A DNA stretch of 64,000 nucleotides, taken from Verpa conica. Taxonomy: Eukaryota > Ascomycota > Pezizomycetes > Pezizales > Morchellaceae. Shown here piece by piece: positions 1 through 64,000 of the stretch (position 1 is its first letter; each line of letters starts with the position of its first letter). Location of the stretch: assembly GCA_033030425.1 (NCBI GenBank), contig JAUFSD010000018.1, forward strand, positions 1-64,000, given 5' to 3'. The position numbers and the translations under genes were made by a program. The notes under the pieces are model-generated. The model saw only the letters and a list, made by a program, of their open reading frames with translations, was not told the origin of the DNA and ran no database searches.

Positions 1-1544
1 CCCCACGACATACAAGGACTAACTGTGACTTTTCCGCCATTATAAACTAACCACGCGCGAACCACAAAAAACACGCGGGTCCACGGGGTAACGGGGGGTG
101 CCACGAGTTTTGGGGTTTCCCACCTGGAGGTTCACCCCTGCGCTGGGCCTGCGCCAGAGAGGGGCAAGGTCCCAGCAAAGGTGCGCCGAGAAAGAGGGCC
201 GAGTGACAGCCCGTGACGCACGCGAGAGAGGTACCAAGACAGCCAGAAAAGGGGCCCAGAGGCGCCCAAGAAGTCACTGGACACACAGAGTGTCGTCAGG
301 GGGCGAGCCCAGAGAAAAACACCCACACTCCAGTACTCACAAAAAGAGCCCGGGAGAAAAACCGAGTGATTTTCCATGACTCGTGCCACCATGCCCAAAG
401 ACAAAAAGCCAAGCGGCGCCACAGCAGGTCTCACAAGCAGGCAGGCAGGTAGGGGGTGCTAGGGCAGACGTGGGGTCTCTGGCGCAGGGGGGTGGGGTAG
501 GGGTACGGCGCAAGCGCAGCTTGCTGGCAGTCAGCGAACGCCTAGGGGAGTACCTTACCGTGGCGAGGGCCGAGGTCCAGGCGCCGAGAGAGAAGTACCT
601 GGACAGGCAAAGGTAAAAAAGAGAAGTCACAGGACATCAACTCCACTGTCAGTCAGGCCCCACAAAGAAAAAAGACTACACTCCCTTACTCAGAGAACGA
701 AACCGCGACAAAAACCGAGTGATTTCTCATGATTCGCGCAGTCGATCCCCCCCACCAAGCGCAGCAAGCAAGCAGACAAGCGAGCAGCGACACAGCGACT
801 GCAGGCAGGCAGGGGGCGCTAGGAGAGACGTGGAGTGTCTAGGGCAGGGGGGTGGGGGTAGGGCGCAGGCGCAGGTTGCTAGCAGTCAGCGAACGCCTAA
901 GCGTGGACCGCACTGTGGCGAGAGTCGAGGTCCAGGTGCCGAGAGAGAAGTACCTGGAGAAGTAAAAGTGCATACAAAGAATCTCAGGACATCTAGACCA
1001 CTGTCAATAAGGTCCCACTGTGAAAAAAGACTGCACTCCCCTACTCAAAAGTAGAAACCGCGACAGAAACCGAGTGATTTCTCATGATTCGCGCAGTCGC
1101 GCCCCCCCCACCAAGCGCAGCAAGCAGGCAAGCAAGCAGCGCCACAGCGACTGCAGGCAGGCAGGGGGTGCTGGGGCAGACGTCAGGTGCCTAGGGCAGG
1201 GGTTTAGGGCGCAGGGGGGGTGGGGTACGACGCAGCTTGTCAGCGGTCAGCGAAGTCACGAGTCGCGGCCGCAAAGTGGCGAGGGCCGAGGTCCAGGTGC
1301 CGAGAGGGAAGTACCTGGACAGGTAGAAGTGCATACAAAGGATCTCAGGACACCTAGACCACTGTCAGTCAGTCCCCAGAGTGAAAAAAGACTGCACCCC
1401 CCCACTCAAGAGTCGAAGTCGTGACATGGACCGAGTGATATCTCGTGACTCGTGCGACTACGCAAGCAGGCAGGCAGCAGGCAGACAAGCAGGCAGGCAA
1501 GCAGGCAAGCAGGCAGCGACGTCAGAGACAGTCCCCAGGCAGGT

Positions 1545-1800
1545 AGGGGGCTGCAAGGCGCCGTGCAGGTCAATATGCAGCACTGCATTGCGCGCCATGG
1601 TCCAGAGCTCAGGGTGATCGAGCAACCTGCAGCGGCGCGCAGGCGAGAGGCAAGCGAGGAAGTACCCGACCATGTCCAGGTACATAGAGAGAGAGCTTAT
1701 GACCCCCAAGACACTGTCTGATTGTTCCTCTGTAGAAATAAAGATACACAGGGGACTACAAAAGCTGCCAAAACCTTGCTCCCAGCTGAAAACTGCCTTG
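1545..1800. repeat. 260-bp repeat unit B, first of three copies
   Basis: Sequence beginning near gtcaatatgcagcactgc and running through ctctgtagaaataaagataca recurs at 3135-3390 and 5390-5650 with few changes. It follows the 357-bp array each time. Function unknown. Confidence 0.75.
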
Positions 1801-1984
1801 GATCGAGCAGGTCCCGTGGCTGCGCTGAAGCAGCGCCACAGTGACGTTTGCAGCAGGCAGGTGGGGGTAGGACTGCAGCGCAGGAGGTCTATATGGGGGG
1901 TTCATATGGGGGTGCAGCGCAGTCAATATGGAGGGTCTATATGGGCCTGGAGCAATGTTAGCGCTGCCATAAGACAGCCTCACA

Positions 1985-2810
1985 GCTCCACAAATAATGT
2001 CCTGGTACCTCTGTATGATACCTACAGGAGGCAATTGGGCGCCCAAGCTTTGTCGTCCGCCAGGTATATGACAATAGTGAGAGAGTCCCATATATGTCAT
2101 ACAGCGCCTAGGGACGCTTAGGTGGATGTATTGCAGTCGCTGTATGACGCCCAGTAGCTGCCATTGCATTGAGTGGAGAGGTGCTGTACAGCACCTAGAG
2201 CTTCAGTCTTTGAGAGCTCCCACCTGTCATACAGCAGGTCCTAGGTTCTTATAGGAGTGGTCCTGGACCGCTGTACGACACCTAGAGCTTCAGTCTTCTA
2301 GAGCCCCCCACCTGTCATACAGCAGAGACTGCTCGAGTCAAGAACAGCCCCACCTGTCGTACAGGGCATATCTCTCATGTTCTGGACCAGGGTATATCTC
2401 CTGTACAGGACGTTCATGCCAATTGGAAACGAGTCCTTGGGGTGCTGTGCAGCAGCAAGACCTCCATATTCGGACCAAGTCCTATCTGCTGTACAGGGAC
2501 AAAAGCTCGCTTGGGAGAGTCTCCTCTGGCTGTCGTACAGTGGGATATGACAGATATGGTACTTTCGCCTAGCTGTCATACAGTAAGAAGTGACATATAT
2601 TGGATCTTTGTTTAGTTGTCATACAGCGAGAAAAGACAGATATAGGACTTAGGCGTTGTGGTCATACAGCGAGAAAAGACATATATGAGGGGCTTCAGCA
2701 AGCGCAGTACTGCAGCAGCCAACACAGGAGAGAACACCCACTCCGCCCTGTACATCAGCTGGGATCACAAGCTATTCTAAATGCTGTCGTACAGGCGAAA
2801 AGACCTCCTG
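1985..2810. repeat. Cluster of CTGTCRTACAG interrupted palindromes
   Basis: The 11-mer CTGTCRTACAG (arms CTGT/ACAG) occurs exactly at 2224, 2312, 2353, 2530, 2573 and 2784, with one-mismatch forms at 2616 and 2659 and variants such as ctgtacag in between. Spacing is irregular (about 40-180 bp). The motif is found only in copy 1 of the repeat block. Confidence 0.7.
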
Positions 2811-3484
2811 CGCAGCTGTCTAAAAACTGCCGTGGGCCAGAGACTGCCTCCTACAGTGGATCGAGTGAAAAAAGGGCGAGAATCTACCCCTAACCCCCTT
2901 CTCACACAATGAAAAACCCATTAAATGCAAGGTATCACAGGACATATAAACCACTGTCAGCCAGGCCCTACTGTGAAAAAAGACTGCACCTCCCCACTCA
3001 ACAGTGGAAATCGTGACATAGGCCGAGTGATATCTCGTGACTCGTGCGACTGCGCAAGCAAGCAAGCAAGCAGGCAATAGGCAAGCAGGCGACGCCACAG
3101 AGACGTCAGAGAGAGACCCCCAGGCAGCTAGGCAGGCTGCAAGGCGTCCTGCAGGTCAATATGCAGCACTGCATTGCGCACCATGGTCGAGAGCTCAGGG
3201 TGATCGAGCAACCTGCAGCAGCGCGCAGCCGAGAGGCAAGCGAGGAGGTACCCGACCATGTCCAGGTACATAGAGAGAGAGCTTGTGACCGCCAAGACAC
3301 TTTCTGATTGTCCCTCTCTAGAAATAAAGATACAAAGGGGACTACAAAAGTCGCCAAAATCTCGCACCCAGCCGAAAACCACCATGGATCGAGCAAGTCC
3401 CACAGCTATGAAGAAGCAACGCCACAGCGACGTCTGCAGCAGGTGGGGGGTAGGGCTGCAGCGCAGGAGGGTCTATATGGGGGA

Positions 3485-3650
3485 CTCCTGCTCGGGGGTG
3501 GACAAAGCAGCAGCAGAGGACTCCCGTCTGGGAGTAGCCTAATAGTAAGAAGCATAAAAAGACTACTCGGGTGAGTCCTATGCTCCTGAGCGGGAGCCAC
3601 ACCAAGTCACTCCTGCCCGGGAGTCAACCACTCTATGGCGGGAGTCAGAG
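3485..3650. repeat. Cluster of ACTCCCGNCCGGGAGT palindromes (with 5695-5860)
   Basis: The 16-bp near-palindrome ACTCCYGYCYGGGAGT is seen at 3520-3535 and 3609-3624, and in the duplicate block at 5697-5712 and 5733-5748, together with half-site versions such as gcgggagtc. It could form hairpins in single-stranded DNA or RNA. No function is inferred. Confidence 0.7.
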
Positions 3651-3809
3651 GACTGCTTTAAGCAAAAAAGCGAGTTTCTAGCCATAGCCCTAAGGCTTGA
3701 CACCCCTTTTTGCCCTATAATGTAAAAACCATGGAGTTTAGCGATTCTAAATGTATGGGTCGATTCGCCTTCCTTTTCTCTATTGATTCCTGCTTTCAGC
3801 GCTCGGAAA

Positions 3810-5940
3810 ATCTCAGGGTATATAAGGACTAACTGTCACTTTTCCGCCATTATAGTACCCGGGAGAAAAACCGAGTGATTTTCCATGACTCGTGCAGCCA
3901 CGCTTAGGGACAAAAGGCAAGCAGCGCCACAGCAAGCCTGACAAGCAAGCAGGCAGGTAGGGGGTGCTAGGGCAGACGTGGGGTCTCTGGCGCAGGGGGG
4001 TGGGGGTGGGGGTAGGGGTAGGGCGCAGGTTGCTGGCAGGCAGGCAGCGAAAGCGTAGGCAAGAACCGTACCGTGGCGAGGGACGACGCCCAGGCGCCGA
4101 GAGAGATGTACCTGGACAGGCAAAAGTAAAGAAGAGAAGTTACAAGACATCAGCCCCACTGTCAGACAGGACCCACAAAGAAAAAAGACTGCACTCCCTC
4201 ACTCAAAAAACGAAACCGCGACAAAAACCGAGTGATTTTCCATGACTCGCGCAGTCGCCCCCCCCCCAAGCGCAGCAAGCAAGCAAGCAGCGCCACAGCG
4301 ACTGCAGGCAGGCAGGGGGTGCTAGGAGAGACGTGGGGTGTCTAGGGCAGGGGGGGTGAGGTAGGGCGCAGGCGCAGGTTGCTAGCAGTCAGCGAACGCT
4401 TAGGCGTGGACCCACCGTGGCGAGAGTCGAGGTCCAGGTGCCGAGACAGAAGTACCTGGACAAGTAGAAGTGCATACAAAGGATCTCAGGACATCTAGAC
4501 CACTGCCAGTTAGGCCCCACAAAGAAAAAAGACTGCACCCCCCACTCAAAAATAGAAACCGCGACATAAACCGAGTGATTTCTCATGACTCGCGCAGTCG
4601 CCCTCCACCAAGCGCGGCAAGCAAGCCTAGGAGAGACGCCACAGCGACTGCAGGTAGGCAGGGGGTGCTAGGGTAGACGTGGGGTGCCTGGGGCAGGGGC
4701 TTAGGGCGCAGGGGGGTGGGGGGTAGGGCGCAGGTTGTCAGCAGTCAGCGAGGGCCTAGGCGAGAACCGTACCATGGCGAGGGTCGACGTCCGGGTACTG
4801 AGAGAGAAGTACCTGGACAAGCAAAAGTGGAAGGAGAAGTTACAGGACATCTAGACCACTGTCAGTTAGGTCCCACTGTGAACAAAGACTGCACTCCCCC
4901 ACTCAAAAACCGAAATCGCGACAAAAACCGAGTGATTTCCCATGATTCGCGCAGTCACGCCCCCCCCCACCAAGTGCAGCAAGCAAGCAAGCCTAGGAGA
5001 GACGCCACAGCGACTGCAGGTAGGCAGGGGGTGCTAGGGTAGACGTGGGGTGCCTGGGGTAGGGGTAGAGGTAGGGCGCAGGGCGCAGGTTGTCAGCAGT
5101 CAGCGAAATCACGAGTCTCGGCCGCAAAGTGGCAGAGATCGAGGTCCAGGTGCCGAGTCAGAAGTACCTGGACAAGGGAAAGTGCATACAAAGGATCTCA
5201 GGACATCTAGACCACTGTCTGTTAGATCTCACAGTGAAAATAGACTGCACCCCCCCACTCAAGAATCGAAATCGTGACATGGACCGAGTGATATCTCGTG
5301 ACTCGTGAGACAAGCAGCAGCAGGCAAGCAGGCAAGCAGGCAGACAAGCAGGCAGCGACGTCAGGAACAGGGCCCAGGCAGCTAGGCAAGCTGAAAGGCG
5401 TCGAGTAGGTCAATATGCAGTACTGCACCGCGCGCCGTGGTCGAGAGCTCACGGTGATCGGGCAACCTGCAGCAGCGCGCAGGCGAGAAGCAAGCGAGGA
5501 AGTACCCGACCATGTTCAGGAACATAGACAGAGAGCCTATGACCGCCAAAACACTGTCTGATTGTCCCTCTCTAGAAATAAAGATACACAAGGCACTACA
5601 AAAGTCGCCAAAATCTCGCTCCCAGCGGAAAACCACGGCTGCGCAGAAGCAACGCCACAGCAGCGCCTGTAGCAGGCGCTCAAGCAGGTGGGGGGTACTC
5701 CCGCCCGGGAGTGGGCAAAGCGGCAGCAGAGGACTCCCGTCCGGGAGTAGCCTAGCAGTAAAAAGTATAAAACGACTACTCGGGTGAGCCCTATTCTCCT
5801 GAGCGGGAGCCACACTAAGTCACTCCCGGCAGTGGACCACTCTATGGCGGGAGTCAGAGGATTGCTTTAAGCAAAAAAGCGAGTTTCTAGCCATAGCCCT
5901 AAGGCTTGATACGCCTTTTCACCCTATAATATCTGTCGGG
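3810..5940. repeat. Repeat block copy 2: same units in the same order
   Basis: The marker motif recurs at about 3868, 4227, 4569, 4927 and 5284 (spacing 342-359 bp), followed by the second unit type at 5390-5650, a palindrome cluster at 5695-5860 and the same terminal motif ccatagccctaaggcttga at about 5890. Its beginning, aaggactaactgtcacttttcc at 3826, matches the sequence at position 15 of the window, so copy 1 probably begins near there. The block is therefore a shorter duplicate of copy 1, lacking the 1880-3000 part. No coding evidence. Confidence 0.8.
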
Positions 5941-6170
5941 CAACAATGTCTGACATCTCAAGGAGGAGGAGGTTTCTGTCGCTCAACAGTAGGTAGCAGC
6001 CACAAAAGCCCCCAAAGCTGTCGGGCGACAGACAGCAGCAGCCTAGCGCAGGTCCAGTACGGTCGAGCGACAGAAAGCTGCAGGCATACTGAGACAAAAG
6101 CTGTTGTCCAACAGCAATTATTGACGGCAACTCTCGTCTTTTTGTTGAGCGACAGTTGACCCTAACCCAG
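5930..6170. repeat. Cluster of CTGTCGGGCGACAG-type palindromes
   Basis: The inverted motif CTGTYG-N2-CRACAG occurs at 5976-5989, 6018-6031 and 6101-6114, with partial copies at 5935 and 6146. It starts exactly where repeat copy 2 ends and uses a different motif from the other two clusters. Confidence 0.65.
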
Positions 6171-6359
6171 GTCACATAACAGGAAAAAACCGTATAATTT
6201 TAAACACTTTTAATTCGAGCGAAAAGATACAAGAAATGAAGATACAGGTCCAACTTATAAGTACATAACACAATTTTAGCCAGGAATACAAATCTCATAG
6301 CTTAAAAAAATACCACTTCTTAACTATTCTAGCTAAAAGACAAATCCTACAGTTACTCA

Positions 6360-7541
6360 CTATACAGGGACATCAAACCTCTCTAGAGAGGTTACCATAC
6401 CCGAAGAACTGGCGGAAATTAAATCTTTGAAATTCTGAGCCTTTCCCTCCCAAGCCGTCTCATCGAACAGCCATTCGGACACATTGAATTTTATCATTAC
6501 CGTTGACTTCGAAGCCTTGCTCTTCCCGTCTGTTTTCTCGGACATCTTTGCACCCGCCTCGAAGTTGAGTAGGCGTAGCTTTACATCTAGGGTCCCCGAT
6601 CCATGATCATACTCATATACGGTTGCCCACGTCAAATATTGCAGTGTCTTCCCGCATTTCGACGTATGGCGGATGCTGTTAACGACCGCTCCGAGGACCT
6701 GTCTCATGGAAACCATAGCTGTTTCGGGGACGGAGAAGCCACCCAAGGCATTATTGAGGGTTTCTGGGTTCAGGGCAGATGACTTATGTGTTTGAGTCTC
6801 CGTATTGACAAGGTTGCCTTCGAAACTAAGGCACCCCGACTCCGCTCTTAAATACCAATCTGTGGTCTTGAAGAGAAAACTTGCTACGGCGTTGGTGTCC
6901 TCTTTTCCATCTAAACCTATAAAAGCCCCCTCCAATCGTTTCTTGGCGACTTCTTTCTGTTGGAATGAGTGACACTCTGTGAAGTTAAGTGTGGCGAATA
7001 CGGGGCGTGGCAACACCGGAGGAATAGAATCCCAGATGGTCCGGCAGGGTAACCAGGCGGGGGAATAGTATAACCGACGGAAGGAAATTCTATCCAAGCA
7101 TCGGAAGAATTGTATGGTAACGGATTGGCTTTTACTTTGTATTAGGATTACGGAATGTTTTTATGTTAGCGGATTTGTAACTTTATAAGCAGGCTTCTCC
7201 TGCGTCTTTCTTTAGGTATCAATCAAGTTTGTCTTCAGTTATATCTATCTCTAGTATACATTGAGCCTATTGTTTTTCACTTTCTCGATAAAATGAGAGG
7301 AATAGGTTCGAAAATTTTGAATTTTTTCCTTCTTCTTTCGAACTTCAGGCTGCATGCTTTTTTTTATTTCTTCCGTATCAAAGTGGACGTAGTACGTATG
7401 ATCCATACCGTTGAGCACTGCGCCTGTAAACTTGGGGGGGGGAGCCAATTCCACTTGGACTCTGCCTGGAAAGATGGAAAGGAGTGAATCTGCCGCAGTA
7501 GAAAGAGACCGGCCCATGACGTGTCTGTCAAATGTAGGCAT
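6360..7541 (-). CDS. Unrecognised two-exon gene, family shared with 9.9-11.7 kb
   Basis: Two open stretches on the minus strand, 7541-7251 (first methionine at 7541) and 7097-6360, are probably exons of one gene; the exact intron between them was not fixed, and the second stretch has no usable ATG near its start. The second exon encodes about 245 residues with no motif I recognise. It resembles the protein at 9903-11696: IPPVLPRPVF near the start, a middle helix-rich stretch, then LTWATVYEYDHGSGTLDVKL against a similar beta-strand stretch, and both end in a similar VPV tail. No signal peptide or membrane segment is visible. Function unknown; possibly a lineage-specific duplicated family. Confidence 0.55.
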
Positions 7542-7544
7542 TGT

Positions 7545-9266
7545 AAAGCAGTAAGGGACTTGGTAAAGGTGGTCTAAAAGGTGGTCTGTTACTCGTATTC
7601 AAGAGGGGTATTTCAGATCTAGAGAGTTTTTGAAGAGAAAAGAGCTCTAACAAAGTGAGAGATTATAGGAATAATTATATAGTACGATCAAGACTTGCGT
7701 TACCAGCGGTAAACCTTCGGTATCCTCTACTTTCACGTGTTTCGGGCGCATTTCAGGGTGGTTGGATACCCATAAGTCCTGACGCTTTAAGAATGGACTT
7801 CTACTTGGTACCATACAAGGCTACATCGGGTATACGGTTATTGGTCGTATGCAATAGTTGTCCTAAAAATGCCAGCACTTTATAGGTAAATATTTGACTT
7901 GATTCAACTCAATTTGTGAGTTCGCTAGACTCCTGACGTAGTTAGGTGGCCACTAATAGTGAGTAAAACCTTATCGTCGCTGGTCATTACAGAATTAATT
8001 TATCATAGCCTGGTACACGTCAGGTGTGGGGTGCATACGTCTATCTCAGTGATGATCGGGGGCAGAAGCATTTCAAGTAGCATATCACAAATCACTCTAG
8101 TGTAGTGCTCGTCGCGATCCACAAAATCAAGCTGGGGTTTAAGCATCGTTTATCCCATGTTTGTGGAACATAGGTAGACCAGGCTTTACATGCTACTTTT
8201 AGAGGTTCTAGATATCAATCCTACCACAGAATTCCGTAATACCGATTTTCTCAGGTGAACAGGTTTGTGATAGGTGAACGCTTGCTACTGGAGGTAAGCC
8301 ACCTAAGTGGCTAAATGTGTTATAGCAAAGGAAATCAGGGCTGAAAAAAGGATTTTCGGTGAGAATGTCTTCCGTCGGGAGCTCAGGACTGGATGGGACT
8401 AATAGCTGTGGGGTGTCTAGTCCTGACTTGAATATGCCCTCGGGCGTGCAAGGCTAAAACTACAAACTACCCTAATGCCGCTAGACATTATTACTCCGGG
8501 CAGGCAAGAAGTGCCTGGGGTGCAAGTCTCGGGCAAGAGGGTTTTGGTTCGACGTGTTAGTGTCTCAAAATTAAAATGTACCTTCAATTGGTTAATATAA
8601 AACTTGCATCTTCGAGTACTTCATATCTGCCCTGAGTATAACTACGTGAACTAGAAAGGAAATGAGTTATGTTTTAGCTGTACTGGCCCATGAATAGCTG
8701 TTCGGAGCCCTGCGGGCCCAAATAAAATACGCGGGGGCTACAGGGCGTCACTAACCGCCGGACCTCTATATCCCTGTAGTCCTCGGGATACCCAGCTCTG
8801 AATATGCTGTATCTCATAGTCTGCCTCTAGAGTAGTCGTAAGCTTCTAGTGTTTGAGGAATTCGTGTGGCAGAGAAGATTGACAAACGTGGAATAGGAGG
8901 TTCAGAGTTTTTATTCGACCTTTAGATTTTTGTGGTGGTGGTTTTAGTAGCAAGATTGGCTGTTAAACCCCTTTTTAGCAGACCTGGCAAGCGAGACTAG
9001 CTAATAGATAGCCTCTCAGAAAGACTTGACAACGCCCAAGAATTGGTTGAGACTTAGAAGTTCTTCTGGTACGGAGATACCGGAGATAGCCAATTTACCG
9101 AGTCAATACGTTACTTCGGCATATGGACACGGGGGACCTCCTAGATATACATACATGTTATAATCTACCGTTACCAGTGAAAGTACTCGAGGCAGATAGA
9201 AAGTACCCAACAATACAAGTCTAATTACCAATTGATAGGCGTTGCGCACTAGGGAGATTTCCCGAA
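7545..9266. other. No gene recognised
   Basis: AT-rich to mixed sequence with only short open frames. A G+C-rich stretch around 8690-8790 contains small inverted repeats reminiscent of decayed MITE sequence, but no boundaries could be drawn. Confidence 0.5.
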
Positions 9267-9393
9267 TACTTGTAAAGCGCTGACGTTTTTGGAACGGGCT
9301 GATATTGCATACCATACAAAATCATAGACTTGGCACATTTTTGTATGGTATGCAATAGCAGTCCATTCCACAAACGTCAGCGATTTACGAGTA
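9267..9393. mobile_element. 127-bp foldback MITE
   Basis: The left arm (tactTGTAAAGCGCTGACG..) and the reverse complement of the right arm match over about 55 bp with a few mismatches, so the sequence folds into one long hairpin. A second copy lies at 53133-53250, and a partial arm (aaaacgtcagcggtttac) at about 32906. No target duplication is clear. Confidence 0.7.
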
Positions 9394-9902
9394 AAGAGTC
9401 CTTGCCCAAGACTTGCATTATCGGATACTTGCTGCCTAACTCGAGTATGCTCAGGTTTTTTTTACCTGGAGAGTAATCGAGTCGATCCGATAAAATTATG
9501 ACAGGTCACAAGCGAAATCCAATGTTGTTGCACTTATACTTGCATTGATACTTAGTCTGATAGGATTTGCTGATACTGACTGCAGGAAATACTCAGGAGG
9601 AGAGTGCGGTTTCGGTTTTCAAATCAGTGGCAATCGGACCAGAATTCCATTCCCCGGAAGGCAAGTTAACCAATCTTGAATTAATTCTTTATCCGCCCGT
9701 TGGTTTGTATTCGAGGTGGCGTCATTCAAGATACAGCCACCGGCAATATTATTGTAGAAAAACAATTGGTGAGTAGGGGTACTATGAGAATCTTCGCTGA
9801 GAGCACGAAAGACCCACTCCAGAGATCTCAGACCCCATGTTTCTATAATAATCTTGCTGGAGGCTGTACGCGAACTATTGACTGCCTACGTCGATAGCCC
9901 CT

Positions 9903-11696
9903 TTGTGCGTCTTATCGGCGTATCTTCCAAACAACACTCCCTGCTATGATGGTGATTCATGTGTGTCTCTCTTAGTCTTGATTAGTAGACCTGTAGTCTT
10001 GTATGAACATTGGGGGACTTGTAATGTTCCGTTGATTACACCTGGAGAAATCTTCAGGTGTTCTCCCACCTATCCTACGCCCATCGTTAGAACTTCTCGC
10101 TCCGTTCCATCTTATACTAAACTACTAAACCTACATTACCGGTCTGGTCTCAACGAAGACGTCCTTCACGTTGCTATGTCAAAAATAGTATATAATCGGA
10201 GAGCTCCTGCTGGCTCGACTTACGGCCACGAAGATATCGAGGTTTTTGTCAATATCCCACACAGCTTTGGTGCCGAAATAGAACATCTCCAGAAAAACGT
10301 AGACACTACTGTTCGCTGGGCAGCCACCATAGCTACAGACCAGACCCGCAAAAAGATTAAGACCAAAGAGTTACCGGTAAACGATGACGTCGCTAAGGAG
10401 ACCTACCGTGTAAAGGTTCTTCGCACTGTCTACGACAAGCACGCGTTCTGGTTATCTTCCACCGTACATTCCACCGTCTCTAAGACAACCATCACCTCCG
10501 GATCAGACTTCAGTGTACACTCACTAATCAGCAACCTCATTGCGATTAAGCCTGCAGAGGTTCTGCTACCATTTGCAATAAAGTTCCTACGAAAGGCCGG
10601 CAAGGATATACTTAAAAGGCGCCCAGGTCATGAAGATAATAATGTCTGGTATACTGTGACCTACTTCAAGTATGATGAGAAAGCCCAAAATATCCAGGCT
10701 AGCCTACAGGTAGTTGAGATGCGGTTGAAGGCGACACATAACTGGCAAGAAGTCCAAGGTACGGGATCACCTACCTCAAACACCCCTCAGACACCAGCTC
10801 AGATAAATCAAGGCCCGGAGCATCCACCCCAACCGTACCATGAAAAGCCCAAACCAACTCATGAACTCACTAGTAAGGCCAACGGGGCCAACGGGGCCAG
10901 GAAGGGAAAAGTCCGAAAACCCAATCCCAAAATAAACGGGGAAGATGATAAAAAGATCGATAGTCCGCCACAGATACCAGGTGCTACCCAGGCCGAGGAT
11001 CGACCAGCCGAAGCCCAGAAAGACAATATCAGAGATAACTGGGGTGGAAAGAGTCCTAAACACAACATCTTTACCCAACCGGATAAGATCCCAGAGTCCA
11101 TCCTCCAAGAGTTCCAAGACGAAAAACCCAACTTAGAAGGGACAAGTTCCTGCCGGAAGTGCCCGGAGTCAAAAAGAGACGGTATATCCTCCGAAGACTT
11201 ATCGACAGCAGCCCCGGATCCAAAAGAAGACAGCGTAGGTCCCGGAGGATCATCCGCAGCAGCCTTAACGCCAAAAGAAGACAGCATAGGTTCCGAAGAC
11301 CCACCTATAGCAACCTTAGAGCCAAAAGAAGAGAGTATAGGCCCTTGGCGACCGTCCCAGACGACTTTAGTGCCTAAAGGAGACTCCCCAGATACAGTAG
11401 GCTCATATCGCGTTAACCTAGCTCGCGACATGGAGAATGTCACCCAGAAAATCCAGGCTCGAGGCTCAGCCCACAACCCCGACAGTCATACAAACAAACG
11501 CCAAAGTATTTTCAACGGACTTTTACTACGCCGGAAAAAGAATCCTGCCATCCAAATCATGAGAGTCGAGCTGGCCTTTACAGTGGTGCAATACGACTTC
11601 AATAACATGGCTTTTGAGCTACTGGGATCGACTCTCCAGGATACACTCGACGCGATAGCAAAAGAGCAAGTTCAAGTTCCGGTCCCCCTTAAGTAG
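9903..11696 (+). CDS. Unrecognised protein with long disordered insert, paralogue of 6.4 kb gene
   Basis: A long open frame of 597 codons; it opens without an ATG, the first in-frame ATG is at 10176, and an upstream exon is likely because cttcag at about 10050 could be an acceptor. The first ~280 residues and the last ~50 resemble the protein at 6360-7541. Between them lies a ~200-residue insert rich in P, K, S, D and E, with an imperfect four-fold repeat of a PKEDSxG type (about 11215-11390). The insert would be an intrinsically disordered linker. No catalytic motif, signal peptide or membrane helix is seen. It is not clearly broken: no stop interrupts the frame. Function unknown. Confidence 0.55.
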   Translation: MCVLSAYLPNNTPCYDGDSCVSLLVLISRPVVLYEHWGTCNVPLITPGEIFRCSPTYPTPIVRTSRSVPSYTKLLNLHYRSGLNEDVLHVAMSKIVYNRRAPAGSTYGHEDIEVFVNIPHSFGAEIEHLQKNVDTTVRWAATIATDQTRKKIKTKELPVNDDVAKETYRVKVLRTVYDKHAFWLSSTVHSTVSKTTITSGSDFSVHSLISNLIAIKPAEVLLPFAIKFLRKAGKDILKRRPGHEDNNVWYTVTYFKYDEKAQNIQASLQVVEMRLKATHNWQEVQGTGSPTSNTPQTPAQINQGPEHPPQPYHEKPKPTHELTSKANGANGARKGKVRKPNPKINGEDDKKIDSPPQIPGATQAEDRPAEAQKDNIRDNWGGKSPKHNIFTQPDKIPESILQEFQDEKPNLEGTSSCRKCPESKRDGISSEDLSTAAPDPKEDSVGPGGSSAAALTPKEDSIGSEDPPIATLEPKEESIGPWRPSQTTLVPKGDSPDTVGSYRVNLARDMENVTQKIQARGSAHNPDSHTNKRQSIFNGLLLRRKKNPAIQIMRVELAFTVVQYDFNNMAFELLGSTLQDTLDAIAKEQVQVPVPLK

Positions 11697-11836
11697 TCTG
11701 GTGACATGATGTTGGAAACCCTTGTTATTGATCTGACCTCCTTCATCTCATTTTGTATTTCATTCTTCCATCATAGCATAAAAAACCGGCCTTTTTCATA
11801 TTTCTTTTAGTCGAATTATGGGTAGTTATGAAAAGT

Positions 11837-12032
11837 CAATTCTTGATCAGTGCATCGGGTGACACAATAATTAGATAGGTATAGGTAACATATTGGTTTT
11901 TGAATCTAGAAATACAGCATTAATGATTATATACTCAATTCTTGATCAGTGCATCGGGTGACACAATAATTAGATAGGTATAGGTAACATATTGGTTTTT
12001 GAATCTAGAAATACAGCATTAATGATTATATA
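11837..12032. repeat. 98-bp perfect tandem duplication
   Basis: A 98-bp unit starting caattcttgatcagtgcatc is present twice in direct, adjacent order with no visible difference, which suggests a recent duplication. It lies 140 bp downstream of the 9.9-kb gene. Confidence 0.85.
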
Positions 12033-12762
12033 CTCAATTATAGTAATTGCCATTGTTGCCTAAGGCTCAAAGTACAATAGCCCGGATTCTATCAGTGTGA
12101 ATAATATAGAGGTTATTCCAGATAAAAGGAGATCAATAGAGAGAAGCAACAGAATTATCTCCACTCATGTAGAACCGCTAAACTCCATCAATAGCCCCTT
12201 GGGTTGAATGAATAGTCAAACTGCGGGAGCACCAAGGGTTTCCAAGCACAGCAGCAGTGTTGGAATGGTCCAGGGGCCCTATAGGGTGCCCGGTAATGCC
12301 TTATGGAGAGGTTGAGACTGGACAGACTATGATCCATAGTCTATCCGGGGCTAGATAAGGCATAGCCAGTGCTATGGGTAGTTCGGGCTATCAGAAAAAG
12401 AAGGCCCAGAGCTAAGCAGTATTAGTAGTTGCAAAATATATTGGAAAGGAAACCCAAAAAGACCGTTCTTCAGCCAAATAGTTAACAGGAAAGAAAAGTC
12501 CTAATACTCATGAAAGTTTATCAGAAAACCCAAATGCCCTGGGATCTACTATAAATTATTTTTGAATTGAATTTAGTCGAGTACTCAAGTTATCTTACCT
12601 CAATGTAGCAATGCGACCAACCTCACAGCCTTTGGGATAGTATAGTTCCAACAATCACTGTCTAAATTAAATTTTAATTATATATTTGAAAATCCCGTAA
12701 GCAAATACTGTATAATTCAAAACATCCTGAGGTATTTTAGACATTGGATGATTGAAATGATG
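12033..12762. other. No gene; decayed repeat related to 49.5 kb
   Basis: No supported open frame. The palindromic stretch at about 12313-12350 (actggacagactatg, then catagtctatccgggg) is similar to the core of the TIR element at 49467-49858, so a degraded relative is likely here. Confidence 0.45.
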
Positions 12763-12884
12763 TGTTGGAGTATGGCCGACAGCGGTCGATCCCATAGACA
12801 TGTAGGGTATAAGAGCTCGGGCTTGTCCCCTCCTCTAGGCGTAATATCGAACTATCATTCTATCTCTCGCACCCGTATTTCACA
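12763..12884 (+). mobile_element. Solo LTR-like copy, family a
   Basis: A 122-bp block starts TGTTGGAGTATGGCC and ends TTTCACA, the TG..CA form of copia-type LTRs. A second copy lies in opposite orientation at 17720-17843. No 5-bp target duplication is visible and no retroelement coding sequence lies between them. Confidence 0.5.
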
Positions 12885-15729
12885 AGCTTAGGTGAAAACC
12901 TTCAATTTTGGCGATAACTGGCTTGTGTCTCACCACTAAGTTCCCGCGATTTTAACATTTTCAAAGCCAGGAGCCCGGGACTGCCACCTACGTGAGAATA
13001 TACAAATGCCATAGCTTAGGTAAACAGTTAGTTTTTTCCGGATCGCAGCGCTACATGTTACTCAACTACTGTATCAACTGAGAAAGACCATAATCGCGAT
13101 AGGAGATTGAAATAAGGAGTAGTGGAATATTTAATCTATAGAAGTAGCTAAGAAGGCAAAACAAAAAGAGATATGAGGCAAGTACCTACCGGGAGTGGCG
13201 TGTTCCCGGGGTACTGTGATAGCCCCCACACACAATACGCCCTAGGGAGTCTAACACTCTTACAAGGGAAATATCGCCCTTTATACCGGTTTACGCCCCA
13301 ACGAGCATGGGGCCCGAGTATGGACCACGGTATAGCCTAGTGCTATTTGTATAGAGGTTTATTCTATCTATAAATAGACGATGATGGGGGGAAAACCGGG
13401 ACCTCCAGGTATCAAAAAACGACATCCCTAGCAGGTAGATAACGAGTCCTCCAGGAAGCATAGAGACAGCGGGTACCGGTATAGCTCTATAGGGGTTAGC
13501 ATATATTCGCACTTAGGCGATAAGACAGGGGAAGGGGAGTAGAGAGGGAGGAGGGAAAGAGTGGTAACCTAGCCTGGTCTATGCTAATTAGTATAGAGTT
13601 CTTTGCTAGGGTATGAAGGTAGAAAGCTAGGGGGTAGTGACGTTGTAGGGTCGGGTAAGCTGTGTCGCCGGAGGGCATCGGCGGCACAGCTCCCGGCAAT
13701 AAAGATCGAGAAACGTGGCGCCTAGGCTTAGGATTTATATAGAGTACGGCAAGAAATACTGAGAAACTAGGGCCTACCAATAAGGTTAAGTAACCAATCC
13801 TACAACTAAAACTCCCACAAAAAATCCAAAGAGCGAACAAAATCTCTGACCCTTGTATGAAGTATTCTCAACTGGGCAGTCTGTCTGTCTTCAGTCTAGG
13901 ACCGGACGCCCGATGGCTCCATGGTCCGTCCTGTTCTCTGTTAATAATTCTCTAGGTCCCAAGGGCCCAAGGCCACGGATTTTATAGAGACCTATAGGGC
14001 GCTAAGAACTGAGGACTGGGGTTGGAGTACTTATTATGAGGCCGGCTGACTACTATAGCTCCCATTTGTGACAGTAACATAGAGAGGTAGGAGGAAAGGT
14101 TATTACGAGTTTTGATTACCTTAGTGATAATGATTATCTAACGGAGAATAGCTCTCTAATTTTATAAAGGTCCTATTATATATTTCAGAACTCCCTACTT
14201 ATCTCAGAATGTGGGAGCTGATCAGACTGTAGGCTACCCCAGAACTGCTAGGACGCTCAACAGCAAAAAATATCGGGATATTATGTAGGTAAAACTTGGT
14301 CCTGGAGACCCAGTCTTTCAACATGCAAGCTCGGGCAAAAATACAACGCCTACCCAATTAACAAGGCCAAGACCGAGTAGTGAATCATCATAAGGTCATA
14401 GAAAACCTTGTAATACCTTTAATCACTCCAAATACCATAAGGAAAACGACCATTTTCAGGGATACGAAGGGAGCCAATTGACCCAATGAAGTCGATAATA
14501 TAGGTCCGAACCTTCTTTCAGCCCCACTCTATAGATAGGCCGCTGATTCGCATTTTTGTCTCGCCACAACATTGAGTATTGCCAAGGGTAGCAGCTATTG
14601 GACACGCTGTAGAGTGGCGCTCGAGCCATCTACTAGGATCTTTGACTGTCTCATGCCCAGCATTTGTTGGGCTGAGCGCCAAGGCTCACCCACGCACGCA
14701 GTTTTTATCACACGTCCTAGCTACTAAAGATCAAAGAGGTTTGGGCACGAGACAAGAATTTCACTCAATATGCCTCTTTCTGTGTGCTTGGGAGTATTAG
14801 ATAAATCCGCAGATTCACTACAAGTACGCATATTTTCTTTTTGATTCAGACGTTACATGGGTACATATACGGAAAACCTAGGGACTTCCGGATACGGGGG
14901 TTTAACTTCATGCATTAGAAATTCTGTAATGGAGAATTGATAATGGTTGTTGTAATTGCTTTTGCAAACGCAAGCCACTACTTACACATTATTGTCTCAG
15001 AGGAACAGCTGACCAAACAGTATTGGAGACTACCATAGAAACTCGAGAATTTCGTTATGTGGGCGCTACCGCCAATTCCTATCAAACATATAGTAGCTAT
15101 CTGGTTGTAGGGTTATTATCTCCAGCTAGCTTCGATAGGTTTAGGGAGGACCCAAACAAATCTAGCGGACACTTTTAATAGTACGTGGCGGCGACGCCCC
15201 ATGGCGAATTTCTCAGTTTCTACGGTATAAATATATTATACTCAGAATAGGCATAAAGAACCTAGAATGCAAGTCTCATTGTCACTAATAAATAGGTGTA
15301 CATTACTCACTAGAGACATAACCTCCAACCAAAAACCCGGTTTCAACAGTTGCATGTTCAGGTTCTTGATGCCTGTTGGGAGTAGGTACTTTGTCTAAGC
15401 CCCCATTTGAAGTGCATTTTGCGGAGGACCAGCGACCAATACGAAGGTAATACAAACTCAAGACTCTCATAGTCGAATTACGACCAGGCCGAATGATATA
15501 CCTAACCCAAGCATGCTGAGAGAGCTTAAGAACAGGTGGACTCGAGTATAAATATAACCAATTTCGCCCCGGTGAATACAATGCCAGTAGAGTTACAAAG
15601 TATACCCATCTATCCACTTACTACTTAGTCTCTCTCTGTCAAACTTACAGCACACCGCCTAATCAATGTATGCACTAGCCCCGCTCATTTCCCCTCCCAC
15701 TCTACTGAAGTTGAGGGAGTCATGCTAAC
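12885..15729. other. No gene recognised; one MITE relative
   Basis: Only short open frames. At about 13685-13765 a stretch beginning cagctcccggcaataaagat resembles the MITE at 20388-20530. The rest is unassigned. Confidence 0.5.
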
Positions 15730-15753
15730 ATGCTAATGAAACCTTCAGACACA

Positions 15754-16074
15754 ATGATTGTTACCAAATTCCTCCTTCTTACTGCCTTAGCCTTTGCTAA
15801 TCTCGTCTATGCCGACTGGTACCTCGATGTCTTCTGGTCAAAAGCCTCAGAGACATATAGCGTTCATGGGCTGACAAACTCTGGCTGTCACATCTTGCCT
15901 GAGAGACCATCGATCCCGTCAAGCTTCGCTTTCAAAGACAACACATTCACTAGTCTTGTTTGTTTCTTCACAAGGGAGGATTGTACCGGAAATGGAGATT
16001 ACGACTGTTACACCGAAAGGCAGAGTGGTTCTTTCATTATCTCTAAGGACTGGAGGTCATACTCTATTACTTAA
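15754..16074 (+). CDS. Small secreted four-cysteine protein
   Basis: A single-exon frame. I prefer the third ATG (15754) because it starts directly on a signal peptide, MIVTKFLLLTALAFANLVYA, cleaved before DW. The mature part is about 86 residues with four cysteines (GCH, VCF, DCT, DCY). The pattern of aromatic-rich short strands, SF, a xCxG turn and a terminal SYSI resembles a beta/gamma-crystallin-like or killer-toxin-like small fold, but that is only an impression. Secretion is well supported; an effector-like or antimicrobial role is inference from size and cysteines alone. It stands alone between gene-poor stretches. Confidence 0.6.
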   Translation: MIVTKFLLLTALAFANLVYADWYLDVFWSKASETYSVHGLTNSGCHILPERPSIPSSFAFKDNTFTSLVCFFTREDCTGNGDYDCYTERQSGSFIISKDWRSYSIT

Positions 16075-16079
16075 ACTTC

Positions 16080-16980
16080 TATATGAATACTTCATGTGAT
16101 TTATGCTATATATCAAGGGTCTTTTTTGTAAAATCTGACCGCAGGGTGTTATGTATGAGGCGATAAGTTTCCGGTGAGGGGCAAATTTAGTCAAGGCAGT
16201 TCTCTTGTGTTTGTTTCCTTTTTGGTCCCATGTCTCAGTTTTCTTTTTGCACTACGATCCCCAACTCCTCCCCCCCCTTTACCAAATATACTTTATATTT
16301 TCAGTTCGGAGTATAGCCATCGAACTCTTTCACAATTTTCTCATGATTTACCTTTTAACAAACCCAAAAAAATCCTTGAATGTCAATTTATTGTTCAATT
16401 ATATTTAATATTAGGGACTACAACCTCTCAAAAACATAAAAAAAAAGGAACAGCAATTATTATAACCAGTCAGCTCCCCTAGGCCCCAAATCTACCACTT
16501 CGAAATTTCCAATGTATATTAGTCGAAGGTATGTAGATGGACTATTAAGCGGTTTATTCTTGCTACTGATTCCGATAACTACAAATGTCTCTAAAATCCC
16601 CATGAGATCTATTGGTTGTCTTACGTTTTCTTGCTTCAGATGTTGTTTCAACATCAAGAAATGTATCCTTGCATGTCTTGGGTAGCTATCACTTGTCCCC
16701 CAACTTTTGAGCTTGATAAACCTAATACTGTTCATCAAGCACCCCCCCCCCCATAGTTATTACCTAAAACCTATCTTACACTCCCCCAAACCTCTTATAA
16801 AACCTATGCTAAATGACATATTGGCCTAGCCATCTAAGCAATAGCAGTAGTAGAAAACTCCAGTGACCCAGTGCAGATATGCCATCAATGACAGGTAGCA
16901 CGCTCTGATCTTTCCCAAAATGAGTTCCGGCTTCATCCCATATCTCTAATCAATTTCTGTCCCACTTAAGCCCTACAAAT
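16080..16980. other. No gene recognised
   Basis: AT-rich sequence with homopolymer runs (c-run at 16740, a-run at 16437). Short open frames only. Confidence 0.5.
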
Positions 16981-16983
16981 TAA

Positions 16984-17637
16984 AATGCATTAACAGTACC
17001 GGGGCCCAAACTTCACCCCGCTACATTTATCTTAATAGGAAAGACTGATGTTGGAGAGATTATTAAGATAGAAATACAAGATAAGACCGATACTTATAAT
17101 GGGAAGGAGCCATGTGTTGACAGCGGCATTAACTTATGTAAGTTGCCTTTCTATAATATTATCTACAACTTATTGATTGTTCGGAATATAGGCATACTAA
17201 CAGCATCTGCGTATAATGTGAGATTAGATAGCAGTTTGTTCATGCCCATCGACACCCATGAATTTGACGATTCGACCAAAGGCAATATCGAGCTGCTTCA
17301 TATGATATGCCATCTATGGTATCTAGCGAGAAACCAAGACACATTCACATTACACGGTATGATTTTCATACATGATTTCAGTGAAAGTGATTCCCTGACA
17401 GCCAAAGAAAACTACTTCAATCCCGAGGCAACCCTGCGGACCAAGTGGCATGAGGAATTTCCTTATAGACACAAGAGTGTGGATTCTAGAATGCAAAAAA
17501 TTACAACGAGCGACAGAGGAGATTTGAAAGGCTCAAGCAGTCCGGTGATAATTACGAGATTAGATAGAGAGAACATGCTGAAAATATCAAAAGGCCCGCT
17601 GATCCGACATTTACTCAGAGGTTTGGGCTGTTAATAT
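16984..17637 (+). pseudogene. Degenerate AIG1-like P-loop GTPase fragment
   Basis: An open frame of about 215 codons without a plausible ATG. It keeps the outline of fungal AIG1-type P-loop GTPases: a hydrophobic strand followed by LIGKTDVGE where a GxxGxGK[ST] loop is expected, then IDTHEFDDST in the place of the DTPGFDDT switch/G3 motif, then HGMIFIHDFS matching the HGIIYLHRIS strand. The lysine-serine of the P-loop and the DTPG core are lost, so nucleotide binding is unlikely. It ends early in a divergent tail. I read it as a decayed copy. Confidence 0.5.
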
Positions 17638-17719
17638 TACGCCCATTATCCTTTCATCAGCAGTCCTTGTTGCGGCTCCTCTTGAGGTTATTTATACAAT
17701 CACTCACGCTGTAAATTCT

Positions 17720-17843
17720 TGTGAAAGTACGGGTGCGAGCAATAGAATGATAGTTCATTAATACCTCTTGAGGAGGGGGGCAAGCCCGAGTCCTTATACC
17801 CTACATGTCTATATAATCGACCGCTATTGGCTATACTCCAACA
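17720..17843 (-). mobile_element. Solo LTR-like copy, family a (inverted)
   Basis: Reverse complement of the copy at 12763-12884: TGTTGGAGTATAGCC at its start and ACTTTCACA at its end. About 124 bp; no target duplication seen. Confidence 0.5.
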
Positions 17844-18370
17844 TTAATTTGACTAGGAATTCGAGATAGAGATCTATTAGTTTACGCACATGAGCTGACT
17901 CTGCTTAGTGGTAATTTCTCATCCACGTGATCGCTGTACTGCTTGCACGCTCACTGTGATTTCTAAATCCTGATGAAGACTAGAGCGGTAGATTACTTTG
18001 TATGTGGGGCTATAGATAGGAACACCAGAGAAAAACAATAGTATATAATCTATTACCTGGCATACATACGCCTAAATTGAGTACATCAGTACACGATTTT
18101 CGGGGTCTCAGATAAAGATAGGGTTAGGGTTCATGGATTTAGATACGAACTACGTTTGGACCGGCGTTATTAGACTTTAGTCTCATTTCATAAAACTAAT
18201 GAATTAAGAGATTAATACATATTCAGCTGAGCTACACAGATATTTTATCTTCACCTCCGTAACAAGAATCTTGTTCTTTTTGCGTCTTTCAGACCCGAAA
18301 AACCGAAAGAGACAACGAAATAAAATTAACAGCACAAAAGAGCTAGCGACTTAAGAACTGAAGTAAAAGG

Positions 18371-18550
18371 TTCTGAATCGATTTTCTAAGAGAGATAGAG
18401 AGATATGACGATATATGCTCCAGCAAAGAGAAACCCTTAACCCTTATATGGGATGCCTCGCCTGGATCCTCAAACATATCAAATAGAGAAACACGTGACT
18501 CATATATCAAACCCCCCATCGGCTATCCTTATTAGGAAGCATCTACAACA
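18371..18550 (-). mobile_element. Solo LTR-like copy, family b
   Basis: A 180-bp block; on the minus strand it begins TGTTGTAGATGCTTCC and ends near GATTCAGAA. A second copy in the same orientation lies at 25525-25703. The TGTTG start suggests a copia-type LTR. No internal coding region remains. Confidence 0.5.
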
Positions 18551-18628
18551 AGACGATAAGCATCTAGCTCTACTCCAGCATACATAACCATACTCTCATG
18601 ACTCAGGCCTTTCTTTTTGAGACATCAT

Positions 18629-18964
18629 CTAACTACCACAAGGAGATTCTGGGCAGCTATTACGAGACCCATAGATACAACATCCACCATCAGGGTTACA
18701 CTCATAAACCGACTCCCAACATGCAGAGTGTGGGTTGGTGCAGCCGATGACCTTACCACATGACCCGCAATACTGCCCTTGTTTGGTGCCTTTCCTACAA
18801 CTACAGCCTTTGGTACAAGAACGCTGTTCAAGCTCTCCTGGGACGGGTGCAGCATTTCGGTATTTAAGAGAAAGACCTTCGGGCTCCGGCAGTGCCAAGG
18901 CGCAGTTGACTACAAGAGCCAACGCTAAGGCGATGATTAATAAAAGATTCCTAAAGAAGCGCAT
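18629..18964 (-). CDS. Secreted cysteine-rich small protein, 12 cysteines
   Basis: A single-exon frame. The start at 18964 puts an excellent signal peptide first (MRFFRNLLLIIALALA, cut near CALA-LP). The mature part is about 87 residues; after a short pro-like stretch ending in EQR the last 60 residues contain 12 cysteines, including CSC, CGSCG, a CC pair and a final CPESPC. An even number and close packing suggest six disulfides. The RSC junction could be a processing site, though it is not dibasic. Such proteins in fungi are often effectors or antimicrobial peptides; that role is inference. Flanked by LTR-like DNA on the downstream side. Confidence 0.7.
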   Translation of the reverse strand: MRFFRNLLLIIALALALVVNCALALPEPEGLSLKYRNAAPVPGELEQRSCTKGCSCRKGTKQGQYCGSCGKVIGCTNPHSACWESVYECNPDGGCCIYGSRNSCPESPCGS

Positions 18965-18969
18965 ACTCA

Positions 18970-19915
18970 AGGATTGGTCTAGCTGGGTCAAAAGTGAGTA
19001 TGAATTTGAAAGATAGATAAGGATAGTTAAAGACTTACAACGTTGTAGTTTGAGTGATGGAAAATATTTTTTAGTTTGATGTTTGGTGGGGGTAGGTATT
19101 TAGGTACTAGAGATAGATTGTGGAAGGGTGGGAAGGTTATATTTATTCCTGAGCTATAGAAATAATATGTATAACAGCAGTGCTGGCTTTCACGTCATCA
19201 GTATGTACTCCAAGGTTTAAGGATTCACCGAAAGCCACACCATTCCCGTATCACATTTCCTCCTATAGTTTTGTCGGTTAGCTTAAAGTATACGGAATTG
19301 AATCTAACGTGCAATATTTCTTATCCGCCATTATCAACTCTTGTAACCACAGGTGCATGGAGAAAAGATTAAATTCACCACCATCCTTGTAGAAAAGGGG
19401 CCCTTTTATTACAGAAGTGTATTCAAATTTGTCAAACAACTATAAAATGTAGTGACTGTATTTTTTTTATCGGCCCGTGTTACTCGATAGTTATCATGTG
19501 AGTTTCTTTAGATATTATTGGGAAAAGCTCTGGCAACCCCCAGAGTCTCTTATCTAGGGAGCTTGCTTCATGCACTGAGGAGGTACATTATGTCAAAAGA
19601 AGACATTTCAAGAAAAAATAACCTATCGCAAGTGATACATAAGTTGACTTAACTTAAGTGAGACCCAAGAAATTATAATTGCTACAACTTAATGTCAGCG
19701 AAAGACACTAGAAATCTGTTAATCCTTGTTCCGTAAATTGTAAGGACTGAACATGAGCTTAGGCAACGGACTTTTCATAAGTGGCGTTCGTATTCTAATA
19801 AGTACACTTGATTAAACGCACACTGCACTTTAAAAATACTTGACAGTATTGTCCTATGAAATCCGCTGTGTTAGGAGTACGTACTGCGGCCGAGTCTATG
19901 TCCAAAGGAATATTC
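18970..19915. other. No gene recognised
   Basis: AT-rich sequence upstream of the secreted cysteine-rich gene, with no supported open frame. The first ~150 bp should contain that gene's promoter, but no defined element was seen. Confidence 0.5.
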
Positions 19916-19919
19916 TAAT

Positions 19920-20071
19920 CAGAGGTTTAAATGGGCCGGCCCGGGCTCAAAACTAGGGTGGCCCGGCCTGGCCTAATAATTAATTTAGTATGGTGATTGC
20001 TGGCCCGGGCCACATAAAAGGTGGCTGGGCCGGCCCGAATTAATTAATGGGCCGGCCCATTTAAACCTCTG
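19920..20071. mobile_element. 152-bp hAT-like MITE, copy 1
   Basis: Perfect inverted ends CAGAGGTTTAAATGGGCC, length 152 bp, flanked by an 8-bp target duplication with one mismatch (attctaat left, actctaat right), as in hAT elements. The copy at 46971-47122 has the same length and about four differences, mostly C-to-T type. Confidence 0.85.
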
Positions 20072-20387
20072 ACTCTAATATACGAATAACGTATGCACAA
20101 GATGTCTGGTTGATTTTCTAGATAATAGAGGAAACATCTCTCATCTACAGCTCCGCTAGCTTCATCTCCTTAGCGTACCCCACAGTACTTACAATTTTAG
20201 GGCATACGCCAAGACCTACGGAGATCGGAGCCACTAGAAATAGAATAGTATGTATGCACGGACCTCGGCACTTGTGAAATGATGCCAAGGGATTTGGCGG
20301 GAAAACTTGGGCAATAAAGCACAGATTCAGTCATGTGGGTATTCTTAGTAGGGGGCGTTAATTGCACTTCTGAGGTGCATACAGTCC

Positions 20388-20530
20388 TACAGTTTCCGGC
20401 AACAAAGACCGAGAAACGTTGGGTTTGAACTTAGGTTTCGGTCTTGTGGCAAAAATTCTAGCGATTATACCGGCTGTAGGGCCCTTGCTCATTGACCCTG
20501 ATTTCTCGATTATTCTTGCCGGAGACTGTA
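20388..20530. mobile_element. 143-bp TIR element (MITE)
   Basis: Ends TACAGTTTCCGGCAA and its near-exact inverse TTGCCGGAGACTGTA, continuing into an imperfect aagaYcgagaaa arm. A related sequence is present at about 13685-13765. No coding capacity. Confidence 0.65.
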
Positions 20531-20709
20531 TCTATTCTATTAATATAGTATTAAGTTCCAGAGTCGAGGGTTTGTTTTAAATGATCGGCAAATCTCATAT
20601 TAGAATTTACATGTTATAGCCCATGGTTTTGCTATGTAACAATTTATGAGCCAGACCAACCGGCTCGCGGGTCCAAAAATCATTGACTTTCTAGATAATC
20701 TCACCAAGC

Positions 20710-20822
20710 TACTAGTGATGCCGATAGATCTTTTGGTCATGTGATTTATCTTTGGTGAGAAAGAGCAGATCGCCCACCAAAGATAAATCACATGACCAAA
20801 AGATCTATCGGCATCACTAGTA
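20710..20822. repeat. Perfect 48-bp inverted repeat with 17-nt loop
   Basis: Positions 20710-20757 are the exact reverse complement of 20775-20822, starting tactagtgatgccgatag. The loop is agaaagagcagatcgcc. There are no mismatches, so the arms are either very recent or maintained. It could be a MITE remnant, a fold-back insertion or a hairpin RNA source. Confidence 0.9.
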
Positions 20823-20824
20823 CA

Positions 20825-22120
20825 ATTGAGTCTATATAATACATTTTACCCAGTGTACTTCGGCAAGTGGAAGTCAAAACTAGAGACAACAACCCCCAAG
20901 CGTAAAGGTAGACTAGATGGCTAGTGAGAACAAAACTTGACCTTTCTGGTGGCTATCACCCCCGCGTGCCTACGTGTAACTACTGCAAACAGGGTTATTG
21001 TTTAAGGAAAATTCTCCAATAGGAAAAACACGCAAATCGACCAAAAGATATGAACCAAGTTTTCAAGCTCTTCTTGCCTTTTTTTAAATACCACCTAAAT
21101 GCAGCGTATTCCTATAAAGAATCTACCTCGGGTGAAACTGAGGCGTGGTAATCTTTGGTGTGGCTATGTAGCATAAATATATGAAGATTCAATCAATTAA
21201 CCTTCCATGATGCAGAGTGTATTGTGCATGATAAAGGATGAAGTATAGGATGAAGTTTGTTGGCTCTTGGAAGGGTGGGTATTAAAAGACCCTCTTTACA
21301 ATATCTTAGACGCCAGTAACCGCAATCATGGAAAACGAAAATCTCCGCCTGTTATCAGATAGGTGTGCTTTACTAAGGTAGAAATAGAGCTAGGATAGAA
21401 AGCTCTTAGAAATCAATTAGGAATTCTCCTTCACCCGAAAAAATGCCCAAATGAATGATATAGTATGTTCGCCTTGAAACATAAATATGAAAGATATGTA
21501 TAGGATACATTTACACATGTAGACGGAGTGAAGATCTCCCTATACAAATGATAACCCCTTGTCAGTATATGAGGAGAGCGAAGTATCCTCTTCAGTAGAT
21601 ACTTTTGGCTTCACTATGCCAAGGCTTGCCATACCGACCTCTGTTTGAAGCCCCTCCCACGGTTTGACTCTCAAAAAATAAAGAAACACTATTCATTAAA
21701 TATGGTCAGCTATCGTTGTGGTTTCATGCCTTCTTTTTGGTTGGTTGTATTATCTACTCTACAACGACGTGCTTGGTAGGAACTACAGATGAATAAAGGT
21801 TAGCAGATATTCGCATAGTGGGGCCGGGGTGGTGAAGGAAAGGAAAGGCAGCCTAGCCAATATATATAGGTAGACAAGTCTTTTATAGCACTGGGGAGCG
21901 ATTGCAAGTCCTGCAAAATTGCTAGGTGCAGAAGGCACAGTTAATGGAGGGGTAGTGGGCGCTAGAGAGCACGGATTTAGAGGGAGACGGTACAGCGGGG
22001 CGCGGTTAGGGTGTGATACCGAGCCGGAGAGTAGCAGGGATCGGAGAGTAGGGTTTGGTCGGCGATAGGAGACGGGAGTGTTGTGTACTCCCCTCCAAAA
22101 GAAGGTTGTTTACTGAAGCC
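20825..22120. other. No gene recognised
   Basis: Only short open frames; G+C-rich, purine-rich tract at 21940-22080. Nothing assignable. Confidence 0.45.
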
Positions 22121-22821
22121 TACGGGGGCCTGTATGACCCGAACCGCAACTAATATGTGAAATTGATATTATGACTAGTGAAAAGCGAAAATAAAAAACA
22201 AAAATGGGGGAATTGGTGATAATTTAACTATCAAATATTATAAAGTGATACTAAGGTTCACCTACTTCGGAAGTCATGATCAAAAATATTTCAAGTAAAA
22301 ATAATAAACTTTAAAAATTGCATCATTGTCTCCTAAAATACTAAAATTCTAATATAAGTTCCTTTGCTTAAAATAAAAGGCTCCATAACCCATAGTATTC
22401 AAAACCCCACTTGTAGATTTGAATCTACCTAATATGATTATTATAATGATTCTTCATAGACATGGCCCTACCTATCATGGTAGTTGGTATTTCCTTAGTA
22501 ATTATTTTCTCTGTTCTCAAAGATTTCCTTTCCCCCTTTTCCTTACCTAGAGTTTTACTTAGTGATTTTATTTTGATAATTTCACTCATTTTAATTTTTC
22601 ATTTTCGCTTTTCACTAGTCATAATATCAGTTGCAGTTCAGGACATACAGGCCTCCGTAGTACTAGCCCTGGCCTTCAATAAAGCAATAGATACGTTTAA
22701 AGCCTAGCTATGGAAATAGAAATATTTTGGCCATTGCCTATATAATAGAAAGCTTTCAATTTTGAATTCCTAATTTTACTTCGTATTGGTCGCTATGGGC
22801 CCCTGCATGTAGGCCTCCGTA
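22121..22821. mobile_element. Non-autonomous element with TACGGRGGCC ends
   Basis: The left end TACGGGGGCCTGTATGACC matches, over about 70 bp with mismatches, the reverse complement of an end at 22659 (GGCCTCCGTA). A further end at 22768-22821 contains ttggtcgctatgggcc and ends GGCCTCCGTA, closely resembling the right terminus of element 2 (63753-63793). The region is therefore a deletion derivative, or two overlapping relics, of the same transposon class. No matching 6-bp target duplication was found. The 81-codon hydrophobic frame at 22462-22707 lies inside and is not considered a gene. Confidence 0.6.
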
Positions 22822-22824
22822 GCT

Positions 22825-23655
22825 ATTAGTTCCGGCACCCCCGCAAAAATAGCCGAAAATCACCAAAGACTCCGTCCACACCACAGTTATCACCCAGAAA
22901 GCTAGCAAATTTCTAGGTGATCAATAGAATACACCTACTCTAAAGGTGAAAATTTGTTAATGAGAGAAGTTCTCTTGTAAATTTGTAAAAGTTATGTTTT
23001 GATGTGGTTTAGTTGTAGAGGTGCCAAAACCAACAGACTTATCTTCTCAGAGAGTAGTACTGGGAATACTAAGCGTGGTGTTGTACTAGGACAATAGGAG
23101 CTCCAAGAGAGCGCGAGGAGGCAGGTGTATGAATATGGGGGTATTAGGAGTGTATTATACTGGCACTGTGATGCAGTGGGAGTGTGGGGCATGTGGGGTG
23201 CGTGATGTCCGGGGAGTAGTGGGGGAAGAGAAGCTTGGGGCGAGCAATGATATGGTAATACTAGGGCATACTACCAGTACTCCCCGGCGAGAGCCCTTTC
23301 TTAGTGATGCAGGTACACAATTCGGAAAAGGGGATGGAAATAAATAGAAATAAATACCCCGGAGTGTCGACTGGCAACGGATGGCATTCACTATACAAAC
23401 AGATTCAAAGCTCAGCGAAAATAAGACATATAATCAGCTCAAAGGCGAGCAAGATACAAGTAAGAAGGAAAATATACGAAAGATATCTTTTAGAGAAAAC
23501 TAGATCTTCGGGTAGACAAGAGACGTTACATAGGGAGAAGGCTTTGTGAGGTCCCAGGATTTGGTGGTGCCACTACCATACCAAAACATGCATCCGCTTG
23601 CCAATTAAATAAGCCTTCTCAGAAACACCAACAGGATTTATTTCCATGATATACG
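22825..23655. other. No gene recognised
   Basis: Short open frames on both strands, none with recognisable sequence. It lies downstream of the lectin gene. Confidence 0.45.
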
Positions 23656-23658
23656 TAC

Positions 23659-24700
23659 CTAATCAAGGGCTATATAGCTAGCACTGGCACTATGCATTAT
23701 CGTATCCCCCCAAGAGCCCAGGAACCAGATCATTCCGCTTGCGTTGACAGATGTAGTTCCTACCACAAGCCGTAGGTTCCGATCGTGTTCAATATCAAAT
23801 GAATTAATACCAAGAATAGTACGCGGTGGGAGGGTGAAAACTTCGTCGTCAAACTTGGTATACCCTCTAGTTAAAGGTGCGCGAAAAGTGCCACTACTAA
23901 CCCCAGCAGTTCCTGGTGTATACGAAACCCATGACGCAGCCCCGGAGTATAGCTCCGAGTCTCCCCAAGTGTCAATATGAATGGTAAAGCCCGTTTCTGT
24001 AATATCTGTGGCGTAGGTTTTGACACTCCACGTCCTATCGCGGCGCATATCAACCGCGTTAAGCCATAGGACAACTTCTGGTGGTGTATCGTATTGCCGT
24101 GAGAAGCTAATCTGACGAGAATTTCGCATTCGATGTTTATTCCAGGGATGATCTGATAGAGTGTCATACGTCCCGGACTGGAAATCTAGATGTTTTTCTC
24201 CAAGTTCCATCCATGAACAACTAGCTTCGTACAATTGCGTCTTTGACCAGGTATCGATATTTATCTCGAAGAAACTTTCTTTGATATTGCTACTATAGCA
24301 TTTGGCGCGGATGTTCTCATTACTCCCAATATCCAACAATGTTAGGGCTACAGGAATTTCCGGTCGCTTGATGTATGGGAGGGCAAAGGGGATCATTTTC
24401 GATGTATGGTCGTCCGATCTGTCCATCCGCCTGACTTCGCCGGTGTGGAACGACCCAATTAATGGTTGCTTTGGGGGCCCGCCGCTCCCTGGTATCCGAA
24501 TATTGTCGACCTTCGATTGCAAGCCTTCCAAGGTGATGGCTTGTGCCTGAAGGTTATGTTCAAGCTTATCGATGGTTCTATGAAATTTGACAGCTTGTGC
24601 CTGAAGGTTTCTCTCAAGGTTGTTGAGGGTCCCATGAATTTCATGAAGGATAGTGGTGAGATCTTTGCAGCTGGATGTAGTGGGGCCTAGGTATATATAA
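23659..24700 (-). CDS. Three-domain H-type lectin with coiled-coil N-terminus
   Basis: The minus-strand frame is open from about 24720 to the stop at 23659 but has no ATG near its start, so a short 5' exon is expected. The first ~60 residues contain a repeated LQAQA motif (NLERNLQAQA, KLEHNLQAQA) with heptad-like spacing, a likely trimerising coiled coil. Three H-type lectin domains follow. Each has a FxxPP strand, a D-R-W/L pair, a GF strand and TW or SW-G-D before ASW: domain 1 near DIGSNENIRA/IDTWSKTQLYEAS, domain 2 near TPPEVVLWLNAVDMRRDRTW/IDTWGDSELYSGAASW, domain 3 near PPRTILGINSFDIEHDRNL/LGSWGDTIMHSASASY. H-type lectins such as Helix pomatia agglutinin and discoidin bind N-acetylgalactosamine or galactose. 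Oligomer formation and a role in recognising foreign glycans are inference. No signal peptide is visible. Confidence 0.8.
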
Positions 24701-24704
24701 TTGT

Positions 24705-25520
24705 AACAACGTGGATAGTACTAATGACAGTCATTTGCTTAGCATGATGCAGATATGGAAATAGCCCGTAGAGTGGAGGGTGATGGGGATTTTGGCCTAC
24801 AGTGGCTATAAGGATTCCAACAAGTAGACCTATGAGACCTGCAATATACACAGGAGCTGCTACGTCTGGAGTCAGTGGCTATTAACTAATCGAATGCAAG
24901 GAACACGGACACGGAGACCTGCTCACGACTATCGAGAGAGTAATTATCAAGAAGAGAAGAATAATGATTACTAGAATTAGTAAATAGTTCTCCATAGCTG
25001 CAGAAATTGCTAGCTATTACGGTGAGTGTTTGTGTCCGTTCAAAATTGATCAAGGCGATTCAGCAGAATGAGGGGGACTGTGCTGTGTCTTCAGGCAACC
25101 AACATACCCTATCTACCCTCAGTTATGTTAAATCCGGACCAGAGAGAATAAGGCTCTGGTTGGAGGTTAGGGCTAAGCCGAGCCTTTAGAACGAATAATA
25201 TTGAGGCCTTGACTTGAATATGCATTCTGCACCAACCCCACTATTGACCAAGCCTGTCCCACTCCTAAGCCTCCGCCGAGTATGTTCCAGATATTATATA
25301 CCTTGATAGTGAATCTTTCGAGTAGGTACGGTATAACATAGCTGACCGGGAGGCGAGGCAACAAAATTCAACAACGTCTCAATCCACAAGAATAAACATT
25401 GCAAACAAAGCTTAAGAATATTCCTATTCAGTTTGATATAGCATCCTACTACTCTAAATAACCCTAATCAAAAAAAAGACTAATATCTATTTATTTGTGA
25501 TAGGAGTATTTTGAAGTAAA
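24705..25520. other. Lectin gene upstream region; no other gene
   Basis: Should contain the 5' exon and promoter of the lectin gene. No other supported frame. Confidence 0.4.
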
Positions 25521-25524
25521 AAGG

Positions 25525-25703
25525 TGCTGAATCGATTGTCTAAAAGAGATAGAGAGATAGAGAGATATATGCTCCAAAAGAGAAAACCCTAAACCCTTAT
25601 ATGGGATGCTTCGCCTGGATCCTCAAACATAGCAAATACAGATACACATGACTCATATATGAAATCGCCCATCAGCTATCCTTATTAGGAAGCATCTACA
25701 ACA
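25525..25703 (-). mobile_element. Solo LTR-like copy, family b
   Basis: Second copy of the 18371-18550 sequence in the same orientation, about 90 percent similar by eye, ending in GATTCAGCA on the minus strand. TG..CA ends, no clear target duplication. Confidence 0.5.
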
Positions 25704-25992
25704 TATTTAGGAAAGTAGAAAACTATGGAAGCGTAAATTAGTCAAAAGTTTATTTACCACCGATGGTAAGTTAAAGTGCAAAAGCGCTAGATTCCAGCGC
25801 CTGTACGTGCTACGTTCACTGAACCAGCACCTTGTACTTATGCATGATAAAGAACAAAGTAGAGGGCGAAGTTTAGTTTGACAGGGCTTACACTCTCATA
25901 TATAAGATACATATATTTATCAATAATCATCTAGCTCCAAACTAGAAGCGACTATAGAGCATTGATTTATTCTCATGAAAGCTTAAAATATC

Positions 25993-26278
25993 TCAATTTC
26001 TCCCCGTAGCACTCCGGTAAACCAAGACAGCAACCCCAACACCCAGAAACATAACTAAGTAACCAAATGCATCCATCCTTTTCCCAACTTTACGTTCGTA
26101 TATACCTCCAATTATATCATCTCTACTCATAATATCAACAATTACTCTAAAGGAACTCAAGAACAAAGTCACGCTCTACCTACCCATCACCAGTTTCGGG
26201 TTCCTCATCATCTATGTAAGACTTCGCTACTACGGCAGTAGCTAAGACAAGGGTGAAGAGGAGGATAATCTGACGCAT
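25993..26278 (-). CDS. Possible membrane microprotein, two exons
   Basis: From ATG at 26278 the frame encodes a hydrophobic leader MRQIILLFTLVLATAVVA, then KSYIDDEEPETGDG and a stop. If a donor gtaggt at 26183 is used with an acceptor near 26147 or about 20 nt further on, the frame continues to a stop at 25993 and adds a membrane segment, FGYLVMFLGVGVAVLVY. The nearer acceptor gives a 37-nt intron, shorter than usual; the further one has a non-ideal AG context. The protein would be 60-70 residues with a signal peptide or first membrane anchor and one C-terminal membrane helix. Function unknown; it may be chance. Confidence 0.35.
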
Positions 26279-26559
26279 TCTGCCCGGTCTTTGTATAATA
26301 TAAGTTGAGGTGATAATATAATCAAAAAAAACTTGATAGTGAGGGTGCCGTGTTTCTTTCTGTAGTCGAGAACAAGACTTAAGGAAAAGAAGCAGCTAAC
26401 TAGTAGTCTAAGCAGGCCCTTCATGCCTAGATAGTCTTCTCCTATTACCCTAAGATCGGTGGAATGCTTCCCCGACAACATCTGGAATGCGGAGTGATGA
26501 TCCTGAACGTTGTGGGTGACTAGAGAATCCCGTTCCGCCAGGCAAATCCTCACTGGAGG

Positions 26560-28800
26560 CGGCGCCGTGCCTTATACTTGCAACAGGCATACAGAACCTG
26601 AACATGCAACTATTTCTTGCATGGCAACCAGTTTATGGAATGCAGAATTTTCTGGGGCCTTGAGCATTCATTTCCTGGGCCTGTAAATTACATGGAATAG
26701 ACTTAACATATTAAAGAGCTCTCTAAAATAGGGATCGAAGTAATCAGTTGATTTTTCATTATTGTGTTGGTGGTGACAGAATGCTATTTTTGGTGTAAAA
26801 TCGCCAAACTACCAAAACTTCTGTCCCTCACTGTAGGTTCTTACAATTCTAAAATTCCCAAGAATACATTATATACTCGCCACTTACTGGATTAGCGGGT
26901 TTCACTTTAGTTTATAAATAACAGAAAGCATACCCTATCATAACACCTGAGGACGGCCCCCAAGAAACGTTTGCAGGTAGGAGGACGAACCTCACGAGAT
27001 GTCTACTAAAGGTGAGAAAAAATGATATATATTGGTGATATCGAGTGGAGTGATGCCTGAATTAAGGGTCATATCCAAAAATGTAAAATGTATGCTCAGA
27101 TACCTTTAACCAAACGGCAAGTGAACGGCCCTATTTATTCATTATGCCATCCAATCTACGATCAAGAACCCTAACCCTATAGTTATACCACCAAGGGATG
27201 AAAGGGCGTTTATTTTTCGACTACATACTAGGGCAGCACCAAGGGGTTGCTTTCGACCACCAGCAGTATAGACCCCAAATCACAGTCTTATCTCTATCAT
27301 TTTTTCAATCAAATATCACATATGCCCGCCAATTCAAAATTAGATCACCCCAGAAACTCAAAACTTTCATAAAAGCACAATGCTTGAGAGGGTCCACACC
27401 AACCACAAGGCCCTGTCAGCGCTTTATACAGGAAGCAATTTCTAGCTAAAAGTCACTCTCAGAGTAGATTCCTTCCGCGTCTACCACCATCGCGAAATCC
27501 TACCGTATCAGTGTAATTCCTGCTCATTGACGCAACTTCTAGTTCAGCCGAATAGTCGTATCATAAGCTAACACTAGTAATTCTGAAGCCTCTATCTACT
27601 TTGCCATTCTGAATAAACGCATTTGGGTCTGTGATAGTAGCTATTCGCTTACGCCTATCCTAGTAAAGCTACCCTTTTCCCATTCAGGCCAAATTTGTGA
27701 CTAGCCTCAGGTTTCTACTCTTTTCGTGTCACTATATATTAAGCACTACTTTAGGGGGGGGGCAGTATTTTTCACTGGGATAAATCTTTATCGTGGTCCG
27801 GAAAACTACTTCAAGTAGTATTTCGTCATTTTTGTGGGCACTGTTGCCTAGTGACATGATGGCCAGGGTCTGCATAACGCCAAACCACTCTGCGCACATA
27901 TAGTCCATTCCGAAATGGCTATTACTTGGGGCAGGTAAGAAGAAACCGAACACGTAGAGCATAGTTCAATCGCGGTCTAACAAATTCAGATGCTTGGGGA
28001 GCTCAATCGATTTGCACGCCATGCATAAACCATAATTATATGGTGCATATCCTTATCTGTAGGTGATCGACTCGCGACAAGCAATGAGTATTGCCGCCAA
28101 TCGACATGTAGACTCGCCATCCAATAGATATTCCCTATCCGAGGGCTGAAAAAAAGTTTGACCTCAGGGTAGCAACTAGGCCCTACAACACAACCACTAC
28201 CACAACAGACTATATACCACCGCAGGACCTTGGTAACCGGAGACCACATTACCGGATACACAAACAAATTTCTAGAACTAAGAAGGAACTGGCTGTTGAA
28301 TCTGGTGCTACTCTATTGGGGGGAGTGTCTCAGTTGGTTCGAGACCAAACCCTCTTTCCCAGCAAGTATGTACACTTCCGCGTAATTATTCCGTATCGCG
28401 GGTAGCTACTGTTTGAGTTGCATTTCAGGAAACACTCGATATCTTACTACCTCCACAAATTAAGAATCAGGCTAGAAAATTAGCTGGGTGTGGTTGCGCA
28501 ATGCGCAGCTGAACCCAGGAATGGCACTTCCTGGTTGGTGTGTACGCGAGCCCCTCACTAATATCAAACATCCCGCGTGTAGCCAACATAGTCTCATTCT
28601 CTTACTCCCAAAGGTAAGGCGATATCGGTTGGTGACAAATTAGCCACGGCAAGTATAGGCACATATATGGACCTGGCTATGTGATCGGGGTGGGCTATAC
28701 ACCGTATATACGAAATTGTCATACCCACTCCCACCAGGAGAACTGAAATTGAGAGTATCTCCAGCTAGCTGTGAGAATCAGTTCCTCAACTTTCACAACC
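26560..28800. other. No gene recognised
   Basis: Mixed-composition sequence with only short frames. The stretch near 27170 (accctaaccctat) is too short to be a telomeric tract. Confidence 0.45.
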
Positions 28801-28806
28801 ACTATA

Positions 28807-29796
28807 ATGGAACCGGTCGGGCTTGCTTTGGGACTCATAAGCACTACGGCCGCACTCGCTGTGAAAGTCGGCGTAATCATTACCGATCTAAGTAACGCAA
28901 GCGATGAGTTCCAGGGTGTTTTGAGCCAATTTGCTATCACCAAGACAGCAATAGATCATCTCAGTCGCCTCTTTAAAAACACCTCTCTTCCACCAACCCT
29001 CATGGCAGAATACGAAACCGATCTCAAAATATACAACCATAACATTGACAACTTGGGGAGACGTCTGAAGTGGGTCAAGGATAACCTAAGCGCCAAATCA
29101 CGTCTCGAACGAATCTTTCAAAAGTATGATCTGGTCCATGGGGACCTTCAGAGGCTTACAGATGAAATTATCATCTTCAACTCGAATCTCAACCTCATGG
29201 TGTCAACCTATGCCTGTATAGTCATCGGCCGCGTCCATGACAGTACTAGCAGGCTCGAAGCTGGTATTGGAAGAGTAGAAGCTAGTGTTGGACAAGTGGA
29301 CTACAAAGTTTCTGCCATTCGGGGGAGCGGAATTGATATCAACCGTGAGTACGTCGAAGCAGCAATAAGAGTACTACAGGAAGAAGCCCTTGGGGGAGCA
29401 AGAGAGCCGATGGACCCTCCCAGGTATGAGGACATTCAAGCATCAGCAAGAATGAGCCCTCATATGAGTACGATGGGATACAGCTATGCTCCACCAGAAA
29501 CCTTCTCCCAGTTTACGACGGAATTTCAAAGCCAGAAAACCCAATACGAACCAGTACCGACTACGGGGCCAAGCAGATATCCCCAAGACTCCAAACAACC
29601 AATGTTTGTATTGACCAACAAGGCAGAGGAATCACCCAGCACAGGTTGGGGGATGACAGGGTACCCCATTGATTCGAAACTACAGTCAGAGTCCCCCCGG
29701 GACACAAAGGGAATCCATCCGTCCAACCGGTATAGTCCACATGATTTATCGGGTATTTTAAGGGAACAGGAAGAGATATGGAACAGCTTTAGTTAA
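28807..29796 (+). CDS. Stand-alone fungal NLR-type N-terminal helical domain protein
   Basis: A single-exon frame of 329 residues from the ATG at 28807 (MEPVGLALGLISTTAALAVK). The opening, a small hydrophobic helix followed by a long amphipathic helical stretch to about residue 180, is the form of the N-terminal death-inducing or signalling domains of fungal STAND/NLR proteins (SesA/HeLo-like or Fungal_N type). A short repeat, LEAGIGRVEASVGQV, suggests a coiled coil near residues 155-175. The C-terminal ~140 residues are P-, S- and Q-rich and probably disordered. No NACHT or NB-ARC ATPase and no repeats follow, so it is either a stand-alone partner or a truncated NLR. Heterokaryon-incompatibility or immune function is inference. 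Confidence 0.6.
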   Translation: MEPVGLALGLISTTAALAVKVGVIITDLSNASDEFQGVLSQFAITKTAIDHLSRLFKNTSLPPTLMAEYETDLKIYNHNIDNLGRRLKWVKDNLSAKSRLERIFQKYDLVHGDLQRLTDEIIIFNSNLNLMVSTYACIVIGRVHDSTSRLEAGIGRVEASVGQVDYKVSAIRGSGIDINREYVEAAIRVLQEEALGGAREPMDPPRYEDIQASARMSPHMSTMGYSYAPPETFSQFTTEFQSQKTQYEPVPTTGPSRYPQDSKQPMFVLTNKAEESPSTGWGMTGYPIDSKLQSESPRDTKGIHPSNRYSPHDLSGILREQEEIWNSFS

Positions 29797-29799
29797 ATG

Positions 29800-30720
29800 T
29801 ATGAATGAAAGTCGAGCGTGCAAGGAGTATTCGTGTCATTCTTTCAGGGGTACCTTTCTTTTTTCGGGGTCGGAACTATTCCTGTTGTCTATAGTGGGTT
29901 ATAATAGCTATTGTGTACGTAACTATCGGATGAGATTTCTTGTATGTACTCGAAGAGCCGTACTAGTAAATAACTCACATACACCACGGTTATCTCATCG
30001 ACAAATAGCCCTTAAAAAGAGTCAGTTAAGGTTAGTGTGTGTATAGTCTCCGGTAGAATTATTGGGAAAACAGCAAGTGTTTTGTGGTCAGTGCCCACTA
30101 CTAGACTTTTCGTTGAGATGAGGTGCCAATCAGACCTCTGAGTCCTGAGTAGCGCATTTTCGCATTGATTCTACCAGAGACTATATTAGCATTATCTTGC
30201 ACCTCTAGCTTGAGGTCAAAGTTTCGATCCCTAAAGGTGGGAGCATCACTTGAGGCTTGTGGTTGGTACTCGTCATAGGCCATGGGTATCTGAAAACCAA
30301 GGAGGGGGGTTACGACTAGGGCCAATTTATTTTAAAATCAATGGTAAAATCATACACAGATAGTCTACCACACAAATTAACCCCGGCCAATACCCCCCTG
30401 GCCCTCAGGTACTATGGCCTAGATGAGTATACCTATCGGGTATCCCTAGGCCATTGGCATGCTCCCACCAGTATCCTGGCCAACCAGATATAGTGCTGAT
30501 CACTTAACCCCTAGTACATTATTAATCACATTTTTGTAAATATAGAGAATAATTAAATGTCGTGCATGCCTAAGTTGTATTGAGGCCCGTCTAACCGCTC
30601 ATCATCGGTATCTTAGGTTACAAGAGCAATTCAATCAATGAAATCGTTATAAATGCTATACGGAACCTAAACCCCGCCTCCTTATAAAACACCTAGATAG
30701 AATACAACAAAGAAAACAAA
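29800..30720. other. No gene recognised
   Basis: A 74-codon minus-strand frame at 30101-30325 has a plausible start but no recognisable features. Small palindromes occur around 30410-30480. Confidence 0.4.
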
Positions 30721-30724
30721 AATA

Positions 30725-32643
30725 TTAATACAAGAGAACTTGGGCTTTTGCCACAATAGTTGGAGAATCATCCCCTTTTTGCCATTTCCAGAGCCCTGGA
30801 AACACCGTTGCTCGCACCTTTTGAGACTTGTGCTGTTCTTCTATCGGTCTTGGTGCTATGTACACATCGTCCATCGTCTTAGGGTTAAATGACTTTGATT
30901 CCTGTGTAATGGGAAACGTCCACAAGAATTCAAATCTGACCGGCTGGTTTTGCATAGTAAAGGCGAAGTCGATCGCAGTTCTCACCACCATTTCCATGCT
31001 AAGTAGCCGTGCATCGTTATTTGATGGGTCGAGAGAAAATTCTGCCATCTCATCACACGCGTCTCTAGCAATTCTATTTATCATATTTTCTCGATAAATC
31101 CTATCGCTACCGACTCTTCTAGGGGTCGACGATGACGAGGCTTTACTTTGTCGTTAGCTTATTTCAATTATTCCAGAGGAAAAAAACACATACTTGGTTG
31201 TGCTGCCCTAGTAACCTCTTTTATGACTTTTCTAGCAATGAGAGCACGGAGGATAAAAATCCGAGATTCTTGATATGGAAGATGTTTCCAATTGTATACA
31301 CTGACTTCAAGGTTATGACAGACACCCCCTGAGAACTTAGGTGTCTCATCGCTGTATTCCTCACCCTCCGCGGCAATGTAATAATTCAGGATATGGTCAG
31401 TCAAATGACCGTCAACCTCCCTAAGCAGGCGAATCATTGACCCATCGTCTTTGGGCTGTTCATGCCAGATTATTTCGTCCCGGGGGGGGGGGGCATCGCG
31501 ACCCATATTATCCTGTGGGTCGTTTCGACGACCTCGGGAAGTACTACGGTCTGTAACCGATCTGCCGTGTGGGCCTCCGACGCTTTGAGAACGACTAAGT
31601 GAACCACCGTTGTACGGAGCTCTTGCATTTTTCTGGTTGGTGCTGGGTTTCTGCGGGGAGAGGCCGTGCCACAGCGTGTGTACACCTTGGCGAAAACCCT
31701 GAGGGCAATCGTAGCTACTAAAAATTTTCCCATCCGGTAGACTTCTAGTATTTCGGCGTTCCCAGAAGCGGGGGCGTTCTGGCTTCTTATCCTGCACGCT
31801 GTGGGCATACTGACGAGGAGGCTTGTGTCTCGCAGCCTCCTGTGGACTTATGGCGTATTCACGAAGCTCTGGGGGAAGATTATCGTGGCCCCATGGCAAT
31901 TGTTGACCTGTGGAAAATTGTTGACCTGTGGAATATAGAACTGGAGCATATGGACTTGGGGCAGATGGACTTGGGGCGTATGAACTTTGTTGACTTAGGG
32001 GATATTGGTAAACGTTATCCTTTGAATAATTATCCCTAGGTCTCCCGTTTTCGATGCCTTGATGAGGGTCGTTATCTTGCCTAATACTCCTCTCAGCAAC
32101 CGGCCCCCTTTGTTGGTTTCCGTTTTTCCCATGCGCTCTTTGACCATGGCCATTAATCGGGGTATTTGGGGTCCTCTGTGTCCCAAAGATTGCCTCAATA
32201 ATCTTCATTATTCCCCGTTTTTGACTCTTGGAGGAAGTACTGGGACTTCTAGTGTTCTGAGAAATTGTTTGATTCATGGCAACCAGCCCCTCGTTAACGC
32301 TTTCGGTGTCCTGGTGCGTGTGATTGTTGCGACGGCGACGGCGTGCACGACTGAAGAGGTAGCCGAAGAGGACGCAGAGCGCAAAGAAAACAATAAGCAC
32401 GGCAACAGTGATACCAGTTCGCTTCCCCTCCCCGAGTTCCTGTACACCTGCGTTGGCTGTCTCCTGGACTGCTGAAGGTGTAGCTGAGGTCTCCAGTTTT
32501 AGGGCAGCCGTTGTTGTCGGTGTCGATATTGAAGAGATAGTTAACCGGGTATCCTGCGCTAGATCAGTCGATGAAATAGTAGTAGCGGAGGCCGTAATGG
32601 ATAAAATAACAGACAAAAATAAAGGTGTAGCTGTGGTGATCAT
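30725..32643 (-). CDS. Single-pass membrane protein with disordered cytoplasmic region and conserved-looking C-terminal domain
   Basis: Start chosen at 32643, where a signal peptide begins (MITTATPLFLSVILSITASA); the frame is open for 57 codons upstream. A short S/T-rich extracellular stalk is followed by one membrane helix at about residues 76-97 and a basic stop-transfer run (SRARRRRR). Then comes ~280 residues of N-, Q-, S-, P- and R-rich disordered sequence. The last ~190 residues are more regular: HLTDHILNYYIA.., ILRALIARKVIKE, then after an intron around 31090-31165 MINRIARDACDEMAEF and VVRTAIDFAF. Donor gtgttt or gtatgt and the acceptor at about 31107 were not settled; frames only fit with the weaker donor. 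Layout resembles fungal Mid2/WSC-like sensors, but no WSC domain is present. Function unknown. Confidence 0.6.
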
Positions 32644-32819
32644 GGCAAAAACCGGTAGGAGGTGGATAACTAGCGAGAATGCAACGGGGAATACGATGAG
32701 TTTGTCGTAGTATCTTTTGGGGGGGCCACACATGGCTTCAAGCAGGCGGGTCGACACCTTCTGGGATTGACTGGGTCCACATACCAACACAGATGTCGTT
32801 ATTGTAGGTATCATTGGCC

Positions 32820-35510
32820 TGCTGTGATTGATTCGGTGACCCTAAAACAGCCAAGGCGCCGTGCTGTTACTCAAACACACCCACATGATGCCCGGTCGGT
32901 TCTAAAACGTCAGCGGTTTACGTAGACGCTATCTGATGTATTTAGATGGTTGGGTATAAAAGCTCCAGCTATTTATGAGTTGAGCCAAATAGAAAAGGTG
33001 GACTTCGGATACATAGGTGTTCGGTGCAGGCTTCCACGTCCTAGCATACCTTTCTCCTTACCAGTCATGTGTTTTTCGCCGCAAAAACGAACATCTCGAC
33101 CAAGGTGTACGCGCGTTACGATAAAATATACTCGTAGTCGTGGTGTTTTTAGAATAGACTGCCATTGCGTGCCAGTCAATTTTTAAAGACGTCATGAGAT
33201 TACGAGTAATTCTGGCGCTCAGTGTTCATGAATCGAGTAAAAATCTTCCCCCCAATTACAAACAGCTACATAGAGAATTACATAGAGAACTACCCCAGAA
33301 CCATGATAGCTACAAAAAAAAATGAATTTCCTAAAATCCACAAGAGCTAAAGTACCTATAGCTTTAGCGCGCTACCTAGGGTAATACTTTTGAATTGAGG
33401 CTGTTATGAGTAGTTTGCTTGATCAATGTTTGGTTAAATTTGACAACTGATAATACCTGGTATCATATAAATTTTTGCACCAATTTAGGGAATCTATTGG
33501 AGCAAGTAGATAAATTATGCAGGATAACCACTATGGCAAGAAATGGAATGGCTAGAGAAAGAACTGGCCTTAAATAGGGTTTTGGCATTTACCCGTACGC
33601 TCAACAGAGGGGAGGCTTCATATCCTACGGTTGCGACAATGATCATGACCAGACAGCCACGCGCACAGCGGGTCCTCGGGACAAACGTATCGCGTTACTA
33701 AGGGCAAATAGCTCTGGAAAAATTAAAAAAACTGAGATTAAGGTATGCAGGGTCCGGTCGGTTTTCCAAGCATCACCCGATTACAAGTAGTAAGCAAAGA
33801 AAACCTATCGGTGAGAGTAAGACTTGCACTGTTAGGTAGTTATTGCCTACCTTTAGTAATGCCCTGAACGGAGTGAAAAGGTTATGGGGTGCAAGGCCTA
33901 TGGGTTTACGGCTAGCCAGCTGCTGGTTCAGCAATGAATATTTCTGATTAAACAAAACCTAAACCAACATAGAACCATGTATTGGGGCTGGTATGGACTA
34001 GGACAATCATCCCAATCTAAAGAAACCTAGAGTATAGAGCGCCCTCAAATTCACCTATCGGATCTGGGCCTTGGACGCACAGCAGACGCCAGCTTTGAGG
34101 CCCTTTGGTACTTCATTTGGTACCGATCACGATTATGGCCCTTTTTTCAGGACACGGGACCCCCCAAATGGCAATGGGCAATCGGGACAATAATCACAGC
34201 CCATGGCAGGTCGTCTCCAGTTCTGATACGGGAAATGGCATAAAACGCCTTGTGATACACTGCTTCATTCAGGGTGTACGACGCCCCACTGGGTAAGGAT
34301 CGCTCCAAGAGCATCCGTCTCCAGTCTGCACTCTAAAGGATTCCAAGACCACTCGCCGAGGCCTAGGCTCTGATTAGATATATGTTAAGGTTAGTTTCTG
34401 ATTCTTTCTCAGCAGGACTTTCTAATCTAATTAGTTAAAATAAATTATATCTTTTTGCCAGACGACCGAACAAGTAGGCTTCAGTCTAGTGGCTCTATTT
34501 TGCTCATGGCGCTGCATGTTACACAATATGCTGTTGATTAGGGGACCCCCTGTTGGATGTGGGGTAGATAGGCATGGCCAGTAAATTGCTTAGCCATCAA
34601 GGATTTGCCACGTTGGGCGGTAAATCTACAAAACAAAAAAACGTGACCTCTCTTTTGCGCAATTCACACCTCACCCTCACCCTCACTGTCCTTTTAGTTC
34701 TTAACCAAATCTCATACTTAGGGAGCAACTATATATATAATAGCTCGGTAGTAGTAGGGCAAGTGGCACTAGGGCGAGGCCTTTAGGTGGCCGCCTAGAG
34801 CAAACAAAAGGGGGTGTATAGTATACGCGACTTACCGGTGTTTGGGGGGGACAAGAGCTAGAGCCTTTTGGAGGTCCACCAATCGACAACACCGTGTACG
34901 GTTGGCCAATTTTCTAGACGGCGGTTACGTTATTGAAAAAGTAAATTATCTTAATATAATTTCTTATTTATGTTGGGACGGTTGGATAGAAAGCTAGGGC
35001 CTGATACCAAAGGCGTGAGTCTGCTTGTCGTTTTGGTTGCGGCTCTGCCTGAGTGGTTGTACCCGCTAGTGTATCCCCGCGACCTAGTCCCTATCGCTAT
35101 AAAAGTGATTTTTTACTCTACACGCACAGTATTTTACCCTGTGCAAGAATTCGCTCACTTTGTGAGCTCATCACTAGCATTATGATAGACCTCAGTGCTG
35201 TATTGTATGGGACTCCAATTCCCGTGGGTGTTTGACAGGTTGTGTTACACATTCTCAGCCTCGATAGACATGGATGATCGGTTTCTCCACTCTGTTTTAA
35301 GTTCATGGGAGTGTCCGTGAGCTGCATGCAATAGATATCAAGGCGGCCACTGAGGTAGCTTGTATTCTGGCGCTTAGATGCTGCAGCATAACAACGTACC
35401 CATCTATATATCTAGCAGCACTACTTCTCGCCATCGTAACTCCACGAAATTAATATCCAACCTCCCTATTACTACTATATTATTACCTTTCGAGATTTAC
35501 TACAGTGAAT
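32820..35510. other. No gene recognised; partial foldback MITE arms
   Basis: Short frames only. Parts at about 32904-32930 and 33150-33175 resemble arms of the 9267-9393 foldback element. Confidence 0.45.
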
Positions 35511-35514
35511 AGTG

Positions 35515-37782
35515 ATGGGTACTACTAGAGAAACGATCGCTGTTGCTATTGATTTTGGGACAACTTATTCCGGTTCGTGCAAGAACACTTTTTAAAGAGA
35601 GAAAACTTGGGAAGGGGGGTTTATGCTAACATAGATTGTGGGTTTAGGGATCGCGCTTATAGGGGATAAAAGTAAAAGGCTCATTCAGCTTGGACAATGG
35701 CCAGGACAACCATCATCGAGTACTAGCTACAAAGTCCCAACAATAATTTTATATCCAGATGGAGGCGGTGCTCCGCTATGGGGCTTTGAGGCCGAGAAAC
35801 AGACCTATGCCACTACCCCAAAATTGAGAGTCTTTAAACCCTTTTTAGACTCTGAATTTCAGAATCGATATCACGCTCCGCCTGGGAAAACATTACACGA
35901 TGTGGTACGCGATTATATACAGGGAATGTATCAGCACCTAACACAATTTCTGGCGAATGAAAGAATGTCTGGAGATCTGAATTTTCTCCTAACGATTCCT
36001 GCGACTTACGGAGGTAATACCGTCGAAACCTTCCGGCAAATTATTAAAACCACTGGAATCGGTAGATATGCCTTTTCCGTTGGTTTAACGGAACCAGAGG
36101 CAGCCAGTTTACACACAATGCAAGCAATGACAATGCAGGCTAGCTCCATGTATAGCGTATGATTTCGTTCCTTTAGTCCTATCTTAAAGATTTTTGACTC
36201 ACAATGGTGTACAGGTAAACGATTGTTTTATCGTTTGCGATGCCGGCGGTGGGACAGTCGATCTTTCATCCTACAATATCGTTAAATTAGACCCAACCAT
36301 TCGAGTTGAACATACAGGGGTAGTATTAGGTATAAACTTTACGCACTCTAGAAAAGAATTTTGTTGTTAACTCTAGTCATAGGGAAGTACTGTGGTTCAA
36401 CTATGATCGATAAAGAGTTCGCTGCCTATATAAAATCCTTGATCGGAGATGCAGCCTGGAAACAATTAGGATCAAGATTAGATCCTGTGAATAAAAGATT
36501 TATTATGGAGAAGGAGCGCTTCAATAATAGCCCATATGACGAGAACTTCAATATCCTCTTCGGTGATATCCCATGTCCTGGAAAGAAGGGCCCATATCTC
36601 CCTATATCCCGGTAGGATTTTCCATTTAAGAGATATTTTACTTAAATGCCTCTAACGACTGGTAAACAGAAACAAAATGAAGGAATTTTTTTCGGTATCG
36701 TTACTTGAAATTCAACAGATGATCAGATCCCATATCGAGGAATGTAGAGCTAAAGGCCATCGAGTAAAAGTTTGTACGCTTTATTCTCCTTGAAAAGCAA
36801 GTGCTAATCTAGTAACTGTAAAACGAAACAGTATATCTTTCTCGTCGGTGGTCTCGGCTCCTCGCCGTATATAAAGGTTGAGGTTGATAGATATTGTCGT
36901 GATATCGATCCAAGTATTCAGGTCATCCAACCCCCGGATGCGTAGGTGCTTCTATTTTCTATTTCACTATTTATTATAATTACCTTCAAATATATTGTAT
37001 ACTGATCTTATGAATATTTTACCCAATAGACAACAGGCGGTGGTTCTCGGCGCTGTTGTAAGTCACATGCGCTCCCTCAGAAGGGAAGAGGATCCTGTTG
37101 TAGCTCGAAATTGCCGCAAGAATTACGGATTATTGATAACGAAGCCCTACGACCGGACGAAAAACTTTGAGTATGAGAAAACTGTGGATCCCATTAGTGG
37201 TGAGCCTTTGGCTAAGGAGCAGATTACCTGGTTAATTCGTGAGGTATGTATATATATAAATTGATTGATATACACTACCCTATTCAATCCACAACCACAC
37301 ACCCTCCCCCCAAAAAGGTCTACTACGCAGTCATAGTTACTAACTACATTTTATAAAATAGGGGGATAGAATCACTGGTGGGCCTGAGAGGTGTATTGAG
37401 TATGAATTCATACGAGAATTTGAGCTGGCCAAAGATAACAGCGGCGCTAGCTGGGAGGAGGTTGTGGTTGAGTTTTCCGGTGATAACCCACCACACCGCG
37501 CTCAGCCTGGTAAGCAGTATTCTACAATTAAAATTTTACTCAGGTACTAACCTTTTGGTTACAGGAGTTAGTAAAGTCTGCATACTCAACCCAGATCTAA
37601 GTAATCGCCCAAGGACAGAATTCACAAAGATGAAAAAGAAGAAGCCTGGATTTCTCTCGAAATCCCTCAAATATTATCAGGTCAAATATACAATCAAGTT
37701 ATATGTTGGGACTGTAGGTGTTGTGAAGGCCGAGATGTTCTATAAAGGTGAACTTTTCAAGGTTCTGTGGGGTAATCAATAG
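35515..37782 (+). CDS. Hsp70-like ATPase, nine exons, complete
   Basis: Actin-fold ATPase of the fungal Hsp70-like type, a diverged chaperone-related family without the classical substrate-binding domain. Exons read as 35515-35572, 35648-36156, 36215-36329, 36383-36611, 36670-36769, 36832-36941, 37030-37243, 37362-37509 and 37565-37782; all junctions are GT..AG, the sum is 1,701 nt and the frame stays open for 566 residues. Visible motifs: phosphate-1 AIDFGTTYSG, phosphate-2 VCDAGGGTVDLSSYN, adenosine loop IFLVGGLGSSPYIK, then PPDAQQAVVLGAV. Introns before the last two exons hold TACTAAC branch sites. A short C-terminal beta domain follows. Such proteins are multi-copy in Pezizomycotina; stress, development or incompatibility roles are only suggested. 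No sign of decay. Length is typical of the family. Confidence 0.9.
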
Positions 37783-37784
37783 CT

Positions 37785-38887
37785 AGGGCATGTAGTTTAT
37801 ACAGTTCCCTTTCTCCTACATCCTAGAATATTTATCTTACCCTCATATTTATCTTAATATATCTCATATATTTTATATGGCGAGAACTTAAATTTAACCT
37901 GCCGCCTTCTCCTCCTCCCCCTTATCCATGATGCATGGTCACCTCACCGTTCTCCAAGGAATTTCTAGAGTTGTGAATATTATTTCTACTACTAGCTTAG
38001 ATTTATCATCTCTTCAACGGGTATTTCTTTCACCAAGTAATATAGAACTCAACGAGAAACTAAGTTGAGGGTATAAATAATTCCTCAAAAGCCAAAAAGG
38101 GCTTGGTGAGAGCTTAAGAATTCTTTATTATCAGCTCTTATTTTCTAGCATAGAAGTACACAAATCTTGTCAGGGGCTCTGTGACCGCTAGCTCGAGACG
38201 TTCCATCTAGCAGACTCGTTTGAGCACGAAACATAACCTACAATCATATTACTCTCAACAGATCTTCTTTAACGTTTGACTATCATCTCAACCATCGACC
38301 TCATTCACCCACAGAGCCACCCCCACCATCATATTTACTCTCATCGTCGTTAATATCCCACTACTATGGGCAAATAGTCCCAACGAGAACCGGGCAGCCC
38401 CTGCCCCACATTGCTACAGCAAGATTCTGTTATAAGTATATGTCTGGGAGAGATATCTTACTCTTATGGAGACAACCTGTTCTTATAGCAGATGTTTATA
38501 TCTTACTATAAACCAACTATAGTACCGATATACCATATTATTTAGAATGGTTGCTCTTATAACGAGATTCTTATCTCTTAAACCATCACACACAACCGTT
38601 TGAGACCGGTCTTTCAATGATATACCCCAACCACAACACCTCTAGATATTATAGAAATTATGCTAGAAAATTTAGACTACATAACCTAAACCATTATCAT
38701 TATAAATTCGATGGGTTATATAGCTAGTGGTTGGGTGGCAAGGCTGGAAAATCGGGGGTTGTGGCAAAGACCGGTCCCGCTCGGGACCGTTGACGGTCTA
38801 ATGGATAATAACGGGAGTGTACTCTATACGAATGACTACTAGAAAAAAAATATCCCTCAATATCTAAAACACAAAGTCTATTGGTTG
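37785..38887. other. No gene recognised
   Basis: AT-rich spacer between the Hsp70-like gene and element 1. No supported frame. Confidence 0.45.
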
Positions 38888-38901
38888 CCACGAGCCAGAG
38901 G
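38888..38901. mobile_element. Left remnant and target duplication of the interrupted hAT-like MITE
   Basis: 38888-38895 reads CCACGAGC and 38896-38901 reads CAGAGG, the first six bases of the 152-bp MITE. CCACGAGC is found again at 47123-47130, right after the other end of that MITE. So 38888-38901 is the outer left flank of the MITE, separated from its body by element 1. Confidence 0.9.
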
Positions 38902-39168
38902 TACGGCAGCCTATACTTACAAAAGGGCAAATACAATTTCGGGAAATTTTTTTTTTTCTAATTGTAAACAAAACTAAAAATGTAAACAAACTAATCTTAA
39001 TCAAGAATGGTGTACTCTTTAGTTGATAAAAAAATTTCTTCCACTAACTATTTTTATCCACAAGATGACAACATGACAACATGAAAATTTTTACGGCTAT
39101 ATAGAAGCTTTCATACATGTATTTTGTACGACTTTTCTTTCTCACTCATACCTCAAAACCTATCAATA

Positions 39169-40505
39169 ATGACCAGCCGGTTCTGTCCCGAAAAGCCTGG
39201 CCTTCAACATCATACGCTTACAACCAAAGGCTGTCCTCATTGTGGTATATCACTTACTGTTCAATCAGAACAAAAGCTACAAGTGGTCAGTTTGCTTGAT
39301 TCAGATGACGAAAACCACCTTGAACCTCTTTCACCGATTATAGCTTCTCAAAACACTCCACCATCAGCACAGCTGGTACGAAAGCCATCAAACAATCGAT
39401 ATGGATTATTTGAAAACAAAACTCAAGTTGAAGAAGCACGATCAGCAAACTTTGCAACTGCTAAACGTACAGCTTCGGTCAACAGAGTTCCTGCAATGAA
39501 ACAAGGGGGTTTTGGCTTAGGCACTTACCAAAACACAATCAAGTCTCAACGATTAACAATTCTTGATATTTATATCGGACCACAAGGGCAAAAGCCATCG
39601 GAATATAAGAAACTTGGTAAAACTCTAAATTATATATTATATTAATATCAATACATACTTACTTAATTTAGATCCAATTAGTATCATGTTTCCGGATAGC
39701 AATGCATGGGAACTAAGTTTATCAAAATTTATCAAAAAGTATTTTATTGAAGATTCAATTGAACTTCAAAACTATTTTTCAGGTTTGAAACAACTGCCAG
39801 CCTGGGCTGCTCCGGGATTTCTGTCACCAGACGTTAGCAATACCCATGGTTTCACTCGTTTACCTCGTTCTGCTACCGATAATGGATTTTATATCAACAA
39901 TCTTTTAAAACACTTTCCGAAAGGTCGTATTGCATTAGTTTTACAGACTGAAGTTCCAAAAATCGAACCCGGTGATGAAACTTACTCTGCTCCAAAGCGA
40001 CGAGGACGGCCAAAAAAAACGGCGGTCAAAATAGAGAAAGATATAAAGGTGGATAAAAAGGAATCTTTGGAGTCAAAAGTCAAAATTAAACGAGAGAATG
40101 GAAAACGTAATAGGAGTATAGAAGTTGAAACAAAAGTAGTATAATAAAACCTCTACAAATTATACTAAGTATTAGCTAATTAGAAAATTAGGAACCTGAG
40201 TCTCCTACAGAAAGTTTTTTGACAGAAGCAAAACGTAGAAAAACAAGGAAACAGTTACCTTCTAGTCCAAATGGTACTATATCCAATTATAATCCAAAAA
40301 TATCAATAATAAAGCTAATGTTTTAACTATTATAGAAGAAACCACCGAACAAACGACAGATTTAGCAGCTGGAGAAAGGAATAGACTTACCGATATGTTA
40401 GAAAGTCTTGAAAATGATACGGAAGATGATATTGCAGGAATAGAAACACCACCAAAAGCACCAAAAGGATATGTATATGAGCCGATAGATTCGGATAGTC
40501 CATGA
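39169..40505 (+). CDS. Element 1 partner gene (zinc-ribbon N-terminus, basic C-terminus)
   Basis: Four exons: 39169-39616, 39672-40135, 40192-40273 and 40336-40505, all GT..AG, 1,164 nt, 387 residues. The N-terminus has MTSRFCPEKPG..GCPHCG, a possible small zinc-binding site. A middle stretch (NNRYGLFENKTQVEEARSANF) resembles the partner protein of element 2 (NQRFASHQIFQDAILAAKG). Later there is an AT-hook-like KRRGRPKK motif and a long lysine/glutamate-rich tail. This suggests DNA binding, in the nucleus. Because a homologue accompanies the related transposase at 57-64 kb, I infer a function in transposition, such as a DNA-targeting or end-binding subunit. It converges on the transposase gene. 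Not recognised as a named family. Confidence 0.75.
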
Positions 40506-40804
40506 GTTCAGTATTTAATTATGTATGTAATTATATAATTTTCTACCTAGAGTCTCAAAACACTATTATATTTAGCAACCACATATATAGTGTTTTTTTT
40601 AAAGCAATTCGAAGCAGTTTCTAGGCCAGTAAACCAGCTCCTGCCAGAGTTTAGACCTTATATTTAGTGAAGAAACTATTTCAATACAGTGATAACAAGC
40701 AGGGCTTTGTTAGCCGTACTGCAGTTAATTGAGTTAAATTTTGGCTATTAGAAGATTTTTAAAGCACAAACTCAACCCAGTCAGAGAATGGAGCAGTCCA
40801 GATG

Positions 40805-41077
40805 TAGTATTTATTTTGGGGCAATTCGAGAGCGGTTTCTGGGCCAATGGACCCACTCTGACGTAGGTTTGAGCCTGATTTTTGGTGAAAAAATCGCCCC
40901 AATAAAGAGATAACCAGCGGGGCCCTGTTTGGCCTACTGCAGTTAATTAAATTAAATTTTGGTTAATGGGAGGTTTTTAAAGGGCAAATCAGACCAGCCG
41001 GGAATGAGAGTTCGGGCGGTTTCTTGGCGCGGTTCCCTGGTCAGTCTGGGGGACCAAGTCCCCTGTGAAGAACACTA
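40805..41077 (+). mobile_element. 273-bp MITE copy inside element 1
   Basis: Starts tagtatttattttggggcaa and ends aagtcccctgtgaagaacacta; ends are imperfect inverted repeats. An inverted relative of 276 bp lies at 43641-43916 and a further diverged one at about 43232-43490. No coding capacity. Confidence 0.6.
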
Positions 41078-41221
41078 ATCATGCTTTCAGTTAAAGTAGT
41101 TTTGATCTTGTAGTTACAGACGTATATAACAGTATCCAAACACTAAAAAGAAGATTTTATTAGTTCACCGCATATAATAATATACTATGCAAATATAATT
41201 ACCTATATGATCTAATTTAAA

Positions 41222-43072
41222 CTATTCCTCACCTCCGCTTTCACCTTCAAATACTATTCTTTCCTCCTCATTATCATATGGTTGATTTAAACCACCTCTT
41301 TCAGCCAACCACGTGTATGCTCCGATTGGATTTTTTGTAAGTTCTAACGTAGGATTTATATTTGTTCTCATATGTATTCTTATTTTATCTCGTAGATATC
41401 TATTAAGTAGTTAAAAGATAATTAATATACAAAATAATAACTAGCAGCGGTTTATTACTTACAAATAGGCCTGAATATGTGTATCGCCACCATCTATTTC
41501 TCGTTGTTCAAGTGTAATTGGTAGATTGAAATGATTTGAAACCAAAAAATTTGTACACCAATCCCAAGTTTCTACCGGCAATATTATATCTGGATCTATA
41601 ATATACCAGTATTAGTATATTCAAGCATAATTCAATTTGAGTTAAATCGTTTATACCATAATCGCTAACACAGTTTTTTAAGTCTGTAAGTAATCCAGAA
41701 TGAGGTTTTGTACCATAGTTTTTCACTTGTGAATTTTTGATTTCGGGATATATATAATTCAGAATTGGTTTTCCTGGAACCATAAATGGTCTATTCCGTT
41801 GCTTTCGAATCTTGTGTATATTCCAAACGTGTGCAAAATGATAAATATGACTTCGAAGGATTGGTAGGTAAATGTACGCAATTGCTAGTCGGTCTGCAAT
41901 ACTATCTATATCTAGATAATTTTCACCTTTAAGTCGAGAAAAAAGACACTAACAATAGATTAGAATAAGACTGTAAAATTGAAAGAAGAGTTATAAAGTT
42001 TTTACTTTCCACATTTCCGATTGTCCTCTAGTCATCAAGTCCCACCAAGCTTCAATTCTTTGATTTCTCATTGACGTCCCATAAAGATGTGCTTTATTGA
42101 ATGGTAGATTATTATTACTATCATTCAATTTTGCAAATTGCCATTGAGCATTAGCTACTAATGGAGTTTCCGTCCCATGATCAGATCGGAGAAATCTGGG
42201 ACGAACACCACCTAACTCCAATGTAGTAATATATTGAGAAAGAATACCGATAGCGGTAGTTGCTGAAACACCAACATAAATCCAAACAATATATCTAGAA
42301 TAGCCATCAATAGCAGCATATATTTCAATTCCGTAGCTTTTGAACTTTAAGTGTCCATCAATTGACCAAACCCAATTTGGTCCTGGTACTCTATAATGTC
42401 CTTTATGGTTTCGGTGTCCATGAGTTCTCGCTGAAATACCAATCGGATCAAGTTCTCGCATAATTGAAAACATGCGATCTCGAGCAACTGGAATCCCTTT
42501 TGCTTTAAGATGACGGTACATATACTCACGACCATATTGCGCTGGTATACGGCTATTGAGTTCTAGACTAATTGCTTGTCGGAGAGTTTCGTTCGCACTA
42601 GAAATTGCTTCAATGCTTGTAATAGACCGTGAATATCCTAATTCCCGCCTAATACTTTGCATCCGACGTAATGCTATCGTGTATCCTAGTTTATTGAATT
42701 AGAAAATAAGTATTATGAATTGTTATGAACTTGATTATGTACCTTCTGATTGAAGTACGTAGAGTATCTCATCATCATTTAATGCCATGTGAGTAAGACA
42801 TACAATAATTCGTAGGCGGAGTTCTGGCGTATCTTTGGTATAGATTCGTTTTGTTAAATCCCATTGATGCAAAATGGATTTTAAAGCTCGTTCACTATAA
42901 TAAAATTATATATTAGTATATATATTCATTAAAAGATATAAACATACCTTGTTAAAAAGTCCTCGTTCTCAGCTAAGTACTTGACAATATCTTTAGCTGT
43001 CATATTTTGTATAATATACATATGAGTGATTGTATCTTTAAAAAGCTCAAATTGTTTCCGTGGCCGGCCCAT
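41222..43072 (-). CDS. Element 1 transposase, integrase-like DDE, 519 residues
   Basis: Six exons (43072-42948, 42894-42743, 42685-42006, 41948-41657, 41595-41463, 41399-41222), GT..AG throughout, 1,560 nt with an open frame. The start MGRPRKQFELFKDTI is followed by a helix-turn-helix-like region (residues 1-65) that resembles Clr5-type fungal domains. A second small helical region (about 75-115) precedes the catalytic core. The core has WSIDGH (Asp202), FLRSDHGTE (Asp261) and NQRIEAWW (Glu304), with RYIVWIYVG between, as in retroviral-integrase-fold transposases. It would cut and paste the element. The paralogue at 58.6-60.5 kb has all three acidic residues too. Similar proteins are known in fungi and animals; I believe they form the IS3-like group, not certain. 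Intact by eye. Confidence 0.85.
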
Positions 43073-43640
43073 CTTGTTGAGTTTAATGATGTAGCAATAA
43101 ACGTATGGGATTGATAGATGCTATGAAATGGTGAAAAATTTTCACTCTACTAGTTTAGTAGGATTAGTAAGAAATTTATAATCTTTTCAATGTCTATAAA
43201 AAAAACGAGAAAGAAATAATATATATTATAATAAGTATTTGTTTTGGGGCAATTTGAGTTGTTCCTGGAATAATAGATCTGCGTCTGCCCAGGTTCAGAT
43301 TCAAAGCTTGATTTTTGGTGAAATGGTTTTCTTATAATAGGTTTTATAGGAAACTCAATCACCCAAATTCTCGGGAAAGCCGCTCCAAACCATCACATTC
43401 TCTAATCAGATTTGGTTTGCCCTTTGAAAATCTTTCGTTAATCTTTCCTTTAATTTTGTTGGAATTAGAATTATAATTAGTGTCTGTTATGGGGGACTTG
43501 GCAATCTCTCCAGGGAACCGTACCAGAAAACTACTCCAAATCTCTCCATTCCTTGACTGGGCCGGGTTTGCCCTTTAAAAATTTGCCATTATCCAAAATT
43601 TAGCTCAATTAGCTATAGTGGTCCCAACGGGCCCCGTCAG

Positions 43641-43916
43641 TAGTGTTCGTCATGGGGGACTCGGTCCCTCAAACTCTCTGGGAAACTGCACTAAGAAACC
43701 GCCTGAACTGCCCCATTCCCCAGCCAAATTGGGTTTGCCTTTTAAAAATCCCCCATTAACCAAAATTTAACCTAATTAACTGTAGCGGCCCCAACAGGAC
43801 CCTGACAGTTATCCTCCATTAGAGTGACTTCTTTACCAAAAATCAGGCTCCGAACCTAGGCCGGAGCAGGTCCATTGGTCGAGAAACTGCCATGAATTGC
43901 CCTATAACGAATACTA
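43641..43916 (-). mobile_element. 276-bp MITE copy, inverted relative of 40805-41077
   Basis: Begins tagtgttcgtcatgggggac and ends attgccctataacgaatacta; its reverse complement follows the 40.8-kb copy through most of its length (ggttaatgggrg, gatttttggt, ccaatggacc). It lies between the transposase and dioxygenase genes. Confidence 0.6.
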
Positions 43917-44066
43917 CCCGCCAGTTATTCTCTATTAGGGCGGGTTTTAAACCAAAAATCAGGCCCCAAATACAGGCTAGGGCAAGTCTATTATCCTAGG
44001 AACCGCTTTGAATTGCTTCAAGACAAACACTATTTCTAATTAGTTTAAAATCAATTCTATAAAACT

Positions 44067-45308
44067 TTATTTCTGTTTATCCGACCAGACTTTTAAGTTT
44101 TTATCTGTCATAAAAACCATTGAGTACCGGTCGCCAGTTACCGGCAGATTATAATGAGATAACACTGCTGAACGAAAAACAATAATAGAACCAGAAAGAA
44201 ATGGTACAACAGAAAGCAGTTCCGAAAAAACCAACTCACCACCTTCAAAATCTCCCCAACAAATAATAATGCAAATTCCCCCTTTAATATCCCCTAAATC
44301 CTTATGAATCTCAGTTTTCACCAACTTATTAATAACTACCGCAGCAAACAGCCCAGCAAACTTGTGACAACCTTCCGAAACTTTGATAGATTTATAAATC
44401 TTATGGATTGAAGGGTAATTTTGAAGTATTAAACTTTCCAAAAATCCAAATAGACGGGAATTGGCTTTCTGAAATTTTTTGGCAGCCATGTAGTGTAAGT
44501 TATCTTTCCTTTTATAATGCCTACCAGAGAATGGTCCTCTGTAATGGGCAGTCATATAAGGTTTAAGAAATCTTCCTGATTTGTACCAGCAACCAAGAAT
44601 AATTGCGGTATAATTGCCTCTAACATGTGAATAATCATAGTTAGGAAATGATACGGCAGAATCATATACATTCCAAGAAGCAATCATTTCATCAAAAATA
44701 TCTGATGGTAATGTATTAAAAGGAAACAAATGAACCAACATAGTCCCTTTGGCATCAAGAAGTTTTAAACCATTGATAACCTCATCTCTGGTATAAACTC
44801 TATGAGTGCGAAGAACTTCTTGGGGGGAGCGTTGCAATATAAAACTTGGTTGTGATGTTCTTGTTCTTTTATTGAGAGAGGCTAGACTGATTTTGTTGGA
44901 AGGCGTCACTTTTGAAGTACTTGTTTGTATCCGTTGTAATTTTTGTTCCGTGGATTTATTTTTCTGTTTCTGTTTTTTCGCAGCTCTTTTTCTGCTAGTT
45001 TTGGATTTAGGAGCCGGTAGAGAAGACTTTTCAGAATGAGTATTAGAGGAAGAAACTGATGGTAATGTATCATAATGATATGCAGGATCACATTCCCAGT
45101 CTGGAGGACGAACAGGTGGGAGTATTGCTTGAAGATAAGCGAGGTTTTCAGATGTAAGTGTATTAGTAGGAGTACTACTACTAGATATTGACTCCTGATA
45201 TTCTCTATCCTCATCTAAACTAATAGCAGTACAAGTATCCAATTCTTCAGGAAGCAGCTGGTCTGATAAACGGAAGTCCTCAAAACACATTGAAACTGGT
45301 AATGTCAT
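44067..45308 (-). CDS. 2OG-Fe(II) dioxygenase, TET/JBP-like, transposon cargo
   Basis: Single exon, 413 residues from the first ATG at 45308 (MTLPVSMCFEDFRLSDQ); the frame is open without ATG for ~35 codons upstream into the tandem array. The N-terminal ~180 residues are S/T-rich with a basic nuclear-signal-like run (KTSRKRAAKKQKQKNK). The C-terminal double-stranded beta-helix core has an HxD pair (His335, Asp337 in EIHKDLGD), a CWGDFEGGELVF strand pair, a distal His385 (LSHYNLP) and Arg394 (GDRYS), the iron- and 2-oxoglutarate-binding set. The order and spacing fit fungal TET/JBP enzymes, which oxidise 5-methyl-pyrimidines in DNA and are known to travel with other (KDZ) transposons in basidiomycetes. 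A generic 2OG oxygenase (prolyl hydroxylase-like) is the main alternative. No DNA-binding CXXC domain is present. It shares orientation with the transposase, 1 kb downstream. Confidence 0.7.
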   Translation of the reverse strand: MTLPVSMCFEDFRLSDQLLPEELDTCTAISLDEDREYQESISSSSTPTNTLTSENLAYLQAILPPVRPPDWECDPAYHYDTLPSVSSSNTHSEKSSLPAPKSKTSRKRAAKKQKQKNKSTEQKLQRIQTSTSKVTPSNKISLASLNKRTRTSQPSFILQRSPQEVLRTHRVYTRDEVINGLKLLDAKGTMLVHLFPFNTLPSDIFDEMIASWNVYDSAVSFPNYDYSHVRGNYTAIILGCWYKSGRFLKPYMTAHYRGPFSGRHYKRKDNLHYMAAKKFQKANSRLFGFLESLILQNYPSIHKIYKSIKVSEGCHKFAGLFAAVVINKLVKTEIHKDLGDIKGGICIIICWGDFEGGELVFSELLSVVPFLSGSIIVFRSAVLSHYNLPVTGDRYSMVFMTDKNLKVWSDKQK

Positions 45309-45352
45309 TTGATTGAAATTGGGACAGCCGTATGGTGTAAATTGATCCGATC

Positions 45353-46575
45353 GAAACGGGAGTATGCTCAAAAGAACCGTCTTGTCGAGTAGGTACAGAA
45401 GGTACTCTGGAAGTATGGCTTCGCTGACTATAGGGAGTTTAACTGGGGAAAATAGTTAGTAACTATTCTAAAATAACTCAAAGTTGGGTGGGCGCATACC
45501 AAGTTCTTGTCTGATGGAGACGGGAGTACACTCAAAAGAACCGCCTCGTCAAGTGGGTCTAGAAACTACTCTGGGAAGACAATTCCGTTGAGTACTAAAG
45601 AATCAACTAGGTAAAATAGTTAGCAACTATTCTAAGACAACTTAAAGTTGGGTTGACGCGTACTGAGTTCTTGTTTGATAGAGACGGGAGTACGCCCAAA
45701 AGAACCGCCTCGTCGAGTAGGTCTAGGAACTATCTTGGAAAGACAGTTCCGTTGAATACTAAAGAATCAACTAGGTAAAATAGTTAATAACTATTCCAAA
45801 ATACTATAAAGTTGGGTGGACGCGTACTGAGTTCTTGTCTGATAGAGACGGGAGTACGCCCAAAAGAACCGCCTAGTCGAGTAGGTCTAGGTGGTACTTT
45901 GGGAGTATGGCTTTGCTGGCTATAGAGAGTTCAACTGGGCAAAATAGTTAATAACTACTCCAAAATCCTATAAAGTTGGGTGGACGCATACTGAGTTCTT
46001 GTCTGATAGAGACGGGAGTACACCCAAAAGAACCGTCTCGTCGAGTAGGTCTAGGAGGTATCCTGGGAGTATGGCTTTGCTGGCTGTAGGGAGTGCAACT
46101 GAGGAAAATAGTTAGCAACTATTCTAAAATAACTCAAAGTTGAGTGGGCGCATACCGAGTTCTTGTCTGATAGAGACGGGAGTACGCCCAAAAGAACCGC
46201 CTCGTCGAGTAGGTCTAGGGAGTACCCTGGGGGTATGGCTTTGCTGGTAATAGAGGGGTTCAACTGGGCAAAATAGTTAGCAACTATCTTCAAATAACTT
46301 AAAGATGGGTGAGCGTGTACTGAGTTCTTGTCTGATGGAGACGGGAGTACGCCCAAAAGAACCGCCTCGTCGAGTAGGTCTAGGGAGTACCCTGGGGGTA
46401 TGGCTTTGCTGGTAATAGAGGGGTTCAACTGGGCAAAATAGTTAGCAACTATCTTCAAATAACTTAAAGTTGGGTGGGCGCGTACTGAGTTCTGATCTGA
46501 TGGAGACGGGAGTAAGCCCAAAAGAACCGCCTCGCTGAGTAGATTTAAATGGTATCTTGGGAGTATATTTTTGTT
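45353..46575. repeat. 164-165-bp tandem array next to the right end of element 1
   Basis: The marker gacggg recurs with ends at 45360, 45524, 45688, 45852, 46016, 46180, 46345 and 46510, a period of 164 bp for six steps and 165 for the last two. Units contain ccaaaagaaccgcctcg and aaaatagttagcaac. The unit overlaps the 5' end of the dioxygenase frame. The minus-strand frame at 46051-46620 is open only because the last units are 165 bp; I do not call it a gene. The array may be promoter or subterminal transposase-binding repeat, which is inference. Confidence 0.9.
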
Positions 46576-46970
46576 AGGTATAAGGATCTCAATAAAATAA
46601 AACAAAGAATTCTTTGTCAATTCTTACTAAGCAGATGTACGCTGTGGTGACTGTGATTTACCCACAACCGAGTGGTATCTTCAGCGGTAGAGTAGATTCT
46701 CCAAAGTAGAGATAGTAAAGAAGAAGTGAACCAGTAGTAATCAAAAGTAATAGGTAGTCAATATATCGAACATGGCATTGTCCCAATGGTCTTGATTCCC
46801 GTACACTTGAAGCTGTGTGTAGATGATTAGGGGAATGAGGGGGTGATGGGGTGATGGTGTTTTGTGAGCTAAGCTGACTAAGGAATTCCTTGTTTCTGTA
46901 GCAACCAATAGTAACACTAAAAAAAAATCTCTAATTAGTATTTGCCCCTTTGTAAGAATAGGCTGCCGTA

Positions 46971-47122
46971 CAGAGGTTTAAATGGGCCGGCCCGGGCTCA
47001 AAACTAGGGTGGCCCAGCCTGGCCCAATAATTGATTTAGTATGGTGATTGCTGGCCCGGGCCACATAAAAGGTGGCTGGGCCGGCCTGAATTAATTAATG
47101 GGCCGGCCCATTTAAACCTCTG
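46971..47122. mobile_element. 152-bp hAT-like MITE, copy 2, interrupted by element 1
   Basis: Same ends (CAGAGGTTTAAATGGGCC) and length as copy 1 at 19920-20071. To its right is CCACGAGC (47123-47130); the matching CCACGAGC lies at 38888-38895, left of element 1, so the larger element jumped into the first six bases of this MITE and duplicated CAGAGG. Confidence 0.95.
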
Positions 47123-47462
47123 CCACGAGCACCACCTTTGTGGTATACTTTCGGTAATGGTTGCGAAAAGCCCCTCCAATCTATCATAGAGTAGGAACAA
47201 AGATTACTCCTGTCTAGCTATGGCATAGGGTTTATACGAATCTCACGGAAGAAGTGTGAGACGCATCATAATATTCATACAATTAAGGACATAGCCAGGC
47301 TGATGGGGCAGTCCGTCTGTCATAGACACCAGTACCTGACATCTACATACAATAGTCCGTCTACCCCTAGCTCAACTGGTCACAACGCGTGAAACACAAG
47401 GACTGGGCGAACTATAGCCATCTATATTGTACCAAGGACTGATTTTCATGGTGTTGATTAAG

Positions 47463-48005
47463 TCCAAAATTAGTTAAGATATGCTATTACTCGCCTGGAA
47501 CAGAATTTATTGCCGGGATTGTCTTTTCTGGGTACCCAAGCTGCTGTAAAAAAGGCCTTGGCAAGGGGTCTTCCAGCATTATATTCTGAAAGAATTGTCC
47601 TCCCGGGGGCAAATACAGGGTTTGAGAGTGCTCTGAATACTACCAGCAATTCTATAATTTATAGTGACATGAGTCCATTCTAGTAGGTTTCTTGATACGT
47701 AGATATCTTGTTTAACCTTTACCGACGCAGTTTTGACTTTATTGAATACTCATAAGTTTACTGCTGCATTATTTAATTACCACAATGATATGATAGAACT
47801 ATTGCTGTACCTTGATTTTCTAAGTCTTAAAACCCCTCGGGCTACTTTTATTGATGTAAGATCTTATACCCTATATAGTTTAGATATATCTTTTTCTGGT
47901 ATGCTTAGTAAACATATTATCAAACTACCTGTAGAATATTTTGAATATGAGTCCCCATCTACTTTAGATAGGTGGTGTCTGCTGAAATTCCAAAAGGATA
48001 TATGA
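47463..48005 (+). pseudogene. Unassigned open fragments, possibly a decayed gene
   Basis: A 70-codon frame at about 47478-47680 (RYAITRLEQNLLPGLSFLG) and a 90-codon frame at 47733-48005 (LLNTHKFTAALFNYHNDMIE) lie close together on the plus strand with coding-like composition. No family was recognised and no intron joins them with confidence. Confidence 0.25.
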
Positions 48006-48009
48006 ATAC

Positions 48010-49466
48010 CCTCCAGTAGACAAGAGAAGAGGTGTAGGGTTGTCACTCAGAAGGGTGGATGGTGGATATGATAGTACTAGTTGGGTCTAGGAGGCAAGTT
48101 AATCCCCCACTCGCACCGGAAAAAGTTAAATAACACTAGCCCATGTGTAAGTCCTTGTCCTTCTTCGGTATTTATACGCTCCTACCTGACTTCAATAACT
48201 ATGTAAAGTCAAATATGATAGTACTACTGGCACTCTATCTACAATATATCTCGTAATAGAGAAAAGAGTAACAGCGAGTTTTACTAGGGACGTTATCACC
48301 CCCCAGAAGCAATATTCATACCCTCGGCTTACATGGATTTGTCTCATGCCCAGAGTTCTTGTACTTGGTTCATAACTACACTGCGTTTTACTTCGCTGTG
48401 TTGTAGCGGGATTTCTGTGCACGGGATGGTCGCGGGGGTCTGTTATTATTACTCAACCAACACAGATTCTAGGGGAGTAATGGATGGGACCTCCAAAAAA
48501 ATCTGAAAGGTATTGTATTATACCGCTAAACATCTTTGGGTTACGGTATGTCAGTCAAGCCTACTGGTCTTGTGGAATAAACCTCATTTTTGGTGAGATC
48601 AAGGTCCGTAGAGCTAGAGCATTCTTAGTTATATCGAGCACATGATCACATATTCTTAGGCAGAAGTTCCCAATACCATATAGTAGACAGCTTTTTTGTC
48701 TTGATAGTCTTAAATGGCATCCAGAAGAGATGTTTCGGGCCTTCTTTGACCAGGCCTGGTGCTCATGCAGAACCTCAAAGCTTAACATTGAGCCGCATCC
48801 TTAGCGCCAAGTCACAATCCTCTGCCCTCAGGAAACCTCTGCAGACAGACAACGATCCAGAGGTCAGCATATACCCTACCACCACCCAAACATCACAGCT
48901 ACCGTTGGATCTATCTAGTACACAAGTTCAAATATAAATCTCCCGCTAAGATAGATATTTTCAGAATTCAAGTCGATATTCCACCTACAGTGCTCACAGT
49001 CAGCAGCAGCTCTCAACCTAGCACCTATAAGGCCCTAGGTAAACTTAAAGATATACCTATTATACTATCCTTTGCTGATATTGCAGTGGCTGATAGAGAT
49101 AATCTTCCTCACATCCCCGGCGACAGCTGAATTATACCGCGCACCGGAGTTCCTTTCTCGGTCCGGGCCTTGCTAACTAGGTCAGTGCTTGAGAAAAACA
49201 AAAAGGGCGGGGAAACCATAAATTCATCTCACAAACAGGCTTAGTCTACTACCACGCCTACCAAGATTGCGCTGGTGAAGCGGGATCCGACACAAATCTG
49301 CTTGGGCGCTCAGAAGGGGCTAGATAAAATTTCCTAGAAAGCTCCACTTCCCACTTCCCGCCGGGTATAACTACTCAAATTATTTTCCCATTGTTTCTGA
49401 AAATCAGGATTACTTATTCCTGTCTAGAGTATACGATTCTCCTCACTCCGTGCTGAGTATAAATTT
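48010..49466. other. No gene recognised
   Basis: A plus-strand frame at 48701-48937 continues loosely to about 49125 (LGKLKDIPIILSF) with frame changes; it might be a decayed exon. Otherwise nothing. Confidence 0.35.
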
Positions 49467-49858
49467 CAGTGTTCGCAACCGTCCGGGGCCCCGCTGTAAC
49501 CGTAGGACTGGACGGACTATGAGCTATAGTCCGTCCCGGGCTGCATTCTCCTGGACTACGGGGGACTATAAGGCCCTGCGGGGCCCTGTGGGCGTTTGGC
49601 AAGAGATATTTTGCACCATTCTAGGGATAAAAGCATATAATATCCGCTAGAAATTACTGCCTAAGCAAGAGTAGGTAGCCGTTTTGGGGTAAATCAACCC
49701 TAGCCCTGAGGTCTTGGCGCCCTGTAGGGCCCATGTAGTCCATAGTCCCCGTTCCTTACGCCCTGGACCGCCCCGAAGAGAGGCTGGGACGGACTATAGA
49801 GTCGTAGGGCGTCCAGTTCTAGCCTCAAGACGGACGGACTGCCCCGTTGCGAACACTG
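49467..49858. mobile_element. 392-bp TIR element with CAGTGTTCGCAAC ends
   Basis: Ends CAGTGTTCGCAAC and GTTGCGAACACTG are exact inverses (13 bp). The interior is G+C-rich and contains palindromes such as gactatgagctatagtc. The CAGTG start is hAT-like, but the 8-bp flanks do not match. A degraded relative is at about 12290-12350. Confidence 0.7.
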
Positions 49859-50159
49859 CAACGGACCACTTATGAGATACCGCTAACTTGGTATGAATAC
49901 GACCTATTTCATTCATAATGTGCCCGTCTTTGAGGAAGAGGGGTCTTAGAAGGTCGGAGCCATAATTTTGGCATTCTCTGATAATTTAGGAGAGGAAAAC
50001 AGCGTCGCCTTGAGGACTCCTGTGAGCAGCGCGGGGGTAGCAAAAGCGAAGGGAGCAGCAGCTCCTACACGGGCAGGAATGAAGGTGTAAGGAGTTGCGG
50101 ATGGGAGCTTGGAGGGTTAAGGAGAACATTGTGTTTTGGGGTTACTATGAGATTGTGGG

Positions 50160-50940
50160 AAGCGGAACAGTGTATATATTCTAGCCCTTTGGGAGGACGT
50201 TCCTGTCGGGGGGACATCCTTCATATAGGCAATAACATACAAGAACCCCTAGCTACAAAAAAACCCTCAGAACAAAGCCCCCAATCCCCTACAGCTACAA
50301 TAAAGCAATATATAAATCTAAAAAAATCTAAAAATCTAATTCAAGATAGATAAATGTTTTCTAGCTATTATTCCTATTTTTTTGAGTGTATGGCGCGCGC
50401 AGACTTAAATGTGCTAGCCGAGTTCGGGTGTGGAACAGCAACCCACACCAAATCTTAGCCAAACTTCAATAATCTGGGCATGCAAAAAATAAAAAAAAAT
50501 CCTACAAGCTCAAGTGTATGCTCAACAGAAAACAAACACTACCAATATATGATCCCAGTGGAGTTTTTCCTCTAGTATACCCCTTCTTACTTGTTAGGCT
50601 ATATGTAGCATCCATCATGTCTAAGTATTTCTAGGAATGGTTCCATTTGGCACTTTCTACAGCCAAAAATGAAGTTTTATTCCACAACAACTACACATGC
50701 CAAAGCTTAACAAAAAGATATGGAGCTTTATTGATGCTATACAAGGCCACATATCTTTTTGTTAGTCTTTTGGCTGGCTGTGAGGGCCGGAATATCGGCT
50801 GAAATTTTGCGTCACATTTAAGACTGCGCGCGCCATACCTGTATTTCTTGGGCTATATTTTTTTGGCTTGCTCATTAAGGGGACGTCCCCCCGATAGGTA
50901 CGTCCTCCCAATGGGCCGGAAAATATATATGGTTTTCTTA
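50160..50940. mobile_element. Foldback element of about 0.8 kb
   Basis: The arm at 50171-50225 (ttgggaggacgttcct, tcggggggacatcc) is inverted at 50873-50925, and a second arm pair, tatggcgcgcgcagacttaaatgtg at 50386-50410, is inverted at 50815-50843. A third pair (taacaaaaagatatg) lies at about 50707 and 50755. The nested inverted pairs suggest a single foldback element. No coding frame is convincing. Confidence 0.6.
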
Positions 50941-50969
50941 AGATGATCTGGATTAGATTAGAATGAATT

Positions 50970-51850
50970 AATGAATTAATCATAGGTATATACAGCCCCT
51001 AGGCTATGGCACTTCTCACACTATCGCACTAACAAACAAAAGCAAAAGCAAAACAAAACAAAACAACCTAAACATCTTGACCCCATGCATCTCTCTTTTC
51101 CCAGTCGTAGTCTAAGCCCCTACTCTGCGTTATTCTTGTCTCTGCTTCATAGACATAACCCGGGTCCTCCTCCTCTTTCAATGGCCAGTGTATCTCAAAG
51201 CACCCGTAGTCAATCATACCCATTTCTCTTACTTTGTTTGCCGTTGGATTAGATTAGAGGATCAGTAGCTATAATCCCACTACAGCCATTATCTAACCCT
51301 CAATTAGACCTCTGCTTACTATGGATAACGCCTATGGAATACCATGAATGAGGGAGGGAGAAGGAAGGGAAAAGGTAAAGCACACCTAACCCTTTTTAGA
51401 TATCCAATCTATGATCATGTGACCGGCTGAACCAACTATAAACGTAAAGTAATGAATGAATTAACCGCAAATATATAGTACAAACGGAAAGCCCTAAAAG
51501 ACTTGTGCCGAAAAAATATCAACTCGCTACAGAAGATTGTGGGGGTGTGGGGGAATCTAGTTCTAGTATATACCCTACATACAGCCTTATTACGGATAAT
51601 ATATTAGGGGGGGAAATATAAATAGCCCAATCATTGAATATTTCTAGCTGAAAAATCTACTAAATAACTCTTTTCTGTGATTCTCACTAAGAAAAGATCC
51701 TCTGAAATTCTACCAGCGGTGGAGCGAATTCTACTACAGTTATGAGATAGCACGTTTGGAGTAAGTAACCCTTGTCAATTTGAATTTTCAACTATATTCT
51801 CCACAGTAAATGAAAGCTAGCCCTTTCCCACCGCCCCCACACCTTGTGTA
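50970..51850. other. No gene recognised
   Basis: No supported frame. It is downstream of the TUDOR-like gene. Confidence 0.45.
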
Positions 51851-51852
51851 GA

Positions 51853-52161
51853 TCAAGTAGTGATACCAACAATATTGCTCTCCTGTATGATCACCTCTGT
51901 TGAGTCGTTCTCAGGCTTGATCTTTAATTTAGGTTGGTTTTTAGCGTATAGACACTTGAAGTTTATACAATGAGGTATGAGGGAGATATATACCCTGTAG
52001 CTCTGCTGGTTACCATCGAAAGGAGGAAGCTGCTTGATAGTACCGACATGCTCAGCTGTAGAGATATATTTTAGAATATAAAAATCCATAAATAAATAGG
52101 GTACCTGTAACTTACTGCCATCCTTCTTGTATTTAACCTTGTCGCCTACTTTATAGACCAT
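51853..52161 (-). CDS. HVA1-type TUDOR small protein
   Basis: Start MVYKVGDKVKYKKDG at 52161. Splicing at 52104-52056 (49 nt) joins SKLQ to AEHVGTIKQLPPF, and a second candidate intron at 51993-51922 (72 nt, in frame, GT..AG) joins QQSYR to IKPENDSTEVIIQESNIV. The spliced protein of about 62 residues has the layout of the HVA1 TUDOR-type domain: KVGDxVxYK, GxI, then a YR-x-KPEN turn and IxESNIV end, which fits this family's usual size. These proteins occur in bacteria and fungi as small single-domain proteins of unknown function. Leaving the second intron unspliced would keep the frame, so the splice is inferred from the match. Confidence 0.7.
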   Translation of the reverse strand: MVYKVGDKVKYKKDGSKLQVPYLFMDFYILKYISTAEHVGTIKQLPPFDGNQQSYRVYISLIPHCINFKCLYAKNQPKLKIKPENDSTEVIIQESNIVGITT

Positions 52162-52164
52162 CGT

Positions 52165-53130
52165 TGTTAAATTTCTCTAGGAGTAGGAGATAGAAATATT
52201 TTTATGCTTGTTCCGTGGAAGAAGAGAGGTATTGTGCTAGAAATAGTGATTTCTATGGACGATGAGGGAGCTTTGAACGAAGTGGGCAGATCCAATGTAT
52301 TTAAGCATAATCCAAAGGACAATGCAAATATCCAAGAAAGATTTCTATTATGGAGGTTGCCTTAAAATTGATACCCTCAGCTCCCAAAACTCCGGTATGA
52401 TTTAGGTCCCCTGAACACTAATATCACGTACGCCACCTGTTTATTTTGTTTTTTCTTCTCCCATTAATTACATGAACCTTTCAGTTATGGTAATCCTCCA
52501 CTTCCAGCCCTAATCTTTAAACACAAATACGTCACGCTACATCGTATCCTTTTCCAGCACCTCCGTTCTCAATTCGACTTTTTATTCCGCATTTTCTTCG
52601 TCACCACGCTCCAGTTCCCCTCTTCCCCAAACGTACGTCACCTGTGAAATCCCGGTTGCCTGAAAATATCATCATCTCACCCGCGGAACTCCGCTTCGAT
52701 TTAGGTAAGTCAAAATTGATACCACACCACAAAGATTTTGTGTGATGCGGGCTGCCTGAAAACCCAAATGTAATGCCTCATACAACAGAACTGCTCTGCG
52801 TTGTGAGTATAGATCCACTAGTTATCCAGAGATAGCAATCCTATGTGTACAATATCCGGTAGTTCTACATTGGGTATGATTTTATATAAATGCTCTAACC
52901 TATTAGGCGCACTAGTGGCATGTCAGCGGGGTAGTAGTGTTAAATTCATTGGTCTATATCAAGGGGCAAATACCAATATTTACCCCATATATGTAACGAC
53001 TCGATTTAACAGCATGATGCAACTATACAACTCAGCAAAGAAAGAAAGGAAAAAAGAAAAAAAAGAAAAAAAGAACGCCAAGATGACGCACGCGTTTTTT
53101 CAGAGGGTTTATAAGGCTCTGGTTAAACAG
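52165..53130. other. No gene recognised
   Basis: Spacer upstream of the TUDOR-like gene; only short frames. Confidence 0.45.
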
Positions 53131-53132
53131 TA

Positions 53133-53250
53133 TACTCGTAAATCGCTGATGTTTGTGGAATGGACTGCTATTGCATACCATACAAAAATGTACCAGGTCT
53201 GTGATTTTATATATATAGTATGCAATATCATGGATGTTCTTATAATACCT
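53133..53250. mobile_element. Foldback MITE, second copy of the 9.3-kb element
   Basis: Begins tactcgtaaatcgctgatg and contains ggaatggactgctattgcat, as at 9267-9393; the right arm is partly degraded. Confidence 0.6.
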
Positions 53251-53254
53251 CATA

Positions 53255-54505
53255 CAGTTTTATTTTACCCTTTATTGGGCAGATAGCCAAAGTAGCATTG
53301 GATTGTAGGAGGATTTGCAAACTTATCCCCCCTGATGTTTTATTGTCGGTTAAGATCACCGCCGCCTGCTTTTGAGGCCCATGTCTGTTCGACCACTTAT
53401 TGGGCCTAAAAACATTAACTTTTACGTAACTGTATTACGTTACAGATATTTCCAGAGCGTGGTAAAAGGTAGCGTCATACCTATCTTACCAGCGCACATT
53501 ATCAGTTTAAGCCATTAGTAAAATCTTAGAATTATATTCTTTTAGCCTCTGTTGGGTCAGACTTAATGTATCACTACAGCCCTTTTAATCTAGAGTACTT
53601 AAAACCAATATCCTACACCCTAGGGGCATATCATATTTGTAAATACTAGTCAGTAGTATAGCACTCCAGTTATCTTATTCTGCAACTACGAGTATGGGGA
53701 ACAGAACTTATGATAGAGGAAACTGAGTTTTTATGGAAAATGCCAGTTATCTTTGATTAAGGGCCTGACTGTTTATTCCCATAATAGTCATTAATGCCCA
53801 TCAGTATCCAGTGCATGGTCGTTACGGTTTTGCTCAATGTCGTTTCTATTACATGAGTTATACGCGAATATAAATAGGAGAGTGATATATCAAGCTTAGC
53901 GTAGCAGTTCTTAAATACCCAACCAGTTTCTTGAATCTCCCTCCACTTGTTATTTTTAAGATATTGCACTAACAGCAAGGGAAGAAATGAACCTGAATTT
54001 CTCAATAGTCAATAGTCCAGTTAGAAACATCACGAGTATTGATCTACGCTACCATATGAACCTTAATGAACTTCATAGAAATTTATTTTACAGAGCAATA
54101 AACTGGTAGAAAGACTGCTTGGAGCATGTCCCGAACACAGCTGATATTTCCACTAAAAAATACTTAATTATAGGTAGTAATCAAGTCAACAATATTACCA
54201 AAGCCTTTGCTATAATATGGTGAGTCAAAAATTATAGCATCGTTTTTTTCAAGCCCACATAGTGTCTAAAACTCACAGTAATACACAAAAAGACCCACTT
54301 CATTCAGAGTGCACACCAACCTCACCCATCACACACACATGCAAATACCTACTCCACCACAGTTAAGGCCTCCGGTATATTTGTAAGCCAAAACTTTGTG
54401 AGGGATGTTAATAAATGAACCTAGTAAGTAAATAGGATCCGCCATCTTACTAAATCTTAGGATGACGTCTCTGGCCAGATAATCAGGGGCTACGTCTCAA
54501 CGTTT
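53255..54505. other. No gene recognised
   Basis: AT-rich. A minus-strand frame at 53757-54005 has no identifiable features. Confidence 0.4.
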
Positions 54506-54512
54506 GTTCGCC

Positions 54513-55410
54513 CTATATTTCACAGGCTTCCCGACCCAAAAATACATCCGGTTCACCCGCCTCACGTTCTTCCATCAACCTCGAAACACTTTCATCTACC
54601 GCCCAGCAGCATCGATCAGCCCACTTTTGCCGGTGGAAAAAATAGCAAGCGCAGTCTATACTCACCCTATCAAGGATAATAGTTCTACAGATTGGGCACT
54701 GCACTCTTCTCTGCCCTAAAACACCCTTCTCTTTGATCCCCATGTTATCGCAGCATAACTACCCCACCCTTTAGAACGCTTCCATCTTGCTAAGGTGGGA
54801 AGTTAATGACACACCATACACAGTGCCAAATGCTTACAAGGCATAACCACCATATCTGCAACCTGATCATAGCACACAATGCATGTGGTATCGACTTTCG
54901 TCTCCCCCGCTACTAAGGCTTTTTCATGGCCTATTCGAGCACACCTTATCCTTAGTTCCTTCTGGATTGTTAAAATTCTTTCAAGTGCAGTATCGACGAG
55001 TGGCTTCTGTTTCTCTGCTTCTCTATCGTCGTAGTCGGGTACAATCTTACTAAAGAGCTCAAGAAGAACAGAGGCTTCCTCAGCGAGCTCTCTAAGACTG
55101 GTAGGTTTCGGTAGGTGCTTTGGAGTAGGGAGATCCCCGGTGCTTCTGCTTGAGACTGAGGGCCTAGACGTTGTAAGTCCATGATTCTGCCTACCCCCTT
55201 GTCGCCTATTCTGCCCGCGGTGGGATTCTCCACTAGATAGTGTTTGTCGGGCGACAAAAGAAGACGATTCGTTGACTCTGTATACTGGAGGCTCTGCAGG
55301 TATTGACCTTAGTAGACCTTGCCGCTGACGTTTTTCCGCTCTTGCTGGGGTCTGTGTTGGTTCCAGGACATGAATTGATATTCTTTGGGTCTTCGTGAGT
55401 AGATTGAATA
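54513..55410 (-). CDS. Probable RING-HC ubiquitin ligase
   Basis: A minus-strand frame from about 55410 to 54820 encodes an R-, Q- and S-rich N-terminal part, a helical region (LRELAEEASVLLELFSKIV) and then CIVCYDQVADMVVMPCKHLALCMVC, the first half of a RING finger. About 80 nt further on the frame at 54743-54513 gives QCPICRTIILDRVSIDC, the final CPIC pair. An intron must join them (acceptor ttttag at about 54717), but the donor that keeps the second LCxxC cysteine was not found, so the model is uncertain or the gene is damaged. Start not determined: no ATG in the first exon. C-terminal RING proteins of this shape act as E3 ligases; substrate unknown. Confidence 0.5.
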
Positions 55411-55419
55411 CTCACACAC

Positions 55420-56082
55420 TACTTTTCTCACGCTCTATTGTTGATGGATGAGTGCCTACCTAAACAAAACCCATGCAAGCATCCCTGAGTAAAGGGGGAG
55501 AAGAGAATAATTCATCAAGCTATCCTACCAAGCAAGAATCAATCGCCCGTTCCGTGGAAATAGAATGCAGTCTCACCTATATATCAAATGCTAGAAGCCA
55601 CGGCAGGGCTTTAATGTGTATGTGGCGGTAACTGTCCCTGAGGAACGAAGCCTACAAGACCAAGCCCCCCGGCATGTGCATATATCAACCCTAACCCACA
55701 CATTGGCTGCCTGATTATTAGTCAAGTATTGGTAACCACATAGTAAAGCCCAGTGTCAGGTCACGCTCAACTCTCTTGGCACTAAAGGCACTTCTTCTTT
55801 GAAAGAGCAGAGAATTAAATGTAATGTATGATGATTCTCTTCTCTTGCCACCATGAGAGAAGATATATGTAACTATAGCGTGCCAAGTCCCACAAACAAG
55901 CCACATCATGGCATGACACCCAGCGTAGCTTATATTATGGTCTTATATATAGTTGGAATAGAGCACACTATTAACCACTAATACTAGTTACTTAGCGCTT
56001 TTATTAGCGTGCTACTCACATATAAAAATAATAAATAATAACCATGATGTAAAATACATTAGTACGCCCAAGCCCTATGTTA
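55420..56082. other. No gene recognised
   Basis: Spacer; presumably contains the 5' part of the RING gene. Confidence 0.35.
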
Positions 56083-56224
56083 GTACTACGCCTGCGGGGG
56101 TAAGTCTCTGGACAGTGGCAGTGGTGGCACCATCTCCCTCACGCGAAATTATTGGCTATTTCCTAGGCGAAGCCTGTGCCACCACAGCCAGGTGTCCAGA
56201 GACTTACCCTCACAGGCGTAGTAC
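56083..56224. mobile_element. 142-bp hairpin MITE
   Basis: The left arm gtactacgcctgcgggggta and the inverse of the right arm gtactacgcctgtgagggta match over about 48 bp with a few differences. No coding content. Confidence 0.75.
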
Positions 56225-56229
56225 ACTCC

Positions 56230-57463
56230 TCAGTAGCACTCATATCAAGCGAATATAGCAGTCTAAGGCTCAAAGATCTAAAACTGATATCGTTTCTCAT
56301 GGAAGGAAGTAATATTCTTCACACCCACATCCCACTCTTATTATCCTACAGATGCCACCTCTACCATCATATCTTCCAGAAGGCCCTTGCCGTTAATCAT
56401 TTGACTAACTATCTAACTAGAATATTACAACTTAATACGTATATAGCCTTGGTGACGATACCTAGAACATCCCCCTTTTCTAGTGTAGCAGAATGAGGTG
56501 AATAAATAAAGAGATACTCTCTACTATGTGGATTTTATTTTTATGTTTACTTCACTATTTTACTTTAGAGTGACGGAGTAAGAATACCTTGGCCGATAGG
56601 CCCTATGTATTCATTCATTCCACTATGTAGGTTAGGGCTACGACATTATACCGCAACCCAACTATATATGTATTCCTTCTCATAGCTGTAACCCACAAGA
56701 CCAGATTAGTAAAATCCAACAAGGCTTCAATTAGCCCAAAGATCCGACTAACCATAGACTACCTTAATTGATAATAAATATGCATACGGTCAGAATCCAC
56801 CTGCCAGCTTTCAAACTATTAACCACACAATATTCACACAAATACCCACCCTAGAGACTCCCATTTCTAAATTCTTTTTGCAAACTTGCACTATTGCTTT
56901 GTCCCCTGGAAACCCCGGACACCAGCGGTGCCGCCAGCAGTGATACATCACACCCCCAACCATACCTACCTTACATCCCAAAGCGCCCATAGAAAATAAA
57001 CTAGACACATATAGTCAAAAGTAATACTACATTTGCCCACTCCTAACTACAAGAGGATTTCGAGGACATAGACAAGAGTGTACAGGCATCAAATTACTTG
57101 CACTTGATAAAGTACGCAATCCAATGGTGCATCAAGTCCGTAGAGAAGACATTGGGCACGCCACCATGATTTTGGCCTCCCTTTATTTTCGAGGAGGGGT
57201 GGTGAAGATAGTAAGAGCGCCCGGAGGCTGCTTGCTGATTCGCGGGAATGGGGGTCGTAGAGTAGGCCTGTGCCGATGGTGGTAAAGAGGGATAGTTGGA
57301 CGGGAGGTATAACAATTGCGAAAGGGTGGGTTAACCATTATATGGTAGAAGGAGTGAGAGCGGAGGTAGAGAGCAGAGGTAGTCGACGGGGCCATTGTGG
57401 GCGTGGTATGGTTGTGCGGTTGTGGAGGTTTCGCTGTGGCGAGATGATGCGGTGTCGACGGGA
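56230..57463. other. No gene recognised
   Basis: Short frames on both strands near 57180-57490 run up to the left end of element 2; element 2 may have landed in a coding region, but this is not shown. Confidence 0.4.
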
Positions 57464-57689
57464 CCCCAGTACGGAGGCCCATAGCGACCAAGGCGAAGTA
57501 AATTCAGAGTGCGAGATTGTGGAGTTGTGAAAATTGAAATTGTGTAATTGTGTAATTGTGTTAGTGAAATTGTGAGGTTGCAGAGTGTCGCTTAGAAATT
57601 AGAATGTGGTTGCTTAGGTATGAGTATTTCTCTGACTGGGTGTAATTTTGAGCATGGGGTCCCGGAGACTCGCTTGCAGCAGGCTCAGG

Positions 57690-57830
57690 CCGGTAACATC
57701 CTACTCAGACCGCGAGCATCCCACTCAGACCGTGAGCATCCCACTCAGACCGTGAGCATCCCACTCAGACAGTGAGCATCCCACTCAGACCGTGAGCATC
57801 CCACTCAGGTAGCAACCATCCCACCTCCTC
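57690..57830. repeat. 20-bp minisatellite
   Basis: The unit gaccgtgagcatcccactca is repeated about five times with degenerate flanking copies. It sits between the left terminus of element 2 and the cargo gene, the same relative place as the 164-bp array of element 1. Confidence 0.85.
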
Positions 57831-57911
57831 AGTGCGCAACCATCTCACCTCTCTAGTGCACAACCATCATCGCTACACCACATCCTGCTGTACCAGTACC
57901 ACCAACACTCA

Positions 57912-58514
57912 ATGTCCAAATCTACCCAGTTCCTCCATTCTAATGCACCCTATGGTTTTAAAAAGGATGGCACTCCCAGGATGAGGCGTGCTCCTGGTAC
58001 AGGGCCCCAGTTTAAGGGGAAAACCTCTAAGCCCCTTAAAGCGCCTGCACCACCACCACCTACCTATCAATGCCCCACCAACTGTGGGCTCAGCTTTGCA
58101 GATACTAAGGATCCACAAAATTCTCTGCTAGTGCATGTGAGGTACAAGGCTAAAAAAGGCTGTGAGCTACACCAAACTGAGCTTGATAAAATAGTGGCGG
58201 CCAGAATAACTGATTGTAAGTACAATAATACTTTTTTTAAAAATATTACTAATAAAATCTATATAGCTGAGATACTTAGAGCAAGAAAAAACGCACGCCA
58301 GAGAAGATATAGGAAAAAGAATTTAGAATGGGTTGAGTATAGAAAAAAGCTTTCCCGTGGAAGGGAAAAGGCAAGAGAAATACTTGGAGCTGGTGGTGGC
58401 AGGGAAATGAAAGAAGAAGTAGAAGAAATGGCAGAGGAATTTGTTGAGAAGTGGGATATAGAGTTGGAAGCAAAAAAATTGAAAGAGAATCCGGAAATCA
58501 TTGTGATTGATTGA
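57912..58514 (+). CDS. Element 2 cargo: basic protein with possible zinc-binding motif
   Basis: A single exon of 200 residues, ATG at 57912 (MSKSTQFLHSNAPYGFKK). The first 55 residues are K-, R- and P-rich; next comes CPTNCGLSF..HVRYKAKKGCELH, a C-x3-C..H..C-x2-H layout that might bind zinc in a non-standard way. The remaining part is helical and highly charged (RARKNARQRRYRKKN, then KEEVEEMAEEFVEKW), likely a coiled coil. A nuclear, nucleic-acid-binding protein is plausible. It is inside the element but has no counterpart in element 1. Not recognised as a family. Confidence 0.65.
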   Translation: MSKSTQFLHSNAPYGFKKDGTPRMRRAPGTGPQFKGKTSKPLKAPAPPPPTYQCPTNCGLSFADTKDPQNSLLVHVRYKAKKGCELHQTELDKIVAARITDCKYNNTFFKNITNKIYIAEILRARKNARQRRYRKKNLEWVEYRKKLSRGREKAREILGAGGGREMKEEVEEMAEEFVEKWDIELEAKKLKENPEIIVID

Positions 58515-58618
58515 TAGATAGATAGATATTGTTATAAGTTTTTTCTATTTAAATAAATATTTTTATTCACTAGTAGCTTGAGTACTTATTATCTGCCCTA
58601 AGTACTAACGTTAACGTA

Positions 58619-60490
58619 CTAGTAATTATCATCCTCCTCTCTAAGCCTATCAACAATGTGAATATACTCTGGTTCCATATTATCTAAATAATTATCACTT
58701 TCAAGCTCTCGAGTTACCGATACGTACGTATTTGGCGTCCAGTTATAAGTCTTTTCCGGTTTTTGACATAGTAGAAGAGTTCCTCCAGTTTGAAGGAACT
58801 GATCTGCAAGTTGACGCAGATATAAATATGCAACACGATGGACTGGTGTAGAGGAATCCTCCATCTGCATACTAAATGTAATGGGAGTTTGTATTCCAAC
58901 ATTGTGAAGTTCTTGTGAGCACCAGCTAAGCGTAGCTGTAGGAAGATATTCGTTTGGATCTAGTAGAATATTAACAGCTATCCAAATATAAATTAATATT
59001 GATAAAGTTAAAGTTTACCATATTCCTCCACATCTACCATTAGTCGGTTAAGAGTACTTTGATCGGGTACAAGACCATAGTCATTAATACCAGTAGGAGG
59101 ATCGTGATATAAAAGTATAGGCTTTCCCGTTGGTAATGCAGGGCGGTTTTTTTGATATCGAATGGTATGTGCATTCCACAAATCGACAAATTCGTACACT
59201 TCCTGTCTTACCATTGGCAAGTATACGTACAGCATAGCTATTTGATCTGCAAAGCTTCCTGTATACTCTCCGGCATCTCTCATACTATCAAAAAATGTCT
59301 ATCAATTATAAATTAGCTTATTATTTTAACTTTGTAAAGTATAATATTTACCTTCCATACGATTGTTTGGCTTTTACTCATTTGGCGCCACCAAGACTCA
59401 ATGCGCTGGTTCAATACAGATGTACCATACCAGTACACGTCAGTAAGCTGTACACTAGGATTGAGCGCAGTGTGAAGTTGAAGATGTGCATTAGCCATCA
59501 TGGTAGTTTCACTACCCCGATCAGAGCGAATTGTGAATGGTAATGTATTTGTAGTATCTATTAGGTCCAAATATTGCCGTAGAATTGCAACCCCTGTTGC
59601 AGCGGATATTCCTACATGAATCCAAGTAATAAATCTAGAATCATAAATTTAGTTAATTCTATAATATGAGTCAAACTATAGCTGCTCGGTACAGACAGTG
59701 CGCTTACCTTGAATAAGCATCTATTCCGGCATATATTTCAATACCATAATGTGTCAATTTATGGTGTCCATCAACTGACAACACACGGTTCGGACCTGCT
59801 ACTTTAAAGATTCCACGGGGTACATTTTGTTGTCCAAATTGCCGTTCAGTAACTCCAATTGGATCCAACTCCCGTAAAATCTCATACATACAATTACGAG
59901 CAACCGGAATTCCAGACTGTTTTAATTTGTAATAGGAAAGTCGGCGACCATAGAGTACATTTTGTCCAGATGCAAGTTGTTCCTGCAATGCTACCTGCAT
60001 TATCATATTATGCTGTGGGATATTGGCTGCATCCGTACGACGTCGCATGCCAAGTGCCAGTCTAAGCTGTCTCATCCTATATAAGACATGCATTAGTAGT
60101 TGTTTCATTTATGCATAAATAACAAAACATACTGTCGTAGACTGATTTCAAATCCATTACGGCTTAAAAAACTTAGAATTTCGGCATCTCTTAATCTATA
60201 CTGGTAAAATAAACGCCACATTATTTTTTCAACTCCGGTTCCAGCCAGCAATAGAAACATCTGATGCTTGCGATAACCCCATTTGTGTAGTGCATTTTGC
60301 ATTGTACGGGAATTAGGGTATGACGTAGAACTGCTTAGAGCTGCGGGGCCCATTGTGGTAACTTCCGGATATAATGACTGTAGTTGAGCAATTGTATCCG
60401 ATAAAGTATTATTTTCAACAATATACCAATACCAGATTACATACCGGTATGGTTCTAGTGCAGTATAAGCTGGTCGGCCGGAGGATGATA
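58619..60490 (-). CDS. Element 2 transposase, integrase-like DDE
   Basis: Homologue of the element 1 transposase with introns at comparable places. Parts: about 60490-60150 (SSSGRPAYTALEPYRYVIWY, N-terminal helix-turn-helix), about 60076-59706 (MRQLRLALGMRRR to LSVDGHHKLTHYGIEIYAGI), 59640-59355 (FITWIHVGIS, TIRSDRGSE, NQRIESWW), 59297-59020 (TFFDSMRDAGEYTG) and 58985-58619. The catalytic Asp-Asp-Glu set is present (SVDGH, RSDRG, RIESW). No ATG precedes the first part in frame, so an upstream exon or a lost start must be assumed. It is divergent from the partner gene; the ~120-bp space between them would hold a shared promoter. Confidence 0.75.
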
Positions 60491-60615
60491 TAGTTGATAA
60501 AACTTGATAGTTATAAAAAATAAGATAAATAGAAGAGGATTGCCCGTACTTATATACTTTTTATTTTACATAATTAATTTCTCAAATTAATTTTTGCCTT
60601 TATTATATCTCTATT

Positions 60616-63600
60616 ATGTCTTTACAACGTCCATCAATCAATCACTATGACCTTTATTGCTCTGGTCCAGAATGTGTACATCTTAAACCTGAGATAGCAG
60701 CTACAGGCCTTTTTTCCCATCTTCAGGTTGAACACATACCATATCCATTTGGAATACCGGAGCGCTCATGTGATACCTGTCATCAAATACAACCATACCA
60801 ACACATTACCCGAACTAATCAATATGGCAGCCCGTCAGTTAGTTTTACTAGGGATATACCCAACAGGTATTTATCCTATAAATTATTTAATTAATACTTA
60901 CATTTAACAATTAAAGTGCTATTGATCCAGAACTACAACCTTCTTCTCAGTCTTTATACCCTAGTATTTCGACTGCACAGCAAAAAGCATCGGGTACCAT
61001 ACCTACATCAGCAAAAACAAAGATTCCGCCCCGCTCTCCTGGAGAGCGGGGCGAGCGGGGCGACGATTTTGCAAACCTACCCTCCCACAGGTGCTTTATG
61101 CTGCACGTCATCTCCGGGAGATCTCAGGGCGGACGCTAGCAGTCCGGGAGATGCCGGGAGAGTCTCAATAAGAGTAGAACAAAAAGTTGCGTCTAGAAGA
61201 GTCTCAATTCTCTATTCTCTATTTTCTATGTTCTATCTAATCTATATACAAGAATATACCTGCTTTGCTGCCTCCCCGCTGCCCCCTCCCGCTTGCCCCG
61301 CCGCCTGCCTGCCTGCCGCTGCTGCGCTAGAAGGCAGCTCAACGTCCAGTCGACGCGTCGGACCAAGGGTGTTCGTACCTGAACGGGTAGGTTGTTCGCT
61401 TGGTGGCCCGGGGGCTGCTGAAGGCTGCTGGGAGTTCTGCTGGGGGTTTTCTGGGGTCACGTTGACGCGTCGGACACGGGAGGTTTGTCTCGCCCCGGGT
61501 TCATTGTTTGCTCTATAGGAGAAAGCCTGCAGCTGTTGCTGGAGGGGGTCTGCCTGGGGGTCTGCCTGGGGGTCTGCTCGAGGGTCTGCTTGAGGTCCAT
61601 AGACGTGTAGGACATGGAGGATTTGTACCGTGACGGGTAGGTTGTTCGCTTTATAGGAGAGAACCTGCCTATTCCCCACCCCCCCGCCTGCCTGCTTGCC
61701 TGCTTGCCTGCTTGCCTGCTTGCCTGCCTGCTTGCTGCCTGCTGCCGCTGTCGCGCTGAGAGGCAGCTCGACGTCCAGTCGACGCGTCGGACCAAGAGTG
61801 TTCGTACCTGAACGGGTAGGTTGTTCGCTTGGTGGCCCGGGGGCTGCTGAAGGCTGCTGGAGGCTTGCTGGGGGTCCTGCTGCAGCTGTCGCGCTGGAGG
61901 TCCTCTGGGGGTCACATTGACGCGTCAGACATGAGGTGTTCGTACCGGTACGGCCGCTGGGGGGGGGGCTACTGCTGGCGGTGCTATAAGGCGCTGTTCT
62001 CAATAGTTAGCATAGGTTCATAGAGTGGTAGTGAGTGGGTGGGGGGTGCTGGGGGAGAGGGGTTGCAGGCGCGTTAATGTGGTACGGCCGGGTAACACCA
62101 GCACCTCTCCAGGAGACTGGGGGCGACGGTCCCTCGCCCGGGTGCTGAGGGGTCGGCAGCGCTCTCCAGGAGAGCGGGGCGAACTTTCTCCGCCTGGGCG
62201 ACAAAAATCTCCCGGAGAGTTTTTTTTTTTTTGCTGATGTAATCAACGCTTCGCCAGCCATCAAATTTTTCAAGATGCAATTTTAGCAGCTAAAGGTAGT
62301 CCAAAAGTAAGTCAATTAGCTATTGGACGTGGCTTTCCTCCTATACGAACACAGCACACCAATTCCAAATACCAAGCACAAAGTCAAGGTCGAGGTCGAG
62401 GTCGAGGTCAGAAACATAGTCAACAGAACCATGATTATACCATACCATCTATACTTCCATCATCAACTCTAAATGAATGGTTGATTAAGTTATTAGTAGC
62501 TGAAGTACATCCGAACACAAGTTTTAGTAAGAGGATATTTCGAGAAAGTGTTGATTCAGAAGTATGGCGTCCTTCAGAAGCTCTTTTGAACAAAGTTATT
62601 CCCAGTGGAGCCCGCGAATGGAGTAGATTTTTTGAAGAAAACCTAGTCGAAAATATTGGGTTATGGCAAAGAGAGTTTTCCCGTCCTATACATAATGATG
62701 GACTTGGATGTAAGTTTATTTTATACATTCTTTATAATAATATCTACAATTACTGATAACTAGTTTTTTATAGGGATTTGGATAAGCAAAGTCTATCTGC
62801 TTAGTTCTTGGAGTAAGCGACTAGGTGGTGTAAGACTACCTGAAGCCGAAACGCAGGAAACTACTACTTTAAAAGCAATTTTAAACAACTTTTTCCCTTT
62901 TTCGCAGCATAAAAAAATAGATACTCCTATTGTCTATATTGCAATTGAATATGAATATAGACTTTATTCCAATAACACGGAAGAATCAGAGCTATCATTA
63001 CAGTTAGTATCTCCTCATTATCGATAAACTTGTAAGTATACTTGTTACTCATATAATACATTCTAGTACTCAGCCAAAAATTAGCCCTCATATAGACGAT
63101 GAAATACCGGTACAAGATAGTTACATTGAGCTGGACACTGAGATTGATGAACCAGATCTTTATGTGGAGGAGCAAAGAAGTAGTTTGCTTCCTATAGATT
63201 TAAGCGAATCTCCCGATACTACATTATTCCTAGAAACTTTACCCATTGCAAAATCAATACCGCAATTGATAGCAGAACAATTAGGAACAGGAAAAGAAAT
63301 ATCAAATAAAGTAAGTAAAACTTTTAATTCATATTTAAAGAATAATTACTAACTTAATTTAAATTAGCGTACTCATTCTGATATTGCTATCTCTTCAAGC
63401 CCTCCAAGTAAATATAGTGGCAAAGTACTGGCGACTGCATCTCTTTCCGGAAAAGAGAAATCAGGTTCTATTATAAAAAGAACACGGTCTGGTACACGTA
63501 CTATTAAAGATATTGGCAGTACTAGTAGTGTTATTATAGATAATATCTCAAGTGGCTCGGCTATTAGTACTACTACTATTATGACCAGAAAACGTAGTGC

Positions 63601-63640
63601 TAAAAAACACGGGAAAGGGGAAAAGACAGGATCAAAATAA
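60616..63640 (+). pseudogene. Element 2 partner gene, interrupted by an insertion
   Basis: Exon 1 starts MSLQRPSINHYDLYCSGPEC at 60616 and holds paired C/H residues (CSGPEC..HLQVEH, CDTCHQ), possible zinc fingers. An intron at about 60870-60918 joins it to SAIDPELQ.. The exon is broken at 61005 by the 61006-62239 insertion; after it the same frame resumes at QRFASHQIFQDA and goes on through an RGRGRGQ run, LPSSTLNEWLIKLL and PSGAREWSRFFEENL. Further exons, separated by gtaagt-type introns at about 62710-62773, 63032-63068 and 63310-63367, end at a basic S/T-rich tail (stop 63638-63640). It resembles the element 1 partner in overall plan. With the insertion the product would be truncated after about 120 residues. 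Confidence 0.65.
61006..62239. mobile_element. 1,234-bp TA-flanked insertion in the partner gene
   Basis: Flanked by TA (61004-61005 and 62240-62241). The ends CATCAGCAAAAA and TTTTTGCTGATG are inverted. Interior is G+C-rich: palindromes ctctcctggagagcgggg near both ends, two ~430-bp direct repeats (61300-61500 and 61750-61930, marker gtcgacgcgtcggaccaag), and a run of cctgcttg repeats. No transposase frame is seen, so it is non-autonomous. TA duplication is typical of Tc1/mariner-type movement, but the source family is unknown. Its cctgcttg run and hairpins recall the 1-6 kb repeat block. Confidence 0.8.
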
Positions 63641-63799
63641 TATTGGGTATATTGGTGGACTGGGAAATTGTGGGTTTTTATTTTTGTAGGCTTTTCATTT
63701 TTTCATTTTTTCATTTTTTCATTTTCTCATTTTCTCACAATAAAAACAACCAACTCTGAATTTACTTCGCCTTGGTCGCTATGGGCCTCCGTACCCCAG

Positions 63800-64000
63800 C
63801 TGGAGACAACCCTGGCGGGTCCCGGGAAACTGGTTGCGCCCACGCGCACAGCTATCCCCGTCTACACGGCATTGCAGCGGAACCCCGATATAAGTGTGTC
63901 TACTCAAGGTTAAAGTACCCTGCTTCGATCCCATATGGCACCTAGACCTTGTGATAACATGGAGAGCAGACTCAGCAAGGGCGTTCAGGTGGCGCTGGGA
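63800..64000. other. Flank of element 2; no gene assigned
   Basis: A short plus-strand frame ends at 63913. The sequence is G+C-rich and may belong to a repeat or gene continuing outside the window. Confidence 0.3.

Follow-up and report, generated by a model that had tools for sequence, protein, structure and literature searches.

The locus raises the question of whether a transposon in an ascomycete carries a DNA-oxidising enzyme of its own and, if so, what that enzyme would do there. A first-pass annotation had described positions 38902-46970 of the window (contig C18:1-64000, the whole 64,000-nucleotide stretch analysed here) as a DDE transposon that had captured a TET/JBP-like dioxygenase and could thereby escape host silencing. 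The present analysis, for which the genome searched comprises 45.8 Mb in 25 contigs, partly supports that interpretation as a whole.

Boundaries and coding content of the transposon

The window segment 38902-46970 is confirmed as a bounded DNA transposon, with genes running from left to right as ORF1 (plus strand), transposase (minus strand) and TET (minus strand). The features of the element and its surroundings are as follows.

38896-38901: left target-site duplication CAGAGG, from sequence
38902-38953, plus strand: left terminal inverted repeat (TIR), first bases TACGGCAGCCTATA, from sequence, arm comparison and a random-pair test
39172-40144, plus strand: accessory ORF1 with a probable intron, open stretches 39085-39645 and 39629-40144
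40587-41080: nested copies of a dispersed MITE, a ~280-bp unit with inverted ends, from repeat searches
41508-43072, minus strand: gene for an IS3EU-type DDE transposase, spread over several open pieces, from PF24764 rva_4 and residues D, D, E
43473-44033: nested copies of the dispersed ~280-bp MITE in opposite orientation, from repeat searches
44067-45308, minus strand: open gene for a 413-aa 2OG-Fe(II) dioxygenase of the TET/JBP type, from Pfam, profiles and residues
45349-46542: 164-bp tandem array of 7.3 copies, between the 5' end of the TET gene and the right terminus
46919-46970, minus strand: right TIR, last bases GCCGTA, from sequence, arm comparison and a random-pair test
46971-46976: right target-site duplication CAGAGG, from sequence
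46971-47122: 152-bp MITE hit by the element's insertion, flanked by an 8-bp duplication of its own (ccacgagc, 38888-38895 and 47123-47130)
57470-63793: second IS3EU element with no TET match, with a perfect 41-bp TIR, a minus-strand transposase and an ORF1-like gene

The CAGAGG duplication is an exact match between left and right, and the termini, TACGG..CCGTA, are inverted repeats of 52 bp. The arms 38901-38953 and 46919-46971 are 85% complementary, the outermost base of each being part of the flank. Aligned locally, the two 60-bp ends score 68, compared with a maximum of 28 in 2000 random 60-bp window pairs, which places the inverted repeat well beyond chance. Removal of the element together with one CAGAGG leaves the 152-bp MITE intact with ccacgagc on each side, and an uninterrupted copy of this MITE at window 19920-20071 is identical to the split copy at 148 of 152 positions, so that the restored MITE shows the empty site directly. 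The MITE is palindromic, with ends CAGAGGTTTAAATGGGCCGGCCC, and its 8-bp duplication is of a length that we take to be hAT-like. The earlier description of a bounded unit holding termini, a 6-bp duplication, a transposase and a 2OG oxygenase is borne out by the ends, the duplication, the empty site and the Pfam matches.

The core of the transposase lies in the pieces 41991-42698 and 41508-41948, with a start near 43072 judged by eye. Two open pieces match PF24764 rva_4 over the Pfam cut-off (E 1.6e-18 and 3.5e-7), the rve match falls under the cut-off, and the catalytic triad is kept as D114, D173 and E216 in the numbering of the main piece. The transposase has no match to the KDZ family in Pfam, its matches being to rva_4 and rve, in agreement with the first-pass reading of an integrase-fold DDE enzyme unrelated to KDZ. 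Judged by sequence, the termini, the duplication and the transposase fit membership of the IS3EU superfamily, for which termini of TA..TA and the duplication length are given in PMC10045372; the element has TACGG..CCGTA ends, the 6-bp CAGAGG duplication, a TIR longer than 30 bp and a transposase of the IS3/integrase-type DDE class. Ends of this kind are frequent in the genome, with 66 matches to the pattern TAYGGNNGCCTRTA versus 11 for the reversed control, and a short element at window 22121-22659 with the IS3EU-type ends TACGGGGGCCTGTA / TACGGAGGCCTGTA is probably a MITE.

ORF1 shows a weak AT-hook in Pfam (E 0.18, under the cut-off) and no further Pfam match at E 1 or better, and a search with its first stretch indicates that it is single-copy in the genome. 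The earlier statement that each gene is open holds for the dioxygenase, while the transposase and ORF1 are in pieces that are presumably split by short introns. Rfam, searched with the window and three loci, and NCBIfam returned no match, and PHROGs returned weak matches, the best (1.1e-5) to a family labelled as of unknown function.

The repeats include the dispersed ~280-bp MITE, with ends like TAGTGTTCGTC, which has at least 46 genome matches with visible unit ends (L027-L045 among the loci) and also adjoins the Helitron TET gene on contig C23 described below. All eight genome matches of the 164-bp repeat in a DNA search lie inside the element's array, which could be transposase-binding or regulatory. 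The start of the contig (window 1-6000) is G+C-rich, purine-skewed and repeated, and is possibly subtelomeric.

The dioxygenase and its relatives in the genome

The window dioxygenase is a member of the TET/JBP family, an assignment reached through profiles of the genome's own family, as the single-sequence score is weak. The best Pfam match of the 413-aa protein is Tet_JBP, with E 7.7e-4 and 19.2 bits against a cut-off of 34.9 bits, and the 248-aa domain alone, at 21.1 bits, is likewise below the cut-off. The first-pass annotation had named a better-scoring non-nucleic-acid family as grounds for refutation, and no 2OG family in Pfam outscores Tet_JBP for this protein. A single-sequence PDB search placed a Piwi chain at the top with an insignificant 0.31 and CcTET at E 1.9-2, and a two-sequence profile of the window protein and its C23 relative gave no PDB match. 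The genome search for the family found 12 places, from which nine sequences (the window protein and eight others) were aligned, leaving out L011 (an N-terminal piece only) and two near copies, L016 of L012 and L019 of L018. All nine match Tet_JBP in Pfam, with two also weakly matching 2OG-FeII_Oxy_3 (best 0.0026) and one matching WelO5 (0.16). Searched against PDB, the nine-member profile has CcTET (1.5e-9) and NgTET (1e-5) as its leading matches, followed just by threonine aspartases at 0.75-0.99, and a seven-member profile without the window and C23 proteins finds solely CcTET (2.7e-8) and NgTET (4.3e-8) at E 1 or better. The profile of the window and C23 proteins in turn aligns with the seven-member profile in hhalign at 98.6% and E 9.4e-16. 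The TET/JBP-type oxygenase proposed to lie inside the unit is thus upheld as the best Pfam match and by the profiles leading to CcTET and NgTET.

The iron and 2OG residues of the window protein are intact, comprising HKD (H170, D172), a distal H220 and R229 in the numbering of the 248-aa domain. HxD is present in all nine aligned members; among the other eight, the distal H is missing in L014 and the R in L017. In a weak pairwise alignment, a Cys occupies the position of CcTET Asp337. Single-sequence fold prediction gave a pLDDT of 37 and no usable fold.

No second full copy of the window element family was found in the genome, the runners-up being a transposase of 48% and a dioxygenase of 56% identity. 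The element's termini recur at just two places, C4:2170862 and C24:621305-621859, the latter being too short for any gene. A sister IS3EU family is present twice on contig C11. The copy at C11:1011003-1016641 has termini TACGGGG..CCGTA and a 7-bp repeat GTTACTT, and the second, at C11:1349705-1364060, has a left end that now reads TACAG and a 6-bp duplication GACCGG. The two are 94.4-96.9% identical in four aligned pieces, and in both, sequences of a transposase, ORF1 and TET follow one another in that order. The C11 transposases have in-frame stops, some of which may be accounted for by introns, and in the second copy ORF1 and the TET gene are cut by three later insertions (one an LTR retrotransposon by eye), so that this copy is dead.

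The IS3EU element at window 57470-63793, which looks young, is flanked by a CCCCAG duplication at 57464-57469 and 63794-63799 and has no TET match inside, and its movement in this state argues that TET is dispensable for the movement of IS3EU. Its ORF1 is related to that of the C11 family (E 1.4e-14), and no homology to it was detected for ORF1 of the window element. In a hand comparison by which divergent TETs could be missed, a TET match lies within 15 kb of three of the ~20 transposase loci. The first-pass annotation would also have been refuted by other copies lacking the oxygenase, and on this point the answer is divided: no other full copy of the element itself was found, the sister C11 family has TET at both sites (one broken), and the 57470-63793 element has no TET match.

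The TET nearest in sequence to that of the window lies at C23:97581-98624 and is 65% identical over the 248-aa domain. This gene is open, encodes HxD and is carried by a Helitron (L010, L077; about 91-100 kb of C23). It follows the Rep and PIF1 helicase of the Helitron, which are in several open pieces, and the hairpin and CTAG that come after it resemble a Helitron 3' end. The C23 and window proteins also have in common a stretch ahead of the TET core. As the TET of the C11 IS3EU family is just 30% identical to that of the window, the relationships among the TETs do not appear to parallel those of the transposons, as judged from identities without a tree. Between the window and Helitron TETs, dN is 0.31 and dS a saturated 3.0 over 246 codons, and a dN of about one-tenth of the saturated dS indicates selection on the TET protein. 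Two divergent TET/JBP genes, L013 (C23:805 kb) and L019 (C5:1217 kb), have a weak Pif1-like match and a hAT dimerisation domain as neighbours and may belong to further TET-carrying transposons.

Host methyltransferases and the proposed role of the enzyme

The genome contains three PF00145 methyltransferase matches. The match at C2:1568111 has LEQT at motif VI, and the EQT triad is peculiar to Masc1/RID proteins (PMC6709928). By this triad the gene is RID/Masc1-type and points, as one gene, to a Pezizomycotina host, in agreement with the ascomycete host named in the first-pass annotation. The match at C8:1156569 is presumably DIM-2-like, and the third we take to be DNMT5-like. Composition indices show no RIP signature in the window element, where the CpG ratio is 0.73 compared with 0.75 in the surrounding window. 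The two C11 copies differ at 175 of 5655 aligned bases, with C->T or G->A changes numbering 101 towards the second copy versus 42 in the reverse direction, and of the 135 transitions whose neighbouring base is clear, 42 fall at CpG. The C->T lean of the second copy fits cytosine decay in an old copy and falls short of proof of methylation.

The element is probably a Pezizomycotina IS3EU cut-and-paste transposon whose TET/JBP cargo oxidises 5mC laid down by the host and relieves the silencing or mutation of the element. The transposase would move the unit, and the TET would oxidise the 5mC placed on it by the RID/Masc1- and DIM-2-like methyltransferases, so that relief from silencing or mutation could help expression of the transposase gene. 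As the TET family oxidises methylated DNA in other organisms, the element may unlock its own silenced DNA, and self-demethylation against silencing would be the likeliest function of the TET on the basis of its sequence.

An unlikely alternative is that the TET-like enzyme, instead of demethylating the element, hides or marks it by another DNA modification, such as the oxidation of 6mA or of thymine or a bulkier mark on cytosine. The distance of the window TET from characterised TETs, seen in the single-sequence result for CcTET, is consistent with such an activity, as is the Cys in place of Asp337, a residue of CcTET needed for 5mC activity according to PMC12730594, which also provides precedents for other modifications in CMD1 and JBP. 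The intact iron and 2OG residues argue against this reading, as does the fact that most characterised relatives named in the same source act on 5mC. It is rather improbable that the TET gene travels as a passive passenger, bringing the transposon no gain. The scarcity of TET matches near the transposase loci and the broken TET in the second C11 copy are what a passenger might leave, yet the dN/dS of about 0.1 relative to the Helitron TET (with dS saturated) and the repeated carriage of TET, in two IS3EU families and in a Helitron, favour a gene that is of use. An accidental nesting, with the transposase belonging to an inner transposon or the oxygenase being a chance insertion between unrelated termini, is highly improbable and draws on the ~500-bp inverted repeats on both sides of the transposase gene, but these are several copies of the dispersed MITE with its own ends (on which ground an inner transposon around the transposase was rejected), transposases of the same family are enclosed by termini of the TACGG..CCGTA type, both in the C11 copies and at window 57470-63793, and TET recurs within the same kind of IS3EU unit.

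Comparison with published systems

The pairing of TET with IS3EU, which the first-pass annotation had thought undescribed, is already published: Kojima 2025 (PMC12730594) reports TET-carrying IS3EU elements in seven rust (Pucciniales) species and one Tuber indicum family, and the window copy is a variant. In open-licence literature, no other report of TET in IS3EU was found among the matches listed, as judged by titles and abstract starts. The available text of PMC12730594 also describes TET-carrying Helitrons in Pezizales, transfer from superfamily to superfamily and an anti-silencing proposal. The window element extends this recently published pattern of transposons with their own DNA-oxidising enzyme, adding an ascomycete HxD form whose gene is open.

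The rust elements (PU type) resemble the window element in their 6-bp duplication, TIR longer than 30 bp, TAYGG..CCRTA termini and HxD, the form of the non-PE types. They differ in that their TET has the transposase on one side and an alpha-kinase in opposite orientation on the other, an alpha-kinase being described beside TET in all TET-carrying IS3EU (PMC12730594), whereas the window element has the order ORF1-transposase-TET and an ascomycete host. No alpha-kinase was found in the ORF1 pieces by Pfam, and PF02816 was silent genome-wide in a search without a working control. The Tuber indicum element, IS3EU-1_TuIn, has in common with the window element the IS3EU superfamily, an ascomycete host and TET/JBP cargo. 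As described in PMC12730594, it is of the PE (ascomycete) type, with the hallmark HxE and a TET domain that has lost a large N-terminal part, and by that description is set apart from the window TET, in which HxD and the stretch ahead of the core are kept. The window TET thus lacks the mark of the PE type, having HKD and not HxE, and, with Cys at the Asp337 place in the weak alignment, lacks that of the AG type as well.

The TET-carrying Helitrons of Pezizales are likewise reported as PE type with HxE, whereas the C23 Helitron, which also carries a TET, the one closest to that of the window, encodes HxD in common with an IS3EU element. We raise tentatively, at somewhat less than even likelihood, a further HxD-type class of transposon TETs in Pezizomycotina, distinct from PE, that circulates between IS3EU and Helitron in one genome as an anti-silencing module. 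This one genome offers a ready test set, in that it contains IS3EU elements both with and without TET, a related enzyme carried by a Helitron, and a RID/Masc1-type gene alongside two further PF00145 genes.

The TET/JBP-carrying KDZ transposons of basidiomycetes, as cited in PMC12730594, are also DNA transposons with TET/JBP cargo and differ from the window element in transposase superfamily. The closest solved relatives by profile are CcTET of Coprinopsis cinerea (7vpn, 8jkk) and NgTET (5cg8, 4lt5), which have in common with the window protein the residues H, D, H and R, although identity is very low and Asp337 of CcTET is not conserved. Set against these known systems, three features may be new: an ascomycete IS3EU with a TET of the HxD type, the way its genes are arranged, and the presence of related TETs in an IS3EU element and a Helitron of one ascomycete genome.
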